From an uncultured Desulfovibrio sp. (lineage in GTDB: Bacteria > Desulfobacterota > Desulfovibrionia > Desulfovibrionales > Desulfovibrionaceae), in assembly GCA_913063155.1 (NCBI GenBank), contig CAJXYU010000006.1:124001-188000 (forward strand): a stretch of 64,000 nt of DNA, written 5' to 3'. Under the pieces are notes generated by a model. The model did no database searches. It was not told the origin of the DNA and saw only the letters and a list, made by a program, of their open reading frames with translations. Made by a program: the position numbers and the translations under genes. Shown one piece after another: positions 1 through 64,000 of the stretch (position 1 is the first letter of the stretch; the number at the start of each line of letters is the position of its first letter).

Positions 1-387
1 GCGCTGCACCAGAGCCCGGCCGCTGGCCCGCAGGGTGGTTCCCCAGCCCAGGCCCAGTTCCTGGCCGTCGCGGATGCGGGACGAAAGATAGGCGCCCGCA
101 GCCCTGCCGATGGCCGTATACAAATGTTTTTCCTTGGCCGGGGTGGGAATGACCAGGGCCTTGGACAGTCCGAAGGCCCGCTCCAGCCCGTGTTCGGCGC
201 CCGCGCACCCGGCCACGTCCGTATTGATGATGATCTGCACCAGTCCGGTCTCGCGGCATTCCTGCAGGATGCGGTTCACCCGCGCGCGGGTCATGCCCAT
301 GCGCTTGGCGATGTCGGCCTGGGTGAGTTCTTCGTTGTAATAGGCCCACGCGACGCGGGCATAAAGTTCTTCGTGGTTTTCAACCAA
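1..387 (-). CDS. SorC/DeoR-family sugar-binding transcriptional regulator (3' part outside window)
   Basis: The reverse strand reads from a TTG start at 387, with GGAGG seven bases upstream, through the window edge. The gene therefore lacks its C-terminal part. The N-terminus carries a helix-turn-helix (residues about 8-45) with the TQADIAKRMGMTRARVNRIL pattern typical of SorC-family regulators. It is followed by the start of the sugar-binding domain (GLGWGTTL, near residues 115-122). Family members sense a phosphorylated sugar or polyol and usually control the adjacent catabolic or transport operon. Here the gene lies 16 bases behind ugpC as the last gene of the importer operon, which suggests it regulates that operon. 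A direct repeat containing the TGAACA-like half-site seen for some SorC regulators lies upstream of ugpB (4703-4731). The effector cannot be named from the sequence. Confidence 0.82.
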   Translation of the reverse strand, partial: MVENHEELYARVAWAYYNEELTQADIAKRMGMTRARVNRILQECRETGLVQIIINTDVAGCAGAEHGLERAFGLSKALVIPTPAKEKHLYTAIGRAAGAYLSSRIRDGQELGLGWGTTLRASGRALVQR

Positions 388-403
388 AAAAAGCCTCCGG
401 AAT

Positions 404-1498
404 TCAACCTGCACAGACCTGCACGCCGTTGATACGCCGTTGCGTCTCGGCGTCGAAAAGATGCAGCGTGTCGGCCTTGAAATACAGGATGGCGGTTTCA
501 TTTTCGCCAACCTTCTCATCCGGGTGGACCCGGATGATGATGTTTTCGTCACTGCCGCCGTTGAGTCTGCAGTGGACGACCGTGTCGCCGCCGAGCGGCT
601 CGATGAGCGCCACCTTTGCCCTGACCTGGCAGTAGTCTCCCTCCCCTTCCTTGCGCAAACACAGATGTTCGGGACGAACACCTATTTTCACTTCCCTGCC
701 GGGCAGGGAGCCGGCGTGAACAAGGCCGGCCTTCCCGGCGAAGCGGATGGCGTCCCCGTCCACGCTGCCGGACAGGATATTCATGGACGGAGCACCGATG
801 AATCCTGCCACAAATGTCGAGGCCGGTTGGTTATAAATTTCATCGGGCGTGCCCACCTGTTCCACGTTGCCGTCACGAAGCACCATGATGCGCTGCCCCA
901 ACGTCATGGCCTCCACCTGGTCGTGGGTCACGTAAACGAACGTATTTTTCAGACGGGCGTGCAGTTGCTTCAGTTCGACCCGCATCTGGTTGCGCAGCTT
1001 GGCGTCCAGATTGGAAAGCGGTTCATCGAACAGGAACGCTTTCGGATTGCGTACCAAGGCGCGCCCCATGGCCACCCGCTGACGCTGCCCGCCGGACAGG
1101 GCACGGGGTTTTCGGTCGAGATATTCCCCCAGGCCGAGCGTGACCGCAGCCTCGTTCACTCGATTATGAATATCAGCCTTGTGTACACCCCGCACCTTCA
1201 GACCGTAGGCCATGTTCTGGTAGACGCTCATGTGCGGATACAGGGCGTAGTTCTGAAAAACCATGGCGATGTCGCGGTCCTTGGGCTCCAGCCTGTTAAC
1301 GATTCTCCTGTCTATGGAAATCCTGCCGGAAGTGACCGTCTCCAGACCGGCGATCATGCGCAGAATGGTGGATTTACCGCATCCTGAGGGACCGACCAAG
1401 ACAAGGAACTCCCCGTCCGGAATGGTCAGGTCCACGCCGTGGACCACTTCCGCCGGCCCGTAGGACTTACGCACTTCTTCCAGTTTTATTTCAGCCAT
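404..1498 (-). CDS. ugpC: ABC importer ATP-binding subunit, UgpC/MalK type
   Basis: This 364-residue ATPase energises sugar or glycerol-phosphate import. The Walker A motif GPSGCGKST is at residues 36-44. The signature LSGGQRQRVAMGRAL and the Walker B LFDEPLSNLD follow, near residues 134-162. The C-terminal third is the OB-fold (TOBE/MalK regulatory) domain, including the GVRPEHL motif typical of MalK, UgpC and MsmK. The length matches UgpC (about 356 residues). It sits 21 bases downstream of ugpE in a five-gene operon. MalK-type ATPases can serve several importers, so the substrate assignment rests on the neighbouring UgpB, not on this protein. Confidence 0.92.
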   Translation of the reverse strand: MAEIKLEEVRKSYGPAEVVHGVDLTIPDGEFLVLVGPSGCGKSTILRMIAGLETVTSGRISIDRRIVNRLEPKDRDIAMVFQNYALYPHMSVYQNMAYGLKVRGVHKADIHNRVNEAAVTLGLGEYLDRKPRALSGGQRQRVAMGRALVRNPKAFLFDEPLSNLDAKLRNQMRVELKQLHARLKNTFVYVTHDQVEAMTLGQRIMVLRDGNVEQVGTPDEIYNQPASTFVAGFIGAPSMNILSGSVDGDAIRFAGKAGLVHAGSLPGREVKIGVRPEHLCLRKEGEGDYCQVRAKVALIEPLGGDTVVHCRLNGGSDENIIIRVHPDEKVGENETAILYFKADTLHLFDAETQRRINGVQVCAG

Positions 1499-1519
1499 GA
1501 ATGTAACTCCGTCGGGAAA

Positions 1520-2365
1520 TTATTTTTCTGTTTCCACAAGGCCTTTCACAAACAGGCGCTGCATGAAAACGACCACGAGCACCGGGGGAAGCAGTCCCAG
1601 CAAGGCAGTGCTCATGATCAGGTTCCAGTGGGGAATGGCGTCCGGCATGGCCGTGGACCTCTGAAGGCCCATGACCACCGTGTACATGGACTCGTCACTG
1701 GTGACGAGCAGCGGCCAGAGGTACTGGTTCCAGCCGTAGATGAACAGGATGACGAACATAGCCGCCATGTTGGTGCGGGAGAGCGGCAGGATGTGGTCCC
1801 AGAAGAACCGAAGCGGGCCCGCCCCGTCGATGCGGGCGGCCTCGAACAACTCGTCCGGGATGGTCAGATAAAACTGCCGGAACAGAAAAGTTGCCGTGGC
1901 AGAGGCGATGAGCGGCAGGATCAGGCCGGAATAGCTGTTGAGCATGCCCAGATCGGAAACAACCTCGAACGTGGGCATGATCCGCACCTCCACGGGCAGC
2001 ATCAGGGTGATGAAGATCATCCAGAAGAACACGCGCCGCAGGGGAAAGCGGAAAAACACCACGGCATAGGCGGCAAGCAGTGAGACCGAAAGTTTGCCAA
2101 CGGTAATGCCCAACGCCATGACCACGCTGTTGAACATCATGATTCCCACCGGCGGAATACCTACTTCCGAGGCTCCTCCCGACAGCACGGTGATATAATT
2201 CTCCCAGGCCTGCGAACCGAACCACAGGGGCATTTCCGTGATGACCGCCCGGACGGTATGAGTGGAGGCGACCAACGCGGTGTAGATGGGAAAGGCCAGG
2301 ATCACGGTACCGAAGATGAGAACGGCATGCATAAGCCAAGTGCGCCATGTAACGTTGCGGACCAT
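1520..2365 (-). CDS. ugpE: ABC importer inner-membrane permease, UgpE type
   Basis: This 281-residue protein has the same length as E. coli UgpE and about six hydrophobic membrane segments. It carries the MalG-type EAA loop (LFEAARIDGAGPLRFFWDHI) that contacts the ATPase, near residues 170-190. The ATG start at 2365 has AGGAGG seven bases upstream. The gene follows ugpA with a 10-base gap and precedes ugpC, the usual ugp order. Together with UgpA it should form the transmembrane channel for glycerol-3-phosphate or glycerophosphodiesters. The substrate is inferred from the binding protein. Confidence 0.92.
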   Translation of the reverse strand: MVRNVTWRTWLMHAVLIFGTVILAFPIYTALVASTHTVRAVITEMPLWFGSQAWENYITVLSGGASEVGIPPVGIMMFNSVVMALGITVGKLSVSLLAAYAVVFFRFPLRRVFFWMIFITLMLPVEVRIMPTFEVVSDLGMLNSYSGLILPLIASATATFLFRQFYLTIPDELFEAARIDGAGPLRFFWDHILPLSRTNMAAMFVILFIYGWNQYLWPLLVTSDESMYTVVMGLQRSTAMPDAIPHWNLIMSTALLGLLPPVLVVVFMQRLFVKGLVETEK

Positions 2366-2375
2366 GAAAAGCCTC

Positions 2376-3269
2376 CTAGTATTGCACCCGGCGTTCGATG
2401 AACTTGAACTGAAGGATGGTCAGCATCATGACGATGATCATCAAAACCACGGACTGGGCCGCACTGCCGCCAAGATCCAGGCCGATGAATCCGTCATTGA
2501 ACACCTTGAAGATAAGGGTGTTGGTCGCTCCTCCTGGTCCGCCCTGGGTCGCGGCATGAATGATGCCGAAGGTCTCGAAGAACGCATAGATCACGTTCAC
2601 CACCAGCAGAAAGAACGTGGTGGGCGACAGGAGCGGAAAGATAATGGTCCTGAACCGGGTGACTGGCCCGGCCCCGTCTATGGCGGCCGATTCCAGCAGG
2701 GAAGTGGGAATGGCCTGAAGGCCGGCCAGGAAAAACAGAAAATTGTACGAGATCTGCTTCCAGGCGGCGGCCACGACCACCAGAAGCATGGCCTGGCCGC
2801 TGTTGGCGAAGTAGTCCCAGTCGATCCCGGCATGGTTGAGCAGATAGGCAACGACCCCGCCCGCGGGATGAAACAGGAAGAGCCAAAGAACCCCGGCGAG
2901 GGGCGGCGCAACTGCATAGGGCCAGATAATAAAGGTCTTGTAAAAGTTTGCGCCCTTGATCACTTGGTCCGCAAAAACAGCCAAAAGCAGGGAAACGGAA
3001 AGGCTCAGCCCGATGGTGGCCAGACTGAAGACCAAGGTGACCTTGACGGATTCGAGGTAGTGCGGATCGGTGAACAAAGCCGTGAAATTGTCCAGCCACA
3101 CAAACTGGCTGGACAGGCCGAACGGGTCTTCAAGGTACACGGATTGTTTGATGGCCTGGGACGCCGGCCAGAAAAAGAAAACCAGTATCACCACCATCTG
3201 GGGGGCGATGAACAGGTAGGGTAACCATTTGTTGCGAAAGTGGACGCGTTTGTCTTGCATGACGGCCAT
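2376..3269 (-). CDS. ugpA: ABC importer inner-membrane permease, UgpA type
   Basis: This 297-residue permease (E. coli UgpA is 295) has six predicted membrane helices. The MalF-type EAA loop reads [20 protein letters not shown]. The first possible ATG is at 3269 and an in-frame ATG follows at 3260. Neither has a clear Shine-Dalgarno sequence, because the 45 bases between ugpB and this start are mostly a GC-rich perfect hairpin (3274-3298). Translation may depend on coupling or on hairpin opening, which would keep permease levels below those of the binding protein. It partners with UgpE downstream. Confidence 0.9.
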
Positions 3270-3273
3270 GGAC

Positions 3274-3298
3274 GGGACGGCGGCCGAACCGCCGTCCC
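3274..3298 (-). promoter_or_regulatory. Intercistronic hairpin between ugpB and ugpA
   Basis: The sequence holds a perfect 10-bp inverted repeat (GGGACGGCGG / CCGCCGTCCC) around a 5-base loop. It starts 16 bases after the ugpB stop and ends 4 bases before the ugpA ATG. There is no U-tract, so it does not look like a full terminator. Such hairpins after binding-protein genes commonly stabilise the upstream message and reduce expression of the permease genes. It also occupies the place where the ugpA ribosome binding site would be expected. Confidence 0.7.
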
Positions 3299-3314
3299 GG
3301 GATTGTGCGTTGGA

Positions 3315-4631
3315 TTACTTGTTCGCCTTCTCGAACTTGCGCAGCAGCGCATTGCCGCGCTCGACGGCGTCGGTGAGAGCCTGTTGGGCGGTTTTCTTGC
3401 CGGTCCAGACGTTTTCCAGTTCCTCGTTGATGATGTCGCGGCCCTGGACATAATTACCGAAACGCAGGCCCTTGGAATTAGGCGTCGGCGGGTTGAGCGT
3501 CATCTGCTTGATGGCCACTTCCGCGTCGGGCATGGTCTTGTAGTATCCCTGCTTCTTGCTCAATTCGTAGGCTGCATAGGTAATGGGAAGGTAGCCGGTG
3601 AACTGGTGCCAGTCCGCCTGAATTTCAGGGGACGACAGGAAGTTCAGGAACTCGGCCACGCCCTTGTATTCGGCCTTCTTGTGCTTTGCCAGAACCCACA
3701 GGGTGGCCCCTCCGATGATGGAATTCCGGGGCTTCTTCACCAAATCGGGCCAGTAGGGCAGCATGGTGATGCCCAATTCGAATTTGCAGTTGTCCTTCAG
3801 CCCTGCCAGTGCGGCGGAGGAGCCCATCAGGAAAGCGGATTCCCCGTTGATGAACAGGGGATTGCCGTCGGAGCGGCGGCCTGCGTAGTGAAAGACGTCA
3901 TCCTTCTGCCAGTCGGCCAGCTGCTGGATATGCTTGACCTGGGCCGGGCCGTTGAACACGAACTCGGTCCCCAGGCCGCCGAAGCCGTTTTCCAGGGTGC
4001 CCAGCGGCACGTTGTGCCAGGCCGAAAAGTTCTCCAGCTGAACCCAGGACTGCCATCCGGTGATGAAGCCGTACTTGACGACGCCAGCCTTGATCATCTT
4101 CCTGGAAACTGCGGCCAGTTCGGGCCAGGTCCTGGGCGGATGGCTCGGGTCCAGGCCGGCTTTCCTCATGGCGTCCTTGTTGTAGAAGACGACCGGGGTG
4201 GAACTGTTGAAAGGCATGGACAGCATCTTGCCGTCGGTGGTGGTGTAGTACGCGGCCACACCATCGAGAAATCTGCCGGTGTCAAAGGGCAGGTCCATGT
4301 CCGCCATAAGTTTGTAGACCGGATACACAGCGCCCTTGGCGGCCATCATCGTGGCGGTGCCCACCTCGAAGACCTGCACCAGATGCGGGTGCTTCCCGGC
4401 ACGAAAGCCGGCGATGGCGGCGGTCATGGTTTCGGTGTAATTACCCTTGTAGGTGGGGACGATCTTGTATTCGGACTGGGACGCGTTGAACTTGTCGGCG
4501 ATCTCGTTGACTTTCTCACCAAGCTTGCCGCCCATGGCATGCCACCACTGGATTTCGGTGGCCGCAAAGGCTGTGGCCGAAATCATCAATACCATACAGC
4601 ATGCGATCAGGATGCTCCGCAGTTTAGCCAT
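3315..4631 (-). CDS. ugpB: Periplasmic glycerol-3-phosphate-type substrate-binding protein
   Basis: This 438-residue protein starts at the ATG at 4631, preceded by a purine-rich AGGAGA region. The open frame extends 64 codons further upstream but lacks a ribosome site there. A signal peptide (KLRSILIACCMVLMISATAFA, cleaved near residue 23) is followed by TEIQWWHAMGGKLGEKVNEI. That segment and the later YKIVPTYKGNYTETM and EVGTATMMAAKGA stretches closely match E. coli UgpB, including its ligand-pocket region. It captures sn-glycerol-3-phosphate or glycerophosphodiesters in the periplasm and delivers them to UgpAEC. No ugpQ is visible in the window. The gene is the first of its operon, as expected for the most abundant component. 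Confidence 0.93.
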   Translation of the reverse strand: MAKLRSILIACCMVLMISATAFAATEIQWWHAMGGKLGEKVNEIADKFNASQSEYKIVPTYKGNYTETMTAAIAGFRAGKHPHLVQVFEVGTATMMAAKGAVYPVYKLMADMDLPFDTGRFLDGVAAYYTTTDGKMLSMPFNSSTPVVFYNKDAMRKAGLDPSHPPRTWPELAAVSRKMIKAGVVKYGFITGWQSWVQLENFSAWHNVPLGTLENGFGGLGTEFVFNGPAQVKHIQQLADWQKDDVFHYAGRRSDGNPLFINGESAFLMGSSAALAGLKDNCKFELGITMLPYWPDLVKKPRNSIIGGATLWVLAKHKKAEYKGVAEFLNFLSSPEIQADWHQFTGYLPITYAAYELSKKQGYYKTMPDAEVAIKQMTLNPPTPNSKGLRFGNYVQGRDIINEELENVWTGKKTAQQALTDAVERGNALLRKFEKANK

Positions 4632-5069
4632 TCTCCTCTTCCTCCATTTGAAAATCGAACCGTTGCAGGAAAGACAGACCGGCCCGCACAGCTGCGCGGC
4701 CAGAACATTTGACCAGACAATTGAACATTTGTAGCCGAGGAGAAAAAAAAAAGACAAGAAGAGGAAGACGGCGTCACTGAATCTTAACAGGCTGTAATCC
4801 AAGACCATAGCGAGATTATCCATTAATAGACAAGGCAGAGGCGGCGCTCATCCCTTTTGAACGAACAGAGACAAGCATAAAAACGTCACCCCCCATCCGT
4901 AACAGTATTGATACATGCGGACTGCAAACGTCCGTGTCGCAGCCGGGCTGCCATTTCACACTTTTTTACATCTCCAAACACTTTTTTTCATTTTCCTACT
5001 GACTCTTCATACTTTCCCGGCGGGCGCCGTATAGGATGCCCCCATCAAAAAACACATAACGGAGACGCC
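4632..5069. other. Intergenic region between divergent ugpB and outer-membrane protein genes
   Basis: This 438-base stretch has no convincing gene. It contains the repeated 9-mer and candidate ugpB promoter described at 4703-4757, and must also hold the promoter of the gene at 5070. The open frames crossing it are extensions of the flanking genes without ribosome sites. Confidence 0.6.
4703..4757 (-). promoter_or_regulatory. Candidate ugpB promoter with a repeated 9-mer operator
   Basis: The 9-mer GAACATTTG occurs at 4703-4711 and again at 4723-4731. The start-to-start spacing is exactly 20 bases, about two helical turns. On the minus strand a possible -35 (TTGTCT, 4752-4757) and -10 (TACAAA, 4728-4733) are separated by 18 bases, and the -10 overlaps one repeat. 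TGAACA-type half-sites are known for SorC-family regulators, so this is a candidate binding site for the regulator at 1-387. The promoter assignment is by eye only. Confidence 0.4.
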
Positions 5070-5942
5070 ATGAACGCCCCAAAAAAACATCTGCCAGCCC
5101 TGCTCCTGCTCCTGCTTCTCGTCGCCGCCCCGGCTCATGCCGAAGAGGAAAATGGAAATTTCGTATCTCTCGGCGTCTCCCATGTCGGCGAAGCCGACGT
5201 TGAGGACAACCAGGGCGGATACTCCGTCACCTCCGTCGGCCTCGCTGGTAGATTCGCCTTTCTGAGCGCCGGATATGAACTGTCCTCCTACTCGTGGAAC
5301 GACAAGAACAGCGTCCCCTTCGCCAACGGCGGAAGTCCCTGGGACACCCTGCACAGCCTGACGCTCGGGGCCGACTACGGCGACACCATCAGCGGCGACT
5401 GGAGCTACTTCGTATACGGAGGCGTCAATTCGGCCTTTGAAAAGGAAATGGACGATTCCTTTGGAGCCACCCTGCTCGGCGGCATTTCCTATGATCTGGG
5501 CGAAGGCTGGAAAGCCAAGGCCGGACTGGGCGGACATACACATCAGGTGAGAAACACCCTCTTCCCCGTACTCGGCCTGAGCTGGCACGGCACTTCGTCC
5601 GGTGGCCTGGACCGATATGTGGAAATCGGGCTTCTGAACGCCGAAGCCGGGTACGCATTCACCAAAAGCCTCATGCTGCGCGCTGCCTGGGACAGCAAGG
5701 GCGACTTCTACCGCCTGGCGGACGACAGTGACGTCCACGAAGAAGGATACGCGGACATCAGCGACACGAATCTCGGCCTGTATCTCGACTGGAAGGCTAT
5801 CGAGAACTTCAAGTTCACCTTTGGCGCAGAATACCGCTTCGACCGCGAAATCACCATCTACGACAGCAACGGGGACAAGCTCGATAAATACGACATCGAC
5901 TCCGCCCCGGCGGCGACCGTTTCCGTCGACTGGCTTTTCTGA
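5070..5942 (+). CDS. Predicted outer-membrane beta-barrel protein
   Basis: This 290-residue protein starts at an ATG with GGAG eight bases upstream. It begins with a strong signal peptide: lysines, a leucine-rich core, and an AHA-type cleavage near residue 25. The mature part has alternating hydrophobic and polar residues, many Gly/Tyr/Trp and acidic loops, and ends in Asp-Trp-Leu-Phe. The C-terminal Phe is the usual assembly signal of outer-membrane barrels. Ten to twelve strands are plausible. I do not recognise the specific family, though DUF6268-like barrels are similar. It is a single gene with its own terminator (5965-6004), divergent from the ugp operon. A role in that importer's outer-membrane uptake is possible but unsupported. 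Confidence 0.75.
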   Translation: MNAPKKHLPALLLLLLLVAAPAHAEEENGNFVSLGVSHVGEADVEDNQGGYSVTSVGLAGRFAFLSAGYELSSYSWNDKNSVPFANGGSPWDTLHSLTLGADYGDTISGDWSYFVYGGVNSAFEKEMDDSFGATLLGGISYDLGEGWKAKAGLGGHTHQVRNTLFPVLGLSWHGTSSGGLDRYVEIGLLNAEAGYAFTKSLMLRAAWDSKGDFYRLADDSDVHEEGYADISDTNLGLYLDWKAIENFKFTFGAEYRFDREITIYDSNGDKLDKYDIDSAPAATVSVDWLF

Positions 5943-5964
5943 TATCTCTCATCCCCACCCCCGG

Positions 5965-6004
5965 AAGCCGGCCAAGGTCATTCTCCGCGACCAAGGCCGG
6001 CTTT
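5965..6004 (+). terminator. Rho-independent terminator of the outer-membrane protein gene
   Basis: The arms AAGCCGGCC (5965-5973) and GGCCGGCTT (5995-6003) pair perfectly, and an inner GGTC/GACC can extend the stem. The right arm runs into a short T-rich stretch. It lies 22 bases after the stop codon at 5942. Confidence 0.75.
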
Positions 6005-6089
6005 ATTGCGTCCCGGCACCGGAGTTGTGGACGGTTTTCACATCACCATGCTATGCTTGCGCAAACCGAAAACCAGCGAGGTACGCGCC

Positions 6090-7226
6090 ATGGTCATGCC
6101 CGGCTACATCATCATGCAGAACATCCTTGACAGCCTGTCCGTGGGAGTACTGGTCATTCAGCCCGGCGGAAAAATCGCAGGCACGAATCCCGCCGTGGAA
6201 GAGGTTCTGGGGCTCGATGAAGAGGACATCATGGGTAAATCCTGGGCCGAACTCTTCATCGAGAACAACGACAATCCCGAACTGGCGGACATCATCGTCG
6301 AGGCCGTCCAACTGGAAGCCGTGGGTCTGCGCCGCACCGTGCCCTACACCAACCCCGCCGGCCAAAATATGCACCTTTCGGTCACCACCTCCTATCTCAA
6401 GGAGGACGACGCGATCATCGGCGTAGTGCTGCTCATTGCCGATGACACCGAACGGCACGAGTTCCTGGCCCGCGACAACCGCCACCTGCGGGAAATAAGG
6501 AGATTACAGGACGAACGCCTGAGCGGCCTGAACAAGCTGGCAATGGGCGTGGCCCACCAGATCCGCAATCCGCTCATGACCATCGGCGGATTCGGCAATC
6601 TGTTGCTCCGCGAACTGAAAGATGATGAACGCTATGCGAACCACCTGACGACGATCATTGAAGAAGCAAAGAAACTGGAAGCCATCGTACAGGCGGTGCG
6701 CGACTACACATCCCTGCGTCCGGCCCAGCGTTCCCGGGTTGCCTCCTGCGTGCTCCTGGCCGAGCTGGAGGAGCACGCCGTGAAACGCGCACGGGAGGAA
6801 GGTCGGGAGGTGGAGTGGATCACGGCCTGCCCCGAGGTGGATTTCATCATCGATCACGAAATGTTCGTCCGGGCCATGCTCATTCTCATCGACAACTCCT
6901 TTGATTTCACGGAAGGCCCTGTTGTGCGGATCAAAGTCACGGTGGATACCAACGAGCACGACTGCACCATTTTCCTGCGGGACCGTGGCATGGGCATTTC
7001 CGAGGAAAACATCCCCCACCTCTTCGACCCGTTCTACACCACCAAACCGCACGCGGTGGGCATGGGGCTGCCCACCGCACAGCGAATCCTCGCCGAGCAC
7101 GGCGGCACCCTGGAACTGAACAGGCGCGACGTCGGTACGGAAGCGATCATCACCCTGACCGAGGTAAGCCTCGGCCATACGGGTGGGCACGAGCTGATGC
7201 CGCCGGCGATTCCCAGCGCAGAGTAA
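6090..7226 (+). CDS. PAS-domain sensor histidine kinase, soluble
   Basis: This 378-residue kinase starts at the ATG at 6090, with GAGG eight bases upstream. The frame continues further up without a ribosome site. An N-terminal PAS domain (about residues 8-125, NILDSLSVGVLVIQPGGKI) is followed by a helical linker and the phosphoacceptor H-box AHQIRNPL, His near residue 156. The catalytic domain shows an N-box (LIDNSFDF), a G1 box (DRGMGI) and a G2-type GMGLPTAQRIL. No membrane segment is visible, so it should sense a cytoplasmic signal. No cognate regulator is adjacent. The orphan receiver at 12607-13038 is one candidate partner in the window. Confidence 0.88.
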   Translation: MVMPGYIIMQNILDSLSVGVLVIQPGGKIAGTNPAVEEVLGLDEEDIMGKSWAELFIENNDNPELADIIVEAVQLEAVGLRRTVPYTNPAGQNMHLSVTTSYLKEDDAIIGVVLLIADDTERHEFLARDNRHLREIRRLQDERLSGLNKLAMGVAHQIRNPLMTIGGFGNLLLRELKDDERYANHLTTIIEEAKKLEAIVQAVRDYTSLRPAQRSRVASCVLLAELEEHAVKRAREEGREVEWITACPEVDFIIDHEMFVRAMLILIDNSFDFTEGPVVRIKVTVDTNEHDCTIFLRDRGMGISEENIPHLFDPFYTTKPHAVGMGLPTAQRILAEHGGTLELNRRDVGTEAIITLTEVSLGHTGGHELMPPAIPSAE

Positions 7227-7339
7227 TCGCCGCAGCACTAAGCGCAGGCCGCACTTGCCACAACGTCATTGAAACCGTCGGCCATCAGGCAACAGTAAAA
7301 ATCATGGGCTTGCATACTTCCACCATGCATAGTGGAAAC

Positions 7340-8125
7340 ATGAGAAAACTGTTCCCCACCGCCTCTTTTCTTTTCCTGGCCTTCATGCTTGCTGTGCCGA
7401 ACCAGGCCGCAGGAGCAGCAGAACTGACGATCTATGTCGAACAAAATCAATTCCCCCAAAACGCCGACGGCGAGCTCCAAGGCGTCTTCCCGGAAGTGAT
7501 CCGCGAGCTCATCAAACGAACCGGAACGAAGACCGGAATTGTGGAGGCTTCCTGGAGACGAGGTTATTCTCACGCCCAGACGCAGCGAAATGCGGCGCTG
7601 GTTCCCACCACCCGGACCGCACAGCGTGAAAAGCTGTTCGAATGGCTGGGCCCGGTGCAGCGGATCAAATGGATTTTCTTCAAGAGGCGAGGAAGACTGC
7701 TGCACATCAAAAGCCTGGATGACGCCCGAAAGGTGAGAGCAATCGGCACCTACGGCCATGACGCCAGGGAGCAGTACCTCAAGGAGCAGGGATTCACGAA
7801 CCTGCACTCCACCAACCACCAGGTACTCAATATCCGCAAACTGCTGGACAACCGCATCGACCTGCTGGTGGGCACCAACCTTGGAATCGCAGACATTATG
7901 GAATTGGCAGGGTATGACCCGGACGAGGTGGAACCGGCCTACACATTCAGACAGGCGGACCTGTACATCGCCTTTTCGCTCCGTACCAGCCCACTGCTCC
8001 TCAAAGGCTGGAAGGAGGCCTTTGAAGGCATCAAGCGGGACGGCACGTTTGCGAAGATATATCAAAAATATGCCCCCGAGGACTCTCCGCCGCTGACACC
8101 GCTGCCGCAGACCGGGCAGCCATAA
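7340..8125 (+). CDS. Periplasmic solute-binding protein (SBP_bac_3 type), copy 1 of 3
   Basis: This 261-residue protein has a signal peptide (MRKLFPTASFLFLAFMLAVP, cleavage after about residue 28) and a class 3 extracellular solute-binding fold. LTIYVEQNQFPQ is at the mature N-terminus, then GELQGVFPEVIRELIKRTG and the late DLYIAFS strand. I placed the start at 7340 because the signal peptide begins there and the same position is used in the two paralogues. There is no strong Shine-Dalgarno sequence. No permease or ATPase is nearby, so the protein may feed a distant transporter or a receptor. It is very similar to copy 2 (8174-8959) and more distant from copy 3 (9006-9785). The ligand cannot be predicted, and the usual amino-acid-binding arginine/aspartate signature is not obvious. 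Confidence 0.82.
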   Translation: MRKLFPTASFLFLAFMLAVPNQAAGAAELTIYVEQNQFPQNADGELQGVFPEVIRELIKRTGTKTGIVEASWRRGYSHAQTQRNAALVPTTRTAQREKLFEWLGPVQRIKWIFFKRRGRLLHIKSLDDARKVRAIGTYGHDAREQYLKEQGFTNLHSTNHQVLNIRKLLDNRIDLLVGTNLGIADIMELAGYDPDEVEPAYTFRQADLYIAFSLRTSPLLLKGWKEAFEGIKRDGTFAKIYQKYAPEDSPPLTPLPQTGQP

Positions 8126-8173
8126 GGATCATGGGATTCTGCGCAGCTCGCCTGTCCCATGCATGGTGCAAGT

Positions 8174-8959
8174 ATGAGGAAACTGCTCTCCATCGCTTCT
8201 CTTTTCTTCCTGGTCTTCGTGTTCGCAGCGTCGGCCCCGCCGGCAGACGCTGCGAGACTGACAATCTATGCCGAACAAAAACAATTCCTGAAAGATACCG
8301 ACGGCGACCTCCAAGGAATCTTCCCGGAAGTGGTCCGCGAACTCATCAAACGAACCGGAACGCCCTCCGAAATCGAGGAGATTTCCTGGAAGCGGGGCTA
8401 CTCTCTCGCCCAGACGCAGCACAATACCGCGCTGATCCCCACCACCCGGACCGCACAACGGGAGAAGCTGTTCAAATGGCTGGGCCCGGTGCAGCGGATC
8501 AAATGGATTTTCTTCAAGAAGAGAGAAAGAATACTGCACATCGAAAGCCTGGACGACGCCCGAAAGGTGAGAGCAATCGGCACTTACGCCCAGGATGCCA
8601 GGGAGCAGTACCTCGAGGACCAGGGGTTCACGAACCTGCAGTCCGCCACCCACCAGGTGCTCAATGTCCGCAAGCTGCTGGACAACCGCATCGACCTGCT
8701 GGTGAGCACCAATCTGGGAATCGGCGACATCATGGAGTTGGCCGGGCATGATGTGAAAGAGGTGGAGCAGGCCTACACATTCAAGCAGGTGGATCTGTAC
8801 ATCGCCTTTTCACCCCACACCAACCCGGTACTCCTCAAGCGGTGGAAGCAAGCCTTTGAAGACATCAAGCGGGACGGCACATTCGCAAAGATATATCGGA
8901 GATTTGCCTCCGACGATTCTCCGCCGCTGACACCGCTGCCGCAAGCCGGCCAGAAATAG
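8174..8959 (+). CDS. Periplasmic solute-binding protein (SBP_bac_3 type), copy 2 of 3
   Basis: This paralogue has the same 261-residue length as copy 1. Long stretches are identical or nearly so, for example the segment around ALIPTTRTAQREKLFKWLG and the block around RKLLDNRIDLLVSTNLGI. A signal peptide with an APPADA-type cleavage site is present. The 48-base spacer from copy 1 resembles the spacers before copies 1 and 3: an ATCATGGG-like element, then CATGGTGCAAG just before the ATG. The duplicated unit therefore includes the leader. The start at 8174 was chosen by alignment with the paralogues; an ATG five codons earlier is possible. Function is as for copy 1, with the ligand unknown. Confidence 0.82.
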   Translation: MRKLLSIASLFFLVFVFAASAPPADAARLTIYAEQKQFLKDTDGDLQGIFPEVVRELIKRTGTPSEIEEISWKRGYSLAQTQHNTALIPTTRTAQREKLFKWLGPVQRIKWIFFKKRERILHIESLDDARKVRAIGTYAQDAREQYLEDQGFTNLQSATHQVLNVRKLLDNRIDLLVSTNLGIGDIMELAGHDVKEVEQAYTFKQVDLYIAFSPHTNPVLLKRWKQAFEDIKRDGTFAKIYRRFASDDSPPLTPLPQAGQK

Positions 8960-9005
8960 GAATCCTGGGACTGCCAAGCCCGCCGGCCCCAGACATGGTG
9001 CAAGC

Positions 9006-9785
9006 ATGAAAAAAACGTTCTGTTACGTCGCTCTTTACGCACTGCCCCTCCTCGCCGCAGTCTTCTGCATCTCCGCCAATGCCGCGGAGCTGACCATTTA
9101 TTTTGAAAAAAATCGATTTCAGAAGAGCAAAAAAGAGAATCTCATCGGCACTTTCCCGGAAATCATCGAGGAACTTATCAAACGGACAGAAACGGACACC
9201 GAAATCGTGGAAGTCCCTTGGCGGCGAGGGTACCGGTTGGCGCAGACCCAGGCCGACACGGCCCTCGCCCCCATCCCCAGAACGCTCGAACGGGAAACAT
9301 TCTTCCGTTGGTTGGGGCCGATCAGCCGCATCGATTGGATATTCTTCAAAAAAAAAGGACGCGACATCAGCCTGAAATCGCTGGATGACGCCAAAAGGGT
9401 GCCCGCCATAGGAACCCATGCCGGGGGAGGACATGAACTATTCCTGAGGAGCAGGGGGTTCACCAATCTCAAGTCGGCCAACAATCAAATGATCAACGTG
9501 CGAAAGCTCATGGAGAACCGCGTCGATCTCATCGTGAGCACCAATCTGGAAATGGCCTCCCTCATCGGGCGCGCGGGATACGACACGGAGGCGATCAGGC
9601 CGGTCTTCGCCTTCAAGGAAGTGTACCTGTATCTCGGATTTTCGCCACTCACCGCTCCCGAACTCTTCAAACGCTGGCAAGCCGCATTCGAAAGCATGCG
9701 GAGGGACGGAACACTCCAGAGGATGCAACGGCGCACTCCTCTTCCCCAGCCGGGGCTCTCCGTGGGGTCGTCGCCCGTCCGCTAG
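9006..9785 (+). CDS. Periplasmic solute-binding protein (SBP_bac_3 type), copy 3 of 3
   Basis: This 259-residue protein is the most divergent member of the tandem family. It has a signal peptide (residues 1-27) and keeps the same landmarks: LTIYFEKNRFQ, IEELIKRTE, WRRGYRLAQTQADTALAPI, FRWLGPISRIDWIFFKK and NRVDLIVSTNLEM. The C-terminus is arginine-rich and shortened relative to copies 1 and 2. Its stop codon overlaps by two bases the stop of the convergent HD-domain gene. No transporter partner is adjacent. Confidence 0.8.
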   Translation: MKKTFCYVALYALPLLAAVFCISANAAELTIYFEKNRFQKSKKENLIGTFPEIIEELIKRTETDTEIVEVPWRRGYRLAQTQADTALAPIPRTLERETFFRWLGPISRIDWIFFKKKGRDISLKSLDDAKRVPAIGTHAGGGHELFLRSRGFTNLKSANNQMINVRKLMENRVDLIVSTNLEMASLIGRAGYDTEAIRPVFAFKEVYLYLGFSPLTAPELFKRWQAAFESMRRDGTLQRMQRRTPLPQPGLSVGSSPVR

Positions 9786-10381
9786 GTATCGTCTTTGAGG
9801 ATTCCATCGCGCACAGCACCGTCCAAGAGCTCCAGCACCACGGGCCAGAGCTTGGGCGCGCCTTCGCGGACTTGGCCCATGCGTACCAGCACCCTGCTTT
9901 TGGGTATGTCGTAAAGCCGCCATGTCCCCCCGTCGCTTCTGAGATTCTGGCGCAGGACCTGGAAACGGTCCAAAGCGTTGGCGAATGCGGCCTCCGGAGT
10001 TTCACACTCCTCGAACTCGTCCCACAGGGCCCGCAGCTCACGCCCCATTTCCTCGGGCAGCAAACCGAAAATACGGTCCGCTGCCGCCTGCTCCCGTTCG
10101 GCCTTGTCCTCGTACCCCTTCTCGTCGTAGCAGAAGGTGTCGCCGGCATCGATCTCCACCACGTCGTGGATAAGCATCATCTTCATAGCCCGGAACTGGT
10201 CGATTTTCTCCGGGGCGTATTCGTCCATGAACATACACAGAATGGCCATGTGCCAGGAATGTTCCGCGCTGTTTTCCTCACGCGATCCGTCCATGATCAG
10301 ATTCTTCCGGTAAACACTCTTAAGTTGGTCCAGGGTGTCGGAAAAATCCATCATCTGCTGCAGCCGTTCGTCGATAGCCAT
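9782..10381 (-). CDS. HD-domain phosphohydrolase, YfbR/HDDC2-like
   Basis: This 199-residue protein starts at the ATG at 10381, preceded by AAGGAG. It contains the HD-domain metal site: His-Ser-Trp-His in ENSAEHSWHMAI, the HD pair in LIHDVVEIDAGDT, and a later Asp near NALDRFQVL. This arrangement resembles 5'-deoxynucleotidase YfbR and human HDDC2, which dephosphorylate deoxynucleoside monophosphates. The 3' end overlaps that of the solute-binding gene on the other strand. A second, shorter relative is at 58707-59315. Substrate specificity is inferred from family resemblance only. Confidence 0.85.
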   Translation of the reverse strand: MAIDERLQQMMDFSDTLDQLKSVYRKNLIMDGSREENSAEHSWHMAILCMFMDEYAPEKIDQFRAMKMMLIHDVVEIDAGDTFCYDEKGYEDKAEREQAAADRIFGLLPEEMGRELRALWDEFEECETPEAAFANALDRFQVLRQNLRSDGGTWRLYDIPKSRVLVRMGQVREGAPKLWPVVLELLDGAVRDGILKDDT

Positions 10382-10432
10382 TGAATGCTCCTTGCGTTGT
10401 GTGAGGGCTAGTACCAGAAAGCGGCGCAAAAG

Positions 10433-10463
10433 AAAAAGGCCGATCAGAAGATCGGCCTTTTTT
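10433..10463 (-). terminator. Terminator downstream of the ferredoxin-nitroreductase pair
   Basis: A perfect 13-bp stem (AAAAAGGCCGATC / GATCGGCCTTTTT) surrounds an AGAA loop, with A/T tracts on both sides. It lies 28 bases beyond the stop of the gene ending at 10491 and is probably used on the minus strand. Confidence 0.9.
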
Positions 10464-10490
10464 GAATCAATTCTTTTTTAAATCAACTAA

Positions 10491-11321
10491 TTACAACTCA
10501 ACCCGATTAATGACCGCCATGCCGTCACGCTGCACGGTGCGATGGTATTTCATGGCCGGCTTGCCGAAAATCATCATGTAGCCGATCGTATGGTCGTCGG
10601 GAACGCCCATCTTGCGCAGCAACTCCGGACAGACCAGGGTCATGGCCCACTTGGCAAGACCGTCCCAGAGGGTGCCCAGCCCCATGCTCCGGGCCAGCAG
10701 CTCGAAATAGCTCAAACCGATAATGCAATCCGCTTCCGGGGAAGGACCGCCGTTCGGGGAAGAAGCAACGAGCAGATGGGGCGCGCCCCGAAAAAGCACG
10801 TCCACACGCTTATTCTCCCACAATTCCACAAACTGCTTGAACAACTCCAGCCCCGGCGGAACAGAGTCGCTGTCCACGGCTTTGCGCAGGGCTCCGTAGG
10901 TGGCCTCGCGAACCTTGTCCATAACGGCGGCATCTTCCACCACGGTGTACATCATCTGCAAGTTGTTCTTGCCGGTGGGCGCATTGGAGATGACGGCCAT
11001 GAGCTTGGAGATGACGGCCGCATCCACTGGCTCCGGCTTGTAGCGGCGCACGGAACGGCGACCCTTGATGAGGCGCTCCATCTGTCCTTCGTCCGGCAGG
11101 TTGTCCAAAGGCAGGCTTTGGTCCGGGTCCTTGCCGCAGATGGACAGCGCGCCGGTGGGACATATGGCCAGACAGTGCTGGCACTGCAGACACGTAACTT
11201 CCTTGCCTTTCCTGACCATGGGATAGCCGTCTCCGCCGAACTTGAGCACCATGACGGGACAGTCGGAAATGCATTCCCCGCAGGTGACGCATTTTTCCTG
11301 ATCTATTTTCAGATGCAGCAT
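10491..11321 (-). CDS. Ferredoxin-domain nitroreductase family protein, copy A
   Basis: This 276-residue fusion has an N-terminal bacterial 2[4Fe-4S] ferredoxin domain (CVTCGECISDCP and CLQCQHCLAICP, residues about 10-55) and a C-terminal FMN-binding nitroreductase domain. The latter includes the RRSVRRYKPEPV start motif and a late GYMMIFGKP element. Such proteins pass electrons from a ferredoxin or hydrogenase to an FMN site and reduce an organic substrate. The ATG at 11321 has AGGAG six bases upstream; the longer frame to 11360 has no ribosome site. It follows a close paralogue (11392-12222), suggesting tandem duplication. Confidence 0.9.
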   Translation of the reverse strand: MLHLKIDQEKCVTCGECISDCPVMVLKFGGDGYPMVRKGKEVTCLQCQHCLAICPTGALSICGKDPDQSLPLDNLPDEGQMERLIKGRRSVRRYKPEPVDAAVISKLMAVISNAPTGKNNLQMMYTVVEDAAVMDKVREATYGALRKAVDSDSVPPGLELFKQFVELWENKRVDVLFRGAPHLLVASSPNGGPSPEADCIIGLSYFELLARSMGLGTLWDGLAKWAMTLVCPELLRKMGVPDDHTIGYMMIFGKPAMKYHRTVQRDGMAVINRVEL

Positions 11322-11391
11322 ATTCACTCCTGAAGAACTCATTATTTTATTCGATCCCAAGCCAATTACGCACCTTTACCGGAAATGACAA

Positions 11392-12222
11392 TCACAGGAA
11401 AATGCGGTTGACGGAGACCGCGCCATTGCGTTGCACGGCCCGGCGATACCGCACTGCGGGTTTGCCGAACCCCATGACAAAGCCGACCGTATGGTCTTCA
11501 GGAACGTTCATCCTCGCCAACAGTTCCGGACAGATCCGTGTCAAGGCCCACAGGCCCAATCCCAGCCAGACCGTGCCGATTCCCATACTCTGGGCCAGCA
11601 GTTCGAAATAGCTCAGACCGATGACGCAGTCCGCTTCGGGAGTCGCTCCGCCGGACGGGCTGGAAGCGATGAGCAGGTGCGGAGCGCCGCGAAAGATGGT
11701 GTCCGCTCCGCTGGATTCCCACCGCTCGGCATAACTCTCGAATATCTCCAGTCCGGAAGGCAGTGCGCCGCTATCGGCGGCCTTGCGGACGGCCCTGTAC
11801 GCAGTTGCACGAACCTTGTTCATGACGGCGGGGTCCTCCACCACCGAGTATGTCAACCGCATATTGTTTCTGGCCGTTGGCGCGCTGGAAACGATATCCA
11901 GCATCCTGGCGACGAGTGGAGGATCGACCGGCTCGTTCTTGTAACGCCGCACAGACCGACGCCCTCTGATCAGCTGTTCCATCTGACCGCCGTCCGGCCA
12001 GTTATCCAAAGGCATGCTTTCCTCCGGGTTCTTACCCGAAACCGAAAGCGCTCCGGTCGGGCAGACAGCCATGCAATGCTGACACTCGAAGCAGGCAGCT
12101 TCTCCGTCCTCCGTCATAACCGGATATCCGTCGGGATCGGCTTCAAGCGCCTGCTTCACGCAGTCCGCAATACATTCGCCACAGGCAACGCATTTTTCCC
12201 GATCGATTTTCAACTGTATCAT
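11392..12222 (-). CDS. Ferredoxin-domain nitroreductase family protein, copy B
   Basis: This protein has 276 residues, the same length as copy A, and the same architecture. It has two Cys clusters (CVACGECIADC and CFECQHCMAVCP), then RGRRSVRRYKNEPV and the nitroreductase fold. The first cluster is followed by Val instead of the usual Pro, a mild difference from copy A. A GGAG lies about 11 bases before the ATG. The 70-base gap to copy A has no clear terminator, so the two genes may be co-transcribed. The physiological substrate is unknown. Confidence 0.9.
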   Translation of the reverse strand: MIQLKIDREKCVACGECIADCVKQALEADPDGYPVMTEDGEAACFECQHCMAVCPTGALSVSGKNPEESMPLDNWPDGGQMEQLIRGRRSVRRYKNEPVDPPLVARMLDIVSSAPTARNNMRLTYSVVEDPAVMNKVRATAYRAVRKAADSGALPSGLEIFESYAERWESSGADTIFRGAPHLLIASSPSGGATPEADCVIGLSYFELLAQSMGIGTVWLGLGLWALTRICPELLARMNVPEDHTVGFVMGFGKPAVRYRRAVQRNGAVSVNRIFL

Positions 12223-12606
12223 GCTATCTGTTTCTCCTCATTGTTTTTCAAACGATACGGTCCCAATAGCACTCTGAAAAATAATGGGAAGAAGGCACCT
12301 TTTCGAAACCGGGGCACCCCAAAAAAACCGCCGGCACTACAAAGCAGCCTCTGTCCTTGTATGTGAAGTCCGATGTATCGGGTTCCGCCCCCATCAACCG
12401 GCCTTTCATCAGAGCGAGTGGGAGCATGAAAATGAATCAACCGTCCAGAATGGGACGCGTGTTCTCCGGGAATGTATTGGCTGCCTGCTCAAAAATGGTT
12501 GGGGGCAAGACGCGAAAAAAGATCAAATCCAGCGTGTACTCATATGGTACTAGAGGATTTGATCTTTTTGATGAAACGAAGCAATCGGCCCTTGAGAGGC
12601 GAACAA
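12223..12606. other. Intergenic region without a supported gene
   Basis: This stretch of about 384 bases lies upstream of the nitroreductase pair and downstream of the response regulator gene. It contains the inverted repeat at 12516-12569. A short plus-strand frame from 12432 (65 codons) has a GGAG but no recognisable content, and overlaps both the inverted repeat and the regulator gene, so I do not call it. Confidence 0.5.
12516..12569 (-). terminator. Long-loop inverted repeat, probable terminator of the response regulator gene
   Basis: The arms AAAAAGATCAAATCC (12516-12530) and GGATTTGATCTTTTT (12555-12569) pair perfectly over 15 bp around a 24-base loop. The minus strand continues into a T-run, as in a Rho-independent terminator. 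It sits 37 bases after the stop of the regulator at 12607. The large loop and AT-rich stem are unusual for this genome, whose other terminators have GC-rich stems and loops of about four bases. Confidence 0.6.
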
Positions 12607-13038
12607 TCAGATCATTCTGCCGGTGATCTCCTTCATGTGCGCCTGCATGATTTTCTCCTCATGCGCGGATTTCTTGTCCTTGGCCTTGCGCACCAGCCCC
12701 ACGAGCTGCTCAATGTCGCACGGCTTGAGCAGATAGTCGAAGGCGCCCTTTTTCATGCCCTCAATGGCTGTCTCAATGGTGCCGTGCCCGGTGAGCATGA
12801 TCACCTCCACCAGCGGGAAATCGGAACGAATGGCCTTGAGGGTTTCCAACCCGTCCATGCCCGGCATCTTCACGTCCAGGATAACCACGTCGATCTCGTT
12901 GTTCCTGCCCAGTTCATCCAGCGCCCCGGCCCCGCTTTCAGCTGTGGTCACTTCCAAATCCCGGGTCCCGAGCCGTTTTTCCATAATCTCCAGAAAACTC
13001 TTTTCATCGTCGACCAGAAGAACGTTTGCGAAGCTCAT
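12607..13038 (-). CDS. Stand-alone response regulator receiver protein
   Basis: This 143-residue protein starts at 13038 with GGAGG six bases upstream. A complete receiver domain is visible: the acidic pair in LLVDDEKSF, the phosphoacceptor Asp in VVILDVKMPGMDG, Thr in IMLTGHGTIE, and Lys in DYLLKPCDIEQL. A charged helical tail of about 25 residues follows instead of an output domain. It should act by protein contact, like CheY or Spo0F. No kinase is adjacent; the soluble PAS kinase at 6090-7226 and the membrane kinase at 31026-32609 are candidates in the window. A terminator-like hairpin (13218-13256) separates it from the beta-helix gene upstream. Confidence 0.9.
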   Translation of the reverse strand: MSFANVLLVDDEKSFLEIMEKRLGTRDLEVTTAESGAGALDELGRNNEIDVVILDVKMPGMDGLETLKAIRSDFPLVEVIMLTGHGTIETAIEGMKKGAFDYLLKPCDIEQLVGLVRKAKDKKSAHEEKIMQAHMKEITGRMI

Positions 13039-13217
13039 AGCACCTCCAGAGTCATCGTAGTTCCGTTCCTTGGGTGGCGTGGGGGCCCCCTCAACCCGAT
13101 CCACTCACCCGCTTTCATGCCGCGCCGTCAAGCAGTCACTTGTCCGAGCATGCATTCCCACAGTACTTTCCTTCAATGAAAACGGTCAATCATTTCCATC
13201 AACAGGCACATTGAATC

Positions 13218-13256
13218 AAAAAGGCCGGACCGCCCCAAAGGACTGCATCCGGCCTT
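13218..13256 (-). terminator. Terminator downstream of the beta-helix protein gene
   Basis: The arms AAGGCCGGA and TCCGGCCTT pair across an 18-base loop, and the minus strand continues with a T-run. It lies 28 bases after the stop at 13284 and closes the SLC13/CBS/pseudo-receiver unit. Confidence 0.8.
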
Positions 13257-13283
13257 GTTCTTTCATACTGAAGCGCGCGCCCC

Positions 13284-14720
13284 TTATGGAATGAGCGGCT
13301 CGATACGCATGGTCGGACACAGACCCTTGAGGTCGCCGCCCATGTAGGCCTGAACCGTATTGTAGCCCACATCCTGAGTCTTCTGGGCGTGCCCCGCGGT
13401 CCTGTCGGGATCGCCGGCGTCGAAATACGCTCCGTTTTCCTCCAGGATATGCTGGATGCGATGGGCGAAACCTTCCACGAAGGCGGCCAGATCGCCCTCG
13501 GCCACAAGGCCGCCCTGCTCAAACCGGGTTTGCTTGCTGATCTCGCTCAGCAGCACCGTGTTTGTGGCCACATCGGCCTGGGTGCGGATGTAACCCCAAA
13601 TCAGGGAGCCGTCGGGGATGCCGATGGGCTCCTCGGCGTCGATGATGGTGTGCGGCATGGTCACGCAGTCCTTGCCGATGGTCACACGCGCCTTCTCGCG
13701 GCCATAGACGAAGGAGTTGAAGCCCGTGAAGGTGCCCTGGCCCAGGTCGGCGTTGATGACCTTTCCTCCGTGGGCGGTCACGTTCATGCCCTCGTAATTC
13801 GAATTGATGATGTAGCAGTTCTCCTGCGCGTTGGAACCATCGCCCAGACGGGAATTCTCCACGTAGGCGCGCTGGCAGACCATGACATTGTTGCCGATGG
13901 CGCAATCGCCCCTGATGAGCGAATAGTGGCTGACGAACGAAGTATCCGGGAATTCCACCGGGATCTCGGGCTGGGCCGCATTGTAGACCGGCTCGAAGTC
14001 GTGCTTGCGCGCTTCGCAAAAATCCATGAACACGCCGGACGGACGGTGATTCTCATCCAGAGTGAGATACTTTTCGAGCACCTCGGGCGAGTGCTGGTAG
14101 TTGATGGAGAACACACCCGGATTTTCGATGAGAATATGGCCCGGCTCGATGCGCCGCCCGGAAAGTTCTCCGCCCTGCACATAGGCGAACGCGCCCACAA
14201 TGCAGTTGTGGCAGGAGGAAAGGTCCACGGTGGCGAACGGCTCAATGATGCAGCCCTCCACGGGAGTACCGTGGATATTGGAATACTGCAGGGCGATGGT
14301 GTTCAGGATCTTGAAGATCTCCACGTTCTCCGGATCGTGGGAATTGTTGTGCACCAGAGTCTTGACCAGAAAGCTGTGCCGAATGGAAATCCGCTCGTCC
14401 TGAAAGAGACGCAGCTTGGCCCCGTGCATGTCGACGACGGTGCCCTTGCGCTTGAGTTCGTCTCCCCGGATGTCACATTTGTACACCACGGAGAGTTCCA
14501 CTTCGGTCTTGCCCAGGAAGTAGGTTCCGGCAAGGCTGGAATGCTTGAAGCTGAAAGAAAGCGGATGCTGATGCGTCAGCGCGTAGAAGCCGTAATACAT
14601 GGCATGGCTGTCCATCGGGATCTGATTGCGGACGTATTGGGAGACGTCCAGGCCGGGATCGCGCAGGTTGGCGCTCACCCGGGCCACCACATGTTCGATG
14701 AGGTTGTTCAACTCTTTCAT
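13284..14720 (-). CDS. Left-handed beta-helix (hexapeptide-repeat) protein, DUF4954-like
   Basis: This 478-residue protein has repeated hexapeptide-type strands in its middle (residues about 265-400), for example GDCAIGNNVMVCQRAYVENS and GKDCVTMPHTIIDAEEP. These resemble the left-handed beta-helix of nucleotidyl/acyltransferases such as GlmU. I recognise no nucleotidyltransferase domain; the N-terminal 180 residues contain further irregular strands. The ATG at 14720 is preferred; a GTG six codons upstream has no ribosome site, although GAGG lies 12 bases from the ATG. It is the last gene of a unit with an SLC13 permease, a CBS protein and a degenerate receiver. A sugar-nucleotide or acyl-transfer role is possible but unproven. 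Confidence 0.7.
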   Translation of the reverse strand: MKELNNLIEHVVARVSANLRDPGLDVSQYVRNQIPMDSHAMYYGFYALTHQHPLSFSFKHSSLAGTYFLGKTEVELSVVYKCDIRGDELKRKGTVVDMHGAKLRLFQDERISIRHSFLVKTLVHNNSHDPENVEIFKILNTIALQYSNIHGTPVEGCIIEPFATVDLSSCHNCIVGAFAYVQGGELSGRRIEPGHILIENPGVFSINYQHSPEVLEKYLTLDENHRPSGVFMDFCEARKHDFEPVYNAAQPEIPVEFPDTSFVSHYSLIRGDCAIGNNVMVCQRAYVENSRLGDGSNAQENCYIINSNYEGMNVTAHGGKVINADLGQGTFTGFNSFVYGREKARVTIGKDCVTMPHTIIDAEEPIGIPDGSLIWGYIRTQADVATNTVLLSEISKQTRFEQGGLVAEGDLAAFVEGFAHRIQHILEENGAYFDAGDPDRTAGHAQKTQDVGYNTVQAYMGGDLKGLCPTMRIEPLIP

Positions 14721-14800
14721 TTCGGTCCGATTCCTCACGTTTTACTGTTGAAAGGCCGGGAACAGAAATACCGCCCCCGGCCGAGACAGGTCAACAATCA

Positions 14801-16264
14801 TTATCCTCCCAAAGTGATCGGCATTCCCTGCATGGGCCAGATGACCAAGCAGGCAAAACCGGTGACCACCATGAGCAGGATGCTCGCCGGAATGCCGTAG
14901 GCGAAGAATTCTCCCGTGGAGAACTGCCCGGAGTCGTAGGCGATGGCGTTGGGGGCTGCGCCCACCAGCAGCAGGAACGGCATACCGGCGACCACCAGGG
15001 CGGAGTACAGGATGACGTCCGGCGCCACACCGAGATACGGCGCAATGACCAGGGCCACCGGCAGGGAGATGGCTATGGCGGCCACGTTCATGATGAAGTT
15101 GGTCATGATCATGACGAAGAAGGCGATGCTCATGACGAAAATGAACCAGTTGGCCTCCTGGAACATGACCAGCCAGTTGACGGCCATCCACTTGGCCGCC
15201 CCGGTCTGCCAAAGGCAGAAACCGATGCTCATGGCCCCGGCGAACAGCAGGATGATGTTCCAGGGAATGTCTTCGAGGTCCTTGAGGTCAAGGATCTTGA
15301 AAACAAAGAAAAGCACGGAGGAAACCAGGATGATTGCGGTCTTGTCCAGCGCCTTGAGCTCGGGCACGAAGGCGCGGGCGCTCATGATGGCGATGACGCC
15401 GAAGACCAGGACGGCGGCCAGTATCTCCTGACGGGTGATGGGCCCCATCTTGGCATTCAGCTCCCGGGCCTTTTCGCGCAGCCCAGGGATGGTGGCCTTT
15501 TCCGGCTTCAGGAATACCATGAAGAAGCCCCAGAGCACGAAGACCATGATCCATCCCACCGGGAACATGTACCAGGAGAGTTCGAAGAAGCCCACATCGC
15601 GCTGCACGATCTCGTTGAAGAAACCAAGGGCCACGGCGCCGCGCGCCGCCCCGAGCAGGGTCACGATGGACCCGGCGCCGGCCACGTAGGCCATACCGAT
15701 GAACAGTCCCTTGCCGAACTTGGTCTTCTTGTTGCCTTCGCCGTACAGGCTGTAGATGGCCAGCAGCAGCGGATAGATGGTGGCCGCCACCGCGGTGTGG
15801 GCCATGATATGGGTCAACAGCGCGGTGACCACGAACACGCCCAGGTAGATCATGCTCGTCCTCTCACCCACGATGTCCAGCATCTTGTAGGCCAGACGCT
15901 TGGTCAGGCCGGTCTTGGTGAAAACCAGACCGATCATGATGGATGCGAAGATGAACAGGACCGACGGGTCCATGAAGTCCCTGAAGGCCACGCTTGCGGG
16001 CCGCACGAAGAACAAGGCCTGCATGACGCCGATGAGCAGGGAGGTCACGCCGATGGGCACAACCTCGAACACCCACCAGGTGCCGGCCAGCAGGAAGATG
16101 GCGATGGCGCCCTTGCCTTCCTTGGTCAAAATGAAATGCTCGCCGAGTGGGTCCACCGCATCGGGCCACAGGGGACTGAAATAGACGATGACGAACAGGG
16201 CGATCCCCGCCATCATGAACACGAGACGTTTCCAGTCGAACGTCTTGGTATGCGCAGAACTCAT
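14801..16264 (-). CDS. SLC13/DASS-family anion:sodium symporter
   Basis: This 487-residue membrane protein has about 11-12 hydrophobic segments. The family hallmarks are two repeats with re-entrant hairpins ending in Ser-Asn-Thr-like motifs, here HIMAHTAVAATIYPLLLAI and MTNFIMNVAAIAISLPVALV. It starts at 16264 behind GGAGGAG. Members import sulfate, di- or tricarboxylates with Na+. In a sulfate reducer, sulfate or C4-dicarboxylates are both plausible. It is in one unit with a CBS protein 24 bases upstream and a degenerate receiver, all behind a sigma54 promoter (17313-17328). The CBS protein may gate it in response to adenine nucleotides. Confidence 0.87.
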   Translation of the reverse strand: MSSAHTKTFDWKRLVFMMAGIALFVIVYFSPLWPDAVDPLGEHFILTKEGKGAIAIFLLAGTWWVFEVVPIGVTSLLIGVMQALFFVRPASVAFRDFMDPSVLFIFASIMIGLVFTKTGLTKRLAYKMLDIVGERTSMIYLGVFVVTALLTHIMAHTAVAATIYPLLLAIYSLYGEGNKKTKFGKGLFIGMAYVAGAGSIVTLLGAARGAVALGFFNEIVQRDVGFFELSWYMFPVGWIMVFVLWGFFMVFLKPEKATIPGLREKARELNAKMGPITRQEILAAVLVFGVIAIMSARAFVPELKALDKTAIILVSSVLFFVFKILDLKDLEDIPWNIILLFAGAMSIGFCLWQTGAAKWMAVNWLVMFQEANWFIFVMSIAFFVMIMTNFIMNVAAIAISLPVALVIAPYLGVAPDVILYSALVVAGMPFLLLVGAAPNAIAYDSGQFSTGEFFAYGIPASILLMVVTGFACLVIWPMQGMPITLGG

Positions 16265-16288
16265 GACTACACTCCTCCTTCCAGACAA

Positions 16289-16834
16289 TTACAAAGTGCA
16301 GGCCATCATCTGGCTGCGCACCACTTCGAAGATATCGCTGAGTCGCAGAACGCCGGTGACCTTGCCGCCGTTACGGACGACCAGAGGCTGTTCCGCACCG
16401 AAGATGTACTGGTGGATGGCCAGGCCGAGCTCGTCATCCTCCTCCACGGTCTCGCCCGTACCGGGAACGTGCATGACGCTTTCCACCTTCAGGGACACGG
16501 CCTTTTCGCACATGCCCTGCAGGGAGTCGTGCCACAGCCCGAACTTCTTGAACACGTCCAGCACGTACTCGCGGGTGAGCACGGCGCTTTCGTCTTCGTC
16601 TATGTTGGAAATCTTGGAGTAGTTGGGTTCCAGGGAGCGGATGATGTCGACCATGGTCACAAGACCGGCGAATTCGCCGGACTCGTCGAGCACCAGGACA
16701 TCCCTGTGCGCATGGCATTTCCCGCTCTTGTTCCTGAAATCCTCATCAAGAGCCTCGAAAACATTCCGCAATGTCGCATCCGGCCCAACGGTCACGTACT
16801 GTGAAATCGGGATCATCACATCCTTGACCTTCAT
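16289..16834 (-). CDS. CBS-domain-pair protein
   Basis: This 181-residue soluble protein consists of two CBS domains. The first is MKVKDVMIPISQYVTVGPDA...LVTMVDIIRSLEP. The second is around VESVMHVPGTGETVEEDDEL to GVLRLSDIFEVVR. About 60 residues including a helical insert separate them. CBS pairs bind AMP, ATP or S-adenosylmethionine and regulate enzymes or transporters. GGAAGGA precedes the ATG. It lies between the degenerate receiver and the SLC13 permease gene, so regulation of that permease is the natural inference. Confidence 0.9.
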   Translation of the reverse strand: MKVKDVMIPISQYVTVGPDATLRNVFEALDEDFRNKSGKCHAHRDVLVLDESGEFAGLVTMVDIIRSLEPNYSKISNIDEDESAVLTREYVLDVFKKFGLWHDSLQGMCEKAVSLKVESVMHVPGTGETVEEDDELGLAIHQYIFGAEQPLVVRNGGKVTGVLRLSDIFEVVRSQMMACTL

Positions 16835-16877
16835 AGAACATCCTTCCTGCTGATCGTTAGGGCGTCGTCCGGAACCG

Positions 16878-17255
16878 TCAACTCCGGCCGCCGCCTGATT
16901 TAAGATCCTGAATCGATCTCAATTTCCGTTCCAGTTCCTCCATGTCCACCGGGGCGCCGATTTCGGCATACGCCCCCAACTTCATTGCCTCGATGGACAA
17001 CGGAACCGCACCGGAATGGTTGATGAATATCACCTGCGCCTGCGGGCAGGCACTGCGTACGTCATTGAGAAAAGCCAGCATTCCGCGCTCCTGGCCCGTC
17101 ACGCCAAGGAGAACGGCATCCACCTGCTGGTTGCAGGCCATTGCATAGGCCTCTTCCACATCGTCCGTGCCGTGCACCTGCACTCCACGCCTGGAGAGCT
17201 GCTGTGCCAGCTGCCTGCGGAAAGGGGCGTCGCTGTCGACAATCAGTACTTTCAT
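16878..17255 (-). CDS. Degenerate (pseudo-)receiver domain protein
   Basis: This 125-residue protein has the receiver-domain fold pattern: KVLIVDSDAPFRRQL, then DAVLLG, QVIFINHSG, AMKLGAYAEI and APVDMEEL. Its catalytic residues are replaced. The phosphoacceptor Asp position is Gly51 (VLLG instead of VLLD). The Thr/Ser switch position is Asn79. The conserved Lys aligns with Ala101 (APVD instead of KPVD). Only one residue of the N-terminal acidic pair remains. It cannot be phosphorylated in the usual way and probably acts as a constitutive interaction module. It is the first gene of the unit behind the sigma54 promoter, 43 bases before the CBS gene. GGAG lies four bases before the ATG. Confidence 0.83.
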   Translation of the reverse strand: MKVLIVDSDAPFRRQLAQQLSRRGVQVHGTDDVEEAYAMACNQQVDAVLLGVTGQERGMLAFLNDVRSACPQAQVIFINHSGAVPLSIEAMKLGAYAEIGAPVDMEELERKLRSIQDLKSGGGRS

Positions 17256-17312
17256 TCATCTCCAAGATCGGTTCGAAATGCACCGGCTCCTCTCAGCCGG
17301 CGCCCCTCTCTT

Positions 17313-17328
17313 GGCAAGCCGCATGCCA
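17313..17328 (-). promoter_or_regulatory. Sigma54 (-24/-12) promoter of the pseudo-receiver/CBS/SLC13 unit
   Basis: Read on the minus strand the site is TGGCATGCGGCTTGCC. It matches the consensus TGGCAC-N5-TTGCA with correct GG-to-GC spacing of 12 bases. Transcription would start near 17300, about 45 bases before the ATG at 17255. The gene of a sigma54 activator lies just upstream (17824-19236), and candidate activator sites are at 17397-17449. Confidence 0.78.
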
Positions 17329-17396
17329 ATGCGACTTTTCACCGGGATATCAGCGCATTGTTCACAATTTCACAATCAAAAAACTTTCTTGAAGAA

Positions 17397-17449
17397 CAAA
17401 ATGAAACAAAACGTTTCATTTTGCAGCTTCCACCTTAAAACATTTTGAA
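17397..17449. promoter_or_regulatory. Candidate upstream activator sites for the sigma54 regulator
   Basis: A perfect 11-bp inverted repeat, CAAAATGAAAC (17397-17407) and GTTTCATTTTG (17413-17423), surrounds a 5-base spacer. A second element, AACATTTTGAA, lies at 17439-17449. That 11-mer recurs exactly at 19275-19285 upstream of the activator gene. The sites are about 70-135 bases upstream of the sigma54 promoter at 17313-17328, the usual distance for enhancer-binding proteins. Confidence 0.65.
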
Positions 17450-17463
17450 ACAAAAAGAGACAA

Positions 17464-17814
17464 TCAATCCTGACAGCGATAAAGGACCGCTCCGGATTGC
17501 AACTCGTTGGCCAGAAAGGCCATGACCGCGCGGGAAGCCGCGCCCACCACGTCGTCGATGACCTCCACCTCCTTCCAGGTCAGGAAGTCGTAGAATTCGT
17601 CCTCGATCCCGCCGCAGATGACCGTGCCGACGTTTTCGGTGATGACCAGGCGGCAAAGATCTTCGGGAGAAGCATGGTCGAAAACCACCACCTTGTCCTC
17701 GCGGTCCACCAGTTCGCCCTTGACCCAGACCAGGGATATGATGAGCACGTCCGTGGTCAGGTCGAAGCGGGGCGCAACGTCGTTGTCCAAAAGGGGAATG
17801 AGTATCTTCTGCAT
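17464..17814 (-). CDS. NifX/NifB-C-terminal-like (dinitrogenase cofactor family) small protein
   Basis: This 116-residue protein has the Nitro_FeMo-Co (NifX/MTH1175) fold pattern. It starts with KILIPLLDNDVAPRFDLTTD, then VVFDHASPEDLCRLVITENVG, TVICGGIEDEF and a C-terminal amphipathic part. Nitrogenase-linked members carry metal clusters, but many family members are found without nitrogenase and have unknown roles. It lies nine bases downstream of the sigma54 activator and probably shares its transcript. No nif genes are in the window, so a nitrogenase role is not supported. Confidence 0.8.
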   Translation of the reverse strand: MQKILIPLLDNDVAPRFDLTTDVLIISLVWVKGELVDREDKVVVFDHASPEDLCRLVITENVGTVICGGIEDEFYDFLTWKEVEVIDDVVGAASRAVMAFLANELQSGAVLYRCQD

Positions 17815-17823
17815 GAGTCCGCC

Positions 17824-19236
17824 CTATTCTATCTTGTACAGCTTCATCTTGCGCCACAGGGTGCTGCGGCCCCAGCCCAAAAGGTTGGCGGCGGCCTGCT
17901 TGCGGCCCCGGCTCTTGACCAGGGCGTCCAGGATCATGCGCCGTTCCACATCCTCCCAGCTCTCCGTACCAGAGACCGGAACAGCCTTCCGGACCGGTTC
18001 CGGGTGCGCCGGAGCGGGGGGAGCCGGGTACGCTGCGGACTGGGGAGAAAGCGGTGCGCGCCCCAGATAGGCCGGGAGATGGCGCAGGTCTATGTGGGTG
18101 TCGTCACAGAAGTTGACCGCGTACTCGATGATATTGCGCAGTTCGCGCACATTGCCGGGGTAGTCGTAACTGCGCAGCAACACCAGGGCCTCGTCCGAGA
18201 AGCCGTCGATGCGTTTGTTGAAGCGGGTGCGGAATTCCTGGAGAAAGTGGTCCTGAAGCAGGAAGATGTCCTCGCCGCGCTCGCGCAGTGGCGGCAGGTG
18301 CAGGCGGATGACGTTCAACCGGTAAAGCAGGTCCTGACGGAACTTGCCCTCGGCCACCATCTCCTCCAGGTTGCGGTGGGTGGCCACGATGACGCGCACG
18401 TCAGCGTGGAATTCCTTGTTGCTGCCCAAGGGATGAATGATCTTGTCGTCCAGAAAGGACAACAGCTTGACCTGCAGGTTGAGGGGCAGGTCGCCGATTT
18501 CGGTAAGGAAGAGCGTGCCGCCGTGGGCCAGGCGGAAGCGGCCCGGCTTGTTCTGATCCGCGCCCGTGAACGCGCCCTTGGCATGACCGAAAAGCTCGGA
18601 TTCCAGCAGGGTATCGGGCAGCGCGCCGCAGTTGACCTTCACGAACGGAGCGTCCGCCCGGTCCGAGGCCCGGTGCATCTGCTCGGCCAGGGCGTCCTTG
18701 CCCGTGCCGGTCTCGCCGGTGATGAGCACCGAGGAGTCGGTCTGGGCCACGCTGGGCACCATGCGGAAGACTTTGGCCATCTGCGGGCTGCGGCCCACCA
18801 GGGTGCCGAAGCCGTACGGCCCGGCTTCGGGGTCGGCGTAGTCGTTGAGCGCCCCCGCGGCGGTCACGGTTTCCACCACGCCCACCTGTTCGCCCTTTTC
18901 GTCCGTGACCGGGGCCACGGTGAGCTTGATGGGCAGCCGCCTGCGTTCGCGGTTGATGATGTCCGCGTCCACCTGCTGGATCTGGAAATGAGGACTTTTG
19001 AGATAGACCGGGCAGCCCTTGGTGCAGAAGTCGCAGCGCAGGGTGTGCAGGCAGGACATGCCCATGACCTTGTTGCGGTCCACGCCGGTGAGGGACTCGT
19101 AAGCCCCGTTCACGTGCATGATGGCGCCGTGCTTGTTCAGGACGGCCACGCCGATGGGCAGTTCGTCCAGCAGGCCTGACAGGGTGCCGGGCTGGGAAAA
19201 GAAGTCGCGGAGGCGTTTGCGTACGGCTTCAGACAT
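17824..19236 (-). CDS. Sigma54-dependent transcriptional activator with Cys-containing PAS domain
   Basis: This 470-residue enhancer-binding protein has three domains. An N-terminal PAS domain (about 20-125) contains four cysteines, C62, C68, C71 and C75, in CLHTLRCDFCTKGC. The AAA+ domain (about 145-380) has Walker A GETGTGKD and the sigma54-contact loop GAFTGA at 221-226. The C-terminal Fis-type helix-turn-helix ends in GRKQAAANLLGWGRSTLWRK. The Walker B region reads LFLTEIGDL, with Thr where most family members have Asp. It likely activates the sigma54 promoter at 17313 and may regulate itself through 19265-19287. The Cys cluster could sense redox state or bind a metal or Fe-S centre; this is inference. 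Confidence 0.92.
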   Translation of the reverse strand: MSEAVRKRLRDFFSQPGTLSGLLDELPIGVAVLNKHGAIMHVNGAYESLTGVDRNKVMGMSCLHTLRCDFCTKGCPVYLKSPHFQIQQVDADIINRERRRLPIKLTVAPVTDEKGEQVGVVETVTAAGALNDYADPEAGPYGFGTLVGRSPQMAKVFRMVPSVAQTDSSVLITGETGTGKDALAEQMHRASDRADAPFVKVNCGALPDTLLESELFGHAKGAFTGADQNKPGRFRLAHGGTLFLTEIGDLPLNLQVKLLSFLDDKIIHPLGSNKEFHADVRVIVATHRNLEEMVAEGKFRQDLLYRLNVIRLHLPPLRERGEDIFLLQDHFLQEFRTRFNKRIDGFSDEALVLLRSYDYPGNVRELRNIIEYAVNFCDDTHIDLRHLPAYLGRAPLSPQSAAYPAPPAPAHPEPVRKAVPVSGTESWEDVERRMILDALVKSRGRKQAAANLLGWGRSTLWRKMKLYKIE

Positions 19237-19264
19237 GTAGAGGGTTTAGCACGCGCTCCCAATG

Positions 19265-19287
19265 GGTTCAATGGAACATTTTGAACC
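19265..19287. promoter_or_regulatory. Inverted repeat upstream of the sigma54 activator gene
   Basis: GGTTCAA (19265-19271) and TTGAACC (19281-19287) form a perfect 7-bp inverted repeat. It contains the 11-mer AACATTTTGAA that also occurs at 17439-17449. It is 29 bases upstream of the activator start and may be an autoregulatory site. Confidence 0.5.
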
Positions 19288-19409
19288 GTTTTCCTTTCAC
19301 ACGATGAAAATCAAACAGATGCCTCCCCCTTCCCTCCGCACAATTTGTGCACATGCTTGACAGGTTTTGCCTCTTGGGCAAATGGGGCGCTAATGGAGGT
19401 AAATTGAGT

Positions 19410-19808
19410 ATGACAACACACATTGAAACCCGTTTCTACAAACTGACCGCCCTGCTGCTCCTCTCGGTGATGACCGTCGTCGGATTCGTCCCCCGCGTGG
19501 AGGCAGGCTTCATTCCCAACACAACCCTCTCCGAAACCATGAACAGAGGGCAGGACCTGACCACCGTGCGCCAGGCCCTGGAAAACAAGATGATCACCAA
19601 GCGGCTGCAGGAACTCGGCTACTCGCAGGAGGAAATCCAGGACCGCATGGCCAAGCTCTCCGACGAGGATCTGCACAGGCTGGCCACCGGCATCGAGGAC
19701 GTGGACGTCGCCGGTGACGGCATCGGTTTCGTCATCGGCGTGCTGATCATCATCGCCCTGGTGGTGCTCATCCTCAACCTTGCGGACCGAAGGGTCACCA
19801 TCTCATGA
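19410..19808 (+). CDS. PA2779-family small membrane protein
   Basis: This 132-residue protein starts at 19410 with GGAGG ten bases upstream. It has an N-terminal hydrophobic signal segment (about residues 10-32) and a charged helical middle (VRQALENKMITKRLQELGYS, then SQEEIQDRMAKLSDEDLHRL). A C-terminal membrane helix is preceded by a Gly-rich GDGIGFVIG stretch. This arrangement and its position directly before a C39-like lipoprotein match the PA2779 family of unknown function. The stop overlaps the next gene's start (ATGA), so the two are translationally coupled. Confidence 0.82.
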   Translation: MTTHIETRFYKLTALLLLSVMTVVGFVPRVEAGFIPNTTLSETMNRGQDLTTVRQALENKMITKRLQELGYSQEEIQDRMAKLSDEDLHRLATGIEDVDVAGDGIGFVIGVLIIIALVVLILNLADRRVTIS

Positions 19809-20362
19809 CCGCGTTGTTCCGGACGGCCGCCCTGGCGGCCTGCCTGGCCTTGCTGATCGGCTGCACGGCGGCGAAAACACCTCTGCCGCAGCCGCCGCAG
19901 GGCATCGGTTCCAACATGGTCGCGAACGTGCCCTTCCATCCGCAGGAGGATTACCAATGCGGCCCGTCCGCACTGGCCACTGTCCTGAACCATGCCGGAG
20001 ACAAGGTCTCACCCGAGACCATCGCCAAGGCCATCTTCCGCGAAAACATCCGCGGAACGGTCAGCCTGGACATGGGAATCTACCCCCGCGACCGGGGATT
20101 CAACAGCCGCTTCGGCAAGGGTGACGCCACGTCTCTCGTGGCCGCCATCGACGCGGGACAACCCGCGGTGGTCATGGTCAACCAGGGCTTTTCCATGGCC
20201 CGGAAGCTCCACTACATGGTGGTCACCGGCTACATGCCGGATTTCGTGGTCGTCAATTCAGGCCGGGAACGCAACAAACGCATCCCCTGGACGGAGTTCC
20301 TGCCGCAATGGAAGGAAACCGGCTACTGGATGCTGACCATTCAACCGGGAGGCAAGTCATGA
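19805..20362 (+). CDS. PA2778-family C39-like cysteine peptidase lipoprotein
   Basis: This 185-residue protein has a lipobox (LLIGCTA; Cys20) and should be membrane-anchored on the periplasmic side. The peptidase C39-like domain contains DYQCGPSALATVL with the catalytic Cys, a later His in LHYMVVTGYMPD, and VVVNSG near the acidic/amide position. C39 peptidases cleave leader peptides after double glycine. This stand-alone, exported version has no attached ABC transporter. It overlaps PA2779 upstream and the TPR lipoprotein downstream by four bases each, a coupled three-gene cassette. A natural idea is that PA2779 is its substrate or partner, but nothing in the sequence proves it. Confidence 0.85.
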   Translation: MTALFRTAALAACLALLIGCTAAKTPLPQPPQGIGSNMVANVPFHPQEDYQCGPSALATVLNHAGDKVSPETIAKAIFRENIRGTVSLDMGIYPRDRGFNSRFGKGDATSLVAAIDAGQPAVVMVNQGFSMARKLHYMVVTGYMPDFVVVNSGRERNKRIPWTEFLPQWKETGYWMLTIQPGGKS

Positions 20363-20814
20363 AACGTCTCGCCCCGCTCCTGATGCTCCTGCTCCTGACG
20401 GCCGGATGCGCCATGCCGAAAATCACGGTGCACGAGGACCCTCTCACCCCGCAGGAGCATCTCGACCTCGGCGTCAGCTACGAGCACAAAGAGGAGTTCG
20501 AGCTCGCGGAACAGCAGTACCGGCAGGCCACGGACATTCCCGTCGCCTGGCTCTATCTGGCGAACCTCGCCTTTGTCCGCAAGGAGTGGAAGGAGGCGGA
20601 GTCCCTGTATGAAACCGCCATGGAAAAACTGCCCGACGATCCGCGCCCCCGCAACAACCTCGCCTGGCTCTACTACACGAGAAAGCAACACCTCGTCCGT
20701 GCGGAAGCCCTGGCCCGAAAAGCCGTGGCCCTGGCTCCCCAAAAGGAGAGAGCCGACTACGAGTGCACACTCGAATCGGTTCGGGCGGCCCGCCGGATCA
20801 CCGACATGAAATAA
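20359..20814 (+). CDS. TPR lipoprotein of the PA2779/PA2778 cassette
   Basis: This 151-residue protein starts at 20359 behind GGGAGG, overlapping the previous stop. It has a lipobox (LLLTAGCAM; Cys17) and about three tetratricopeptide repeats, for example HLDLGVSYEHKEEFELAEQQ and AWLYLANLAFVRKEWKEAES. It likely scaffolds the lipid-anchored peptidase encoded just upstream. A strong bidirectional terminator follows at 20826-20857. Confidence 0.85.
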   Translation: MKRLAPLLMLLLLTAGCAMPKITVHEDPLTPQEHLDLGVSYEHKEEFELAEQQYRQATDIPVAWLYLANLAFVRKEWKEAESLYETAMEKLPDDPRPRNNLAWLYYTRKQHLVRAEALARKAVALAPQKERADYECTLESVRAARRITDMK

Positions 20815-20825
20815 CACCTACGAAA

Positions 20826-20857
20826 AAAGGGCCGGTCAGCGAACTGACCGGCCCTTT
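20826..20857. terminator. Bidirectional terminator between the TPR lipoprotein gene and gap
   Basis: A perfect 14-bp stem (AAAGGGCCGGTCAG / CTGACCGGCCCTTT) has a CGAA tetraloop, with A/T tracts on both sides. It lies between convergent genes ending at 20814 and 20882. Confidence 0.92.
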
Positions 20858-20881
20858 GCAATGCAATGTTCGGGCGATCGG

Positions 20882-21901
<1,020 letters not shown>

Positions 21902-21912
21902 ATCTGCCTCCC

Positions 21913-22470
21913 CTAGTCTTCGAAGACGCGGTAGTTAAATTCATTGGCCAGTTCGCTGGCACGCTTGAGAGCCTTGAACATGCGGGCGTTTTCCAGTGCA
22001 ATGCCGGACAGGTTGGCAATGCAGGAGAGGAAATCCAGCTCTTCCTCGTCAAAGCTGCGGGGAGCACCGGAATAAACGCGGAGCACGCCGACGACCTTGT
22101 CCGCGGCCCTGAGGGGAACGACCACGAGGGAGACAAGACCTTCTTCGGAGGCTTCCTTGCCGTACTGGAAACGGTCATCGGAACGAACGTCTTCGATGGT
22201 GACGATCTGGCCCTTGAGCACATCCTGGTCCAGGCGGCTCTTTTCCACGGAAACCGGACCCTTCTGCTCGTAACGTTCGCTCAAGCCGTAGGAGGCGCCG
22301 GGCAGCAGTACTTCCTGCCGCGCGTCCAGCATGCGGATGAAGCACCCCTTGGCGTCCATTGCCTGTGTCACCTGTTCGGCGATGTGGGAAAGGACCTTGG
22401 ACGGCTCAAGGCTGGAGTTGATGGTCTTGGCGATTTCATAAATCGATTTGTAAAGTCTTTGAGGACTCAT
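21913..22470 (-). CDS. GAF-domain protein upstream of gap
   Basis: This 185-residue protein is essentially one GAF domain (residues about 25-165). Core stretches are [40 protein letters not shown] and [20 protein letters not shown]. No kinase, cyclase or DNA-binding domain is present, so it is a stand-alone ligand sensor. It precedes gap by 11 bases in the same direction, suggesting that sensing is linked to central carbon metabolism. The ligand is unknown; GAF domains bind cyclic nucleotides, small molecules or haem. Confidence 0.88.
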
Positions 22471-22634
22471 TTCTGACCTGCCTTGTTCTTGGTTTCAATT
22501 CAGTAAGGACTTGAATTAAGCCTTATGCATCAGTCTCCGGCGTCTCTCCCGAAAACAATAATTCGAATTCAGGCTCTTCCTTAAACCGACTGGAGCCGCG
22601 AAGCAAGCCCCTCCGCCTTCCAGCAGTGAATAAA

Positions 22635-23426
22635 TTAAATGTCCGTCTCCAGTTCCGCCTGCATCCGATCCAGGAACTCCTGACGCGCCATTTTCTCATT
22701 CCACGGCGAATGACCACAGTTGTCCAGCAAAATGAAGCGAAAATCATGCAGCACGGAAGCAAGGGGCGTGCGCACGCCTTCGGCCGGATGCGAGTCGTGA
22801 TCGCCATGGATGGCCACCACCGGGCAGCGGATGTCCCGGCCCATCTCCAGCAGATATCCGCTGGCGCGCATGTCCTGGAGATCGGCCCAGGCTTTGACGT
22901 GTACCTCGAAGCTGCAATGACCCGCCTCGAGGCTGGTCTCTATGGGCCAATAGGTGTCGGCCTTGCTCATAAGTCTGCCGAAGCGGGCCATGACTTCATC
23001 CTTTTCCTCACAGGCCGGGTCGGCCAGGGAAAGCATGAGGTGTCTGGCCTCAATGCGTTCGGCCGGGGTCAGCCGCCCCAGGCGCAGAGGCATGATCTCC
23101 TCGGCGTAATGGTCTTCGAAGACGCCGCTGCCGACCATGATGAGCTTGCTCACCAGCTCGGGATAGCGGGCGGCGGTGATGTAACCGAGCATGGCACCCC
23201 AGGACCAGCCCACCAGCACGGCCGGAATTCGGGCATGGGCCTTGAGGACCTGGACCAGTTCCTCCACTTGGCCATCCACGCTGTGAGCCGTCTGCATGGG
23301 CTCCAGTGCGCCGCACCACTTCGCGACGTCCCGGGCCAGGGTGAATGCGGAACCGGGCGCACCCGGGCCGCCGTGCAGCACTGCGGCAATATATGGAGGT
23401 TCTCCATGTTTTCTCAATGTATTCAT
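22635..23426 (-). CDS. Alpha/beta-hydrolase family protein
   Basis: This 263-residue protein has the oxyanion-loop motif HGGPG (residues 18-22), as in proline iminopeptidases. The nucleophile elbow is GWSWGA with Ser75, followed by a late Asp in HGDHD and a catalytic His in DNCGHSPW. A triad is therefore present. The substrate cannot be deduced; peptidase, esterase or C-C hydrolase activity would all fit. The start at 23426 lacks a good ribosome site, and an in-frame TTG four codons later is an alternative. It appears monocistronic. Confidence 0.85.
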   Translation of the reverse strand: MNTLRKHGEPPYIAAVLHGGPGAPGSAFTLARDVAKWCGALEPMQTAHSVDGQVEELVQVLKAHARIPAVLVGWSWGAMLGYITAARYPELVSKLIMVGSGVFEDHYAEEIMPLRLGRLTPAERIEARHLMLSLADPACEEKDEVMARFGRLMSKADTYWPIETSLEAGHCSFEVHVKAWADLQDMRASGYLLEMGRDIRCPVVAIHGDHDSHPAEGVRTPLASVLHDFRFILLDNCGHSPWNEKMARQEFLDRMQAELETDI

Positions 23427-23467
23427 AGGGAGGGGATGTATCAGGGAACGGCGTGGGAATAAACAAA

Positions 23468-23489
23468 AAGCCGCCCACGAAAGCGGCTT
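23468..23489 (-). terminator. Terminator downstream of the exported hypothetical gene
   Basis: AAGCCGC and GCGGCTT pair over 7 bp around an 8-base loop, and the minus strand continues with TTTTTGTTT. It follows the stop at 23572 by about 80 bases. Confidence 0.6.
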
Positions 23490-23571
23490 GCGGCATGGCG
23501 AAAAGACAGGGAACCAATCAGGCCTTCGGCTGTTTCACCCCATGGAAGCGGCCGAGGCGGAAGAAAGAACT

Positions 23572-24189
23572 TCAGTTGAACAGCGCCTGGTCCCTTTCGG
23601 TTTTTCGGACCTGCTCGAAACTGTCCTGTATTTCCTTTATTGTCCGCCGCAATCGTCTCATCTGGCGTTGATCCAGATAGATGACGGTCTTGTCACATCC
23701 ATTGTTCTGATCAACCAGGGTAATGATCAGATAGGTCTGTCTTCCCGCGTTTGTCGAATAGAAACGGAATCCCATCTCGTTTTCGCGGCGGGCATACCCG
23801 CTCCGTCTGCACTGATCCGTACTGTCCAAGCCAAAGCAGTCGATTTCCTTTGAAGCATCCGCCTTGTTCAACTTGGCGACCCGGGTCCAGCGAAGCGCCT
23901 TTTCCACCGCCTCGGTCAAGGCGAACCGGATTTCCCCGGTGTTCTGTTCCAACACATTGGCCGTACCCAGTCCGGAGTCGGCTTCAAAAACGATGAAGTC
24001 TTTCCCCCTGTCGGCTCCGACTCGAATGCGGAACTCGGTATCGTACCACTTTTTCCGGAAGTCGTCATAGGACTTCCCATAGATCACCTTGCCGACGCGA
24101 TATATATTGAATGCATTCGCGTCTCGCACACCAAGGAGACAGCAAAAGCAAAAAGCGGTCGCTACAACTTTCAGAAACCCCTGCCGCAT
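23572..24189 (-). CDS. Exported protein of unknown function
   Basis: This 205-residue protein starts at 24189, with GGAGG six bases upstream. A signal peptide (VVATAFCFCCLLGVRDANA) is probably cleaved near residue 26. The mature part is soluble and mixed alpha/beta, with cysteines in KEIDCFGLDSTDQCRRSG that could form a disulfide, another Cys in NNGCDKTVIYL, and a basic C-terminal helix rich in Arg/Lys/Glu. I recognise no family. It sits alone between nhaA and the hydrolase gene. Confidence 0.7.
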   Translation of the reverse strand: MRQGFLKVVATAFCFCCLLGVRDANAFNIYRVGKVIYGKSYDDFRKKWYDTEFRIRVGADRGKDFIVFEADSGLGTANVLEQNTGEIRFALTEAVEKALRWTRVAKLNKADASKEIDCFGLDSTDQCRRSGYARRENEMGFRFYSTNAGRQTYLIITLVDQNNGCDKTVIYLDQRQMRRLRRTIKEIQDSFEQVRKTERDQALFN

Positions 24190-24261
24190 AAGTCCTCCAG
24201 CTATTTCCCAGATAAAACTCTCTACGCTCCATACTTCACTCACGTGTATACTACAAACAAA

Positions 24262-24285
24262 AAAGCCAATCTTTAGATTGGCTTT
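24262..24285 (-). terminator. Terminator of nhaA
   Basis: A perfect 11-bp stem (AAAGCCAATCT / AGATTGGCTTT) has a very small loop and is followed on the minus strand by TTTGTTTG. It lies about 30 bases beyond the nhaA stop at 24316. Confidence 0.85.
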
Positions 24286-24315
24286 ACATTTCACGTTTCC
24301 AGACCGGGCCTGAGG

Positions 24316-25656
24316 TCAGCCTCCCGGCTCGCTTTTCCCGCCGCTGCGAAGCACAAGATATCCCCCCACTCCGGCCACCAGCGAGGCGAACAGGATGCCG
24401 ATCTTGGCCAGCTCCACCAGACGGGTGCCTTCTTCATAGGCCAGGTTGCCGATGAAGATGGACATGGTGAAACCTACACCGGCCAGCCAACCGGCGCCGT
24501 AGAGCTGTTTGAGAGTGACGCCCGCCGGGCACCGGGCAAAGCCGAACCTGTGAAGGACCCAGCAGCTGCCGATGACCCCCAACTGCTTACCGAGCACCAA
24601 TCCGAAGAAAATGCCCAGGGACACGGGGTGAATCAACTCGGACACGATGTCGGCCTCCAGGGCCACCCCGGCATTGGCCAGTGCGAAAATGGGCATGACC
24701 GCAAAAGAAACCCAGGGGTGCAGACCGTGTTCGATGTTCTGCAACGGAGTGGTGCCCTTTTCATAGGTGTGTTCCATGGCCGCCAGGGCGCGCTGCTGCT
24801 CCTTGGAATTCAGGCCGGGCACGCACTGCTCGGGCGGATTGGCCCGCTCGTAATCGGCGATGTGGCGCTTCAGTTTCTCCACGAACGCACCGCAGTCTAT
24901 GCGGGTGGCCGCCGGAATGCTCATGGCCCCGAGCACCCCCGCAATGGTGGCGTGGATGCCAGACAGGAGGAAGGCCAGCCACATGACCATGCCCAGCGCC
25001 AGATAGGGAATGCTGTGGCGCACCCCGAGCCTGTTGAGCCCGAACATGCACGCGAGCACGAAGAGTCCGAGAACGAGGGCGCTGATGTTCAGGGACGAGG
25101 TGTAGAACACGGCGATGACCAGGATGGCGCCGATATCGTCCACGATGGCCACCGCGGTCAGAAACACCTTGAGGGAGATGGGCACCCGGTCGCCCAGCAG
25201 GGAGAGAATGCCCAGGGCGAAGGCGATGTCCGTGGCCATGGGGATACCCCAGCCGCCTATGGATTCCTTGCCCGCGTTGAAGAAGACGAAGATCAGAGCG
25301 GGAACGACCATGCCGCCTATGGCCGCGGCAATGGGCATGATGGTCTGGCTCGGGGAGGACAGGCCGCCCACCAGAACCTCGCGTTTGATTTCCAGCCCCA
25401 CCAGAAAGAAGAATATGGCCATGAGGCCGTCGTTGATCCACAGGATGGCCGCCTTGGAGAGCTGCCACGCTCCAATCCCGAATGTCAGCTTGGTCTGCCA
25501 CAGGGAATGGTAGGTATCGGCCCAGGGCGAGTTGGCCCAGACCATGGCCAGGACGGCCGCGATCATGAGCACGAGACCGCCGGCCGCCTCCATTTTGAAG
25601 AAATTTTCGAACGGCTTCATGATGCGTTCAATGGGAGGAATGTGATAATCATTCAT
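24316..25656 (-). CDS. nhaA: Na+/H+ antiporter NhaA
   Basis: This 446-residue membrane protein has about 12 hydrophobic segments. It has all NhaA landmarks: FFFLVGLEIKRE, ATDIAFALGIL (Asp143) and AIVDDIGAILVIA with the paired Asp173/Asp174 that bind and exchange ions. It exports Na+ for H+, helping pH and salt homeostasis, as expected in a brackish or marine bacterium. The central loop (about residues 255-310) is longer than in E. coli NhaA (388 residues). An AAGG precedes the ATG. A strong terminator follows at 24262-24285. Confidence 0.95.
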   Translation of the reverse strand: MNDYHIPPIERIMKPFENFFKMEAAGGLVLMIAAVLAMVWANSPWADTYHSLWQTKLTFGIGAWQLSKAAILWINDGLMAIFFFLVGLEIKREVLVGGLSSPSQTIMPIAAAIGGMVVPALIFVFFNAGKESIGGWGIPMATDIAFALGILSLLGDRVPISLKVFLTAVAIVDDIGAILVIAVFYTSSLNISALVLGLFVLACMFGLNRLGVRHSIPYLALGMVMWLAFLLSGIHATIAGVLGAMSIPAATRIDCGAFVEKLKRHIADYERANPPEQCVPGLNSKEQQRALAAMEHTYEKGTTPLQNIEHGLHPWVSFAVMPIFALANAGVALEADIVSELIHPVSLGIFFGLVLGKQLGVIGSCWVLHRFGFARCPAGVTLKQLYGAGWLAGVGFTMSIFIGNLAYEEGTRLVELAKIGILFASLVAGVGGYLVLRSGGKSEPGG

Positions 25657-25687
25657 ACGAAAAACCTTCCATTCTCCGCCTCGGCGG

Positions 25688-26161
25688 TTAGTTCACGGGC
25701 TCAAAGGCCTCGATGGTTTTCACGGAAAAGACCATGTAGGAAACGGCCTTGTTGGCGTCCACCACCACTTCCACCAGATCGCCGGAAGGCATGAGGATTT
25801 CGGCTTCAATGAGCGCGCCGTCAACATCCTCGGCCCGGAATACGGTCTTGCCGTCCTGAACGACCATGACCTGGAGTTCGGTGCCGGACAGGCGGTTCAC
25901 GCCCTTGAGCCAGGAATATCCGGTGATCCGTCCCTCCCGCTTCACGGCCACGGCCCTGACCACCACGGTGTGGGTCATGCCGTCCACGCCCACGTATTCG
26001 CCCTTGTAGGAAGAACGGTAGGCGTGGGCCGAGCCGTATTGCTGTCGGGCGACCTGCGGAATGATCTTGGTGCTGGGAATCGTGCTTTCAGCCATGGCCG
26101 CCACGGTCGAAAAGCTGACGAAACTCAAAACCAGCAGCAAAGTGCGCATATACCGTTTCAT
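25688..26161 (-). CDS. Small exported protein of unknown function
   Basis: This 157-residue protein starts at 26161, nine bases after AGGAG. A signal peptide (residues 1-25, ending in VAAMA) precedes a small beta-rich domain with repeated Val-rich strands (THTVVVRAVAVKREGRITGY and DLVEVVVDANKAVSYMVF). I do not recognise the family. It lies 31 bases upstream of nhaA in the same direction, so the two may be co-transcribed. Confidence 0.7.
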   Translation of the reverse strand: MKRYMRTLLLVLSFVSFSTVAAMAESTIPSTKIIPQVARQQYGSAHAYRSSYKGEYVGVDGMTHTVVVRAVAVKREGRITGYSWLKGVNRLSGTELQVMVVQDGKTVFRAEDVDGALIEAEILMPSGDLVEVVVDANKAVSYMVFSVKTIEAFEPVN

Positions 26162-26240
26162 GAGTCCGACTCCTGTTGTGGTTCGGGTGGATCGCTTTGC
26201 AGGGGACACTGGCCGCTATCCTAACGCGTTCTCCATAAGA

Positions 26241-26276
26241 ATCAAGACGGATATACCGAAATATACCCGTCTTGAT
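26241..26276 (-). terminator. Hairpin downstream of the MCP gene
   Basis: ATCAAGACGG (26241-26250) and CCGTCTTGAT (26267-26276) pair perfectly over 10 bp. The stem starts 20 bases after the MCP stop. The minus strand continues T-rich but without a long run, so it is a probable terminator; an operator for the next gene is an alternative. Confidence 0.55.
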
Positions 26277-26296
26277 GCATCTTTTCGGAGTGACGG

Positions 26297-28435
26297 CTAT
26301 CTGCTGCTCTGTTCCTGCAATTGACCGATGAGTACATGCAGTTGTGCGGAAAGCTCGGCGACCTGACGGATGCCTTCCACGGACTGGACAATGTTCTCCG
26401 AAGTTTCCGCGGATATCTGGTGGATTTCATCCGTGGACCGGTTGATCTGCTCGGAAGTTGCGGACTGCTCCTCGGCGGCCGTGGCGATGGAACGGACCCT
26501 GTCGGCCGTCTCGGAGACCTGGGTCAGAATGTCCTGCAACTTTTCACCGGACTGCTCGGAAAGCTCGGTGCTCTGCTCCACCAACTGCGCGGTCTCCGAC
26601 ATGGCCGAGATGCTGTTTTCCGCACTGGTCTGGATGGCGGAAACCGCCTGCTCCACTTCGCCCGTGGCCTGCATGGTCTTTTCGGCCAACTTGCGCACCT
26701 CGTCGGCCACCACGGCGAAACCACGCCCGGCTTCTCCAGCTCGGGCGGCCTCGATGGCCGCGTTCAAGGCCAGCAGGTTGGTCTGGTCGGCAATATCGCT
26801 GATGACGCCCATGATGGCTCCGATGCCCTGGGCCTGCCGCCCCAGATCGTTGAGCACCGAGGTCAGGGTGTCGGCCTTTCGGCTCACCTCCTTGGAGGAA
26901 TCGATGACCCGGTTGACGACATCCATGCCGATGTTGGCGTGGGAACTGGCCGTGTCCGCGCCTTCTGCGGCAGCCCCGGCATTCTGGGCGACCTCCAGGA
27001 CTGTGGCGTTCATCTGTTCCATGGCCGTGGCCGTTTCCTGGGTTCTGTCCTTCTGGGCGTTACTGCCCTTGCGGATGCTTTCGGCCATGGCAGTCAGTTG
27101 ATCCGCCCCGCCGGCCAGGCTGGTGGCGATGGCCAGCGCCTGCTCCGTAACCTCCTGAATGGTATGCAGCAGGGAGGTCACCCGGTTGCGCTCCTTTTCC
27201 GCGTCCTGCATGGCCTGTTTGGCCCGCTCGCTCTCCTCCAGGGCCTCGGCCCCCCGCTGTTCGGACTCCCGCATCTTGCTGCGCAGGGTGTCCACCATCT
27301 TGTTCACGGCGACAACGGTTTCGCCGATGGCGTCGTCGGCGTCGTAGGAAGCCTTGGCGTCAAGGTCGCCGGCAGCGATCTGACCGGTGACGTCGGACAA
27401 GGCATGCAGAGGCTGAACCAGACGACGGATAAGGAAGACGAAGAACAAGCTGGCCACCAGGGTGCCTGCGGCCATGATGCCCGCTCCGGACAGAAGCATG
27501 GTGGTGTCCGTACCCATGTTCAACTTGCTGTGGGCCAAAGACAGGCCGATGTGCCAGTCCCAGGGCTCGTAGTAGCTTACATAGGCCAGCTGCGTGGACC
27601 GGCCGTTGTCGAACTCGATGAAATTGTCGCGTGTCGCCAGAATGGCTTTCACGGTTTCATCGGAAAGGTCGCCCAATTGATTCTTGCGGAAAACAAACGA
27701 CCCGTTGGACAGGGCCGCGAAGCTGGCTCCCTCGCCGTTGTATGCGATCTTGTCCAACACCTCCCGGAGCTGCGGGGTCATGATCTTGCGACCCACGTAA
27801 ATGACCGCCACGATTTTCCCGGAACGGTCCTTCATGGGCTTGTAAGCGGTCAGATACCAGTCGTTGACCACAAAGGCCTTGCCCCGGAAGGTCTCCCCGC
27901 GCATGACCGTCTTGTAGACCGGGCTGGTTTCGGGAATGTAGGTACCCACGGCCCGGGAACCGTCGAGTTTCATGACGTTGGTGGAAACCCGCAGCAGCTT
28001 TCCGGGCAGGACCTGGAAGATGGTGCTGGTGCCGCCAACCATCTTCTGGACCCGATCCACCAGCTCGAAATTGTTGTTGACGGCCGTCGCGCCCAGCATC
28101 AGCGAGGGAATGCTCCCGGTCTCGGCCTTCTTGGTCACCTGGTTGACCATACGGGTGTCGACCGGCTGCGACTCGTCCAGCCCGAACCCGCCCACGGCGG
28201 CGATCTCGTTCTCCATAAGCCCCAGGTCGGAAACCAGCTTTTCCTGGGTGATGCTGTTCTGCATCTCGATGGTATCTTCAAGGCTGGTTATCACGTCCCG
28301 CATGGTGGAGGACCCCAAAAAGTCCAGGGCATTGGTGGAAATCACGTAAGCCGTGCCCACTGCCGCCAAAAGCAGGAACAGAGTGGAAAAAATAATGGAA
28401 AGCATCAACTTGGCATTGAAGGTAAGATTGCGCAT
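26297..28435 (-). CDS. Methyl-accepting chemotaxis protein with Cache-type sensor domain
   Basis: This 712-residue receptor starts at 28435 behind AGGGGG. It has an N-terminal membrane helix (about 13-35), a periplasmic Cache-type sensor (about 40-310) and a second helix (about 320-345). A HAMP domain ([19 protein letters not shown]) and the cytoplasmic signalling domain follow, with the conserved hairpin tip [20 protein letters not shown]. The sensor looks like the Cache3/Cache2 fusion type, which binds small metabolites. No CheR-binding pentapeptide ends the protein. It appears monocistronic, with no che genes nearby. Confidence 0.93.
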
Positions 28436-28641
28436 GTGAACCCCCTGGTATGAGCAACACGTTCCCGGGGCGCAGCCCGCCACCGAGGAAACAGAGAACC
28501 ACCGGCCCTCGACAGGAAACATCCCTCAGTTTCCTACCGGCGATATGCGCCAATACCGCAATCATCCTACGATCCGGGAGGAAATACACAGACGCACCCG
28601 GAGACGAATGCAACAAAGGCTTACCTTCCTGAATACAAAAA

Positions 28642-28663
28642 AAGCCCGGCATTCACCAGGCTT
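28642..28663 (-). terminator. Terminator of the YwbE gene
   Basis: AAGCCCGG and CCAGGCTT form an 8-bp stem with one G-U pair. The minus strand continues into a run of seven T. It lies 29 bases after the stop at 28692. Confidence 0.75.
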
Positions 28664-28691
28664 CTTTACATTTTTTCGACAAATCCATGTC

Positions 28692-28892
28692 TCATTCCGA
28701 AGAAACAATCTCCTGCACCCGCCCCACCTGGCCGTCCTCCAGACGCACCTTGATGCCGTAGGGATGGGAGGGCGACTTGGTCAGCAAAGTCCTGACGACT
28801 CCTTCGGTGAGACGACCTGTACGCTGATCCTTTTTAAGGATGATGCGCACACGCAGGCCCGGTCTGATATCCTTGCGAGCGGGGACCGCCAT
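28692..28892 (-). CDS. YwbE-family small protein
   Basis: This 66-residue protein starts at 28892 behind GGGAGGG. Nearly the whole length matches the YwbE family (DUF2196): VILKKDQRTGRLTEG-type and SPSHPYGIKVRLEDGQVGRV stretches. The fold is a small beta-barrel of unknown function. The longer frame to 28928 lacks a ribosome site. It is a single gene with its own terminator. Confidence 0.9.
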   Translation of the reverse strand: MAVPARKDIRPGLRVRIILKKDQRTGRLTEGVVRTLLTKSPSHPYGIKVRLEDGQVGRVQEIVSSE

Positions 28893-28965
28893 GATCAAAT
28901 CCCTCCCGAAAATTCGTTTCCACTGCACTCTTTCATAAGCTGTTCCTTGCTTTGCTCCTGCATGA

Positions 28966-29601
28966 TCAACGCGCGTCGGACAGAGCGAGTTTGACGCCCA
29001 GAGCCAACAGCACCGAAGCGGTCAGCCCGTCCATGACACGCCGGACCCCGCTTGATGCCAGCAAAAGCCCGGCTCGGTCAACCATGGCGGCCAACAGGCA
29101 CTGCCAGATCATGGCGATGATGAAGTGCACTCCGGCCAAGGCCTGGGCCTGGAACACGGGGTTGCCGGCCGGGTCTATGAACTGGGGCAGGAAGGCCATG
29201 TGGAAAACTATGGCTTTTGGGTTGAGCACATTGGACAGAAAACCCTCGCGCAGGGAACGCAACGGGAAAAAAGCGCTGCCGGACGCCCCGAGATCCCCCC
29301 CGACCGCCAGCCCGCGCAGGGCGTGATGCGCGCCCATGAGCCCGAGCCAGATGAGATAGGCTGAGCCCAACAGCTTGACCGCGCCGAACAGTCGGGCCGA
29401 ACCGAGCAGAATCAGGGAAAGCCCGCCGGCCGAGACCGTCGCATGCACGAACAGCCCCGAACAGATGCCCAGGCTCGTGACCGCACCATCGCGGAAACAG
29501 CCGCGCAGGCTGTTGCGGGCGACCATGACCGTGTCGGCCCCCGGCGCCAGGGTCAATACGGTGATGGCGATAAAAAAGGTGATGAACTGGCTCTCGCCCA
29601 T
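28966..29601 (-). CDS. LysE/RhtB-family amino-acid exporter
   Basis: This 211-residue membrane protein has six hydrophobic segments and the family N-terminal motif LAPGADTVMVARNSLRGC. The LNPKAIVFHMAFLPQFID stretch in the middle is also typical. It starts at 29601 with AGGAGG seven bases upstream. Family members export amino acids such as lysine, threonine or homoserine lactones. The substrate here is not predictable. Confidence 0.9.
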   Translation of the reverse strand: MGESQFITFFIAITVLTLAPGADTVMVARNSLRGCFRDGAVTSLGICSGLFVHATVSAGGLSLILLGSARLFGAVKLLGSAYLIWLGLMGAHHALRGLAVGGDLGASGSAFFPLRSLREGFLSNVLNPKAIVFHMAFLPQFIDPAGNPVFQAQALAGVHFIIAMIWQCLLAAMVDRAGLLLASSGVRRVMDGLTASVLLALGVKLALSDAR

Positions 29602-29816
29602 GATGTCCTCCTTTGTCGGACGGTTCCCGTTTCATCGAACAATGATGGTGGCGTCTGGAAAATCACCACCCGGAACCGGAGCACTCTGACGGTGCCACAG
29701 ACAGTCATGGAAATTCTATCAAGAAATTGCTGATGTTACTAAGGAATGGGGATCATTGAAAAGAAGGCGCCGCCCCCCTGGCATCCTTCGATCAAGAGCC
29801 ATCTCTGACGCTCACG

Positions 29817-30602
29817 TTATCGGGAGAATTGTCTCACGATTGCGTCCACCTCTCCGCCGGCCTTCATCTTTTTCAACAATGCGTTGAACGCGGCCACGAA
29901 GTCTGCGGTGTCCGCCTTGGCCGAAAAACCGAGATAACTGCTTGCACCGCCGAGGATCCGGCTTTCGACCACGTCATCCGAACGGCCGCGAAGCCGACCT
30001 TCGGCGACAAGACGTTTCAGACTCCAAAGGGCGGCATACTTATCGCCGATGTAGCAGTCCACTCTGCCCATGACGAGTTTCTGGAGATTCTTTTCCGTCC
30101 CTTTGACTTCCTCCAACCTGATCTTCCCGGCCGCCACAGCATTGCAAAAATCCTCCCCCCCCAAGGCGAACCCCAAATTGACGCCGAAGGCCAGCCCGAA
30201 ATAATCTTCGGGAAACTCGGTACGCTCGTTCCCCAACACTCTCTTATTGCAGAACACAGCCATTTTTTCCTTGAGAAGGGGCTCGGAATACGGATGTATC
30301 CAAGGACGCTTTCCAGGCCGATAATAGGGAGGAAAAATGCCGAAAGCCGTGCCGTTCTTCACCTGTGAGAGCGCCCGTCTCCAGGGCATGAGCTTGATTT
30401 CGACGTCATACCCGTCCATCCGTGAAAATATCTTCCGAAGCATCTGCACGTAAATGCCGTCATTTTCCCCGTTGTTGTCGAAACAGTACGGCGGATAATC
30501 AGAATCCCCGACAATAATGATCTTTTGCGCAGCCACCGCCGGAAGCGCATGAAGCGCTGCCGTCACCATTGCCGCCAACGCAAACGCAAAGAGTTTTCTC
30601 AT
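29817..30602 (-). CDS. Periplasmic solute-binding protein (SBP_bac_3 type)
   Basis: This 261-residue protein starts at 30602 behind AGGAGAGAC; the longer frame has no support. It has a signal peptide (residues 1-22) and the class 3 binding-protein pattern: IIVGDSDYPPYCFDNNGEN at the mature N-terminus, IYVQMLRKIFSRM, MPWRRALSQVKNGTAFGIFP and a final helix. It is distantly related to the triplicated proteins at 7340-9785 but not a recent copy. No permease gene is adjacent. The ligand is unknown. Confidence 0.85.
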   Translation of the reverse strand: MRKLFAFALAAMVTAALHALPAVAAQKIIIVGDSDYPPYCFDNNGENDGIYVQMLRKIFSRMDGYDVEIKLMPWRRALSQVKNGTAFGIFPPYYRPGKRPWIHPYSEPLLKEKMAVFCNKRVLGNERTEFPEDYFGLAFGVNLGFALGGEDFCNAVAAGKIRLEEVKGTEKNLQKLVMGRVDCYIGDKYAALWSLKRLVAEGRLRGRSDDVVESRILGGASSYLGFSAKADTADFVAAFNALLKKMKAGGEVDAIVRQFSR

Positions 30603-31025
30603 GTCTCTCCTTTGGCTGAGGTAAATGCCCCTCCGGTGCGAAAGACTGCCGGAGCTGATATACCGGCCCGCCTGTCGGCGGGCCCTCTTGAAAAAAACAA
30701 GCCGGAAAGTCAAGGGCCGCAGCCGTAGCCGCGGCCCTTTCCACGCGAACCCTTGCCTTATGTCCTCATTAAATAATGCACCGCTCCATGATCTTTTCCA
30801 CTGTGCCGTCCGCCTTGATGACGACATCGCCCCGAATGCCAGAACGCTTCCTGAAACCTGTCAACTCACCGGAGCTCCTCCGCTTCATCCGGGATGAATC
30901 CTTGAAGAGAGATTTCCGCTCGTCACAGCCTAGCAAGAGAAAAAACGAGAGCAATTATAAAGAAAACCGGCAATGGTGAAGACCATGTAGTCCAACCGGC
31001 CAGAACGACCCGCGGGAAAAGGCGC
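30603..31025. other. Intergenic region with two hairpins, no supported gene
   Basis: This stretch of about 423 bases holds a GGCCCGCC/GGCGGGCC hairpin (about 30664-30683) in the leader of the solute-binding gene. An AAGGGCCGC/GCGGCCCTT hairpin (30712-30739) lacks a clear T-tract. The rest shows no coding signal. Confidence 0.5.
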
Positions 31026-32609
31026 CTAATCGCCAGCCTGGATGGAAGGAAAAAGGATGATGAAGGAGCTGCCTTTGCCGACCTCGGATTCCACCCGGAT
31101 GCTGCCCCGGTAATGCTCGACGATCTCCTTGCAGATGGCCAGCCCGAGCCCCGTACCCTGCGGCAGGATGTACCCGTCATCTTCCTGCTTGGCCTGGGTG
31201 AATTTTTCAAAAATACGTCCGCAATCCTCCTTCCGGATGCCGACGCCGGTATCCGTAACCCTGATTTCCACAAAGGCATCGTCCAACCGGGAAGCGCTGA
31301 CCGAAACGCTTCCTTCGACCGTGAACTTGGCGGCGTTGTTGATCAGGTTGATGAGAACCTGCTCGATGCGGTCCGGGTCCGCATGGATACGCGGCAGATC
31401 GGGAGGAACCGAACTGGCCAGCACCACGTCCTCGCGCACCTCGAAAAAACCGGACACGGCCTTGAGCACAAGATCAATCAGATCGACGAGATCGACCTCC
31501 CGGTCATTCCAGACCATGTTCCCGGATTCGATCTTGTTCAAGTCGAGCAGTTCATTGATGAGCCGGGTCAATCGCTCGCCTTCAAGTTGTATGATTCGCA
31601 GATTGTCCATGATCCGACGCGCCTTTTTCCCGCTGGAGCGCCGCCCCACGGCAAGAGGCGTAAACGTGTTGTCGAAATCCTTGGCGATCAGTTTGGTGAA
31701 TCCCAGCACCGAAGTGAGCGGCGTACGCAATTCGTGGGAAACCTGCGACAACAAGGAGGACTTGATCTCGTCCAGATCCTGGAGATGGCGGTTGAGCGCC
31801 TCCAGTTCCACGGCCTTTTCCGCAAGCTGGGCAGTACGTTCACGCACCTTTTCCTCAAGCTCCCGGTTCAGCCGGGAAAGCTCGACCTCGGCATCCTGGC
31901 GGGCCTGCATGGTGGAAGCCAGGCTGGCGGTCATGGCATTGATGTTCCTGGCCAGTTCGCCCAATTCATCCTCGCCCAGCCCTTCGACGCGGTGCTCCAG
32001 GTCTCCGGTGGCAATGGCCTGGACGGACCTGACGAGCCGCTGCACGGGTTTACCCACGAATTGCCGCAGCAGAACGGTCAGGGAAAAAATCAGCCCTGCG
32101 CTTGCCGAGAATATGCCGACGATGAGCAGGTCGAAAAGTTGGGAAAACTTCCCGTAAAGCGGAGCGAGATCGAACCCGATCTCCACCTGCCCCACATAGC
32201 CGAGCCCGAGCCTCTTCTCGACCACATCGCGTTTCAATATCAATATATCGCCGTTTTTCTGCGGACGCGGACGCTTAGAGGGGACCACCTTCATGCCGTC
32301 GGCATCGTAAACCTCAACGAACAGAACCTGGCTGTTCTCGAGAAGACTTTCCGCATTGTAGACGAGCACCCCGTAGGCTTGCCGGGCCAATGGCTCCTGG
32401 CTGAACTTGGCGAAAAGATCGGTCATGTACTCGGCATCGTCCCGGGCGTGATCCTTGAGCCTTTCAATATGGATGCGGACCAGGATCAGGCTGGGGATGA
32501 CCATGAACAGGATCAGCCCGATCACGATGATCAGATTAATCCTGAAGGAAAGCCCGGTTCTGAAGGGCATTCGAAAAAATACACTGCTGTCCTGCGTTTC
32601 GGGCATCAC
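31026..32609 (-). CDS. Membrane histidine kinase coupled to a BMP-type lipoprotein
   Basis: This 527-residue kinase has a membrane helix near residues 22-45, an extracytoplasmic region of about 120 residues, and a second helix near 165-188. A HAMP domain (GKPVQRLVRSVQAIATGDLE), a coiled coil and the H-box SQVSHELRTPLTSVLGF follow. The ATPase domain has INNAAKF, DTGVGI and GTGLGLAICKEIVEHY. It has no receiver domain. Its ATG overlaps the stop of the BMP lipoprotein gene by four bases, so the two are translationally coupled. The natural model is that the lipoprotein binds a nucleoside or other ligand and presents it to the kinase. No response regulator is adjacent. Confidence 0.92.
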   Translation of the reverse strand: MMPETQDSSVFFRMPFRTGLSFRINLIIVIGLILFMVIPSLILVRIHIERLKDHARDDAEYMTDLFAKFSQEPLARQAYGVLVYNAESLLENSQVLFVEVYDADGMKVVPSKRPRPQKNGDILILKRDVVEKRLGLGYVGQVEIGFDLAPLYGKFSQLFDLLIVGIFSASAGLIFSLTVLLRQFVGKPVQRLVRSVQAIATGDLEHRVEGLGEDELGELARNINAMTASLASTMQARQDAEVELSRLNRELEEKVRERTAQLAEKAVELEALNRHLQDLDEIKSSLLSQVSHELRTPLTSVLGFTKLIAKDFDNTFTPLAVGRRSSGKKARRIMDNLRIIQLEGERLTRLINELLDLNKIESGNMVWNDREVDLVDLIDLVLKAVSGFFEVREDVVLASSVPPDLPRIHADPDRIEQVLINLINNAAKFTVEGSVSVSASRLDDAFVEIRVTDTGVGIRKEDCGRIFEKFTQAKQEDDGYILPQGTGLGLAICKEIVEHYRGSIRVESEVGKGSSFIILFPSIQAGD

Positions 32610-33700
32610 TGGAGGATTGCGGTGGGCACTTCGATGTTTCCGGAAATGATATCCGCCTTGAGTTCCTCGACCCGCGAAAGCACGGATGCGGGAATGATGT
32701 CCCGGGTATACGTCATGGGACTCAGGCCGACGCCTCCGTTTTCAAGGTCGTAAAGATAGTTCCTGTTTTCGAACCTTCCGTCGACCACTTCGCCGATGAG
32801 CGTTTCCACGGCCACATCCAGACGCTTCATGACGCTGGTCAGTATGATGCCCTCGGCAAGATAATCCTGATCGGAGTCCACGCCGATGGCGTATACGCCA
32901 TGGGCCCGGGCATAGTTGAACACACCGAGCGCGGAAGCTCCCGCCACGGGGAAGAAGACGTCCGCATTTTCCTGGTTGATCATCGACCGTGCAATCTCAA
33001 CTGCCACAGAGGGATTGTTCCATGGCACGGTGCTTCGATCCAGCTCATCAATGAATCTGGTCGTCATTGTTATGGATTCATCCGCAGCCTTTGCGCCGGC
33101 CGCAAAACCACCCAGAAACTCGCGGACAGGGCTGGAATCGGTTCCGCCGATGATACCCAGCGTTTTAGTTCTGGACATGCTCGCCCCGATGAAACCGGCA
33201 AGATAGGCCGCCTGCCCGACGCGAAACGTGGTCGTGGCCGTATTGGGCAGATAATTGTCCATGAGAGTGTCCATGAGGATGAACTTGACCGAAGGATGCT
33301 TGGAGGCGGCCAACTCCACGGCCTGTTTCATGGTGAAGCTGGAGCAGAAGATCGCCGAACAACCACCGGCCGCCAAAGTGTCGAGAATCGAAACGGCTTC
33401 CTCAAGGGTCCCTTCCTGACGCTGTTCCAGAATGAACTCCGCGCCGTATTTCTGGCAGCCGCGCACCAGTCCTTTGTACTGCATGTCCAGGTAGCCACGG
33501 TCGCCAAGACCACTGGTGTCGAGAAACATTCCGATGATGAGCTTGGATGGAGCGGTCCGGCTCGCAGCACTCTTCTCAACATCGTTCACGACCGATTCAT
33601 CCGAGCACCCGGGCAGCAGCAAACATGCGGCAAGGGATAGCAGCAAAGCCGCCAGCACCGTCCTCACACGGAACAAAAAATCGGCATTTACTCCCATCAT
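32606..33700 (-). CDS. BMP-family (Med/PnrA-like) periplasmic binding lipoprotein
   Basis: This protein has 364 residues counted from the ATG at 33700; a second ATG follows immediately and fits the GGGGAG site slightly better. The signal peptide ends in the lipobox LLLPGCSD, so it is lipid-anchored. The mature part matches the BMP family of nucleoside-binding proteins: KLIIGMFLDTSGLGDRGYLD, VKFILMDT, RVGQAAYLAGFIGASMSRTK and ALGVFNYARAHGVYAIGVDS. Such proteins normally feed an ABC importer. Here the only partner is a histidine kinase overlapping the stop codon, pointing to a sensory role. Confidence 0.9.
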   Translation of the reverse strand: MMGVNADFLFRVRTVLAALLLSLAACLLLPGCSDESVVNDVEKSAASRTAPSKLIIGMFLDTSGLGDRGYLDMQYKGLVRGCQKYGAEFILEQRQEGTLEEAVSILDTLAAGGCSAIFCSSFTMKQAVELAASKHPSVKFILMDTLMDNYLPNTATTTFRVGQAAYLAGFIGASMSRTKTLGIIGGTDSSPVREFLGGFAAGAKAADESITMTTRFIDELDRSTVPWNNPSVAVEIARSMINQENADVFFPVAGASALGVFNYARAHGVYAIGVDSDQDYLAEGIILTSVMKRLDVAVETLIGEVVDGRFENRNYLYDLENGGVGLSPMTYTRDIIPASVLSRVEELKADIISGNIEVPTAILQ

Positions 33701-34014
33701 ACAGCTCCCCCGGAACAAACGCCTTTCCCGGAAACAAGGTTTGTAAAAAACGATCACACACTTTTTCCCTTCAAGCAAGGAGGTTATAATCATCACCGAA
33801 TCACCCGACTCCTATGCGGATACGACGTGCCCCCATGCGGGCGAAAGGATTTTCCCGTCGAAACAAGGACGAACGAATGCACCACAAACAACGCTACAAA
33901 AGCTTGTTACGTTCTTTGTGGCTGTGTATATGAATGTTACGATCATGTAACATGTATTGAACTCATTCATATTTAGATGCTAGCGTGCAGTATTCTCTAC
34001 TCAGCGGAGGAAAA
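33701..34014. other. Divergent intergenic region between the BMP/kinase pair and the GAK-type operon
   Basis: This stretch of 314 bases has no gene. It contains the candidate promoter and palindrome of the operon starting at 34015 (see 33904-33953). It is clearly more AT-rich than its surroundings near 33890-33985, as expected for a control region. Confidence 0.6.
33904..33953 (+). promoter_or_regulatory. Candidate sigma70 promoter and palindromic operator of the GAK-type operon
   Basis: A -35-like TTGTTA (33904-33909) and a -10-like TATATG (33927-33932) are separated by 17 bases. A palindrome with 7-bp arms, ATGTTAC-N6-GTAACAT (33934-33953), covers the expected start site. A half-site TGTTAC also overlaps the -35 region. 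This layout suggests repression by an unlinked regulator. The first ATG is 62 bases further on. Confidence 0.5.
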
Positions 34015-34551
34015 ATGGGCACTGAAAACAAGATCGAAAAATACATGGCCGAGAAGGACCTGCCGAAATTTTTCCGTGACCTGGCGGACGCTCTCGAACA
34101 TGGCGGCAAGGATGAATTCGTCTGCGTGGAGGACTTCGCCAAATTCAAGCTCAGCGTGAAAAACGAATTCGGCCAGATGACGGTAAAGGCTAAATTCAAA
34201 CCCGCGAAACCGTGTGAGCCCCCTAGCGTTTCCGAAGAGAGAGGCGCATCCGGAGACCCCGGAAAACCAAGATACAAATCACTCAAGAAGCGCATGAAAA
34301 GCAGCTTCAAGATGATCGTGAAAATGATCCACGACGGAAATCTCCCGCCGAAGGCAGCCGTGGATTCCTTTCTTTCCGATTCGAAACTGATGGTCACCTA
34401 CCCGGGATTCGGCGACGAGTTCTATGGCGAATACATCGAGGCGTGCAACGCTTTCAGAAAGGCTTACGAAGCCGAAAGCATCGCCCTGTGTCTGGAGGCC
34501 GTGAACGTTCTCTCCAGCCAGAAAGGGCAGTGTCACGCCAAGTACGATTGA
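34015..34551 (+). CDS. XXXCH-type protein, first gene of the GAK-type operon
   Basis: This 178-residue soluble protein starts at 34015 with GGAGG five bases upstream. A charged N-terminal half carries a short low-complexity linker around residues 65-90. A helical C-terminal half (SLKKRMKSSFKMIVKMIHDG) ends in GQCHAKYD, with Cys174-His175 near the end. A small domain ending in Cys-His is what annotators have named the XXXCH domain, found with GAK-system genes. I infer membership from this ending and the neighbours. The terminal Cys-His could be a modification or attachment site. No catalytic motif is visible. Confidence 0.75.
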   Translation: MGTENKIEKYMAEKDLPKFFRDLADALEHGGKDEFVCVEDFAKFKLSVKNEFGQMTVKAKFKPAKPCEPPSVSEERGASGDPGKPRYKSLKKRMKSSFKMIVKMIHDGNLPPKAAVDSFLSDSKLMVTYPGFGDEFYGEYIEACNAFRKAYEAESIALCLEAVNVLSSQKGQCHAKYD

Positions 34552-34566
34552 AACACAAAGCCCACA

Positions 34567-35736
34567 ATGAAAAACATGAAATTGATCAAGGACGAAAAAG
34601 CGGACGCGTGCCGCGTCTTCCCGGTTGTTGCCGATGAGGAAATTTCCGAGGCGGATCAAGAACGCTTCTTCAGCGTTGTCTCCGTGGACCTCGCCCCCTG
34701 GCAGGTGGAGCAGGTGCTCACACCGTCCAACGTGTACGTCAGGCAGGAAAGCCTCCTGGCCGTGCACTGGCACCCGGAATTCGTGCCCATGGAACACATC
34801 CGCAAACGCGTGGACGCCATGTTCCCGAACCGCACCGATGAACTGCTCATCCCCACCCAACACAACGTCCTCATGAACTGGGACGGCTACACCGGCGTCG
34901 AGGTGGATTGCTACGCCAGCGGTTTCAACCGCAAGGTCCAGCTGCTGCTCCACTTCACCAACGACAAGGTGGAAAACGGCGGCGTGCTCAAATCCATGCT
35001 CGCCCACACCTTCAAGTACCGCTCCGGCCAGCTTTTCGAATTCATGGACACCATCACCAAACCGGATGAGGACCGCATCGGCAGGGCCGCACGGGCCACC
35101 GGCGCGGACCAGGAACTCATGGAATTCGTGCGTGTGAACGTGTCCAAGATTCAACAGCTTCTGGACGACAACTGGACCGAAGTGCCTCGTCTTTCGGTCA
35201 AGAACAAGCTGCTGCGCAACTGGTTCGACAGCATGCGCCCCGAGTTGGGCGACAATGCCGTGGACAGGATCCAGGCCTACATCAAGAAGATCAAGACCAT
35301 CGTCAAGGAAGGCTTCAACCTCACGTTCTTCTACCGGGCCAGCGAGGTCATTGAAGAGGTCCGGGGGCTGGGCGGCTGCGTCGTCATCCCCCATCCCGAG
35401 CAATTCTGGCCCATCCTGCTGCGCAACTACGACGTGGACGGCATCGAGGTATGGAACCCTCAATCCCAGGAATACACCGAGTTCCTCATTTCGGTCGTCA
35501 ACGAACAGAACGGCAGACGCAAATCCCATGAGCGGGACATGCTCATCTTCATGGGCGACGACTGCCATATGGGCGAAAAGACCAAACCCGAGGACCAGCA
35601 GGACGCGGAAAAGGCATCGCGCGAGATCGGGCTGCAGCCCGCCTGGGATGATCTGAACATCCGCAAGAAGCTCATCGTCAACAATATCGGCCGCCGTTCC
35701 GTCATCAAGGAATACAAGGAGCGACTGGCGGGCTGA
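34567..35736 (+). CDS. PHP-domain-like metal-dependent phosphoesterase of the GAK-type operon
   Basis: This 389-residue soluble protein shows the metal-binding motifs of the PHP superfamily in the right order. They are His67-x-His69 in AVHWHPEF, an acidic GVEVDC, His276 in CVVIPHPEQFW, then DGIEVWN, and the final Asp-x-His in MGDDCHMG (His334). PHP proteins bind two or three metals and hydrolyse phosphate esters. An insert of about 130 helical residues separates the first and later motifs, unlike small PHP enzymes. The start at 34567 has only a weak ribosome site; an ATG three codons later is possible. It lies 15 bases after the XXXCH gene and 23 before the first amphi-Trp gene. Confidence 0.75.
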   Translation: MKNMKLIKDEKADACRVFPVVADEEISEADQERFFSVVSVDLAPWQVEQVLTPSNVYVRQESLLAVHWHPEFVPMEHIRKRVDAMFPNRTDELLIPTQHNVLMNWDGYTGVEVDCYASGFNRKVQLLLHFTNDKVENGGVLKSMLAHTFKYRSGQLFEFMDTITKPDEDRIGRAARATGADQELMEFVRVNVSKIQQLLDDNWTEVPRLSVKNKLLRNWFDSMRPELGDNAVDRIQAYIKKIKTIVKEGFNLTFFYRASEVIEEVRGLGGCVVIPHPEQFWPILLRNYDVDGIEVWNPQSQEYTEFLISVVNEQNGRRKSHERDMLIFMGDDCHMGEKTKPEDQQDAEKASREIGLQPAWDDLNIRKKLIVNNIGRRSVIKEYKERLAG

Positions 35737-35759
35737 CGCTCACAACCGGAGGTTTCACC

Positions 35760-36026
35760 ATGGCTGAAGAAAAGTTCGTTTTCGACTCGCTGCAGGACAG
35801 CGACACCATCAAACAATTCCTCGAGTCCCTGACCGAAGGCTTTGAAAAGGGAAACATCACCCTCACCTCCAACGGAGACGAAATATACCTGCGTCCCGAA
35901 GGCATGCTCAACTTCATGGTCAAGGCGAAAAAAAAGGGTAACGAAAACAAGCTGAGCATCAAGATTTCATGGAAGGAAGTCTCGGGGCCCAAAGACGATG
36001 AGCCCGGCGCTCTCAAAATCAAGTAG
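35760..36026 (+). CDS. Amphi-Trp domain protein, short form
   Basis: This 88-residue protein starts at 35760 with GGAGG eight bases upstream. An amphipathic helix (SDTIKQFLESLTEGFEKG) is followed by three to four strands, the last containing the conserved Trp71 in SIKISWKE. This is the amphi-Trp domain, a small module known mainly from GAK-type loci and haloarchaea. No enzymatic motif is present, so it may be a carrier or substrate. The longer protein at 40936-41541 has its Trp at the same residue number, 71. Confidence 0.85.
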   Translation: MAEEKFVFDSLQDSDTIKQFLESLTEGFEKGNITLTSNGDEIYLRPEGMLNFMVKAKKKGNENKLSIKISWKEVSGPKDDEPGALKIK

Positions 36027-36032
36027 CGGCGT

Positions 36033-37685
36033 ATGATCACATTCGAAGGTTTGGACGAGAATTTCAAATTTCTCGTGCTTGAGGTCGACAACCAGGCCCG
36101 CGCCACGCAACGCTTCATGGCGGCGCCCTCCCGGAAGGGTTTCACCAAGATAACGTCCCGGGACGACTACATCGACAACCTCAAGACCATCATCGAGAAC
36201 AAGTGCTATTCACGCATCCATTCGGACAAATCCCTGGACAAGAACCAGCTCAATAAAATCCGCGCCGTGCAGGTCATGGGCGTGAACCTGGAAAAAATTG
36301 CGGACTATTTCGTGAACATCGTCAAACAGATGCGCTATCTGGATGACCAGTCCTTCATCACGCGCTACAACTTTGACGAGATCTTCGACATCATCTTCTC
36401 AAGCCTCGATCTGATCCGGCCGGCCTTTCAACGGGAAAACATGTCCGACGCGCTGACCATCTGCAAAGCCGAGCCGAGGCTGGACCAAGTCTACAAGGTC
36501 CACTTCGACAGGATCATGAACGAGATGGGCATGGGCCGCAACGCGCAGAGCCTGGTAACGGTCCTGTTCATATTCCGTTACTTCGAACGCGTGGGCGACG
36601 CACTCCTGAACATCGGCGAGGCCATCATCTTTTCGCTGCTGGGCGAACGCATCAAGATCGAACAGTTCGACGCCCTGCAGCAGACCCTGACCAAATCCGG
36701 CTTCAGCGATTCCTTCGCCGACATCGATTTCCGGGCCATATGGGGCACGCGCTCCGGCTGCCGCATCGGCAGGGTGGAATCCCGCAACGGCGACGCCCAA
36801 CCCCGGGAGGAAAAGCAGGGCAGCATCTACAAGGAAGGCAACCTGGAGAAAATCCGCAAGGAACGCGAAAACATCATCCGCTGGAAAGAGGCGTTCCCCA
36901 ACCTCGTGGCCGACGTCTACGGTTTCCACGAGGAATCGGACAAGGGTTCCATGCTGGTGGAATTCCTCAACGGCTGTACCTTGGACGAAGTGGTTCTTTC
37001 CGGCGACGACGACTTCGTGGGAAACGCGTTGTTCGTCTTCGAAAGCACCGTGCTCGACACCTGGACCAACACCCTGGAACGGCTGCCCGTGAAGACCAAC
37101 TATATCTGGCAGATCCAGTCCAGACTGGACAACGTGCTCCAGACCCATCCCGAGTTCTGGCGCATGCCCAAATCCCTGGGCAATGCAGCAGTGCGTTCCA
37201 CCGAGGAGTTGCTCGCCAAATGTGCGGACTTCGAGGACGAGTTGGAAGCACCCTTTTCAGTATTCATCCACGGGGACTTCAATATCAACAACGTGGTCTA
37301 CAACCACGAAGCCCAACAGGTGCACTACATCGACCTCTACCGCTCGCGCGACTTCGACTACGTGCAGGACGTTTCCGTCTTTCTGGTGTCGAACTTCCGC
37401 ATGCCGGTCTTCGAGGAAGGACACCGCGACAGGATCAACAACGTAGTCCGGCAATTCTACAACTTTGCCAAGGGATTTGCCGAGCAGCAGAAGGACAGCA
37501 CCTTCGAAGCCCGCATGGCCTTTGCCCTGGCCCGGTCGTTCTACACCTCGACCCGGTTCGAACTGAACTACAAGTTCGCCAAGGAAATGTACAACCGGGC
37601 CATGTTCCTGCTGGAAAAAATCTATCATTACGGCGGGCGGCAGTGGGAAAAATTCTCCCTGCCCCTGGACATCCTCTTTTACTAG
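36033..37685 (+). CDS. PhoU-domain / phosphotransferase fusion protein
   Basis: This 550-residue cytoplasmic protein combines an N-terminal PhoU-like helical bundle (about residues 25-235) with a C-terminal aminoglycoside-phosphotransferase-like kinase domain. PhoU-like stretches are MGVNLEKIADYFVNIVKQM and FRYFERVGDALLNIGEAI. The catalytic loop is HGDFNINN (413-420), followed by the metal-binding YIDLYRSRDFDYVQD. PhoU modules regulate phosphate transport and kinases; the APH fold phosphorylates small molecules or proteins. I know of no characterised protein with this fusion. It starts six bases after the amphi-Trp gene, with a weak ribosome site, so it may rely on coupling. Confidence 0.85.
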   Translation: MITFEGLDENFKFLVLEVDNQARATQRFMAAPSRKGFTKITSRDDYIDNLKTIIENKCYSRIHSDKSLDKNQLNKIRAVQVMGVNLEKIADYFVNIVKQMRYLDDQSFITRYNFDEIFDIIFSSLDLIRPAFQRENMSDALTICKAEPRLDQVYKVHFDRIMNEMGMGRNAQSLVTVLFIFRYFERVGDALLNIGEAIIFSLLGERIKIEQFDALQQTLTKSGFSDSFADIDFRAIWGTRSGCRIGRVESRNGDAQPREEKQGSIYKEGNLEKIRKERENIIRWKEAFPNLVADVYGFHEESDKGSMLVEFLNGCTLDEVVLSGDDDFVGNALFVFESTVLDTWTNTLERLPVKTNYIWQIQSRLDNVLQTHPEFWRMPKSLGNAAVRSTEELLAKCADFEDELEAPFSVFIHGDFNINNVVYNHEAQQVHYIDLYRSRDFDYVQDVSVFLVSNFRMPVFEEGHRDRINNVVRQFYNFAKGFAEQQKDSTFEARMAFALARSFYTSTRFELNYKFAKEMYNRAMFLLEKIYHYGGRQWEKFSLPLDILFY

Positions 37686-37743
37686 ACGGCCCGACGCACA
37701 AGTCTTGGACCGAATAAAAAGTCAGATTGCAAGGAGCGATACG

Positions 37744-38613
37744 GTGAAGATCGGAGTCATTGGAACCCCGGGAGGCTGGTCGTCGGAGAAACTCGCCGAC
37801 ACTGTGGCCGAAAAGACAGACGGCGAGCGCGTGCTCATCAGCATGGACCAGGTGCGCCTGGACCTGCCTTCGGGCGACGCATTCTTCAACGGCCACAACC
37901 TCAAGGATTTTGACGCGCTGATGATCAAGAAGATCGGGTCGCGCTATTCCCCGGACCTGCTGGACCGGCTGGAAGTGTTGCGATACCTGTCGGAACGGGG
38001 CCTCAAAATATTCAGCCCCCCGCTCGCCATTCTGCGCGCACTCGACCGTCTTTCCTGCACGGTTTCGCTCCAGCTCAACGGCATCCCCATGCCGCCCACC
38101 ACCATCACCGAGAGCGTGGAGCAGGCGCTGGTGGCCCTGGACAAATACGGCGAAGCGGTCTTCAAGCCGCTTTACACCTCCAAGGCGCGCGGCATGTTCA
38201 TCCTCAAAAACGGTCCGGACGCCCGCAAGGCCATCGAGGAATACCGCGCGGAACACCCGATCATGTATATCCAGAAAACCATCGACCTGGGCGATCTGGA
38301 CCTGGGCATCGCCTTCCTGGGCGGCCAGTACCTGACCACCTACGCCCGCTGCAAAACCAACGGCGCGTGGAACACCACCACCGAATCCGGCGGCAAGTAC
38401 CGCGCATTCGAACCGCCGCAGGAAGTCATCGAACTGGCCCGCAGGGCCCAGGAGCCCTTCGGCCTGGACTTCACCTGCGTGGACGTGGCCCTGACCGACG
38501 ACGGCCCCTACATCTTCGAGGTTTCGGTCTTCGGCGGCTTCAGAGGCATCCAGGAAACCAGCGGCATCGACGCGGCGGCACGCTATGTCGACTACGTCAT
38601 GGAGAGGATATGA
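37744..38613 (+). CDS. ATP-grasp enzyme, GAK type
   Basis: This 289-residue protein starts at the GTG at 37744 with AAGGAG seven bases upstream; the longer frame lacks support. The ATP-grasp fold is shown by AVFKPLYTSKARGM (ATP-binding Lys and glycine-loop region), YIQKTIDLGDLDLGIAF, and the metal-binding end FEVSVFGGFRGI followed by GIDAAARYVDY. RimK-type ligases usually have Glu-x-Asn at the metal site; here it reads Glu259-Val-Ser261. Such enzymes join a carboxylate to an amine via an acyl-phosphate, often adding amino acids to a protein or small molecule. Its stop overlaps the kinase start by four bases. Confidence 0.88.
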   Translation: MKIGVIGTPGGWSSEKLADTVAEKTDGERVLISMDQVRLDLPSGDAFFNGHNLKDFDALMIKKIGSRYSPDLLDRLEVLRYLSERGLKIFSPPLAILRALDRLSCTVSLQLNGIPMPPTTITESVEQALVALDKYGEAVFKPLYTSKARGMFILKNGPDARKAIEEYRAEHPIMYIQKTIDLGDLDLGIAFLGGQYLTTYARCKTNGAWNTTTESGGKYRAFEPPQEVIELARRAQEPFGLDFTCVDVALTDDGPYIFEVSVFGGFRGIQETSGIDAAARYVDYVMERI

Positions 38614-39710
38614 TCATGAAGCAGACCGGAACCACCAGAAAAGAACTGGCCGCACAGGTCAGAGCGAACGCGCCCTCGGCCCACGAACTGCTGCTCGATT
38701 TCGGCGGCTGCATCATCCAGGCTCAGTCCAGCACTGTGGAACTGCATGAGGCCCTGGCCGACTATTTCAAGGAATTCGTCATTTCTTCCGGCACCCCGGA
38801 AATCGTGGTCACCGCCCACGAAGCCCCCACCCCGGACCTGCCCCTTGAATTCACCGTCAAGCAACCCGACCCGGGCAAGACCAAGATCAAGGAGGAATGG
38901 GCGGACCTCCCGGACGGGCGCGTGGTGCGAAAGCGCCTTACGGGCATGGCCTTCATCTTCGGCGAAGGTGAGAATGTGGCCGTGGGCCCCTGTCTGGAAA
39001 ACTCCAACCAGGTCATCAATTTCATCAACAACCGCTTCATCGAATGGAAACTCAACCAGGGAGGCTTCCTAGGCCACGCCGCGGGCGTGATCCACAACGG
39101 GCGAGGCATTTCCCTGGCCGGTTTCTCGGGCGCCGGCAAGTCCACCCTGGCCCTGCACCTCATGAGCCGAGGCACCACCTTCGTGAGCAACGACCGGGTT
39201 ATGGTGGAAGAAAACAAGTCGGGGCTGGTCATGTACGGCGTGGCCAAGCAACCCCGCATCAACCCGGGCACCGCGCTCCACAACCCGGACCTGTGCAGGA
39301 TCGTCGACCCCGAACTGCGGGACAGATTCATGTCCATGCCCGCCGAGGACCTGTGGCAATTGGAGCACAAATACGACGCCCTCATCGACGAATGCTACGG
39401 CCCAGGAAAATTTCTGCTGCGCACACACATGGACGCCTTGGTCATCCTCAATTGGAAGCGCGGGGGCGGCCCCATGCGCATGGCTTTGGTGAACGCCAAA
39501 GAGCGCAAGGATCTCTTGCCCGCATTCATGAAGGGCACCGGACTCTTCTATCTCCCCTCCTCCCCGGACTGGCGGGGCGACCCAGGTGTGGATACCTATG
39601 CGGAACTGCTCTCCAAGGCCGACCTCATCGAGTTCTCCGGCGGCATCGATTTCGAACTGGCGGCCGACGTCTGCATGAAATACATGGAAACCGGACGGCT
39701 GCCAAAATAG
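38610..39710 (+). CDS. HprK-related kinase B, GAK type
   Basis: This 366-residue protein starts at 38610 behind GGAGAGG, overlapping the ATP-grasp stop (ATGA). The Walker A motif GFSGAGKST (171-179) and the following SRGTTFVSNDRVMVE align with the P-loop and the VADDxV region of HPr kinase/phosphorylase. The N-terminal 150 residues are unlike HprK. HprK phosphorylates a Ser in a small protein, so this enzyme may phosphorylate a partner such as one of the amphi-Trp or XXXCH proteins. That target assignment is inference. It matches what I recall as the HprK-related kinase B family. Confidence 0.88.
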   Translation: MIMKQTGTTRKELAAQVRANAPSAHELLLDFGGCIIQAQSSTVELHEALADYFKEFVISSGTPEIVVTAHEAPTPDLPLEFTVKQPDPGKTKIKEEWADLPDGRVVRKRLTGMAFIFGEGENVAVGPCLENSNQVINFINNRFIEWKLNQGGFLGHAAGVIHNGRGISLAGFSGAGKSTLALHLMSRGTTFVSNDRVMVEENKSGLVMYGVAKQPRINPGTALHNPDLCRIVDPELRDRFMSMPAEDLWQLEHKYDALIDECYGPGKFLLRTHMDALVILNWKRGGGPMRMALVNAKERKDLLPAFMKGTGLFYLPSSPDWRGDPGVDTYAELLSKADLIEFSGGIDFELAADVCMKYMETGRLPK

Positions 39711-39720
39711 CGGAGCAAAA

Positions 39721-40905
39721 ATGCGCATCAGCATAACGCGCGAGGTGGAGATTCCCGACCGACTCAAGATAGAGCGGTACCGGAGAACCCCCGAACTGGG
39801 GCCCACGATTCTTTTCTTCAGCGGCGGGACGGCCCTGAAGAAAGTCTCGCGCGAACTGATCCGCTACACGCACAACTCCGTTCATCTGATCACGCCCTTC
39901 GACTCGGGCGGCAGTTCGGCCGTCATCCGCAAGGCGTTCAGGATGCCTGCGGTGGGCGACATCAGGAACAGGCTCATGTCCCTGGCCGACCAGTCCGTGC
40001 AGGGCAACCCCGAAATATACGACATCTTCGCGCACCGCCTCCCCAAAGACATGAAGCAGGAGGAACTGCAGAGAGAGCTGCAGCGCATGGCCGACGGCAA
40101 GCATCCTCTGGTGACCCGAATCCCGGACCCCATGCGCAAGATCATCCGCAACCATTTTCACCAATTCATAGAACTCATGCCCGAGAGCTTCGACCTGCGC
40201 GGCGCGAGCATCGGAAACCTGGTGCTCACCGCCGGGTACCTGGGCAACCGCAAACAGATGGATCCGGTTATCTACATCTTTTCCAAACTGGTGCAGGTGT
40301 GCGGTACGGTGCGGCCCATCCTCAACAAGGACCTGCATCTGGCGGCGCGCCTGCAGGACGGCAGTGTGGTCGTCGGCCAGCACAGAATGACCGGCAAGGA
40401 AGTGGACCCGCTCTCCTCCCCCATAGAGGATATCTGGTTGACGAACTCCACTGAGAGCGCCGACCCCGTGGAAGTGGAAATTCGAAAAAAGGTGCGGGAC
40501 AGAATAGCTGATGCGGACCTGATATGTTATCCCATAGGCAGCTTTTACTCGAGCGTCGTCGCCAACCTTCTGCCCCAGGGGGTAGGCCGGGCGGTCGCGC
40601 AAAACACCTGCCCGAAGGTGTTCATCCCCAACACCGGTTATGATCCGGAGGCGTTCGGACTGAGCATCCTGGAGCAGGTGGCCCGCCTGCAGAAATACCT
40701 GCTGTGCAGCGGCGCGCCCGCCGGGGCGGACGTGCTCGGCCACGTGATCGTGGACACCAGGAACGGCCAATACCAGGGCGGCGTGGACAAGGAAGGCATA
40801 CGCAAACAAGGGGTGCGGTTCGTGGACTGCACCTTGGTGACGGAGGAAAGCGCACCGTTCATCGACGAACGACGCCTGACGGAAGTCCTGCTGTCACTGA
40901 CGTAA
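39721..40905 (+). CDS. CofD-related protein, GAK type
   Basis: This 394-residue protein starts at 39721 with GGAG six bases upstream. It has the CofD/YvcK-family nucleotide-binding start FFSGGTALKKVSREL, followed by HLITPFDSGGSSAVIRKAF and AVGDIRNRLMSLAD. Later comes DADLICYPIGSFYSSVVANLL, the second conserved region. CofD transfers 2-phospholactate onto Fo in coenzyme F420 synthesis; YvcK relatives have regulatory roles. No other F420 genes are in the window. Within a GAK-type locus it may carry out a different phospho-transfer reaction. Confidence 0.88.
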   Translation: MRISITREVEIPDRLKIERYRRTPELGPTILFFSGGTALKKVSRELIRYTHNSVHLITPFDSGGSSAVIRKAFRMPAVGDIRNRLMSLADQSVQGNPEIYDIFAHRLPKDMKQEELQRELQRMADGKHPLVTRIPDPMRKIIRNHFHQFIELMPESFDLRGASIGNLVLTAGYLGNRKQMDPVIYIFSKLVQVCGTVRPILNKDLHLAARLQDGSVVVGQHRMTGKEVDPLSSPIEDIWLTNSTESADPVEVEIRKKVRDRIADADLICYPIGSFYSSVVANLLPQGVGRAVAQNTCPKVFIPNTGYDPEAFGLSILEQVARLQKYLLCSGAPAGADVLGHVIVDTRNGQYQGGVDKEGIRKQGVRFVDCTLVTEESAPFIDERRLTEVLLSLT

Positions 40906-40935
40906 TCGTAAACATTGTTTGAGGAGGTTTGGTTC

Positions 40936-41541
40936 ATGCAGAAGGAAAAACTCGAAGTCAAACTGTCCCTGTCCTACAAGGAAGCGATCGCATACATTGA
41001 AGATCTGCTCAAAAGTCTCAACTCCGGCAAGATCATCGTGCAAAAGGACGACGATTTCGTGGCCATGTCGCCGCCGGAACAGGTGATGGTGGAACTGGGG
41101 GCAAAGGTCAAGAAGGGCAAGCACAAATTCTCGTTCGAGATGGCCTGGGCTGCTCTGGAAAGTGGAGGCTGCGTGAAGATCACGGACAAGGAGCCCGAGG
41201 CCAGGCCCGACGTTCCCGCCAAAAAGGAAGACACGGTTCCGGCCACAAAGAAGACCGCCTCCGTGGTCGCCAAAGAGACCGCGCCCCCGGCGAAAAAGGC
41301 CGCTCCCAAGAAGCCTGCGGCCAAAAAAACCGCAGCCAAGAAAGCGGCGGCAAAAAAGTCACCCGCCAAGAAGCCGGTGACAAAACCGGCGACCAAAAAA
41401 ACGGCGGCAAAGAAACCGCCGGTGAAGCCCGCTGAAAAGGCCAAGGCGACCTCCGCCACGGAAGCCACCCCCAAAGCCACCGCAGTCAAGCCGTCAGCCA
41501 CGCCCATGAGCAAGCCGACCACGACCGGGACCAAACCCTAG
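40936..41541 (+). CDS. Amphi-Trp domain protein with a long lysine/alanine/proline-rich tail
   Basis: This 201-residue protein starts at 40936 behind GAGGAGG. Residues 1-85 form an amphi-Trp domain (helix YKEAIAYIEDLLKSLNSG, conserved Trp71 in SFEMAWAA). Residues from about 95 to the end are a disordered tail of Lys, Ala, Pro and Thr with repeated AAKK/PAKK units, similar to histone H1 or bacterial H1-like tails. Such a tail would bind nucleic acid or another polyanion such as polyphosphate. It is the longer counterpart of the 88-residue protein at 35760-36026. The repeats may vary in length between strains. Confidence 0.85.
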   Translation: MQKEKLEVKLSLSYKEAIAYIEDLLKSLNSGKIIVQKDDDFVAMSPPEQVMVELGAKVKKGKHKFSFEMAWAALESGGCVKITDKEPEARPDVPAKKEDTVPATKKTASVVAKETAPPAKKAAPKKPAAKKTAAKKAAAKKSPAKKPVTKPATKKTAAKKPPVKPAEKAKATSATEATPKATAVKPSATPMSKPTTTGTKP

Positions 41542-41580
41542 GGCACGACTGAACGCACGTTGAAACACGAGGAGGATTCC

Positions 41581-41766
41581 ATGGGCACGGAAGATGCGGC
41601 CAAGTGTTTTGAGTGGAATGAACTGGTCGAAGTGCTCTGCATCCGAGAAGCGGAGCGGATGGACGAGGCGGAACGGAAAGATATCCTGAAACGCGTCAAC
41701 AGCCTGGCCGCCCGGTACGGCCGGGAATACGTGGTCCGGAAAATCGCCCTGCTCTCTTCCCACTGA
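41581..41766 (+). CDS. Small protein of unknown function, last gene of the GAK-type operon
   Basis: This 61-residue protein starts at 41581 with GAGGAGGA upstream. It is acidic, predicted to be mostly helical, and has two Cys and a C-terminal SSH ending. I recognise no family. Its good ribosome site, the 39-base gap from the amphi-Trp gene and the terminator right after it support a real gene in the same operon. Confidence 0.72.
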   Translation: MGTEDAAKCFEWNELVEVLCIREAERMDEAERKDILKRVNSLAARYGREYVVRKIALLSSH

Positions 41767-41824
41767 CGAAAAAGGGAACGGCACGGGGTCAGCCGCCTCT
41801 GTTGCACATTTCCCGCTACGAATG

Positions 41825-41856
41825 AAAAAGGTCACATGGGCATGTGACCTTTTTTT
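41825..41856 (+). terminator. Terminator of the GAK-type operon
   Basis: A perfect 14-bp stem (AAAAAGGTCACATG / CATGTGACCTTTTT) is followed by more T residues. It starts 59 bases after the last stop and defines the operon end. Confidence 0.92.
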
Positions 41857-42469
41857 GTCGCAACACACTATACACCTGCAGGAGGATCGGAGAAAGACCG
41901 CCCCCTCCAGGAAAACACCCATTTTCCCTTCATAATGCAATTTCCCATGTAACCCTCCCGTCTCCAGCCGCGTCCAAAGAGTAGGTGCCGAGACCACGCG
42001 ACCGGATTTCAGCATGAGGAGAGGGGAGTCTCTGGAATTCGGGAATCCTGAAGTCGCTTACCTGGCATCCGGGTTGCACAAGCTGATTTGGGACGCCCTG
42101 TTTTGGTGAACGATTTCCTGAAGCGCCTGAGGGATGAGAGAGAGCTTCGGGGAAAACAAGGTCATCGAACCGGTTCGGCTTGGGCTTTCCGGGGTGTGGA
42201 TGAGTGGCAGGAAAAATGTTTCCGAGGGGGCCACTCTTGACTACATATTTAACTGAACACATTAACGAAGTGTTCTCTTCAACTCCCGGTCGGCGACATG
42301 TATGCCGAATTGGGAGATTCATCTGTTTTCGCTCAGGTTCCAAACCAGTGGGCATGACGGGTTCATTGCGCCCGCCCCTCTCCGGCCCTGTTCACCCTAG
42401 TCCCGAATATGCGCACTCACGTCCCCATTCTTGCGCACTGTCCGTCCTGTTCCGTTCGGGAGGGGCCGC
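41857..42469. other. Long intergenic region without a supported gene
   Basis: This is the longest apparent gap in the window, about 613 bases. Frames exist on both strands (for example 41930-42355 on the minus strand) but lack ribosome sites and recognisable content. It may hold the promoter and leader of the envelope operon at 42470, a decayed gene or an RNA gene. I cannot distinguish these. Confidence 0.5.
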
Positions 42470-44821
42470 ATGAAATCAATCTTCTCCTTCCCCTTTGCAG
42501 CAACGCTCTGTGTCCTGATGCTCATGCTCCTCGCCGGTTGCATGGTGGGCAAAAAGGCCGAAGAGTTCGGGTCCTCCATCAGCCGGCAAGAAGTGCCCCA
42601 GGCCGTGGCCGTGCTGCCCGTAGACTTCAGTGAGGCGCTCGGGGTCGACAACGCCACCGAAATCAACCCCGAGGACATGGAGTTCGTTGGCAATCTCGCC
42701 CGAGGTGTCCTGCAAAGCCATCTGGCGGGCAAAGGTTACCGCCCCCTGCTCACCGACGCCGTGGACAGAAAGCTGCACATGACGCCCGGTTGGCAGAATA
42801 TGAAACCGCAAGAACTGTGCAGGCTGCTCGACGCACAAGGCCTCATCCTTCTCCAGGTCTCGGGCTGGACCATGCTCAACATCGCTGCGGTGGAAAACTT
42901 CATGTTCAGCGCCACAGCCCGCATGCTGGGAGCTTCGGGACAGGAAATCGGAGCCTGGTCCAGGACCGCGGACAAGCACCGCTTCTCCATCATCACCAGC
43001 TTGCCCGGCGTGGCCGGAACCGTGGCCGGATCCATGCTCGGCGATCCCATGAAAAAACAGTTCCGCCACGTGGTCTACGACTGGGGCCTGGAAATGGCTC
43101 AAGCCATACCCGACTGCCCGGAAGGCACGCGCCTGCCTGCAATCATCCTCGTGGACAGCAACGTGGACATGGGACTTTTCGGCGCGGGCGATCAGATCTC
43201 GGTCAGACTTCAGGCCGAAAAGAACGTGGCGGCCTTCTTCGACATCGGCACGTTCCGGAGCAACATTCCCATGCGGATGACCGGCCCGGGCAGGTATGAA
43301 GGACACTACGTGGTGCGCGAAGGAGACAACGCCACAAACCAGGAGCTTGCCGTACGCGTGGTCCGTCCCAACGGAGCCGAGCGGCAGTGGATCGAGGCGG
43401 AAGCGCCGCTGACCATCGACGGGGTCGCTCCTTCCGCGCCCGAGCCCACCGCCGTCGCCGCTCAGCGAGACGGCGTGCATCTTCACTGGTCACTTCCGGA
43501 TGAGGAGGAAATTCTCTCCTTTGTGGTGGAACGCAATACCAGCCCGGTGGGCAGATTTCAGCGGATCGTCCAGACCGAAAACGCCACAGCCGTGGACAAT
43601 GGTGTGGAGCAGGGCACGACCTATTTCTACCGCATTCGCAGCGTGGACCGCGCCTACAACCTTTCCATTCCCGGCAGTCCGCTTGAAGTGGTCATGCCGC
43701 TCTTCGACGAGGCCGTCATAGGCGGGGAACTCTCCGGCCCGCTGATCACGGGCAACTATTTCCTAAGAGACGACAGCGTGGTGCCTTCCGGCCGGACGCT
43801 CACAGTCATGCAGGGTTCACGGCTGCGCTTTGCACCGGATACGGGCCTCGACGTCCAGGGACGAGTGGTCATGCAGGGTGGAGAAGACGCCCCCATTATC
43901 CTGCGAGGAGCAGGCTGGCGGGGCCTTGTTGTGGCAGCGGACGCAGAAGCAAACCTCACTCACGTACAGTTCCGGGGAGCCTCGTCCGCCGTCCGCAGTT
44001 CCGGACGCCTGTCGGCTCGGGACGTACTGGCCCAGGGCAACGGCACGGGCTGCGCCATGAAACTGGATGAAGACGGTGCATTCAAACTCTCAAACGTTTA
44101 TCTGTCCGGCTGGTCCTGCGCACTCGCCGTGGAGGGCGGCCAAGGCTCCGTGACGGACTCCACCCTGGCGGGCAATGAACTGGGTGTCCGTTTCACGGCC
44201 GGCCGACTTTCCCTGCGGCAAAACAACATTCACGACAACACCATGAACGTGGATGCGGCCCGGCAACTGGTCCTGCGTGAAAATTATCTGGGAGCCGCCG
44301 CGCCATTCGCGGCCCGCGTGTCCCGGTCCGTCATCCTCCAAAGCATCCTGGACGCACCCGCGCCCCATGGACGGATCATCACCCTGATGGAAGAGGAGGA
44401 CCTCGACGCCGAGACCATCACCGCCAGGGCCGAAGAACACAAGAAGCTCGGCTTCAGACTTTTCAACGACCGCAAGTACGGCGACGCCCTTGCGGAACTT
44501 GCCAGGGCCGCCTCACTTCGGGCGGACCGGGATGTGGCCTTGTACCTGGCCTACACCCAGATGGAACTCGGGGAGGCCGCACTGGCCGAAAAAACGCTCA
44601 AGGCCGCGTTGGAATCATTCCCCTACGACTACCGGCTGCACCAGATCTATGTGCGCCTTCTGCTCGGCCACGGGCAGGTGGATGAAGCTTCGGATGTTGT
44701 GAACCGGGCGCTGACCATGGATCCGGACAACATAGCACTGAAGCACCTCAGAGACTACGTTCAGTCCGCAGCCCGCCCTGCGGAAGAGGGTGTGGCCGAA
44801 TCCCCCCAACAGACAGAGTAA
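42470..44821 (+). CDS. Large lipoprotein: GNA1162-like, fibronectin-type, beta-helix and TPR domains
   Basis: This 783-residue protein starts at 42470 behind GGGAGGGG. Its signal peptide ends in LLAGC (Cys24), so it is a lipoprotein. Residues about 35-215 resemble GNA1162/DUF799-type lipoproteins (VAVLPVDFSEALG...). A fibronectin type III-like part around 320-410 (APEPTAVAA, TTYFYRIRSVDRAYN) follows. A parallel beta-helix covers about 420-630. C-terminal TPR repeats include AEEHKKLGFRLFNDRKYGDA and VALYLAYTQMELGEAALAEK. The combination suggests a large envelope scaffold. It is the first gene of a six-gene operon of exported proteins; its exact role is unknown. Confidence 0.8.
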   Translation: MKSIFSFPFAATLCVLMLMLLAGCMVGKKAEEFGSSISRQEVPQAVAVLPVDFSEALGVDNATEINPEDMEFVGNLARGVLQSHLAGKGYRPLLTDAVDRKLHMTPGWQNMKPQELCRLLDAQGLILLQVSGWTMLNIAAVENFMFSATARMLGASGQEIGAWSRTADKHRFSIITSLPGVAGTVAGSMLGDPMKKQFRHVVYDWGLEMAQAIPDCPEGTRLPAIILVDSNVDMGLFGAGDQISVRLQAEKNVAAFFDIGTFRSNIPMRMTGPGRYEGHYVVREGDNATNQELAVRVVRPNGAERQWIEAEAPLTIDGVAPSAPEPTAVAAQRDGVHLHWSLPDEEEILSFVVERNTSPVGRFQRIVQTENATAVDNGVEQGTTYFYRIRSVDRAYNLSIPGSPLEVVMPLFDEAVIGGELSGPLITGNYFLRDDSVVPSGRTLTVMQGSRLRFAPDTGLDVQGRVVMQGGEDAPIILRGAGWRGLVVAADAEANLTHVQFRGASSAVRSSGRLSARDVLAQGNGTGCAMKLDEDGAFKLSNVYLSGWSCALAVEGGQGSVTDSTLAGNELGVRFTAGRLSLRQNNIHDNTMNVDAARQLVLRENYLGAAAPFAARVSRSVILQSILDAPAPHGRIITLMEEEDLDAETITARAEEHKKLGFRLFNDRKYGDALAELARAASLRADRDVALYLAYTQMELGEAALAEKTLKAALESFPYDYRLHQIYVRLLLGHGQVDEASDVVNRALTMDPDNIALKHLRDYVQSAARPAEEGVAESPQQTE

Positions 44822-44839
44822 AGAAAAAGGGCACTCCTC

Positions 44840-45790
44840 ATGAAACGTATGAAACTTTCGAGAGACGCCATGCACGGCTCACTGTTCAACCAAATAATTC
44901 GCCCCCTGGCCTTTGCGGCCCTTTGCTGCCTTGCAGGCCTGTCCGGTCCGGCCCTGGCGGCCGAGCCGGCCCAGGGGGAAAAACACTTTTCCCTGTCCTC
45001 CATGATAATCATCGCCGAAGGACAGGCCTGCCTGGGCCAGGAACGCTCACGCGCCCAGGCGCAGCAGATTGCTCTGTCCGAAGCCAAACGCACAGCTTCG
45101 GAACAGGTCGTGACCCACGTCACCAGCCAAACCAACGTGAAGGACGGCATGCTGACGGACGATCTGGTCAACGCCTATTCGCAGTCCACGGTCAAGGTAC
45201 TGGAGGAACTGGAAAAGGGCTGGTTCCGGTCCGACGGCTCGGACGGCTCCACCGACTTCTGCTACCGGGTCAGGATCAGGGCCGAGGTCGTGCCTGCTCC
45301 CCAGGAAGCGGGACAGCGCAAAACCGGCATGAACGATCCGCGCGCGCCCCTCACCGTGGAGCTGTGGACCGGACGGGAGACCTACCACCTGGGTGAAGCC
45401 ATGAAGTTCTACTTCCGGGGCAACAAACCATTCTATGCGCGGGCCGTGTACATCGACGCCAACGGCCAGTTGGTGGAAATCACTCCCTACGCCCGCTCCC
45501 GCCACTACGAGGGCGGCGTGACCTATGAAATACCGGGACGCGACGATCTCTTTTCCCTGCTCATCACCCAGCCCGTGGGCAGGGAACGTCTCATCCTCTA
45601 CGCCTCCACCCGACCCATGGGGCAATACGACGGACAACAGGCCGGGAATCTCTACATGGTGCGGGGCAGCGCCCGGGAACTGGGCAAAAACACGCGAGGA
45701 CTCACCGTGCTTCACGGAGAACAGGGCGCAGGCGTCCCGGCCAGGGCGGAATTCGCCGAAACCGAAACGCCGGTGCGCGTCGAACCATAA
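44840..45790 (+). CDS. Exported DUF4384-domain protein
   Basis: This 316-residue protein has an N-terminal signal segment (about 20-41, ending ALAAEP). An N-terminal domain with EGQACLGQERSRAQAQQIAL resembles the FlgT/LPP20-like N-terminal fold. A C-terminal DUF4384 domain (LTVELWTGRETYHLGEAMKF to TRPMGQYDGQQ) follows. DUF4384 is often found with caspase-like and TPR proteins, as in this operon. A start at 44870 is also possible; neither has a strong ribosome site. Confidence 0.8.
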   Translation: MKRMKLSRDAMHGSLFNQIIRPLAFAALCCLAGLSGPALAAEPAQGEKHFSLSSMIIIAEGQACLGQERSRAQAQQIALSEAKRTASEQVVTHVTSQTNVKDGMLTDDLVNAYSQSTVKVLEELEKGWFRSDGSDGSTDFCYRVRIRAEVVPAPQEAGQRKTGMNDPRAPLTVELWTGRETYHLGEAMKFYFRGNKPFYARAVYIDANGQLVEITPYARSRHYEGGVTYEIPGRDDLFSLLITQPVGRERLILYASTRPMGQYDGQQAGNLYMVRGSARELGKNTRGLTVLHGEQGAGVPARAEFAETETPVRVEP

Positions 45791-45876
45791 CCGCAAACAA
45801 AGCAAAGATGCCCTTTTCCGAAAAGGCCGCAGGACGGAAGAGGAGAGACAACGCCATCTTTTGGAGGAAGAACAGT

Positions 45877-47076
45877 ATGAAAAACTTCAGATTGATCCTT
45901 GCCGGGCTGTTGCTGGTGCTCCTGGCTTCAGGGTGCGCGAAAAAGGCAGCGCAACCATTGTCCCTGGAAGATACTCCGCCAAACCATTACCTACGCGGCA
46001 TGGAACTGGTGGACGAAGGCAAACTGCCCATGGCCGACGCCCGGTTCACCCGAGCCCTGGAACTGGACCCGGACTATGCGCCCGGCTATGCGGGCAAAGC
46101 CCTGGTGACGGCCATGGGCGTCCCGTTCCAATCGAGCGGCAAGCACCGGAAGATAGAACTCGACTCCTTCCGTGACCTCATAGACAAGGCTGACGGCAAG
46201 GCCACGACCACAGCGGACAAATTCATCGTGGCCGTCACGGCCATGCGTGCGGAAACGGCGGCCAAGGACTCCAAGTGGCTCAAGGACGTCCGCAAATGGT
46301 ATTCCCGGGCCGCGAAGATCAGGAAGATCGACGAAGGGCGACTGCCTTACTACCGCAATGTGGAAGCCCGCGACTACTTCATGGGCAAGGCATGGTTCGA
46401 AGCCGGTGAATACCGTGAGGCCCGCACCCTGCTCGGCATGGTGGTGGGCGGGGACGTGGGCCGCTGGCATCAGAAAGCCAACATCCTCTATTCGCGCGCC
46501 CAGAAGATCGAATGGGCCATCGCCAATTATACGGTCACGGGCGTGTCCCGCATCATCGCCTCCAAGGAACGGGTCTCCCGCGCGGATGTGGCCGCTCTCA
46601 TGGTCAGCGAACTCAAAGTGGACAAGCTCTTTGCAGGAAGGCTGGCCTCCACCCCCGTGCCCGCTCCCTCCTTCGTGCCCGCGGACGTGAAGGACCACCG
46701 ATTCAGGACGGAGATCGTGGATATGCTCAAATGGAAGGTGCGCGGCCTGGAGCCCGTCTATGACGCCGCCTCCCACGCCGAGCTGTTCCAACCCTCCCGC
46801 CCCGTGACCCGCAAGGAAATGGCCCTGGCCCTGGAAGACATTCTCATCAAGGTTTCCGGCGACGCGACGCTGGCCGACCGGCACTTCGGCCAGGACAACT
46901 CGCCGTACATCGACGTGAAGCCCACCGAGGCCTACTACAACGCCGTGGTCAACGCGGTGTCCAGAAACCTCATGCAGACCGACATCTCCGGCGCATTCCG
47001 CCCGAACGACGCCATGGACGGAGCCGAACTGCTGCTGGCCGTGGTTCGTCTGCGCAACGCCGTGAACATCTACTAA
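45877..47076 (+). CDS. TPR and SLH-domain lipoprotein
   Basis: This 399-residue protein starts at 45877 with GGAGG nine bases upstream. The lipobox is LLASGCAKK (Cys20). TPR repeats follow (YLRGMELVDEGKLPMADARF and EARDYFMGKAWFEAGEYREA). The C-terminal region (about 240-395) has S-layer-homology features, with SRPVTRKEMALALEDILI and YNAVVNAVSRNLMQTDISG. SLH domains bind cell-wall polymers or peptidoglycan, so it could anchor the system to the wall. It is the third gene of the envelope operon. Confidence 0.82.
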   Translation: MKNFRLILAGLLLVLLASGCAKKAAQPLSLEDTPPNHYLRGMELVDEGKLPMADARFTRALELDPDYAPGYAGKALVTAMGVPFQSSGKHRKIELDSFRDLIDKADGKATTTADKFIVAVTAMRAETAAKDSKWLKDVRKWYSRAAKIRKIDEGRLPYYRNVEARDYFMGKAWFEAGEYREARTLLGMVVGGDVGRWHQKANILYSRAQKIEWAIANYTVTGVSRIIASKERVSRADVAALMVSELKVDKLFAGRLASTPVPAPSFVPADVKDHRFRTEIVDMLKWKVRGLEPVYDAASHAELFQPSRPVTRKEMALALEDILIKVSGDATLADRHFGQDNSPYIDVKPTEAYYNAVVNAVSRNLMQTDISGAFRPNDAMDGAELLLAVVRLRNAVNIY

Positions 47077-47090
47077 AAGGAGAAAGGATC

Positions 47091-47924
47091 ATGAAACGCA
47101 TCCTTGCAGTCTTCATCGCCGTGGGTCTGTTCGCCTCGGCGGCCCTGGCGCAGGAACAGCCCCAGACCGTGGACTCGCCGCAGGCCATCTTCGAAAAAGG
47201 ATACATCCAGGTGGTGGGCCAATCCGAAGCCGGACAGACCCGGTTCAAGGCCAACCGCTCCGCCAAGGTGCTTGCCCAGCGCGAGCTGGTGGAAGTGATC
47301 AAGGGCCTCAAACTCATCGGCAGCACCACGGTCAGCGACGGCATGCTGGCCGCGGACACCATCCAGACCTCCATCCGGGGCTTCCTCCGGAACGCCGTGG
47401 TGGTGGGCGAGGAATACTACAATGGCGAAGGGTTCTCGCGCGTGACCATGCGGCTCAAACTGCGTGGCGACGACTCGCTCTACAGCGCGCTCTCCCCGGC
47501 CCTGCAGCAGCCCCCCGTCCAACTGGCCCTGCCCAGCCTCCCGGCCTTCGAACCGCGGCAGGCATCCGCTCCGGCCGTTGCGCCGCAGAAGCATGACGGC
47601 CTCATCGTCATCGTGGAAGGCACGAACTTCAAGCCCGCCCTGGCCAACCGCATCATCACCGAAAACAACGAGGTACTCTTCGAGCCCTCCAAGGTGCAGC
47701 CCAAACTGCTTATCGAACGCGGCTGCGGCGGCTACACCACCACCCCGGAAAAGGCAAAGGCCCTGCTGGCATCCTGGGGATGCAAGAACCCCATGACCGT
47801 CACCTGCACCAAGGTGTCCAAGGGCACCGAAGCCGTGGTCTCCCAGGAGGACGCCACCGCCATCTTCGATCAGAGCCAGAAGAGCAACATGCTGCCCGAG
47901 GCGCGGGTGGTCTTCGTGCTCTAG
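47091..47924 (+). CDS. LPP20-like exported protein
   Basis: This 277-residue protein follows GGAG and has a signal peptide cleaved after ALA (about residue 20). The domain with GQTRFKANRSAKVLAQRELV, then IKGLKLIGSTTVSDGMLAAD, resembles the LPP20 family of surface lipoproteins, but there is no lipobox. A Pro-rich linker (about 140-165) leads to a C-terminal part of unknown type (DGLIVIVEGTNFKPALANRI) with four cysteines. It sits 14 bases after the SLH lipoprotein gene. Confidence 0.8.
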   Translation: MKRILAVFIAVGLFASAALAQEQPQTVDSPQAIFEKGYIQVVGQSEAGQTRFKANRSAKVLAQRELVEVIKGLKLIGSTTVSDGMLAADTIQTSIRGFLRNAVVVGEEYYNGEGFSRVTMRLKLRGDDSLYSALSPALQQPPVQLALPSLPAFEPRQASAPAVAPQKHDGLIVIVEGTNFKPALANRIITENNEVLFEPSKVQPKLLIERGCGGYTTTPEKAKALLASWGCKNPMTVTCTKVSKGTEAVVSQEDATAIFDQSQKSNMLPEARVVFVL

Positions 47925-47941
47925 GCTGACAAGGAGAACCA

Positions 47942-49483
47942 ATGTCCCGTTGCTTCGGCCATATCCCGCTGTTGGCGGCCGCAATCCTGGTCCTCGCGTT
48001 CCCGGCGAAGGGAAACGCGGAGACAGGGGTCGAGCAGTTGGCCCGCTGGCAGCTCAACACCGCCGACCTGCTCGTGGATGAAGGCAAGTACATGGAGGCC
48101 GTGGAGTACATCGCCTCGGCCTATGAAAACAGCCGGCACGACAAGACGCGTTCGGACGCTCTGCTGGCCAAGGCCATGGTGCTGGCCACCTTCCTGGACG
48201 CGCCCGAAGAAGCCGAGGACACCTACCGGCAATTGGCGAGCGAGTTTCCCGCCCAGGCGGAAACCGCTGCCTACCAGGCCGCGTTCCTCATGCTCCAGGC
48301 TGCCGAGAAGGAACGCGCCCGCGACGGTTTCCAGAGCTACCTCCGCCAATACCCGGCCGGGCGCTACCGGCTCCAGGCCGAGGCCATGCTGGGCAGCCTG
48401 GACAAACCGGCGGTCGACGAATCGATCGCCCCGATTCCTCCGCGCAAGCACCCCGTGCTGCGGGTGGCCCTGGCCCGCAAGGCCCGGAAGGTGACCCTGG
48501 TTGCCGATGGCTTGTGCGTAGACGGCCTGGGGTGCGCGGACACGGTGGTCGTGGAACCCGCCGGAAACGGACTGCGCATCAACGGTCGGCAGGTGAACAA
48601 CGGGCGTGCGGTGATCCGTTCGAGCGTCCCTCTCAAAGTCACGGTCTGGAAGCGCAGCAAGCGGGTACGCGGATACGTGAGCGTGGAAAACAAGGGTGGC
48701 CGCCTGCTGGTGCTCAATCATGTGGACATCGAGGACTACCTGCTTTCCGTGGTGCCTTCCGAATCCTATTCATCCTGGCCCATGGAGACGCTCAAGGCCC
48801 AGGCCGTGGCGGCCCGCACCTACGCCTATTACCAGAAGCTGCACCGCGCCGGGCGGGATTACGACATAGTGGACGACACCCGTGACCAGATGTACGGCGG
48901 CGTGGCGCGCGAAACCACGCGGACCACAAAAGCCGTGCACCGGACCGCGGGCATGGTCCTCTCCTTCCGCGGCCGACCCATCCTTTCCCAATACACGGCC
49001 AACAGCGGCGGGCACACGGCCGACGCGGGTGCAATCTTCGGTGCTCCCAAACCGTATCTGGTGGCCCACGCTGACCCGGCCAGCCTCACGGGGAAAATGG
49101 CCTCGTGGACCCGTCGATACACCACCGCCGAAGTAATCAATGCGCTGCGCAAGATAGGAGTGGACGCCCGAGGCCTGCGGGCCATGGAACCCGCCGCCGT
49201 CGGTCCGTCCGGACGACTGATCAAGGTGCGGCTGGTCCATGCGGGCGGCTCCACGGTGCTGCGCACCCGCACCACCCTGGCCGGTTCACGAGCGCTCAAC
49301 CTGCCCGAGGTGCTCATGCACATCGAAAAAAACGGGAATGCTTATGTGTTCAGGGGGCGGGGACACGGGCACGGAGTGGGCTATTCGCAGTGGGGCGCGG
49401 CAGAGCTGGGCAAGACGCAGACACATGCGGACATCCTGGCCTTCTACTACCCGTCCACGACTCTGGAAAGAAAATGGAATTGA
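47942..49483 (+). CDS. SpoIID/LytB-domain peptidoglycan hydrolase with N-terminal TPRs
   Basis: This 513-residue exported protein has a signal peptide (about 1-26). Helical TPR-like repeats cover residues 35-160. A SpoIID/LytB domain (about 165-510) contains VVPSESYSSWPMETLKAQAV with the catalytic Glu274, then ARTYAYYQKLHRAGR and the C-terminal GRGHGHGVGYSQWGA motif. SpoIID is a lytic transglycosylase that cuts glycan strands lacking stem peptides. In this Gram-negative operon it may remodel peptidoglycan for the neighbouring envelope proteins. It starts 17 bases after the previous stop; AAGGAG is seven bases upstream. Confidence 0.9.
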   Translation: MSRCFGHIPLLAAAILVLAFPAKGNAETGVEQLARWQLNTADLLVDEGKYMEAVEYIASAYENSRHDKTRSDALLAKAMVLATFLDAPEEAEDTYRQLASEFPAQAETAAYQAAFLMLQAAEKERARDGFQSYLRQYPAGRYRLQAEAMLGSLDKPAVDESIAPIPPRKHPVLRVALARKARKVTLVADGLCVDGLGCADTVVVEPAGNGLRINGRQVNNGRAVIRSSVPLKVTVWKRSKRVRGYVSVENKGGRLLVLNHVDIEDYLLSVVPSESYSSWPMETLKAQAVAARTYAYYQKLHRAGRDYDIVDDTRDQMYGGVARETTRTTKAVHRTAGMVLSFRGRPILSQYTANSGGHTADAGAIFGAPKPYLVAHADPASLTGKMASWTRRYTTAEVINALRKIGVDARGLRAMEPAAVGPSGRLIKVRLVHAGGSTVLRTRTTLAGSRALNLPEVLMHIEKNGNAYVFRGRGHGHGVGYSQWGAAELGKTQTHADILAFYYPSTTLERKWN

Positions 49484-49547
49484 TCCGGAACGCATTGACG
49501 GAGCACCGAATGACGAAAATCGAAAACAATGACAATGGTGAAATGAA

Positions 49548-51035
49548 ATGATGAAGCGATGCGTTTTCCTCGGTTTCCTGTTGCTGATGCTCTTCAGCAC
49601 GACCTCCCGGGCCGCCACGCGCGGCCTGACCATCCTAGACCGATCCGGAGAGCCCGTGGGCAATTACGGCGCGAGCTTCGCTCTGCTCGTGGGAGTGAGC
49701 GACTACACCTCGGGCTGGCCCAGCCTGCACAGCATCCCTTCCGAATTGGCCGAGGTGGAAACCCTGCTCAAGGAACGCGGCTTCATCGTCAAGAAGGTTA
49801 TGAACCCGGACAGCCATGAACTGCGGGAAGCCTTTGAACGCTTCGTCAACCTCTACGGGTATGTGCCGGACAACCGGCTGCTCTTCTACTTCTCGGGGCA
49901 CGGTTATACCCGCAAGAACGGCTCCAAGGGCTACCTGGTGCCCACGGACGCCCCCAATCCGCGCATGGATGAGCGGGGCTTCCTTAGGAAAGCCCTGCAC
50001 ATGGTGGACATCCTGGCCTGGGCGCGACGCATGGAGGCCAGGCACGTCCTGTTCATGTTCGACTCCTGTTTTTCCGGCACCATCTTCAAAAGCCGCAGCC
50101 TGCCGGGTGCGCCGTCCTACATCAACAACATGACCGCAAAACCGGTGCGCATGTTCATCACCGCCGGAGACGCGGGCCAGGAGGTGCCCGCCAAATCGGT
50201 CTTCACTCCGATCTTCGTCAACGCCCTGCGACGCGGGCTGGGGGATCTGAACAGGGACGGATACATCAGCGGCACCGAACTGGGGTTGTACCTCCAGACC
50301 GAGGTCGCCAAGTACTCGAAGCAGACTCCCCAGTTCGGAAAGATAAGCGACTACGAGCTCTCCCAGGGCGACTTCGTATTCTTCCCGAACCAGTCCGTCT
50401 ACAGCGCGATCGTGACGCCTCCCGCACCCAAAATCGATCCTCGGCCGAAACCCAGGCCCGCTCCCGTGAGGACAGGCTCCCTGCGCATCGAAACCAAGCC
50501 CACGGGTGCGGACATCTATGTGAACGGCGAGCACATGGGCAAGGCCCCCGAAAAACTGTCCGGCCTCCCCGTGGGAGAAGTGACGGTGAGCGCGCGTATG
50601 GACGGGTTCGAGCCCCTTGAGACCGTAGCCCTGGTCAGAGGCGGCAAAACGGAATTCGTGGGCCTGGAGTTGGAAAAGCTTCACTTCGACCTGGCTCCTG
50701 GGCATTTGTACGTCTCCACCCATCCCCGGGATGCACATGTCAGGCTTCTGAACATCAAGCAACCTTACGTCCGTGGCATTGATCTGGCGCCCGGCGACTA
50801 TCTCCTGGAAATCTCGCGGACCGGATATCGCACGGTGCGGCAATGGGTGAAAGTCCGCGCCGGACTGGATGCGGACGTGCTTGTCCAACTACAGCGGGTG
50901 GAAACACAGACCATCGTCACCTCCAGGCCGCAACGGGCCCCCTCTGCGCCGCCGCGCAACAGGGATGAGAACATCCGCATCGGCCCCCTCCAGTTCCGTT
51001 TCGGTGGAGGCGGAAGACCGCCACGACGCAGATAG
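49548..51035 (+). CDS. Exported caspase-family (C14) protease with PEGA repeats
   Basis: This 495-residue protein has a signal peptide (residues 1-22) and a caspase-like domain (about 40-275). The catalytic dyad is visible: His118 in YFSGHGYTRKNG and Cys174 in MFDSCFSGTIF. C-terminal PEGA repeats (GSLRIETKPTGADIYVNGEH and a second around LYVSTHPRDAHVRLLNIKQ) are beta-sandwich modules of surface proteins. It should act outside the cytoplasm and cut after Arg/Lys or Asp; its targets are unknown. It is the last gene of the envelope operon and ends three bases from the convergent methyltransferase gene. Confidence 0.9.
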   Translation: MMKRCVFLGFLLLMLFSTTSRAATRGLTILDRSGEPVGNYGASFALLVGVSDYTSGWPSLHSIPSELAEVETLLKERGFIVKKVMNPDSHELREAFERFVNLYGYVPDNRLLFYFSGHGYTRKNGSKGYLVPTDAPNPRMDERGFLRKALHMVDILAWARRMEARHVLFMFDSCFSGTIFKSRSLPGAPSYINNMTAKPVRMFITAGDAGQEVPAKSVFTPIFVNALRRGLGDLNRDGYISGTELGLYLQTEVAKYSKQTPQFGKISDYELSQGDFVFFPNQSVYSAIVTPPAPKIDPRPKPRPAPVRTGSLRIETKPTGADIYVNGEHMGKAPEKLSGLPVGEVTVSARMDGFEPLETVALVRGGKTEFVGLELEKLHFDLAPGHLYVSTHPRDAHVRLLNIKQPYVRGIDLAPGDYLLEISRTGYRTVRQWVKVRAGLDADVLVQLQRVETQTIVTSRPQRAPSAPPRNRDENIRIGPLQFRFGGGGRPPRRR

Positions 51036-51038
51036 AGA

Positions 51039-51686
51039 CTAGTAGCGGCGCAACATCGTCAGGCAATCGAGATCTGACGTCCCGCCCCAGTTGATGACCT
51101 GCTGGCCGACGACCTTGAGCTGGTTCTTCACGGCAAAGTGGGCCACGATCTCCTTGGAATTGAAGTTGCGCCAGTGAGGATTCTTCCGGAAGGAGCCCCC
51201 CGGAGAGGCCGTATAATTGGAATGGTGGATAAAGGCGTGTCCCTTGGACCGAAGCACCCGCCTCAACTCGCGGATGTAGCGGATCACGATTTCCAGGTCG
51301 AAATGGACCATGGCGTCGAAACAATAGAAGAACGAAACCGAGCCGTCGGGAAGTTCCGACAGGGACGCCCCGTCGCATGACGCATAGTCCACTGCGGATA
51401 TGCCGGAGAACCGCTTGCGGCAAAAAGCGAGATTCTCTTCGTTGACGTCCATGAGTATCAGCCGATCGGGCTTTCTCTCCAGCAGCTTGACGCTGTTCCT
51501 GCCGCGTCCGCAGGCAAAATCCACGGTGCATGAATAGTCGACGTCGAACCCATCGATGAACGGGGACACCACCCCGCCCCACTGGGAGTCCATGGAGCGC
51601 TCGGCCCGCTCATGATAACTGTCGGCGACATCATCGCCCCAGAGATAGGCCTCCCGCTTGAGCAAATGGGTCAAATCGTCCGGCAT
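51039..51686 (-). CDS. SAM-dependent methyltransferase (class I)
   Basis: This 215-residue protein has motif I VDFACGRGRNSVKLL (glycine-rich SAM loop), the acidic motif II in LILMDVNEENL, and GSVSFFYCFDAMVHFD around motifs IV/V. This is a class I methyltransferase. The substrate cannot be predicted. The first ATG at 51686 has a weak GGTG site. It is convergent with the caspase gene. Confidence 0.85.
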   Translation of the reverse strand: MPDDLTHLLKREAYLWGDDVADSYHERAERSMDSQWGGVVSPFIDGFDVDYSCTVDFACGRGRNSVKLLERKPDRLILMDVNEENLAFCRKRFSGISAVDYASCDGASLSELPDGSVSFFYCFDAMVHFDLEIVIRYIRELRRVLRSKGHAFIHHSNYTASPGGSFRKNPHWRNFNSKEIVAHFAVKNQLKVVGQQVINWGGTSDLDCLTMLRRY

Positions 51687-51798
51687 GGTTCACCATATCC
51701 GCGTGTTGGTTGAAAGCTCGCAATTCCCGCAACAGACACCCTGTTTCACAAGTGCATACTCTATTTCCTCATGGTTGTCGGCCTGTTTCACAGCAAGC

Positions 51799-51832
51799 AG
51801 AAAGCCCGGCGGATCGCTCCGCCGGGCTTTCT
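51799..51832. terminator. Bidirectional terminator between the methyltransferase and RND operon
   Basis: A perfect 15-bp stem (AGAAAGCCCGGCGGA / TCCGCCGGGCTTTCT) has a TCGC loop. It lies 19 bases beyond the RND permease stop at 51852, which reads toward it on the minus strand. Confidence 0.85.
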
Positions 51833-51851
51833 GAGTTTCAATGTTTCATGT

Positions 51852-54800
51852 CTAGTTCACTGCCTGCGCAGGAATGTCGCTGCCCCGCTTCACCACTTCC
51901 GGGTCCCAGGTGTAATCCGTGAACTTCTGACGGAAGAACAGGGAATAGAGCACAGGACAAAGCACCAGGGTCAGGATGGTGGAGAAGCTCAGACCGGCCA
52001 TGATCAGGTTGGCCATGGGCCGCCACATTTCGCCGCCCTGCAGGGAAAGCGGCACCATGCCGATGACCGTGGTGGTCGCGGTCATGATAATGGGCCGCGC
52101 GCGCTCCATGGCCGAGAGTACGATGCTGTCCGCCAGTGACAACCCGCGCCCGCGTTGAATCTCGATACGGTCTATAAGCATGATGGCGTTGTTCACGATG
52201 ATACCCAAGAGCGAAATCATGCCGAGCATGGGCATGAACCCGAAGGGCGAATTGGTGATCACCATGCCGGCGGTGATGCCGACCATCATGGGCGGCAGAG
52301 TCAGTAGGATGATGAGCGGACGTCGCACGGAGTTGAACTGGAAGATGAGCACCAGCACGAGCAGCCCCATGGCCAGCGGCATGTTGGCGTTGATGGCCTC
52401 CTGGGATTCCACGCTCTTTTCGAATTCGCCGCCGTACTCCACGTTGTAGCCGATGGGCCAGTCATGACCGGCCATGAAAGCATCGATCTGCGGACGGACC
52501 TTGCCGAGAATGCTCAGGGCGTAGTAGCCGTCGGCCACGTCGGCCTTGACGGTCATGGTCCGGGTCTGGTCCCTGCGGCGGATGTCCGAGGGCTGCCAGT
52601 CCAGCTTGGTGGTGGCCACCTGGCTGAGCGGCACGTTGACGCCGGAATCATAGGAATAGACGTTGAGGCTGTCGATCTTGTCCAGCCTGTTGCGATAGCC
52701 GTCGTCGTTTCGCAGGATGACCGGAATGACCGTGTCCCCCTCGCGGTAGTTGGTGGCTTGCAGGCCGGTCATGGACGTCTGTAGGCTAACGGCCACATCG
52801 TAGCTGGAGATTCCTGCCTCCCGCGCCTTGTCCTGGTCCACTTCCACCAGCATCTTCTTGGTCCACTGTCCCCAGTCGTCCCAGACGCGGGTGATGCCCG
52901 CCTGAGTCTCCACGATGCCTGCTATCTTGTCGCGCAGCGCATACAGGGTCTTGATGTCCGGACCGGATATGCGGATCTGGAGTTTGGCGCCCACGGGCGG
53001 GCCGTTCATGAGCTTCTTGAGGCTGAAGTCCGCATCCGGAAAACGGGTTTCCATTTCATGCCGCGCGCGGGCGATGACCTGGGCCACGTCAGGGACGGTC
53101 TTGGTGTTGACGACAAAGGTTGCCAGGTTGTCGTTCTTCTGCTCCAGGTTCAGCGGCAAATACCAACGGGGACCGCCATGGCCCACGAACACGCCGACGC
53201 TGTCCACGCCCTCATCCGCCAGCAGAAACTTCTCCAGCTCGGCCGCACGGTCCGAAGTGGCTCTGATGTCCGTGCCGTAGGGCTGCCAGAAGTCGATGGT
53301 GAACTGGGCGCGCTCGTTGGGCGGGAAGAACATCTTCGGGACGAATTTGAAGCCCCAGACAGCCACACCGCAGCAGATCAGCACCGAAGCCAGGAAAACG
53401 GTGCGGTGCCTGAGGCTGGAAAGCAGCAGGCCGCGGTAAATACGATACAACTTGCCCGTATAGGTGGAAATCTGGATCTTGGGCTTGAGCACGTAATAGC
53501 ACATCATGGGCACCATGCTCATGGACATGCCCCAGGAGCACAGCAGAGTCAGAGAGACCACCACGAACAAGGAGAAGCAGAACTCGCCCGTGGAGTTCTC
53601 GGCCAGGGGAATGGGCAGGAAGGCGAACACGGTGGTCAGAGATGCGGCCAGAAGCGGCATCCACAGTTCACCCACGGCTTCGGTCACGGCCTTGAGGCGT
53701 TCCTCGCCCGAGGCGAGACGCACCAGGATGGCCTCGGAGACCACCACACCGTTGTCCACCAGAATCCCTAGGGAAATGATGAGCGAGGCGATGGAGATAC
53801 GCTGCAGCCCGACGTCGAAGAGCGGCATGAGACCGATGCAACCCAGCATGGCCATGGGGACCAGGGACCCGGCGATGAGACCGGTACGCAGACCGGCGAA
53901 CGCCAGGATGACGATCACCACGAAAACGAAGGACTCCAACAGGTTGATCATGAAGTCGGTAATGGCCGTGTTCACGTAGTCAGGCTGGAAGACCAGGATG
54001 TTCGCATCCATGCCGTAGTACATGTCCTTTTCCAACTCGCCCAACCGCTTTTTCACATGCTTGCCCAGTTCGGTGATATTGCCGCCGTCGGCCATGGACA
54101 CGGCCAGAAGCAGCGCGGGGGTTCCGTCATAGCGCACCATGGTGGACGGCGGGTCGGAAAAACCGCGGGCCACGGTGGTCACATCGGACAGACGCACGGA
54201 ACTCTTCTGTCCCTGGGGGCGGATGGCCAGGGAAGCGATGTCGCCCACCCCCTTGAACTCGCCGGTCGGCTCGATGACGATGCGCTCGGGGCCCACCTTG
54301 GCCGAACCACTGGGCTGGATGGTGTTCTGGTGGTCGATGATCTGGGCCAGGGCAAAGGGGCTGATGCCTGCGGCGGCCATGCGGGAGTTGGAGAAATCGA
54401 CGAAGATGCGCTCGTCCTGCACGCCCCAACGTTCCACCTTGCCGACCCCGTCCAGCTTGAGCAACTGGTCGCGGAGGTCGTCGGCCGCGTCCTTGAGCTC
54501 GCGGTAGGAGAAACCGTCGCCGGTCAGGGCGATGAGAATACCGAACACGTCGCCGAACTCGTCGTTGATCACCGGGGTGTAGGCCTCGCTGGGCAGGTCG
54601 GGTGCGGCGTCGTCAACCTTGTTGCGCAACTTCTGCCAAGCAGGCCCCATGTCCTTGACCCGGTCGTAGAATTCCACCTGGATGAGAGACAGCCCGGTCA
54701 TGGACTGGGACTTGACCACCTTGACGTCGCTTATCTCGCGGATCTTTTCTTCAAGCTTGTCCGTGACCAGTTCCTCCACGCGCTGGGGAGATGCGCCCGG

Positions 54801-54953
54801 GAATTGGGTCGTAACCAAGGCGGTCCGGATGGTGAAGTCCGGGTCCTCGTCCTTGGGGATACTGATGAACGTCATGATCCCGCCCAAGGCGATGATCAGA
54901 AAGAGTGCTATGGAGGTGCGGTTGTTCTCGATGCACCATTTGGCGAGATTCAC
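51852..54953 (-). CDS. RND efflux pump inner-membrane permease
   Basis: This 1033-residue protein has 12 membrane segments and the RND layout: TM1 at the N-terminus, two large periplasmic loops, and TM4 ILVDNGVVVSEAILVRL. AcrB has an Asp-Asp pair there; here it is Asp-Asn, a common variant in other RND subfamilies. It exports hydrophobic compounds with proton antiport. Its GTG start at 54953 lies two bases after the adaptor stop, behind GGAGGG. No outer-membrane factor gene is adjacent, so a TolC-like protein elsewhere is needed. Confidence 0.95.
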   Translation of the reverse strand: MNLAKWCIENNRTSIALFLIIALGGIMTFISIPKDEDPDFTIRTALVTTQFPGASPQRVEELVTDKLEEKIREISDVKVVKSQSMTGLSLIQVEFYDRVKDMGPAWQKLRNKVDDAAPDLPSEAYTPVINDEFGDVFGILIALTGDGFSYRELKDAADDLRDQLLKLDGVGKVERWGVQDERIFVDFSNSRMAAAGISPFALAQIIDHQNTIQPSGSAKVGPERIVIEPTGEFKGVGDIASLAIRPQGQKSSVRLSDVTTVARGFSDPPSTMVRYDGTPALLLAVSMADGGNITELGKHVKKRLGELEKDMYYGMDANILVFQPDYVNTAITDFMINLLESFVFVVIVILAFAGLRTGLIAGSLVPMAMLGCIGLMPLFDVGLQRISIASLIISLGILVDNGVVVSEAILVRLASGEERLKAVTEAVGELWMPLLAASLTTVFAFLPIPLAENSTGEFCFSLFVVVSLTLLCSWGMSMSMVPMMCYYVLKPKIQISTYTGKLYRIYRGLLLSSLRHRTVFLASVLICCGVAVWGFKFVPKMFFPPNERAQFTIDFWQPYGTDIRATSDRAAELEKFLLADEGVDSVGVFVGHGGPRWYLPLNLEQKNDNLATFVVNTKTVPDVAQVIARARHEMETRFPDADFSLKKLMNGPPVGAKLQIRISGPDIKTLYALRDKIAGIVETQAGITRVWDDWGQWTKKMLVEVDQDKAREAGISSYDVAVSLQTSMTGLQATNYREGDTVIPVILRNDDGYRNRLDKIDSLNVYSYDSGVNVPLSQVATTKLDWQPSDIRRRDQTRTMTVKADVADGYYALSILGKVRPQIDAFMAGHDWPIGYNVEYGGEFEKSVESQEAINANMPLAMGLLVLVLIFQFNSVRRPLIILLTLPPMMVGITAGMVITNSPFGFMPMLGMISLLGIIVNNAIMLIDRIEIQRGRGLSLADSIVLSAMERARPIIMTATTTVIGMVPLSLQGGEMWRPMANLIMAGLSFSTILTLVLCPVLYSLFFRQKFTDYTWDPEVVKRGSDIPAQAVN

Positions 54954-54955
54954 GA

Positions 54956-56047
54956 CTAGCCCTCCGCTTTTTCGCTGTGGGAGCGGACCTTGAGGCCCTC
55001 ATGAAGTTTATGCACGCCGCGCACCACGACCATGTCGCCCGCCTGGACGCCGTCCAGGATCTGCAGGCCGAATTCGGTCATGGCGCCTACCGTCACCTTG
55101 CGACTCTGTACGGTGGAGGTGCCGGGGTCCACCACCCAGATGCTGCGGGTGCCGTTGGACTCGCCCGCCACAGCCACGGGCGGCAGATAGTAGTTTGGTT
55201 TTCCGGAATCACGGCCCAGGAAGCTCACATGCCCGGACATGCCGCTGCGCACCAGCTTGTCGGCATTGTCCAGGTAGACCTTGACCGGATAGCCGGACCC
55301 GGCGCTGGACTCGGGGCTGATTTCCATGACCTTGCCGGTCATGTTCTTGTCGGGCAGCGCATCGAAATGCACTTCAACGGCGTCCCCTTCGCTGACCTGG
55401 GCGATGAGCATGTCGGGAACCGTGATGTACATCTTCATCTGACGACCCGCATTGAGGGAGGCCACTCCCTGGCCGGAAGTCACGTTCTGGTGGATATTGG
55501 CCTCCACCTTGCTGATCCAGCCGTCAAACGGCGCACGCAGATTCGTATAGGAAAGATGCTTGCGGGCGATGTCCAACTTCTTGGCGGAGGCGTTGAGCTG
55601 GGCTTCATAGGACTTGAAATCCGCGTCGGCCTGGTCGATTTCGCTCTTGGAAATGACCTTGCGCTCAAAGAGTTTTTTGTTCCGCTTGTAGTCGGCCTTG
55701 GCGCGGATGTAATTGGCCCGGATCTGCTCCATGTTGGCCTTGGCTTCACGCAGCTCCAGTTCGTAGTCGGTAGGATCGAGTCGGGCGATGACCTCGCCCT
55801 TGGCGAACTTGCGACCGATCTGGTCACCGGGAAAATCGACGATCTTGCCACCCACGCGGAAGGAAAGCGGGGTCTCCAGAGCGTCCTCGGCCGTGCCCGC
55901 GAAGGTCCACAACTTTCCGGTTCCGAGTGCGCCCACCACGATGGTCTTCACCGGGCGGACAGGAGCCTCGACAGAAGCGGGCGAGCCGCCGCAGCCCTGC
56001 ATGGCCAACAGGGCGACCAGGGTCACGAATAATATGAATCGTTTCAT
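54956..56047 (-). CDS. RND efflux periplasmic adaptor (membrane fusion protein), lipoprotein
   Basis: This 363-residue protein has a lipobox (LLAMQGCGG; Cys15). The adaptor pattern is clear: VGGKIVDFPGDQIGRKFAKG (lipoyl half), a coiled-coil hairpin (EAKANMEQIRANYIRAKADY), and LRAPFDGWISKVEANIHQNV for the second lipoyl half. A final membrane-proximal domain follows. It links the permease to the outer-membrane channel. It starts three bases after the TetR stop; its ribosome site GGAG lies inside the end of that gene. Confidence 0.95.
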   Translation of the reverse strand: MKRFILFVTLVALLAMQGCGGSPASVEAPVRPVKTIVVGALGTGKLWTFAGTAEDALETPLSFRVGGKIVDFPGDQIGRKFAKGEVIARLDPTDYELELREAKANMEQIRANYIRAKADYKRNKKLFERKVISKSEIDQADADFKSYEAQLNASAKKLDIARKHLSYTNLRAPFDGWISKVEANIHQNVTSGQGVASLNAGRQMKMYITVPDMLIAQVSEGDAVEVHFDALPDKNMTGKVMEISPESSAGSGYPVKVYLDNADKLVRSGMSGHVSFLGRDSGKPNYYLPPVAVAGESNGTRSIWVVDPGTSTVQSRKVTVGAMTEFGLQILDGVQAGDMVVVRGVHKLHEGLKVRSHSEKAEG

Positions 56048-56050
56048 TTT

Positions 56051-56728
56051 TTACTCCATTGGCAGGCCGAAAAAGCCTTTGATTCGTTTGCACAAGACGG
56101 AAGCAACCTTTTCCACGCCGTGGCCTTCGTAACTTTCCCAGCCAATGCGCTTGATAAAGATGTCGTATCCTTCCAGAAACTTGATAATCATGCCGATGAT
56201 GCCGTGCATACAGATGGAGATTTCCTCGTGGCCGGCATCGTCAGGGAGCAGATAGCTCACAAACCTGTTGAGGGATTCAAAGGAAGGATCGAAAAATTCC
56301 TGTTCCAATTTGGGAAACAATTCGGTTGGTTGGGCCAATTCACGCGAGATGATGAAGGCCGGCCAGGCATGTTGCTCGTTACCGAGAATGCCGTGCACCA
56401 GTTTACCGATATACCAATCCACCACAGCACGCTTTCCCGGAATGCTGTTCCCGGCCTCTTCCAAACGCGCCCGCACTTCTTCGGCACCCGGAAATATTTC
56501 GTCCCGAATGTCGATGAGGCTCTGGATAATGGCCTCGTACAACCCGGCCTTGCCGCCGAAATGGTAGCCCACCGTGGCCAGATTGACCCCAGCCTCGGCG
56601 GACAGGGTGCGCATGCTCACGCCGTGAAACCCATTTATGGCAAAAAGCCTGGCTCCGGTGTGAACCAAGGTAGCCCTGGTCTCCTCACCCTGCGCCTTTC
56701 TACTCAGTCTTTTTTGTTCTTTAGTCAT
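56051..56728 (-). CDS. TetR-family repressor of the RND operon
   Basis: This 225-residue protein starts at 56728. The N-terminal helix-turn-helix (GVSMRTLSAEAGVNLATVGY) is followed by HFGGKAGLYEAI, the typical TetR end. The C-terminal domain (HAWPAFIISRELAQPTELFP) resembles the CecR (DUF1956) group of regulators of efflux genes. It is the first gene of the TetR-adaptor-permease operon, so it most likely represses its own transcript. A 10-bp palindrome (56802-56811) lies 74 bases upstream. Confidence 0.9.
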   Translation of the reverse strand: MTKEQKRLSRKAQGEETRATLVHTGARLFAINGFHGVSMRTLSAEAGVNLATVGYHFGGKAGLYEAIIQSLIDIRDEIFPGAEEVRARLEEAGNSIPGKRAVVDWYIGKLVHGILGNEQHAWPAFIISRELAQPTELFPKLEQEFFDPSFESLNRFVSYLLPDDAGHEEISICMHGIIGMIIKFLEGYDIFIKRIGWESYEGHGVEKVASVLCKRIKGFFGLPME

Positions 56729-56801
56729 ATTCCACCCGGTTATTTTCCCGTACAACAACTGCCGTCAGGCAGAGACAGTTAAGATGAACAATCATTTATG
56801 T

Positions 56802-56811
56802 CAAACGTTTG
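56802..56811. promoter_or_regulatory. Palindrome upstream of the TetR-RND operon
   Basis: CAAACGTTTG is a perfect 10-base palindrome in an AT-rich region, 74 bases before the TetR start. TetR-family operators are often short palindromes at this distance. It is a candidate operator only. Confidence 0.4.
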
Positions 56812-56919
56812 TGTAATATGAATGAAACAAATAATTTTAGATAAAAATTCAATAAATACAAGGAATAAACATGTACACATGGGAAAAAACAGAAGACAAT
56901 CATTTACACAATTTCACAA

Positions 56920-56951
56920 ACAAAGGCCCGAGCGTCCGCTCGGGCCTTTGT
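56920..56951 (-). terminator. Terminator of the flavodoxin-type reductase gene
   Basis: A perfect 14-bp stem (ACAAAGGCCCGAGC / GCTCGGGCCTTTGT) has a GTCC loop. It lies 20 bases beyond the stop at 56971 on the minus strand. Confidence 0.9.
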
Positions 56952-56970
56952 TCGTGGCGCCTGTCTCGAC

Positions 56971-57585
56971 CTAACCGAAAAAATCCATGTTCCTGGGAAA
57001 AGATCTCTGGTGCGGCTGCATGCCCCTGCCGAGCCAGGCGATGGTCTGCCCCAAATTCCGCATGTTGGCGATGCCTTCGGAGTCGTCTTCGACTTCACCC
57101 TTGTCCAGCCCGATGCCCAGGTTCCAGTAGGTGGAACCCGGAACGATCATCTGAGACATGAGATACATGTGGTTGATGGTATCGAAAACATGTGTGCCGC
57201 CGCCCCGGCGTACCGCCACCACCGCAGCACCGATCTTGCCCGCAAAGGCCCGGTCATTGGCCAGGGCCACCATGCCGGCACGATCCAACAGCGCCTTGAG
57301 TTCAGCGGTCACATCCGTGAAATAGGTGGGCGAGCCCAGGACAATGGCATCAGCATCCACCATCCCGGCCATGACTTCATTGAACATATCGTTTCTGACT
57401 ACACAGCACATATCCTTGTTCTCCCAGCATTTGCCGCAGGCCATACACCCCCGGACGGACTTGCCGCCCAGTTGGACGAATTCAGTTTCCCAGCCAGCCT
57501 CGTCCAGTTGGGTCAGCACATGGTTCAACAAGGTTTCGGTGTTGCCGCCCTTTCTGGGGCTGCCGTTCACTGCGATGGCACGCAT
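56971..57585 (-). CDS. Flavodoxin-fold NAD(P)H-dependent FMN reductase family protein
   Basis: This 204-residue protein starts at 57585 with AAGGAG seven bases upstream. It has the FMN-phosphate loop NGSPRKGGNTETLL and a Cys-rich GCMACGKCWENKDMCC stretch. GSPTYFTDVTAELKALLDRA follows, typical of iron-sulfur flavoprotein-like NADPH-dependent FMN reductases. The close Cys spacing could hold a [4Fe-4S] cluster. It is divergent from a LysR gene (57751), the usual arrangement for regulator and target. The substrate, such as a quinone or xenobiotic, is unknown. Confidence 0.88.
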   Translation of the reverse strand: MRAIAVNGSPRKGGNTETLLNHVLTQLDEAGWETEFVQLGGKSVRGCMACGKCWENKDMCCVVRNDMFNEVMAGMVDADAIVLGSPTYFTDVTAELKALLDRAGMVALANDRAFAGKIGAAVVAVRRGGGTHVFDTINHMYLMSQMIVPGSTYWNLGIGLDKGEVEDDSEGIANMRNLGQTIAWLGRGMQPHQRSFPRNMDFFG

Positions 57586-57750
57586 GGCTTTCTCCTTGAA
57601 AAAGTATTTCAAAACAGTTTGTCATTCGCTCTGTGAGATTGGAGATGCAACTCTGCTCTCACGCTTCTTGACATCTTGTATGCATAAGTTGATCATCATA
57701 AAAATAAAACAACTCATACAATAGCATCAGAATATTCATAAGATAAAATC

Positions 57751-58662
57751 ATGATCAATCTGGAATGGCTTCGGACGTTCAAGACAATTTATGAAAAGGG
57801 AAGCATGACCGCCGCTGCGAATACGCTGTTCATCTCCCAGCCCGGCGTAAGCCTGCACTTGTCCTCGTTGGAAGACCACGTGGGCCATAAGCTGTTTGAA
57901 CGTATGCCGCGCAAACTGCTGCCCACCGAGCGGGGCAAACTGCTCTATAATGCCGTGGTCGATCCCATCAACCGGCTGCAGGAAACCGAGAAAAACTTCC
58001 AGAAAAGCACACGCGAGGACACCCCTGCCCTGACCATCGGCATGTGTTTTGAGACCTTTCAGGAGACTCTGGAAAAACACGTACCCGACCTGACCTTCGA
58101 TCTCATTCTGGAATTCGGCCACTATCCGGAACTGCTGCAGAAGATGGAAAAGGGCATCGTCGATCTGGTGGTCACTCCCCAAAAGGTGGACGCCGGGAAC
58201 ATCAGCTATCGCCCGTTCTCTCAAGAAAACATCATCCTTGCGGCGGGGCGCGACGTGGACGTGGCCGAATTCCGGGCCGAACAGGACAAGGGCGACCCGG
58301 ATGCGCTGCTGCACTGGCTTGGCCGGCAGAAATGGTACGGCATCACCGGCGACAACGAGCACCTGCGCCGTTTCTGGCAACGCAACTTCGGCGGCTACCC
58401 GACCTTCAGGCCCAATTACATCGTTCCCAACATCCACTCCATCATCCACAGCCTTACGGCGGGGCCCGGGTTGGGGGTCATCCCGGACTTCCTCTGCCTG
58501 GACCAGATCCGGCGCGGAGACATCCGAAAGCTCTGGGAGGGGTACAAGCCCCTGACCAACACCCTGTACATTGCCCGACGCAAAAACGCCCTCTTCCCGA
58601 AACAACTCGACCACATCGAAGAACTGCTCACCCGGGAAATGCCCCCCCTGAAAAACGCATAG
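57751..58662 (+). CDS. LysR-family transcriptional regulator
   Basis: This 303-residue protein has the LysR helix-turn-helix (GSMTAAANTLFISQPGVSLH) and a periplasmic-binding-like effector domain (about 90-300, GIVDLVVTPQKVDAGNISYR). It is divergent from the flavodoxin-type reductase gene; the 165 bases between them would hold the operator. No strong Shine-Dalgarno precedes the ATG. The effector is unknown. Confidence 0.9.
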   Translation: MINLEWLRTFKTIYEKGSMTAAANTLFISQPGVSLHLSSLEDHVGHKLFERMPRKLLPTERGKLLYNAVVDPINRLQETEKNFQKSTREDTPALTIGMCFETFQETLEKHVPDLTFDLILEFGHYPELLQKMEKGIVDLVVTPQKVDAGNISYRPFSQENIILAAGRDVDVAEFRAEQDKGDPDALLHWLGRQKWYGITGDNEHLRRFWQRNFGGYPTFRPNYIVPNIHSIIHSLTAGPGLGVIPDFLCLDQIRRGDIRKLWEGYKPLTNTLYIARRKNALFPKQLDHIEELLTREMPPLKNA

Positions 58663-58665
58663 AAA

Positions 58666-58694
58666 AAGCCCGGAACGTCATTCGGCCCGGGCTT
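58666..58694 (-). terminator. Terminator of the second HD-domain gene
   Basis: AAGCCCGG and CCGGGCTT pair over 8 bp, and the minus strand continues with TTTTTC. It lies 13 bases after the stop at 58707, close to the LysR stop at 58662. Confidence 0.75.
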
Positions 58695-58706
58695 CATTGC
58701 CTGTGC

Positions 58707-59315
58707 TCAATGCTCCTCATCGGGAGCGGGACGCCCGCGCCCCATCAGACAACATTTTGTCTCGTCGTCTACGGCGGCCCGCAGTTCACGAATGACTTCA
58801 TCCAACCTGGTGTACTTCACTCCATACCCGAGATTGAAGGTGTAATCGAAATCAGGGGGGGTGCTTCCCTGGGCCTGCTGCAGCAAAGTTTCCAGTTTGT
58901 CCAGCGCCTTGACCACACGCGCTTCCGGAGTCCGGGCGAATTCGTATTCCTCCCACAGAGACATGAGCCGCTCCCGCATATCCGCAGGAAGCGGGCGGAC
59001 GAGGTCGAGCATGTCCTCCCGCTCCTGTTCGGCCTTGGATCCGTTCTGTTCCGGGGCCGGGATGTCGCCGTTGAGGGTCTCGCCGAGATCGTGCACGATG
59101 CACAGCTGTAGAATTCGCCCGGCATCCAGCTTCGGGTAGTACTGGCTGACGAGCATGGCGAACAGACTGAGTCTCCAGCTATGCTCGGCAGTACTCTCCT
59201 GCCTGCCGCTTCTTGTCCACGAGGTGCGAAGAGTGCTCTTCAGGCGTTCCGCCCTGCGCAAAAAATCCAATATTCCGAAAATGGTGCTCCCTGCTGATTG
59301 CATCGCTCTTCCCAT
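58707..59315 (-). CDS. HD-domain phosphohydrolase, second copy
   Basis: This 202-residue protein has the HD-domain residues in STAEHSWRLSLFAM, LCIVHDLGETLNGDIP and VKALDKLETLLQQ. It is related to the protein at 9782-10381, and both resemble HDDC2/YfbR. The ATG at 59315 has no good ribosome site. The ATG at 59303 is preceded by GGGAAGAG at short distance and may be the true start. It is divergent from the Crp-type regulator (59410). Confidence 0.82.
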   Translation of the reverse strand: MGRAMQSAGSTIFGILDFLRRAERLKSTLRTSWTRSGRQESTAEHSWRLSLFAMLVSQYYPKLDAGRILQLCIVHDLGETLNGDIPAPEQNGSKAEQEREDMLDLVRPLPADMRERLMSLWEEYEFARTPEARVVKALDKLETLLQQAQGSTPPDFDYTFNLGYGVKYTRLDEVIRELRAAVDDETKCCLMGRGRPAPDEEH

Positions 59316-59409
59316 GCGTTGAAAGTTGGCCTATATTCGTTCCGCTGTTCTTGCCGAGGAATACCCCTTCACTGAAAACGGAAAAAGGACATTTGTCCCG
59401 AAAGCCATC

Positions 59410-60075
59410 ATGAGATCCATTCCGTCCGAACTGACCCGCAAACTCGTCAAAGCTTACTGGCGGCGCGTCGAGCACAAACGCGGCCCCATAATGGAAAAAA
59501 ACATGACTCCGGGCGAGCCGCTCATCCACCAGGACGATCTTCCGGAAAACGTCTACATCATCCTGAACGGCAGCCTGAAGATTCACCACAACACCCCCAA
59601 GGGAACCGAATACCTGGTGGCCATTGGAGGACCAGGGGAAATCATCGGCGAGATAGAAGCCCTCACTGGTGAGGCATACGCCTGTGCCGCCACGGCCATC
59701 AGGGAAAGCACCGTGGGGGTTATCCCGAAAGGCGCATACGCCCAATGGCTGGATGAAGAGCACGACTTCGCGCTGTTGATAAACCACGCCATGTCCTACC
59801 GGCTCCAAAAGGTCGTGAAACGTTCGGCGACCAACCTTTCCTACCCATTGGAATACAGCGTACTGAAGCTGTTCGAGATGCTGGCCGAGGATGAAGGCTC
59901 CCTGCGGCTTGCCGTAACCAAGGAGGATCTGGCCAACTACCTGGGCACCAACACCCGGAGCATCAACAGAATCCTCAGAGACCTGCAGGAAAAAAATGTG
60001 CTGCTGCCCTCCAGACATATCGAAGTCGTATCCATGGAGCAGCTGGAACGTGCCATGCGGGCGTATGACGATTAA
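59410..60075 (+). CDS. Crp/Fnr-family transcriptional regulator
   Basis: This 221-residue protein has a cyclic-nucleotide-binding-type jelly roll (NVYIILNGSLKIHHNTPKGT, GEIIGEIEALTGE) and a C-terminal winged helix (TKEDLANYLGTNTRSINRIL). The start is uncertain: the ATG at 59410 lacks a clear ribosome site, and a TTG at 59326 begins the longest frame. No Cys cluster of the FNR type is present, so it is not an oxygen-sensing FNR. Targets may include the divergent HD gene. Confidence 0.87.
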   Translation: MRSIPSELTRKLVKAYWRRVEHKRGPIMEKNMTPGEPLIHQDDLPENVYIILNGSLKIHHNTPKGTEYLVAIGGPGEIIGEIEALTGEAYACAATAIRESTVGVIPKGAYAQWLDEEHDFALLINHAMSYRLQKVVKRSATNLSYPLEYSVLKLFEMLAEDEGSLRLAVTKEDLANYLGTNTRSINRILRDLQEKNVLLPSRHIEVVSMEQLERAMRAYDD

Positions 60076-60127
60076 CTGAAGCCGCAGCACGTCCTGTACA
60101 GACGGCATATCCAGAGAAGAACAAGCC

Positions 60128-60170
60128 ACAAAAAAGCCGACGCGCCCGGAAGGTGCGTCGGCTTTTTTGT
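60128..60170. terminator. Bidirectional terminator between the Crp/Fnr gene and the adhesin gene
   Basis: A stem of more than 14 bp (AAAAAAGCCGACGC / GCGTCGGCTTTTTT) has an 11-base loop and A/T tracts on both sides. It lies between convergent stops at 60075 and 60185. Confidence 0.92.
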
Positions 60171-60184
60171 CGTCATGACCGAGG

Positions 60185-63100
60185 TCAGCCTTGATGCTTG
60201 TGCCCGGAATCGATGATGTACTGAATGAGGTGGTCCGAGGAGCTGTCCGCGTCAAAATGGGACTCGAAGGCGCTCAGATCGGCGCGATCGACGCCGTGCA
60301 GATCAACGGCCACTTCCTTGCCGTGGGAATCCACCGCCAACAACCGGGCAATGTCGTTGGTGTCATCGAAAGAAATCTTCTGAAGGGTCAGGTCTTCATG
60401 CAGCTTGATGAGGTCATCGCCCACATGGTAGGTGGAGCCTCCGCCGGAATCATCACCCAGGGCCGAAGGCGCGATGTATATGGTATCTCTTCCCGCGCCG
60501 CTGTCCACGGAATCCACGCCGTCCCCCACCACGAAGGTGTCGTTACCGGCTCCGCCGTGGAAAGTATCGTTGCCCGAACCACCGTACATCAGGTCATGGC
60601 CCGAACCACCATTGAGCAAATCCGCGCCGTCCCCGCCATGCAAAGTGTCGTTGCCGCGACCGCCGTAGAGGGTGTCGTCGCCCTCGCCGCCGTACAACCT
60701 GTCGTGGCCCTGACCGCCTTTAATCAGATCCGCGCCGTCCCCGCCGTACAAGGTATCCCCACCCTGACCGCCGAAAATGGTATCGTTGCCGTCCCCGCCA
60801 TGGATGAAGTCATGGCCGGTGCCGCCGTCGATCAGGTCCGCACCGTGATCGCCTGATATGATGTCGTTACCTTCCTGACCGTAGATGATGTCGTCGCCGT
60901 CCCCTCCGCTGATGATGTCGTGACCGCTGTTCCTGCCGTGGCCTTCGGAATCCAGGACCTCGCCCCCCAGTTCGGTATGATGCGTCCTGATGTACTCGAC
61001 GGTCTGCTCTCTGGTCCAGCCGTGGTGGGCCTCCAGTTCCTCAAAGACCTTCCAGCCCGAACCGTCGGGCAGGTCGATGCCGTACGCATGGGCCAGGGCG
61101 CTGGTGTCCATGGCGTCACCAAAGATGATGTCGTTTCCGGCGCCGCCGTTCAGGACTTCGGAACCGGCATCCTGCAGGTGCAGCGTTTCCTTGACGATAG
61201 CTGCAAGGGTCTGCTCCAGATCGGAACTGTTCTGCAACAACAATGCGTTGCCGCTACTGTCGATGGCGTCCATGAGCTCGCCGGTGGTGTCGACCCAATT
61301 GCCGTTCAGATAGATCCCGGCGCCATACAGCTCGCTGCCGGGATTCATGCCGACGCCCACTGCGGTCAGGCTGTCCACGACCGACTGCAGCGCCGCGACA
61401 TCATTCACATGGTCGGCATTCTTCCAATGGTGCCACCAGCTGTCCTTTTGCCCGAACATCTGATCGAGGGCGTCCTGAACGTCCGAGGTATGCCCCCCGC
61501 CGGAGGTAGGGCCGTTGTATTCCCCGTAGTTGGAGTCGGTGGGAACGCCGTCGGAGATAAGCAAGGCATGGGTCTGGTCAGCAGCCGGAGCATGGTTTTC
61601 GATCCACTCCTTGGCTTCCATCAGGGCGTCTTCGTAGTTGGTGCCCCCATATGCATGCAGGCCGTTGATGAACTGCTTGGCCGCCTCAACGCTGCCACCC
61701 TGGGTAAGCGTAAAAGTCCGGGCTCCATCCACCTGGGTATCAAAGGTCATGAGGCGAAGTGTGACGGTGCCGCCCTTGGCATCCACCTCGCTTTGCAGAG
61801 AATCGATCATATGCAGCATGGAGCTCTTGAGGTCGGCCATCCTTTGGCCTTCCATGGAGCCGGAGGTGTCCATCATGACCACATAATTGTAGTCTTGGGG
61901 AATCGTAACGGAACCGGAGTGCACGCCGCCGGGATCGCCGGATATCACATCGTCGCCGGCGCCGCCTTCTATCGGGGCGTGGTCGTTGCCCGGGGCGCCG
62001 ATAATCACATGTCCGGGGTCGTTGCTGCCGTCGATGGTGATCGTGAGTTCGGCGGTCTGAGTGCCGCCCTGACCGTCAGACACCGTGTAGGTAAAAGTCT
62101 CGGAAAGATGCTGGCCGTCGTGCAATCCCTGCACCGTATCACTGCCGCTATCCAACACATAGGTGTAGGAGCCGTCGGCGTTGATGACAACCTTGCCGTA
62201 TTCTCCCTGAATTTCGGTACCTACTTGATCCTGTTCGCCATCCACACCGACAACGGTCAAAGTACCGCCGTCAACATCACTGTCATTATCGAGCACGTTT
62301 CCGAAAACAGGATTATGGGTATCTTCACCGATGTTGATGTGGTCGGCGTTGGCGATAGGCGCGTCGTTGCCGCCAGTGACAGTGATGGTCAACTCGCCCG
62401 TGTCGGTGGCCCCCGCCTCGTCCGTCACCTCATAGGTCACGGTCACTTCGGCGGTCTCGCCCTCGGCCAGATAGTCGTAGCCGGAAGCGTCGAAGGTGTA
62501 GGAGCCGTCCTCGTTGAACGTCAGACCGTCGGGAGCGGCGCCGGTGAGGGCGTAGACAAGATTATCGGCGGAAGTCTCGGCGTCCGTGGCCACAACCTGC
62601 CCGCTCACAGTGCCGTTCTCGGCTACCGTGCTGGAGGCGTCCGTGGCAACAGGGCCGTCGTTGCCGCCAGTGACAGTGATGGTCAGCTCGCCCGTGTCGG
62701 TGGCCCCCGCCTCGTCCGTCACCTCATAGGTCACGGTCACTTCGGCGGTCTCGCCCTCGGCCAGATAGTCGTAGCCGGAAGCGTCGAAGGTGTAGGAGCC
62801 GTCCTCGTTGAACGTCAGACCGTCGGGAGCGGCGCCGGTGAGGGCGTAGACAAGATTATCGGCGGAAGTCTCGGCGTCCGTGGCCACAACCTGCCCGCTC
62901 ACAGTGCCGTTCTCGGCTACCGTGCTGGAGGCGTCCGTGGCAACAGGGCCGTCGTTGCCGCCAGTGACAGTGATGGTCAACTCGCCCGTGTCGGTGGCCC
63001 CCGCCTCGTCCGTCACCTCATAGGTCACGGTCACTTCGGCGGTCTCGCCCTCGGCCAGATAGTCGTAGCCGGAAGCGTCGAAGGTGTAGGAACCGTCCTC

Positions 63101-63994
63101 GTTGAACGTCAGACCGTCGGGCGCGGCGCCGGTAAGTGCGTAGTGCAATTCGGCCGCGCTGTGATCCACGTCCGTGGCCGTCACCTGACCGCTGATGGAA
63201 AAATCCTCCTGAACGGCATTCGTGTCGTCCTCGGCGACCGGAGCATCATTCACCGGGTTCACTGTGATCACACCGGTGGAGGAAACGGAAAAATCGCCGT
63301 CAGAGACGGTAAAGGAAAGGGCGACTTCGCCGTTGAAATCCTGATCAGGAGTAAAAAGCCATGTCCCATTGGCAATCTGCGTCAGGGTGCCGCCGTCCAC
63401 GGAAATCTGGGAGACGCTCAATACTGCGTCCCCGTTCGGGTCGCTGACGACCGAAAGAATCTGGGATTCAGTGATGACGGTGGACGTGTCCTCGTCCAAA
63501 GTCAGAAAAAGCGAACCGGTCACGGTGGGAGCGGAGGTATTCCCCGGATCGGTACTGTGCGCATCCGTGCTCAATGCACGGCCGGAATCAAAATCGTTCC
63601 CGTAGACAGGATCGCCTTGGGTGCCGAGACTGTCGGTCCCGGCATAGAGCGTCCCGATATCATCCAGGTATTCTCCGACGCCGCTTCCGCCCCCGGAACC
63701 GCCCGCCGCAGTTTCAAGTTCATCCCCGTTCTGAAAAGCGAAAAGATAGACATCCCCGGGAACGACTTCACCGCCCATCAATTCGAAGACAGGCAGGGAA
63801 TCGTCCTGTGCATGCGGCAAATAATTATTGATTACAACGGTTCCTTGCCCTTCGACGGTGATGACGAGATCGTTTCCTCTGCCGATGAAAACCGCATCAT
63901 TCACGTCAAAACCGAAGGAGAAAAGCTGCCCGGCGGCAATATCGTACTCGACGATCTGCCCCTTGCCGGGCAGGAGAAGCGGCGTTTCGGCCAT
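60185..63994 (-). CDS. Type I-secreted RTX adhesin with cadherin-like repeats and a VWA domain
   Basis: This 1269-residue protein starts at the ATG at 63994, six bases from the window edge; an upstream extension cannot be excluded. An N-terminal module (1-80) matches those of LapA-like retained adhesins. A cadherin-like domain (about 165-250) precedes three almost identical 98-residue cadherin-like repeats (249-542). A VWA domain has the MIDAS motif DTSGS near residue 703. RTX nonapeptides (GGDGDDIIYG-type) lie at about 670-690, 950-966 and 1020-1150. A C-terminal secretion region ends in SGHKHQG. It should be exported by a type I system and bind Ca2+ for surface adhesion or biofilm formation. 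The secretion genes are not in the window. Confidence 0.92.
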   Translation of the reverse strand: MAETPLLLPGKGQIVEYDIAAGQLFSFGFDVNDAVFIGRGNDLVITVEGQGTVVINNYLPHAQDDSLPVFELMGGEVVPGDVYLFAFQNGDELETAAGGSGGGSGVGEYLDDIGTLYAGTDSLGTQGDPVYGNDFDSGRALSTDAHSTDPGNTSAPTVTGSLFLTLDEDTSTVITESQILSVVSDPNGDAVLSVSQISVDGGTLTQIANGTWLFTPDQDFNGEVALSFTVSDGDFSVSSTGVITVNPVNDAPVAEDDTNAVQEDFSISGQVTATDVDHSAAELHYALTGAAPDGLTFNEDGSYTFDASGYDYLAEGETAEVTVTYEVTDEAGATDTGELTITVTGGNDGPVATDASSTVAENGTVSGQVVATDAETSADNLVYALTGAAPDGLTFNEDGSYTFDASGYDYLAEGETAEVTVTYEVTDEAGATDTGELTITVTGGNDGPVATDASSTVAENGTVSGQVVATDAETSADNLVYALTGAAPDGLTFNEDGSYTFDASGYDYLAEGETAEVTVTYEVTDEAGATDTGELTITVTGGNDAPIANADHINIGEDTHNPVFGNVLDNDSDVDGGTLTVVGVDGEQDQVGTEIQGEYGKVVINADGSYTYVLDSGSDTVQGLHDGQHLSETFTYTVSDGQGGTQTAELTITIDGSNDPGHVIIGAPGNDHAPIEGGAGDDVISGDPGGVHSGSVTIPQDYNYVVMMDTSGSMEGQRMADLKSSMLHMIDSLQSEVDAKGGTVTLRLMTFDTQVDGARTFTLTQGGSVEAAKQFINGLHAYGGTNYEDALMEAKEWIENHAPAADQTHALLISDGVPTDSNYGEYNGPTSGGGHTSDVQDALDQMFGQKDSWWHHWKNADHVNDVAALQSVVDSLTAVGVGMNPGSELYGAGIYLNGNWVDTTGELMDAIDSSGNALLLQNSSDLEQTLAAIVKETLHLQDAGSEVLNGGAGNDIIFGDAMDTSALAHAYGIDLPDGSGWKVFEELEAHHGWTREQTVEYIRTHHTELGGEVLDSEGHGRNSGHDIISGGDGDDIIYGQEGNDIISGDHGADLIDGGTGHDFIHGGDGNDTIFGGQGGDTLYGGDGADLIKGGQGHDRLYGGEGDDTLYGGRGNDTLHGGDGADLLNGGSGHDLMYGGSGNDTFHGGAGNDTFVVGDGVDSVDSGAGRDTIYIAPSALGDDSGGGSTYHVGDDLIKLHEDLTLQKISFDDTNDIARLLAVDSHGKEVAVDLHGVDRADLSAFESHFDADSSSDHLIQYIIDSGHKHQG
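62367..63248 (-). repeat. Three tandem 294-bp repeats in the adhesin gene
   Basis: Three units of exactly 294 bp (98 codons) begin at 62367, 62661 and 62955. The first two in coordinate order encode identical 98-residue sequences and differ by very few bases. The third (N-terminal in the protein) diverges over its first 30 codons. This indicates recent duplication and makes copy-number change by recombination likely. Confidence 0.93.
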
Positions 63995-64000
63995 CGTATC

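What the first reader, a model, noticed from the sequence alone, without database searches (positions are those of the whole stretch)
34015..41766. A complete nine-gene GAK-type operon with no known function
One plus-strand transcript encodes an XXXCH-type protein, a PHP-like phosphoesterase, two amphi-Trp proteins, a PhoU-phosphotransferase fusion, an ATP-grasp enzyme, an HprK-related kinase, a CofD-related protein and a small unknown. Short gaps or overlaps, a candidate promoter at 33904 and a strong terminator at 41825 define it. I recall these families from NCBI/TIGRFAM models named for the GAK system, which has no established biochemistry. Seen: the motifs and operon layout. Inferred: the ligase and kinases act on one of the small proteins or on an unknown cofactor, and the PHP enzyme removes phosphate.
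Basis: partly seen in the sequence, partly recalled or inferred. Interest (0 to 1): 0.95.

Follow-up and report, generated by a model that had tools for sequence, protein, structure and literature searches.

The report
Phosphate-linked GAK operon
This is a complete copy of a conserved bacterial gene set of unknown function (GAK), and a predicted phosphate-control DNA element in front of it suggests that it likely helps cells store or release phosphate when phosphate is short.

Summary
The operon is real: nine plus-strand genes (34015-41766), six over curated NCBIfam GAK-set cut-offs, and a strong terminator. New here: (1) The promoter carries three 11-bp Pho-box-like repeats (33936-33962). A TAAC repeat at 11-bp spacing, one mismatch allowed, lies before 13 of 29 GAK operons, 13 of 30 pstS genes (including this genome's) and 0 of 30 controls; the five named nearest relatives lack it. 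Three GAK operons sit beside pst, phoU or phoBR-like genes. (2) The set is modular: PHP-amphi-Trp-PhoU-kinase stands without the other genes nearby in four genomes of another family. (3) XXXCH is an amphi-Trp-like domain joined to a cytochrome c'-like four-helix domain that keeps the Cys-His of CXXCH but has Lys for the first Cys. (4) None of 24 GAK genomes has PPK1 or PPK2 over cut-off (59 of 371 others do; one-sided p=0.018, phylogeny ignored). I read GAK as a likely PhoB-controlled phosphate-handling system: a PhoU-gated kinase and a PHP-type phosphatase loading and unloading phosphate, perhaps in place of polyphosphate. The substrate is unknown; storage is inference.

The parts
33936..33962 (+). 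Pho-box-like element: GTTAC/GTAAC/TGAAC at 11-bp spacing
   Evidence: the strict three-unit form occurs once in the 64-kb window, here; same repeat class before pstS of the same genome (L117/L127)
34015..34551 (+). XXXCH protein: N-terminal amphi-Trp-like domain (about 1-64) and C-terminal cytochrome c'-like four-helix domain (about 84-178, K170-x-x-C173-H174)
   Evidence: TIGR04358; structure model and fold matches; profile matches; conservation
34567..35736 (+). PHP-type phosphoesterase (HWH, H99, H129, HPE, GDDxH)
   Evidence: motifs invariant in 19 of 19; weak profile match to PHP; no PHP model match
35760..36026 (+). amphi-Trp protein 1
   Evidence: TIGR04354, PF20068; model: one helix and four main strands
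36033..37685 (+). PhoU domain fused to an APH/EcKL-type kinase (HGDFNxxN, invariant D434)
   Evidence: PF01895, PF02958; PDB PhoU matches; invariants in 20 sequences
37705..38613 (+). GAK ATP-grasp enzyme, RimK/MptN-like, EVS in place of the EVN of RimK
   Evidence: TIGR04356 442.4 bits; PDB RimK; alignment
38610..39710 (+). HprK-related kinase B (P-loop, H156, D195; Asn in place of the first Asp of DD)
   Evidence: TIGR04355 548.4 bits; PDB HprK; alignment
39721..40905 (+). CofD/YvcK-like GAK protein
   Evidence: TIGR04357 557.4 bits; PDB UPF0052-type structures
40936..41541 (+). amphi-Trp protein 2 with a Lys/Ala/Pro-rich histone H1-like tail
   Evidence: TIGR04354 57.8 bits; tail matches H1-like models below their cut-offs; tail varies between loci
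41581..41766 (+). small protein of unknown family (TTG frame from 41560)
   Evidence: relatives in 2 loci by BLASTP, 3 by profile; no family match
41824..41855 (+). intrinsic terminator hairpin
   Evidence: -20.8 kcal/mol, z -5.75

Best explanation
The locus is a complete GAK operon with 11-bp Pho-box-like repeats in front of its first gene; PhoB would switch it on at low phosphate, and its PhoU-linked kinase and PHP-type enzyme are predicted to add and remove phosphate on one shared substrate, likely as a phosphate store or buffer. Shown: gene content, conserved order, the repeat shared with pstS, pst/pho neighbours in three loci, the module structure, and no PPK1 or PPK2 over cut-off in 24 GAK genomes. 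Inferred: PhoB binding; that the PhoU domain gates the kinase; that the three-gene core (PHP, amphi-Trp 1, PhoU-kinase) is the phosphorylation cycle; that the ATP-grasp, HprK-B and CofD-like enzymes extend or anchor the product, with amphi-Trp domains as carrier or scaffold; and that XXXCH, by sequence a cytosolic protein with a cytochrome c'-like fold, reports a heme, redox or NO state to the system. My odds for the single steps: Pho regulation 0.85, phosphate cycle 0.6, storage role 0.25, c' fold 0.9, heme bound 0.45.
For: Pho-box test: exact TAAC pairs at 11 bp in 5 of 29 GAK upstreams, 7 of 30 pstS upstreams and 0 of 30 controls taken past the far end of pstS; with one mismatch 13, 13 and 0; at the other spacings from 6 to 27 bp GAK shows 0-4, except 7 at 22 bp. 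The window and this genome's pstS are both among the 13s. No such repeat before 10 of the 12 stand-alone CofD genes held (two not tested). With weights chosen after looking, 12 of 29 GAK upstreams pass the 95th percentile of 216 upstreams of other genes in the same loci. Neighbours: a PhoB-PhoR-like pair and pstS with two permease genes directly ahead of the operon in L041, pst genes, phoU and PhoH in L059, phoU and a histidine kinase in L054. The kinase itself carries a PhoU domain. The minimal module keeps kinase and PHP together. PPK1 or PPK2 over cut-off: 0 of 24 GAK genomes, 59 of 371 others. XXXCH.
Against: Sixteen of 29 GAK upstreams lack the repeat by this test, among them L032-L036, the five loci from named genomes and the window's nearest relatives. 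On the other strand of the GAK upstreams the count is 5 of 29 at 11 bp and 7 at 10 bp. The minimal-module family has no promoter-proximal repeat in 6 loci tested, and two of its six PHP genomes hold PPK1; a seventh PHP genome without ATP-grasp (G218) holds PPK2. The PPK contrast is confounded by phylogeny: 8 of the 40 PPK1 genomes are one genus of the window's family. Two GAK genomes have weak matches below the PPK cut-offs (G130, G000). The ATP-grasp is of the peptide/cofactor ligase type, not a known phosphate kinase. The H1-like tail is not conserved. No substrate is known.
Confidence: 0.45

Rival explanations
1. GAK is a protein- or cofactor-modifying pathway: the RimK/MptN-like ligase adds an amino acid to a small protein (XXXCH or amphi-Trp) or to a phosphorylated cofactor, and the kinases and CofD-like protein finish it; phosphate control would only set when it is made.
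For: The ATP-grasp is nearest to MptN (145.6 bits, below the 350 cut-off) and RimK; CofD and MptN relatives act on cofactors (established knowledge of those families); the XXXCH C-terminus is strongly conserved.
Against: The EVN of RimK is EVS in all 18 aligned (its metal-binding role is recalled); the minimal module has no ligase beside it; the conserved XXXCH end is explained by the cytochrome c' relation.
Confidence: 0.25
2. GAK is a signalling relay that resembles the HprK-HPr/Crh-YvcK set of Bacillus (recalled): HprK-B phosphorylates an amphi-Trp protein, the YvcK-like CofD protein senses a nucleotide sugar, and the output adjusts carbon flow to phosphate supply.
For: HprK-type P-loop, His and Asp conserved in 21 of 21; CofD protein nearest to YvcK-family proteins; in one genus ATP-grasp and HprK lie on one strand with a peroxiredoxin and, by eye, a Pta-like gene.
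Confidence: 0.2
3. The operon is simply one more phosphate-starvation gene set for scavenging or replacing phosphate-containing cell parts, with no storage role.
For: The same Pho-box and pst-neighbour evidence; PHP enzymes are phosphoesterases by family.
Against: No secretion signal (by eye), transporter, nuclease or lipid gene belongs to the conserved set; three kinase/ligase-type enzymes would consume ATP.
Confidence: 0.1

Closest known systems
GAK system families of NCBIfam (TIGR04354-TIGR04358)
   Same: All five models hit over their cut-offs, in one operon.
   Different: The model names give no function; the PHP, PhoU-kinase and small genes carry no GAK name. I saw names and cut-offs, not the curators' comments.
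Pho regulon (PhoB-controlled pst/pho genes)
   Same: Same 11-bp TAAC repeat before GAK and pstS; adjacency to pst/phoU/phoBR-like genes in three loci.
   Different: No listed paper names a GAK gene as a Pho gene (searches; one paper of 79 opened in passages); PhoB binding here is untested.
Cytochrome c' and b562
   Different: First Cys of CXXCH is Lys; no signal peptide seen by eye; fused to an amphi-Trp-like domain.
Polyphosphate system (PPK1/PPK2, AlgP)
   Same: Phosphate theme; amphi-Trp 2 here has an H1-like tail, as has AlgP, a polyphosphate-granule protein (PMC9239181, abstract and passages).
   Different: No PPK over cut-off in the 24 GAK genomes; such a tail is in 5 of 24 relatives only.
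RimK / MptN glutamate ligases
   Same: Same ATP-grasp family over nearly the whole length.
   Different: Below their cut-offs; EVS for the EVN of RimK.

Membership tests
GAK system (NCBIfam) | ATP-grasp, HprK-B, CofD, XXXCH and amphi-Trp models over curated cut-offs in one neighbourhood | tested here: met
   order conserved in relatives
Pho regulon | Pho box (direct repeat of 11-bp period) before the first gene | tested here: met
   window 33936-33962; the five named nearest relatives lack it by the same test
Pho regulon | PhoB binding and induction by phosphate limitation | not testable with these tools
   needs EMSA and expression data
Cytochrome c' (PF01322) | antiparallel four-helix bundle | tested here: met
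   AlphaFold model, pLDDT 84.9, pTM 0.55; Foldseek and VIA-align; PF01322 in 11 of 21 relatives at E up to 1, best 3.7e-6, not in the window protein itself
Cytochrome c' (PF01322) | CXXCH heme-attachment motif | tested here: not met
   C173-H174 in 21 of 21, first Cys replaced, by Lys in at least 90%
Cytochrome c' (PF01322) | bound heme | not testable with these tools
   needs the protein
Amphi-Trp (PF20068) for the XXXCH N-domain | profile similarity | tested here: met
   hhalign E 2.2e-7 and 6.7e-8, probability 93.5 and 94.6%; PF20068 in 11 of 21 at E up to 1, best 4.3e-5; with close relatives alone only E 0.001; the conserved Trp is not seen in the XXXCH alignment
PHP phosphoesterase (PF02811) | Pfam model match | tested here: not met
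   0 of 19 relatives
PHP phosphoesterase (PF02811) | metal-binding motif set in order | tested here: inconclusive
   motifs invariant; hhalign 7% probability, E 0.005, HP/GIEV/GSDxH in register; second comparison, with two sequences, no match
PhoU | PhoU domain | tested here: met
   PF01895 61.7 bits; below the full-length PhoU equivalog cut-off
HPr kinase/phosphorylase | equivalog cut-off | tested here: not met
   30.6 against 240 bits
RimK / MptN | family or equivalog cut-off | tested here: not met
   105.1 against 143.4 (RimK family), 145.6 against 350 (MptN)
Anti-phage defence | PADLOC model match | tested here: not met
   0 of 9 proteins at E up to 0.001

The most novel reading that the evidence does not exclude
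GAK builds and unloads a phosphate store that is not polyphosphate, in sulfate reducers that have no polyphosphate kinase: a PhoB-driven machine in which a PhoU-gated kinase, an ATP-grasp enzyme and an HprK-type kinase pile phosphate onto a small organic core (such as the sugar diphosphate reported from Desulfovibrio gigas granules, recalled), a PHP enzyme pays it back out, and a cytosolic cytochrome c'-fold protein with a KxxCH site senses the redox or NO state.
Probability: 0.15. Interest if true: 0.93.

Novelty: new member of a known kind. Interest (0 to 1): 0.72.

Why it matters
The GAK ATP-grasp recurs in nine families of the phylum sample, within a named but unexplained set of enzymes. 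Placing the operon in the Pho regulon would turn a function-unknown label into a one-condition experiment (phosphate limitation), gives a minimal three-gene core to purify, and predicts where the missing polyphosphate substitute of these bacteria might be. A cytosolic protein of the cytochrome c' fold with one heme-attachment Cys missing would be unusual in itself.

Tried and rejected
Lactate link: I recalled DVU3031 as a CofD-like neighbour of pta-ack; PMC4481167 and PMC10102598 (passages) say it has AAA and DRTGG domains, so I dropped it. HPr-like fold for amphi-Trp: no convincing PDB match by Foldseek or VIA-align, which does not exclude it. Granule tether through the H1-like tail: a tail with K at least 0.2 and A+K+P+T at least 0.6 is in the window protein and in 5 of 24 relatives; others are acidic, short or mixed, so it is not a core feature. 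Defence: no PADLOC hit. Conserved flanking genes: no flanking cluster outside the GAK genes was specific to these loci (the two widest, c6 and c7, were not followed up and look like histidine kinases and mixed proteins). Desulfovibrio gigas: I could not test whether it has GAK. The glucose pentakis(diphosphate) of its granules is recalled and one search found nothing; against it, reference lists of PMC9239181 and PMC5134017 cite a 1975 paper titled for polyphosphate formation by D. gigas (title seen only). Its genome paper PMC4287179 (passages) has no occurrence of polyphosphate.

Dropped rows: upstream sets left out L039, L043, L044, L015 and L060, whose first gene is cut off by a contig end or broken (one search used 29; four genomes enter twice). 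GAK stretches were 300 bases and pstS stretches 400; cut to 300, pstS still gives 13 of 30. The pstS sets had the wrong strand for minus-strand loci; one search replaces them. The weights were chosen after looking at the GAK upstreams; one search is weight-free, but its TAAC core was also seen there first, so the pstS set is the independent check. The HPRK profile picked up out-of-frame reading frames, and some antisense ones; these were ignored.
Full report
Observation. The nine reading frames are present as described. Six proteins exceed the curated NCBIfam cut-offs of the GAK set: XXXCH, two amphi-Trp, ATP-grasp, HprK-B and CofD. The fourth gene is a PhoU domain followed by a kinase half with an EcKL/APH match, PhoU relatives in the PDB and invariant HGD, N and D residues. 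The second gene has the PHP motif series, invariant in 19 sequences, but no PHP match in Pfam, NCBIfam or PDB and only a weak profile match, in register, to PHP proteins of the same genomes (one search found none). The terminator is strong.

Distribution. In a sample of 395 genomes of the phylum (unnamed; relatives found by name include Desulfovibrionaceae and a Desulfobacteraceae bacterium), the ATP-grasp exceeds its cut-off in 24, spread over nine families. Of these 24, the PhoU-kinase is found in 24 (one cut by a contig end), HprK-B over cut-off in 23, PHP in 21, and CofD over cut-off in 19, with a twentieth broken in two. The three genomes without PHP have a contig end close to the locus. 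In 34 chosen genomes without the ATP-grasp, none has PHP, HprK-B over cut-off or a PhoU-kinase match above 43 bits; CofD is over cut-off in 11, all of one genus of the window's family. Over all 395, PHP is in 28: 21 of the 24, and 7 others. XXXCH and amphi-Trp were not searched genome-wide.

Modules. Gene order is conserved: XXXCH, PHP, amphi-Trp 1, PhoU-kinase, ATP-grasp, HprK-B, CofD, amphi-Trp 2; in seven loci of one family XXXCH stands at the 3' end, and it was not found in some loci. In one genus (L051-L053, L079-L081) the set is split: XXXCH-PHP-amphi-Trp-PhoU-kinase-HprK at one place, ATP-grasp-HprK with a peroxiredoxin, a Pta-like gene (by eye) and CofD at another. In another family six genomes have PHP without an ATP-grasp over cut-off, and four of them carry PHP-amphi-Trp-PhoU-kinase with no HprK or CofD in the stretch fetched. 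Two GAK copies lack CofD (L056, L057), and some others have none in the stretch fetched (L039, L043, L050). So I take the kinase, amphi-Trp and PHP genes as the core.

Phosphate link. Looking at the upstream regions I saw TAAC repeats spaced by 11 bp. A weight-free count gives, for exact pairs, 5 of 29 GAK upstreams, 7 of 30 pstS upstreams and 0 of 30 controls (stretches past the far end of the pstS match); with one mismatch 13, 13 and 0. At other spacings from 6 to 27 bp, GAK shows 0-4 except 7 at 22 bp, the next repeat; pstS shows 0-7 except 10 at 22 bp. On the opposite strand GAK shows 5 at 11 bp and 7 at 10 bp. The window holds three units at 33936, 33947 and 33958, and a strict three-unit pattern occurs nowhere else in the 64 kb. 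This genome's own pstS has GTAAC-N6-GTAAC. The sixteen GAK upstreams without the repeat include the five loci from named genomes (L032-L036), the window's nearest relatives. Ten stand-alone CofD genes (of twelve) have no repeat, and six loci of the minimal-module family have no promoter-proximal one. PhoB of D. vulgaris binds a Pho box (PMC6456213, abstract and passages), so the regulator class exists in such bacteria; its motif was not shown in the passages I read. Independently, three GAK loci lie beside pst or pho genes: in L041 a PhoB-PhoR-like pair is divergent from pstS and two permease genes, which run on into the GAK operon; L059 has pst genes and phoU, and PhoH; L054 has phoU and a histidine kinase.

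Polyphosphate kinases. PPK1 is over cut-off in 40 and PPK2 in 45 of the same 395 genomes, together 59; none is among the 24 GAK genomes (Fisher, one-sided, p 0.018; PPK1 alone 0.071, PPK2 alone 0.050). G130 and G000 have weak matches below the cut-offs. Phylogeny is not corrected for. In the window's family the split is 0 of 6 GAK genomes against 8 of 11 others for PPK1, but the eleven are one genus. Of the six PHP genomes of the minimal-module family two hold PPK1, and G218, a PHP genome without ATP-grasp, holds PPK2.

Enzymes. The ATP-grasp has EVS for the EVN of RimK in 18 of 18. HprK-B keeps P-loop, His and one Asp, with Asn for the other. The CofD protein finds only UPF0052/YvcK-type structures in the PDB at E up to 0.01.

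Reading. Shown by sequence: operon layout, modules, shared repeat, neighbours, PPK absence, c' relation. Inferred: PhoB control, a PhoU-gated kinase and PHP phosphatase working on one substrate, and a storage or buffer role. I did not find the system in print; one search listed two papers, one of which uses the words XXXCH domain for a phage tail-fibre gene in a table (PMC8879037, passage), the other not opened.

Noticed in passing
L083-L093 (11 genomes of one genus), L082:9484-10656: CofD proteins over the GAK cut-off occur without ATP-grasp, PHP, HprK-B or PhoU-kinase in 11 genomes, so the NCBIfam name overcalls GAK; by eye the neighbours are mnmE, a pseudouridine synthase and, in most, a PhoU-like DUF47 and a Pit-type transporter. 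The window's genome has a second such CofD beside aroK and trk genes (by eye).
   Followed up: partly
L056, L057: The GAK copies without CofD sit between aroK and aroC (by eye), the same surroundings as the second CofD of the window's genome (L082).
   Followed up: no
L044 (G046): A GAK operon broken by in-frame stops in PHP, PhoU-kinase and CofD: a decaying copy or assembly errors.
   Followed up: no
L161-L163, L166: A three-gene module PHP-amphi-Trp-PhoU-kinase without ATP-grasp, HprK or CofD nearby; by eye a YbaB/EbfC-like gene lies just upstream.
   Followed up: partly
window 31026-33796: Upstream on the other strand: a histidine kinase and a BMP-type lipoprotein, by eye.
   Followed up: no
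L032:7926-8711, L034:13659-14456: A ParA-like gene (by eye) and a further amphi-Trp gene follow the operon in two relatives.
   Followed up: no
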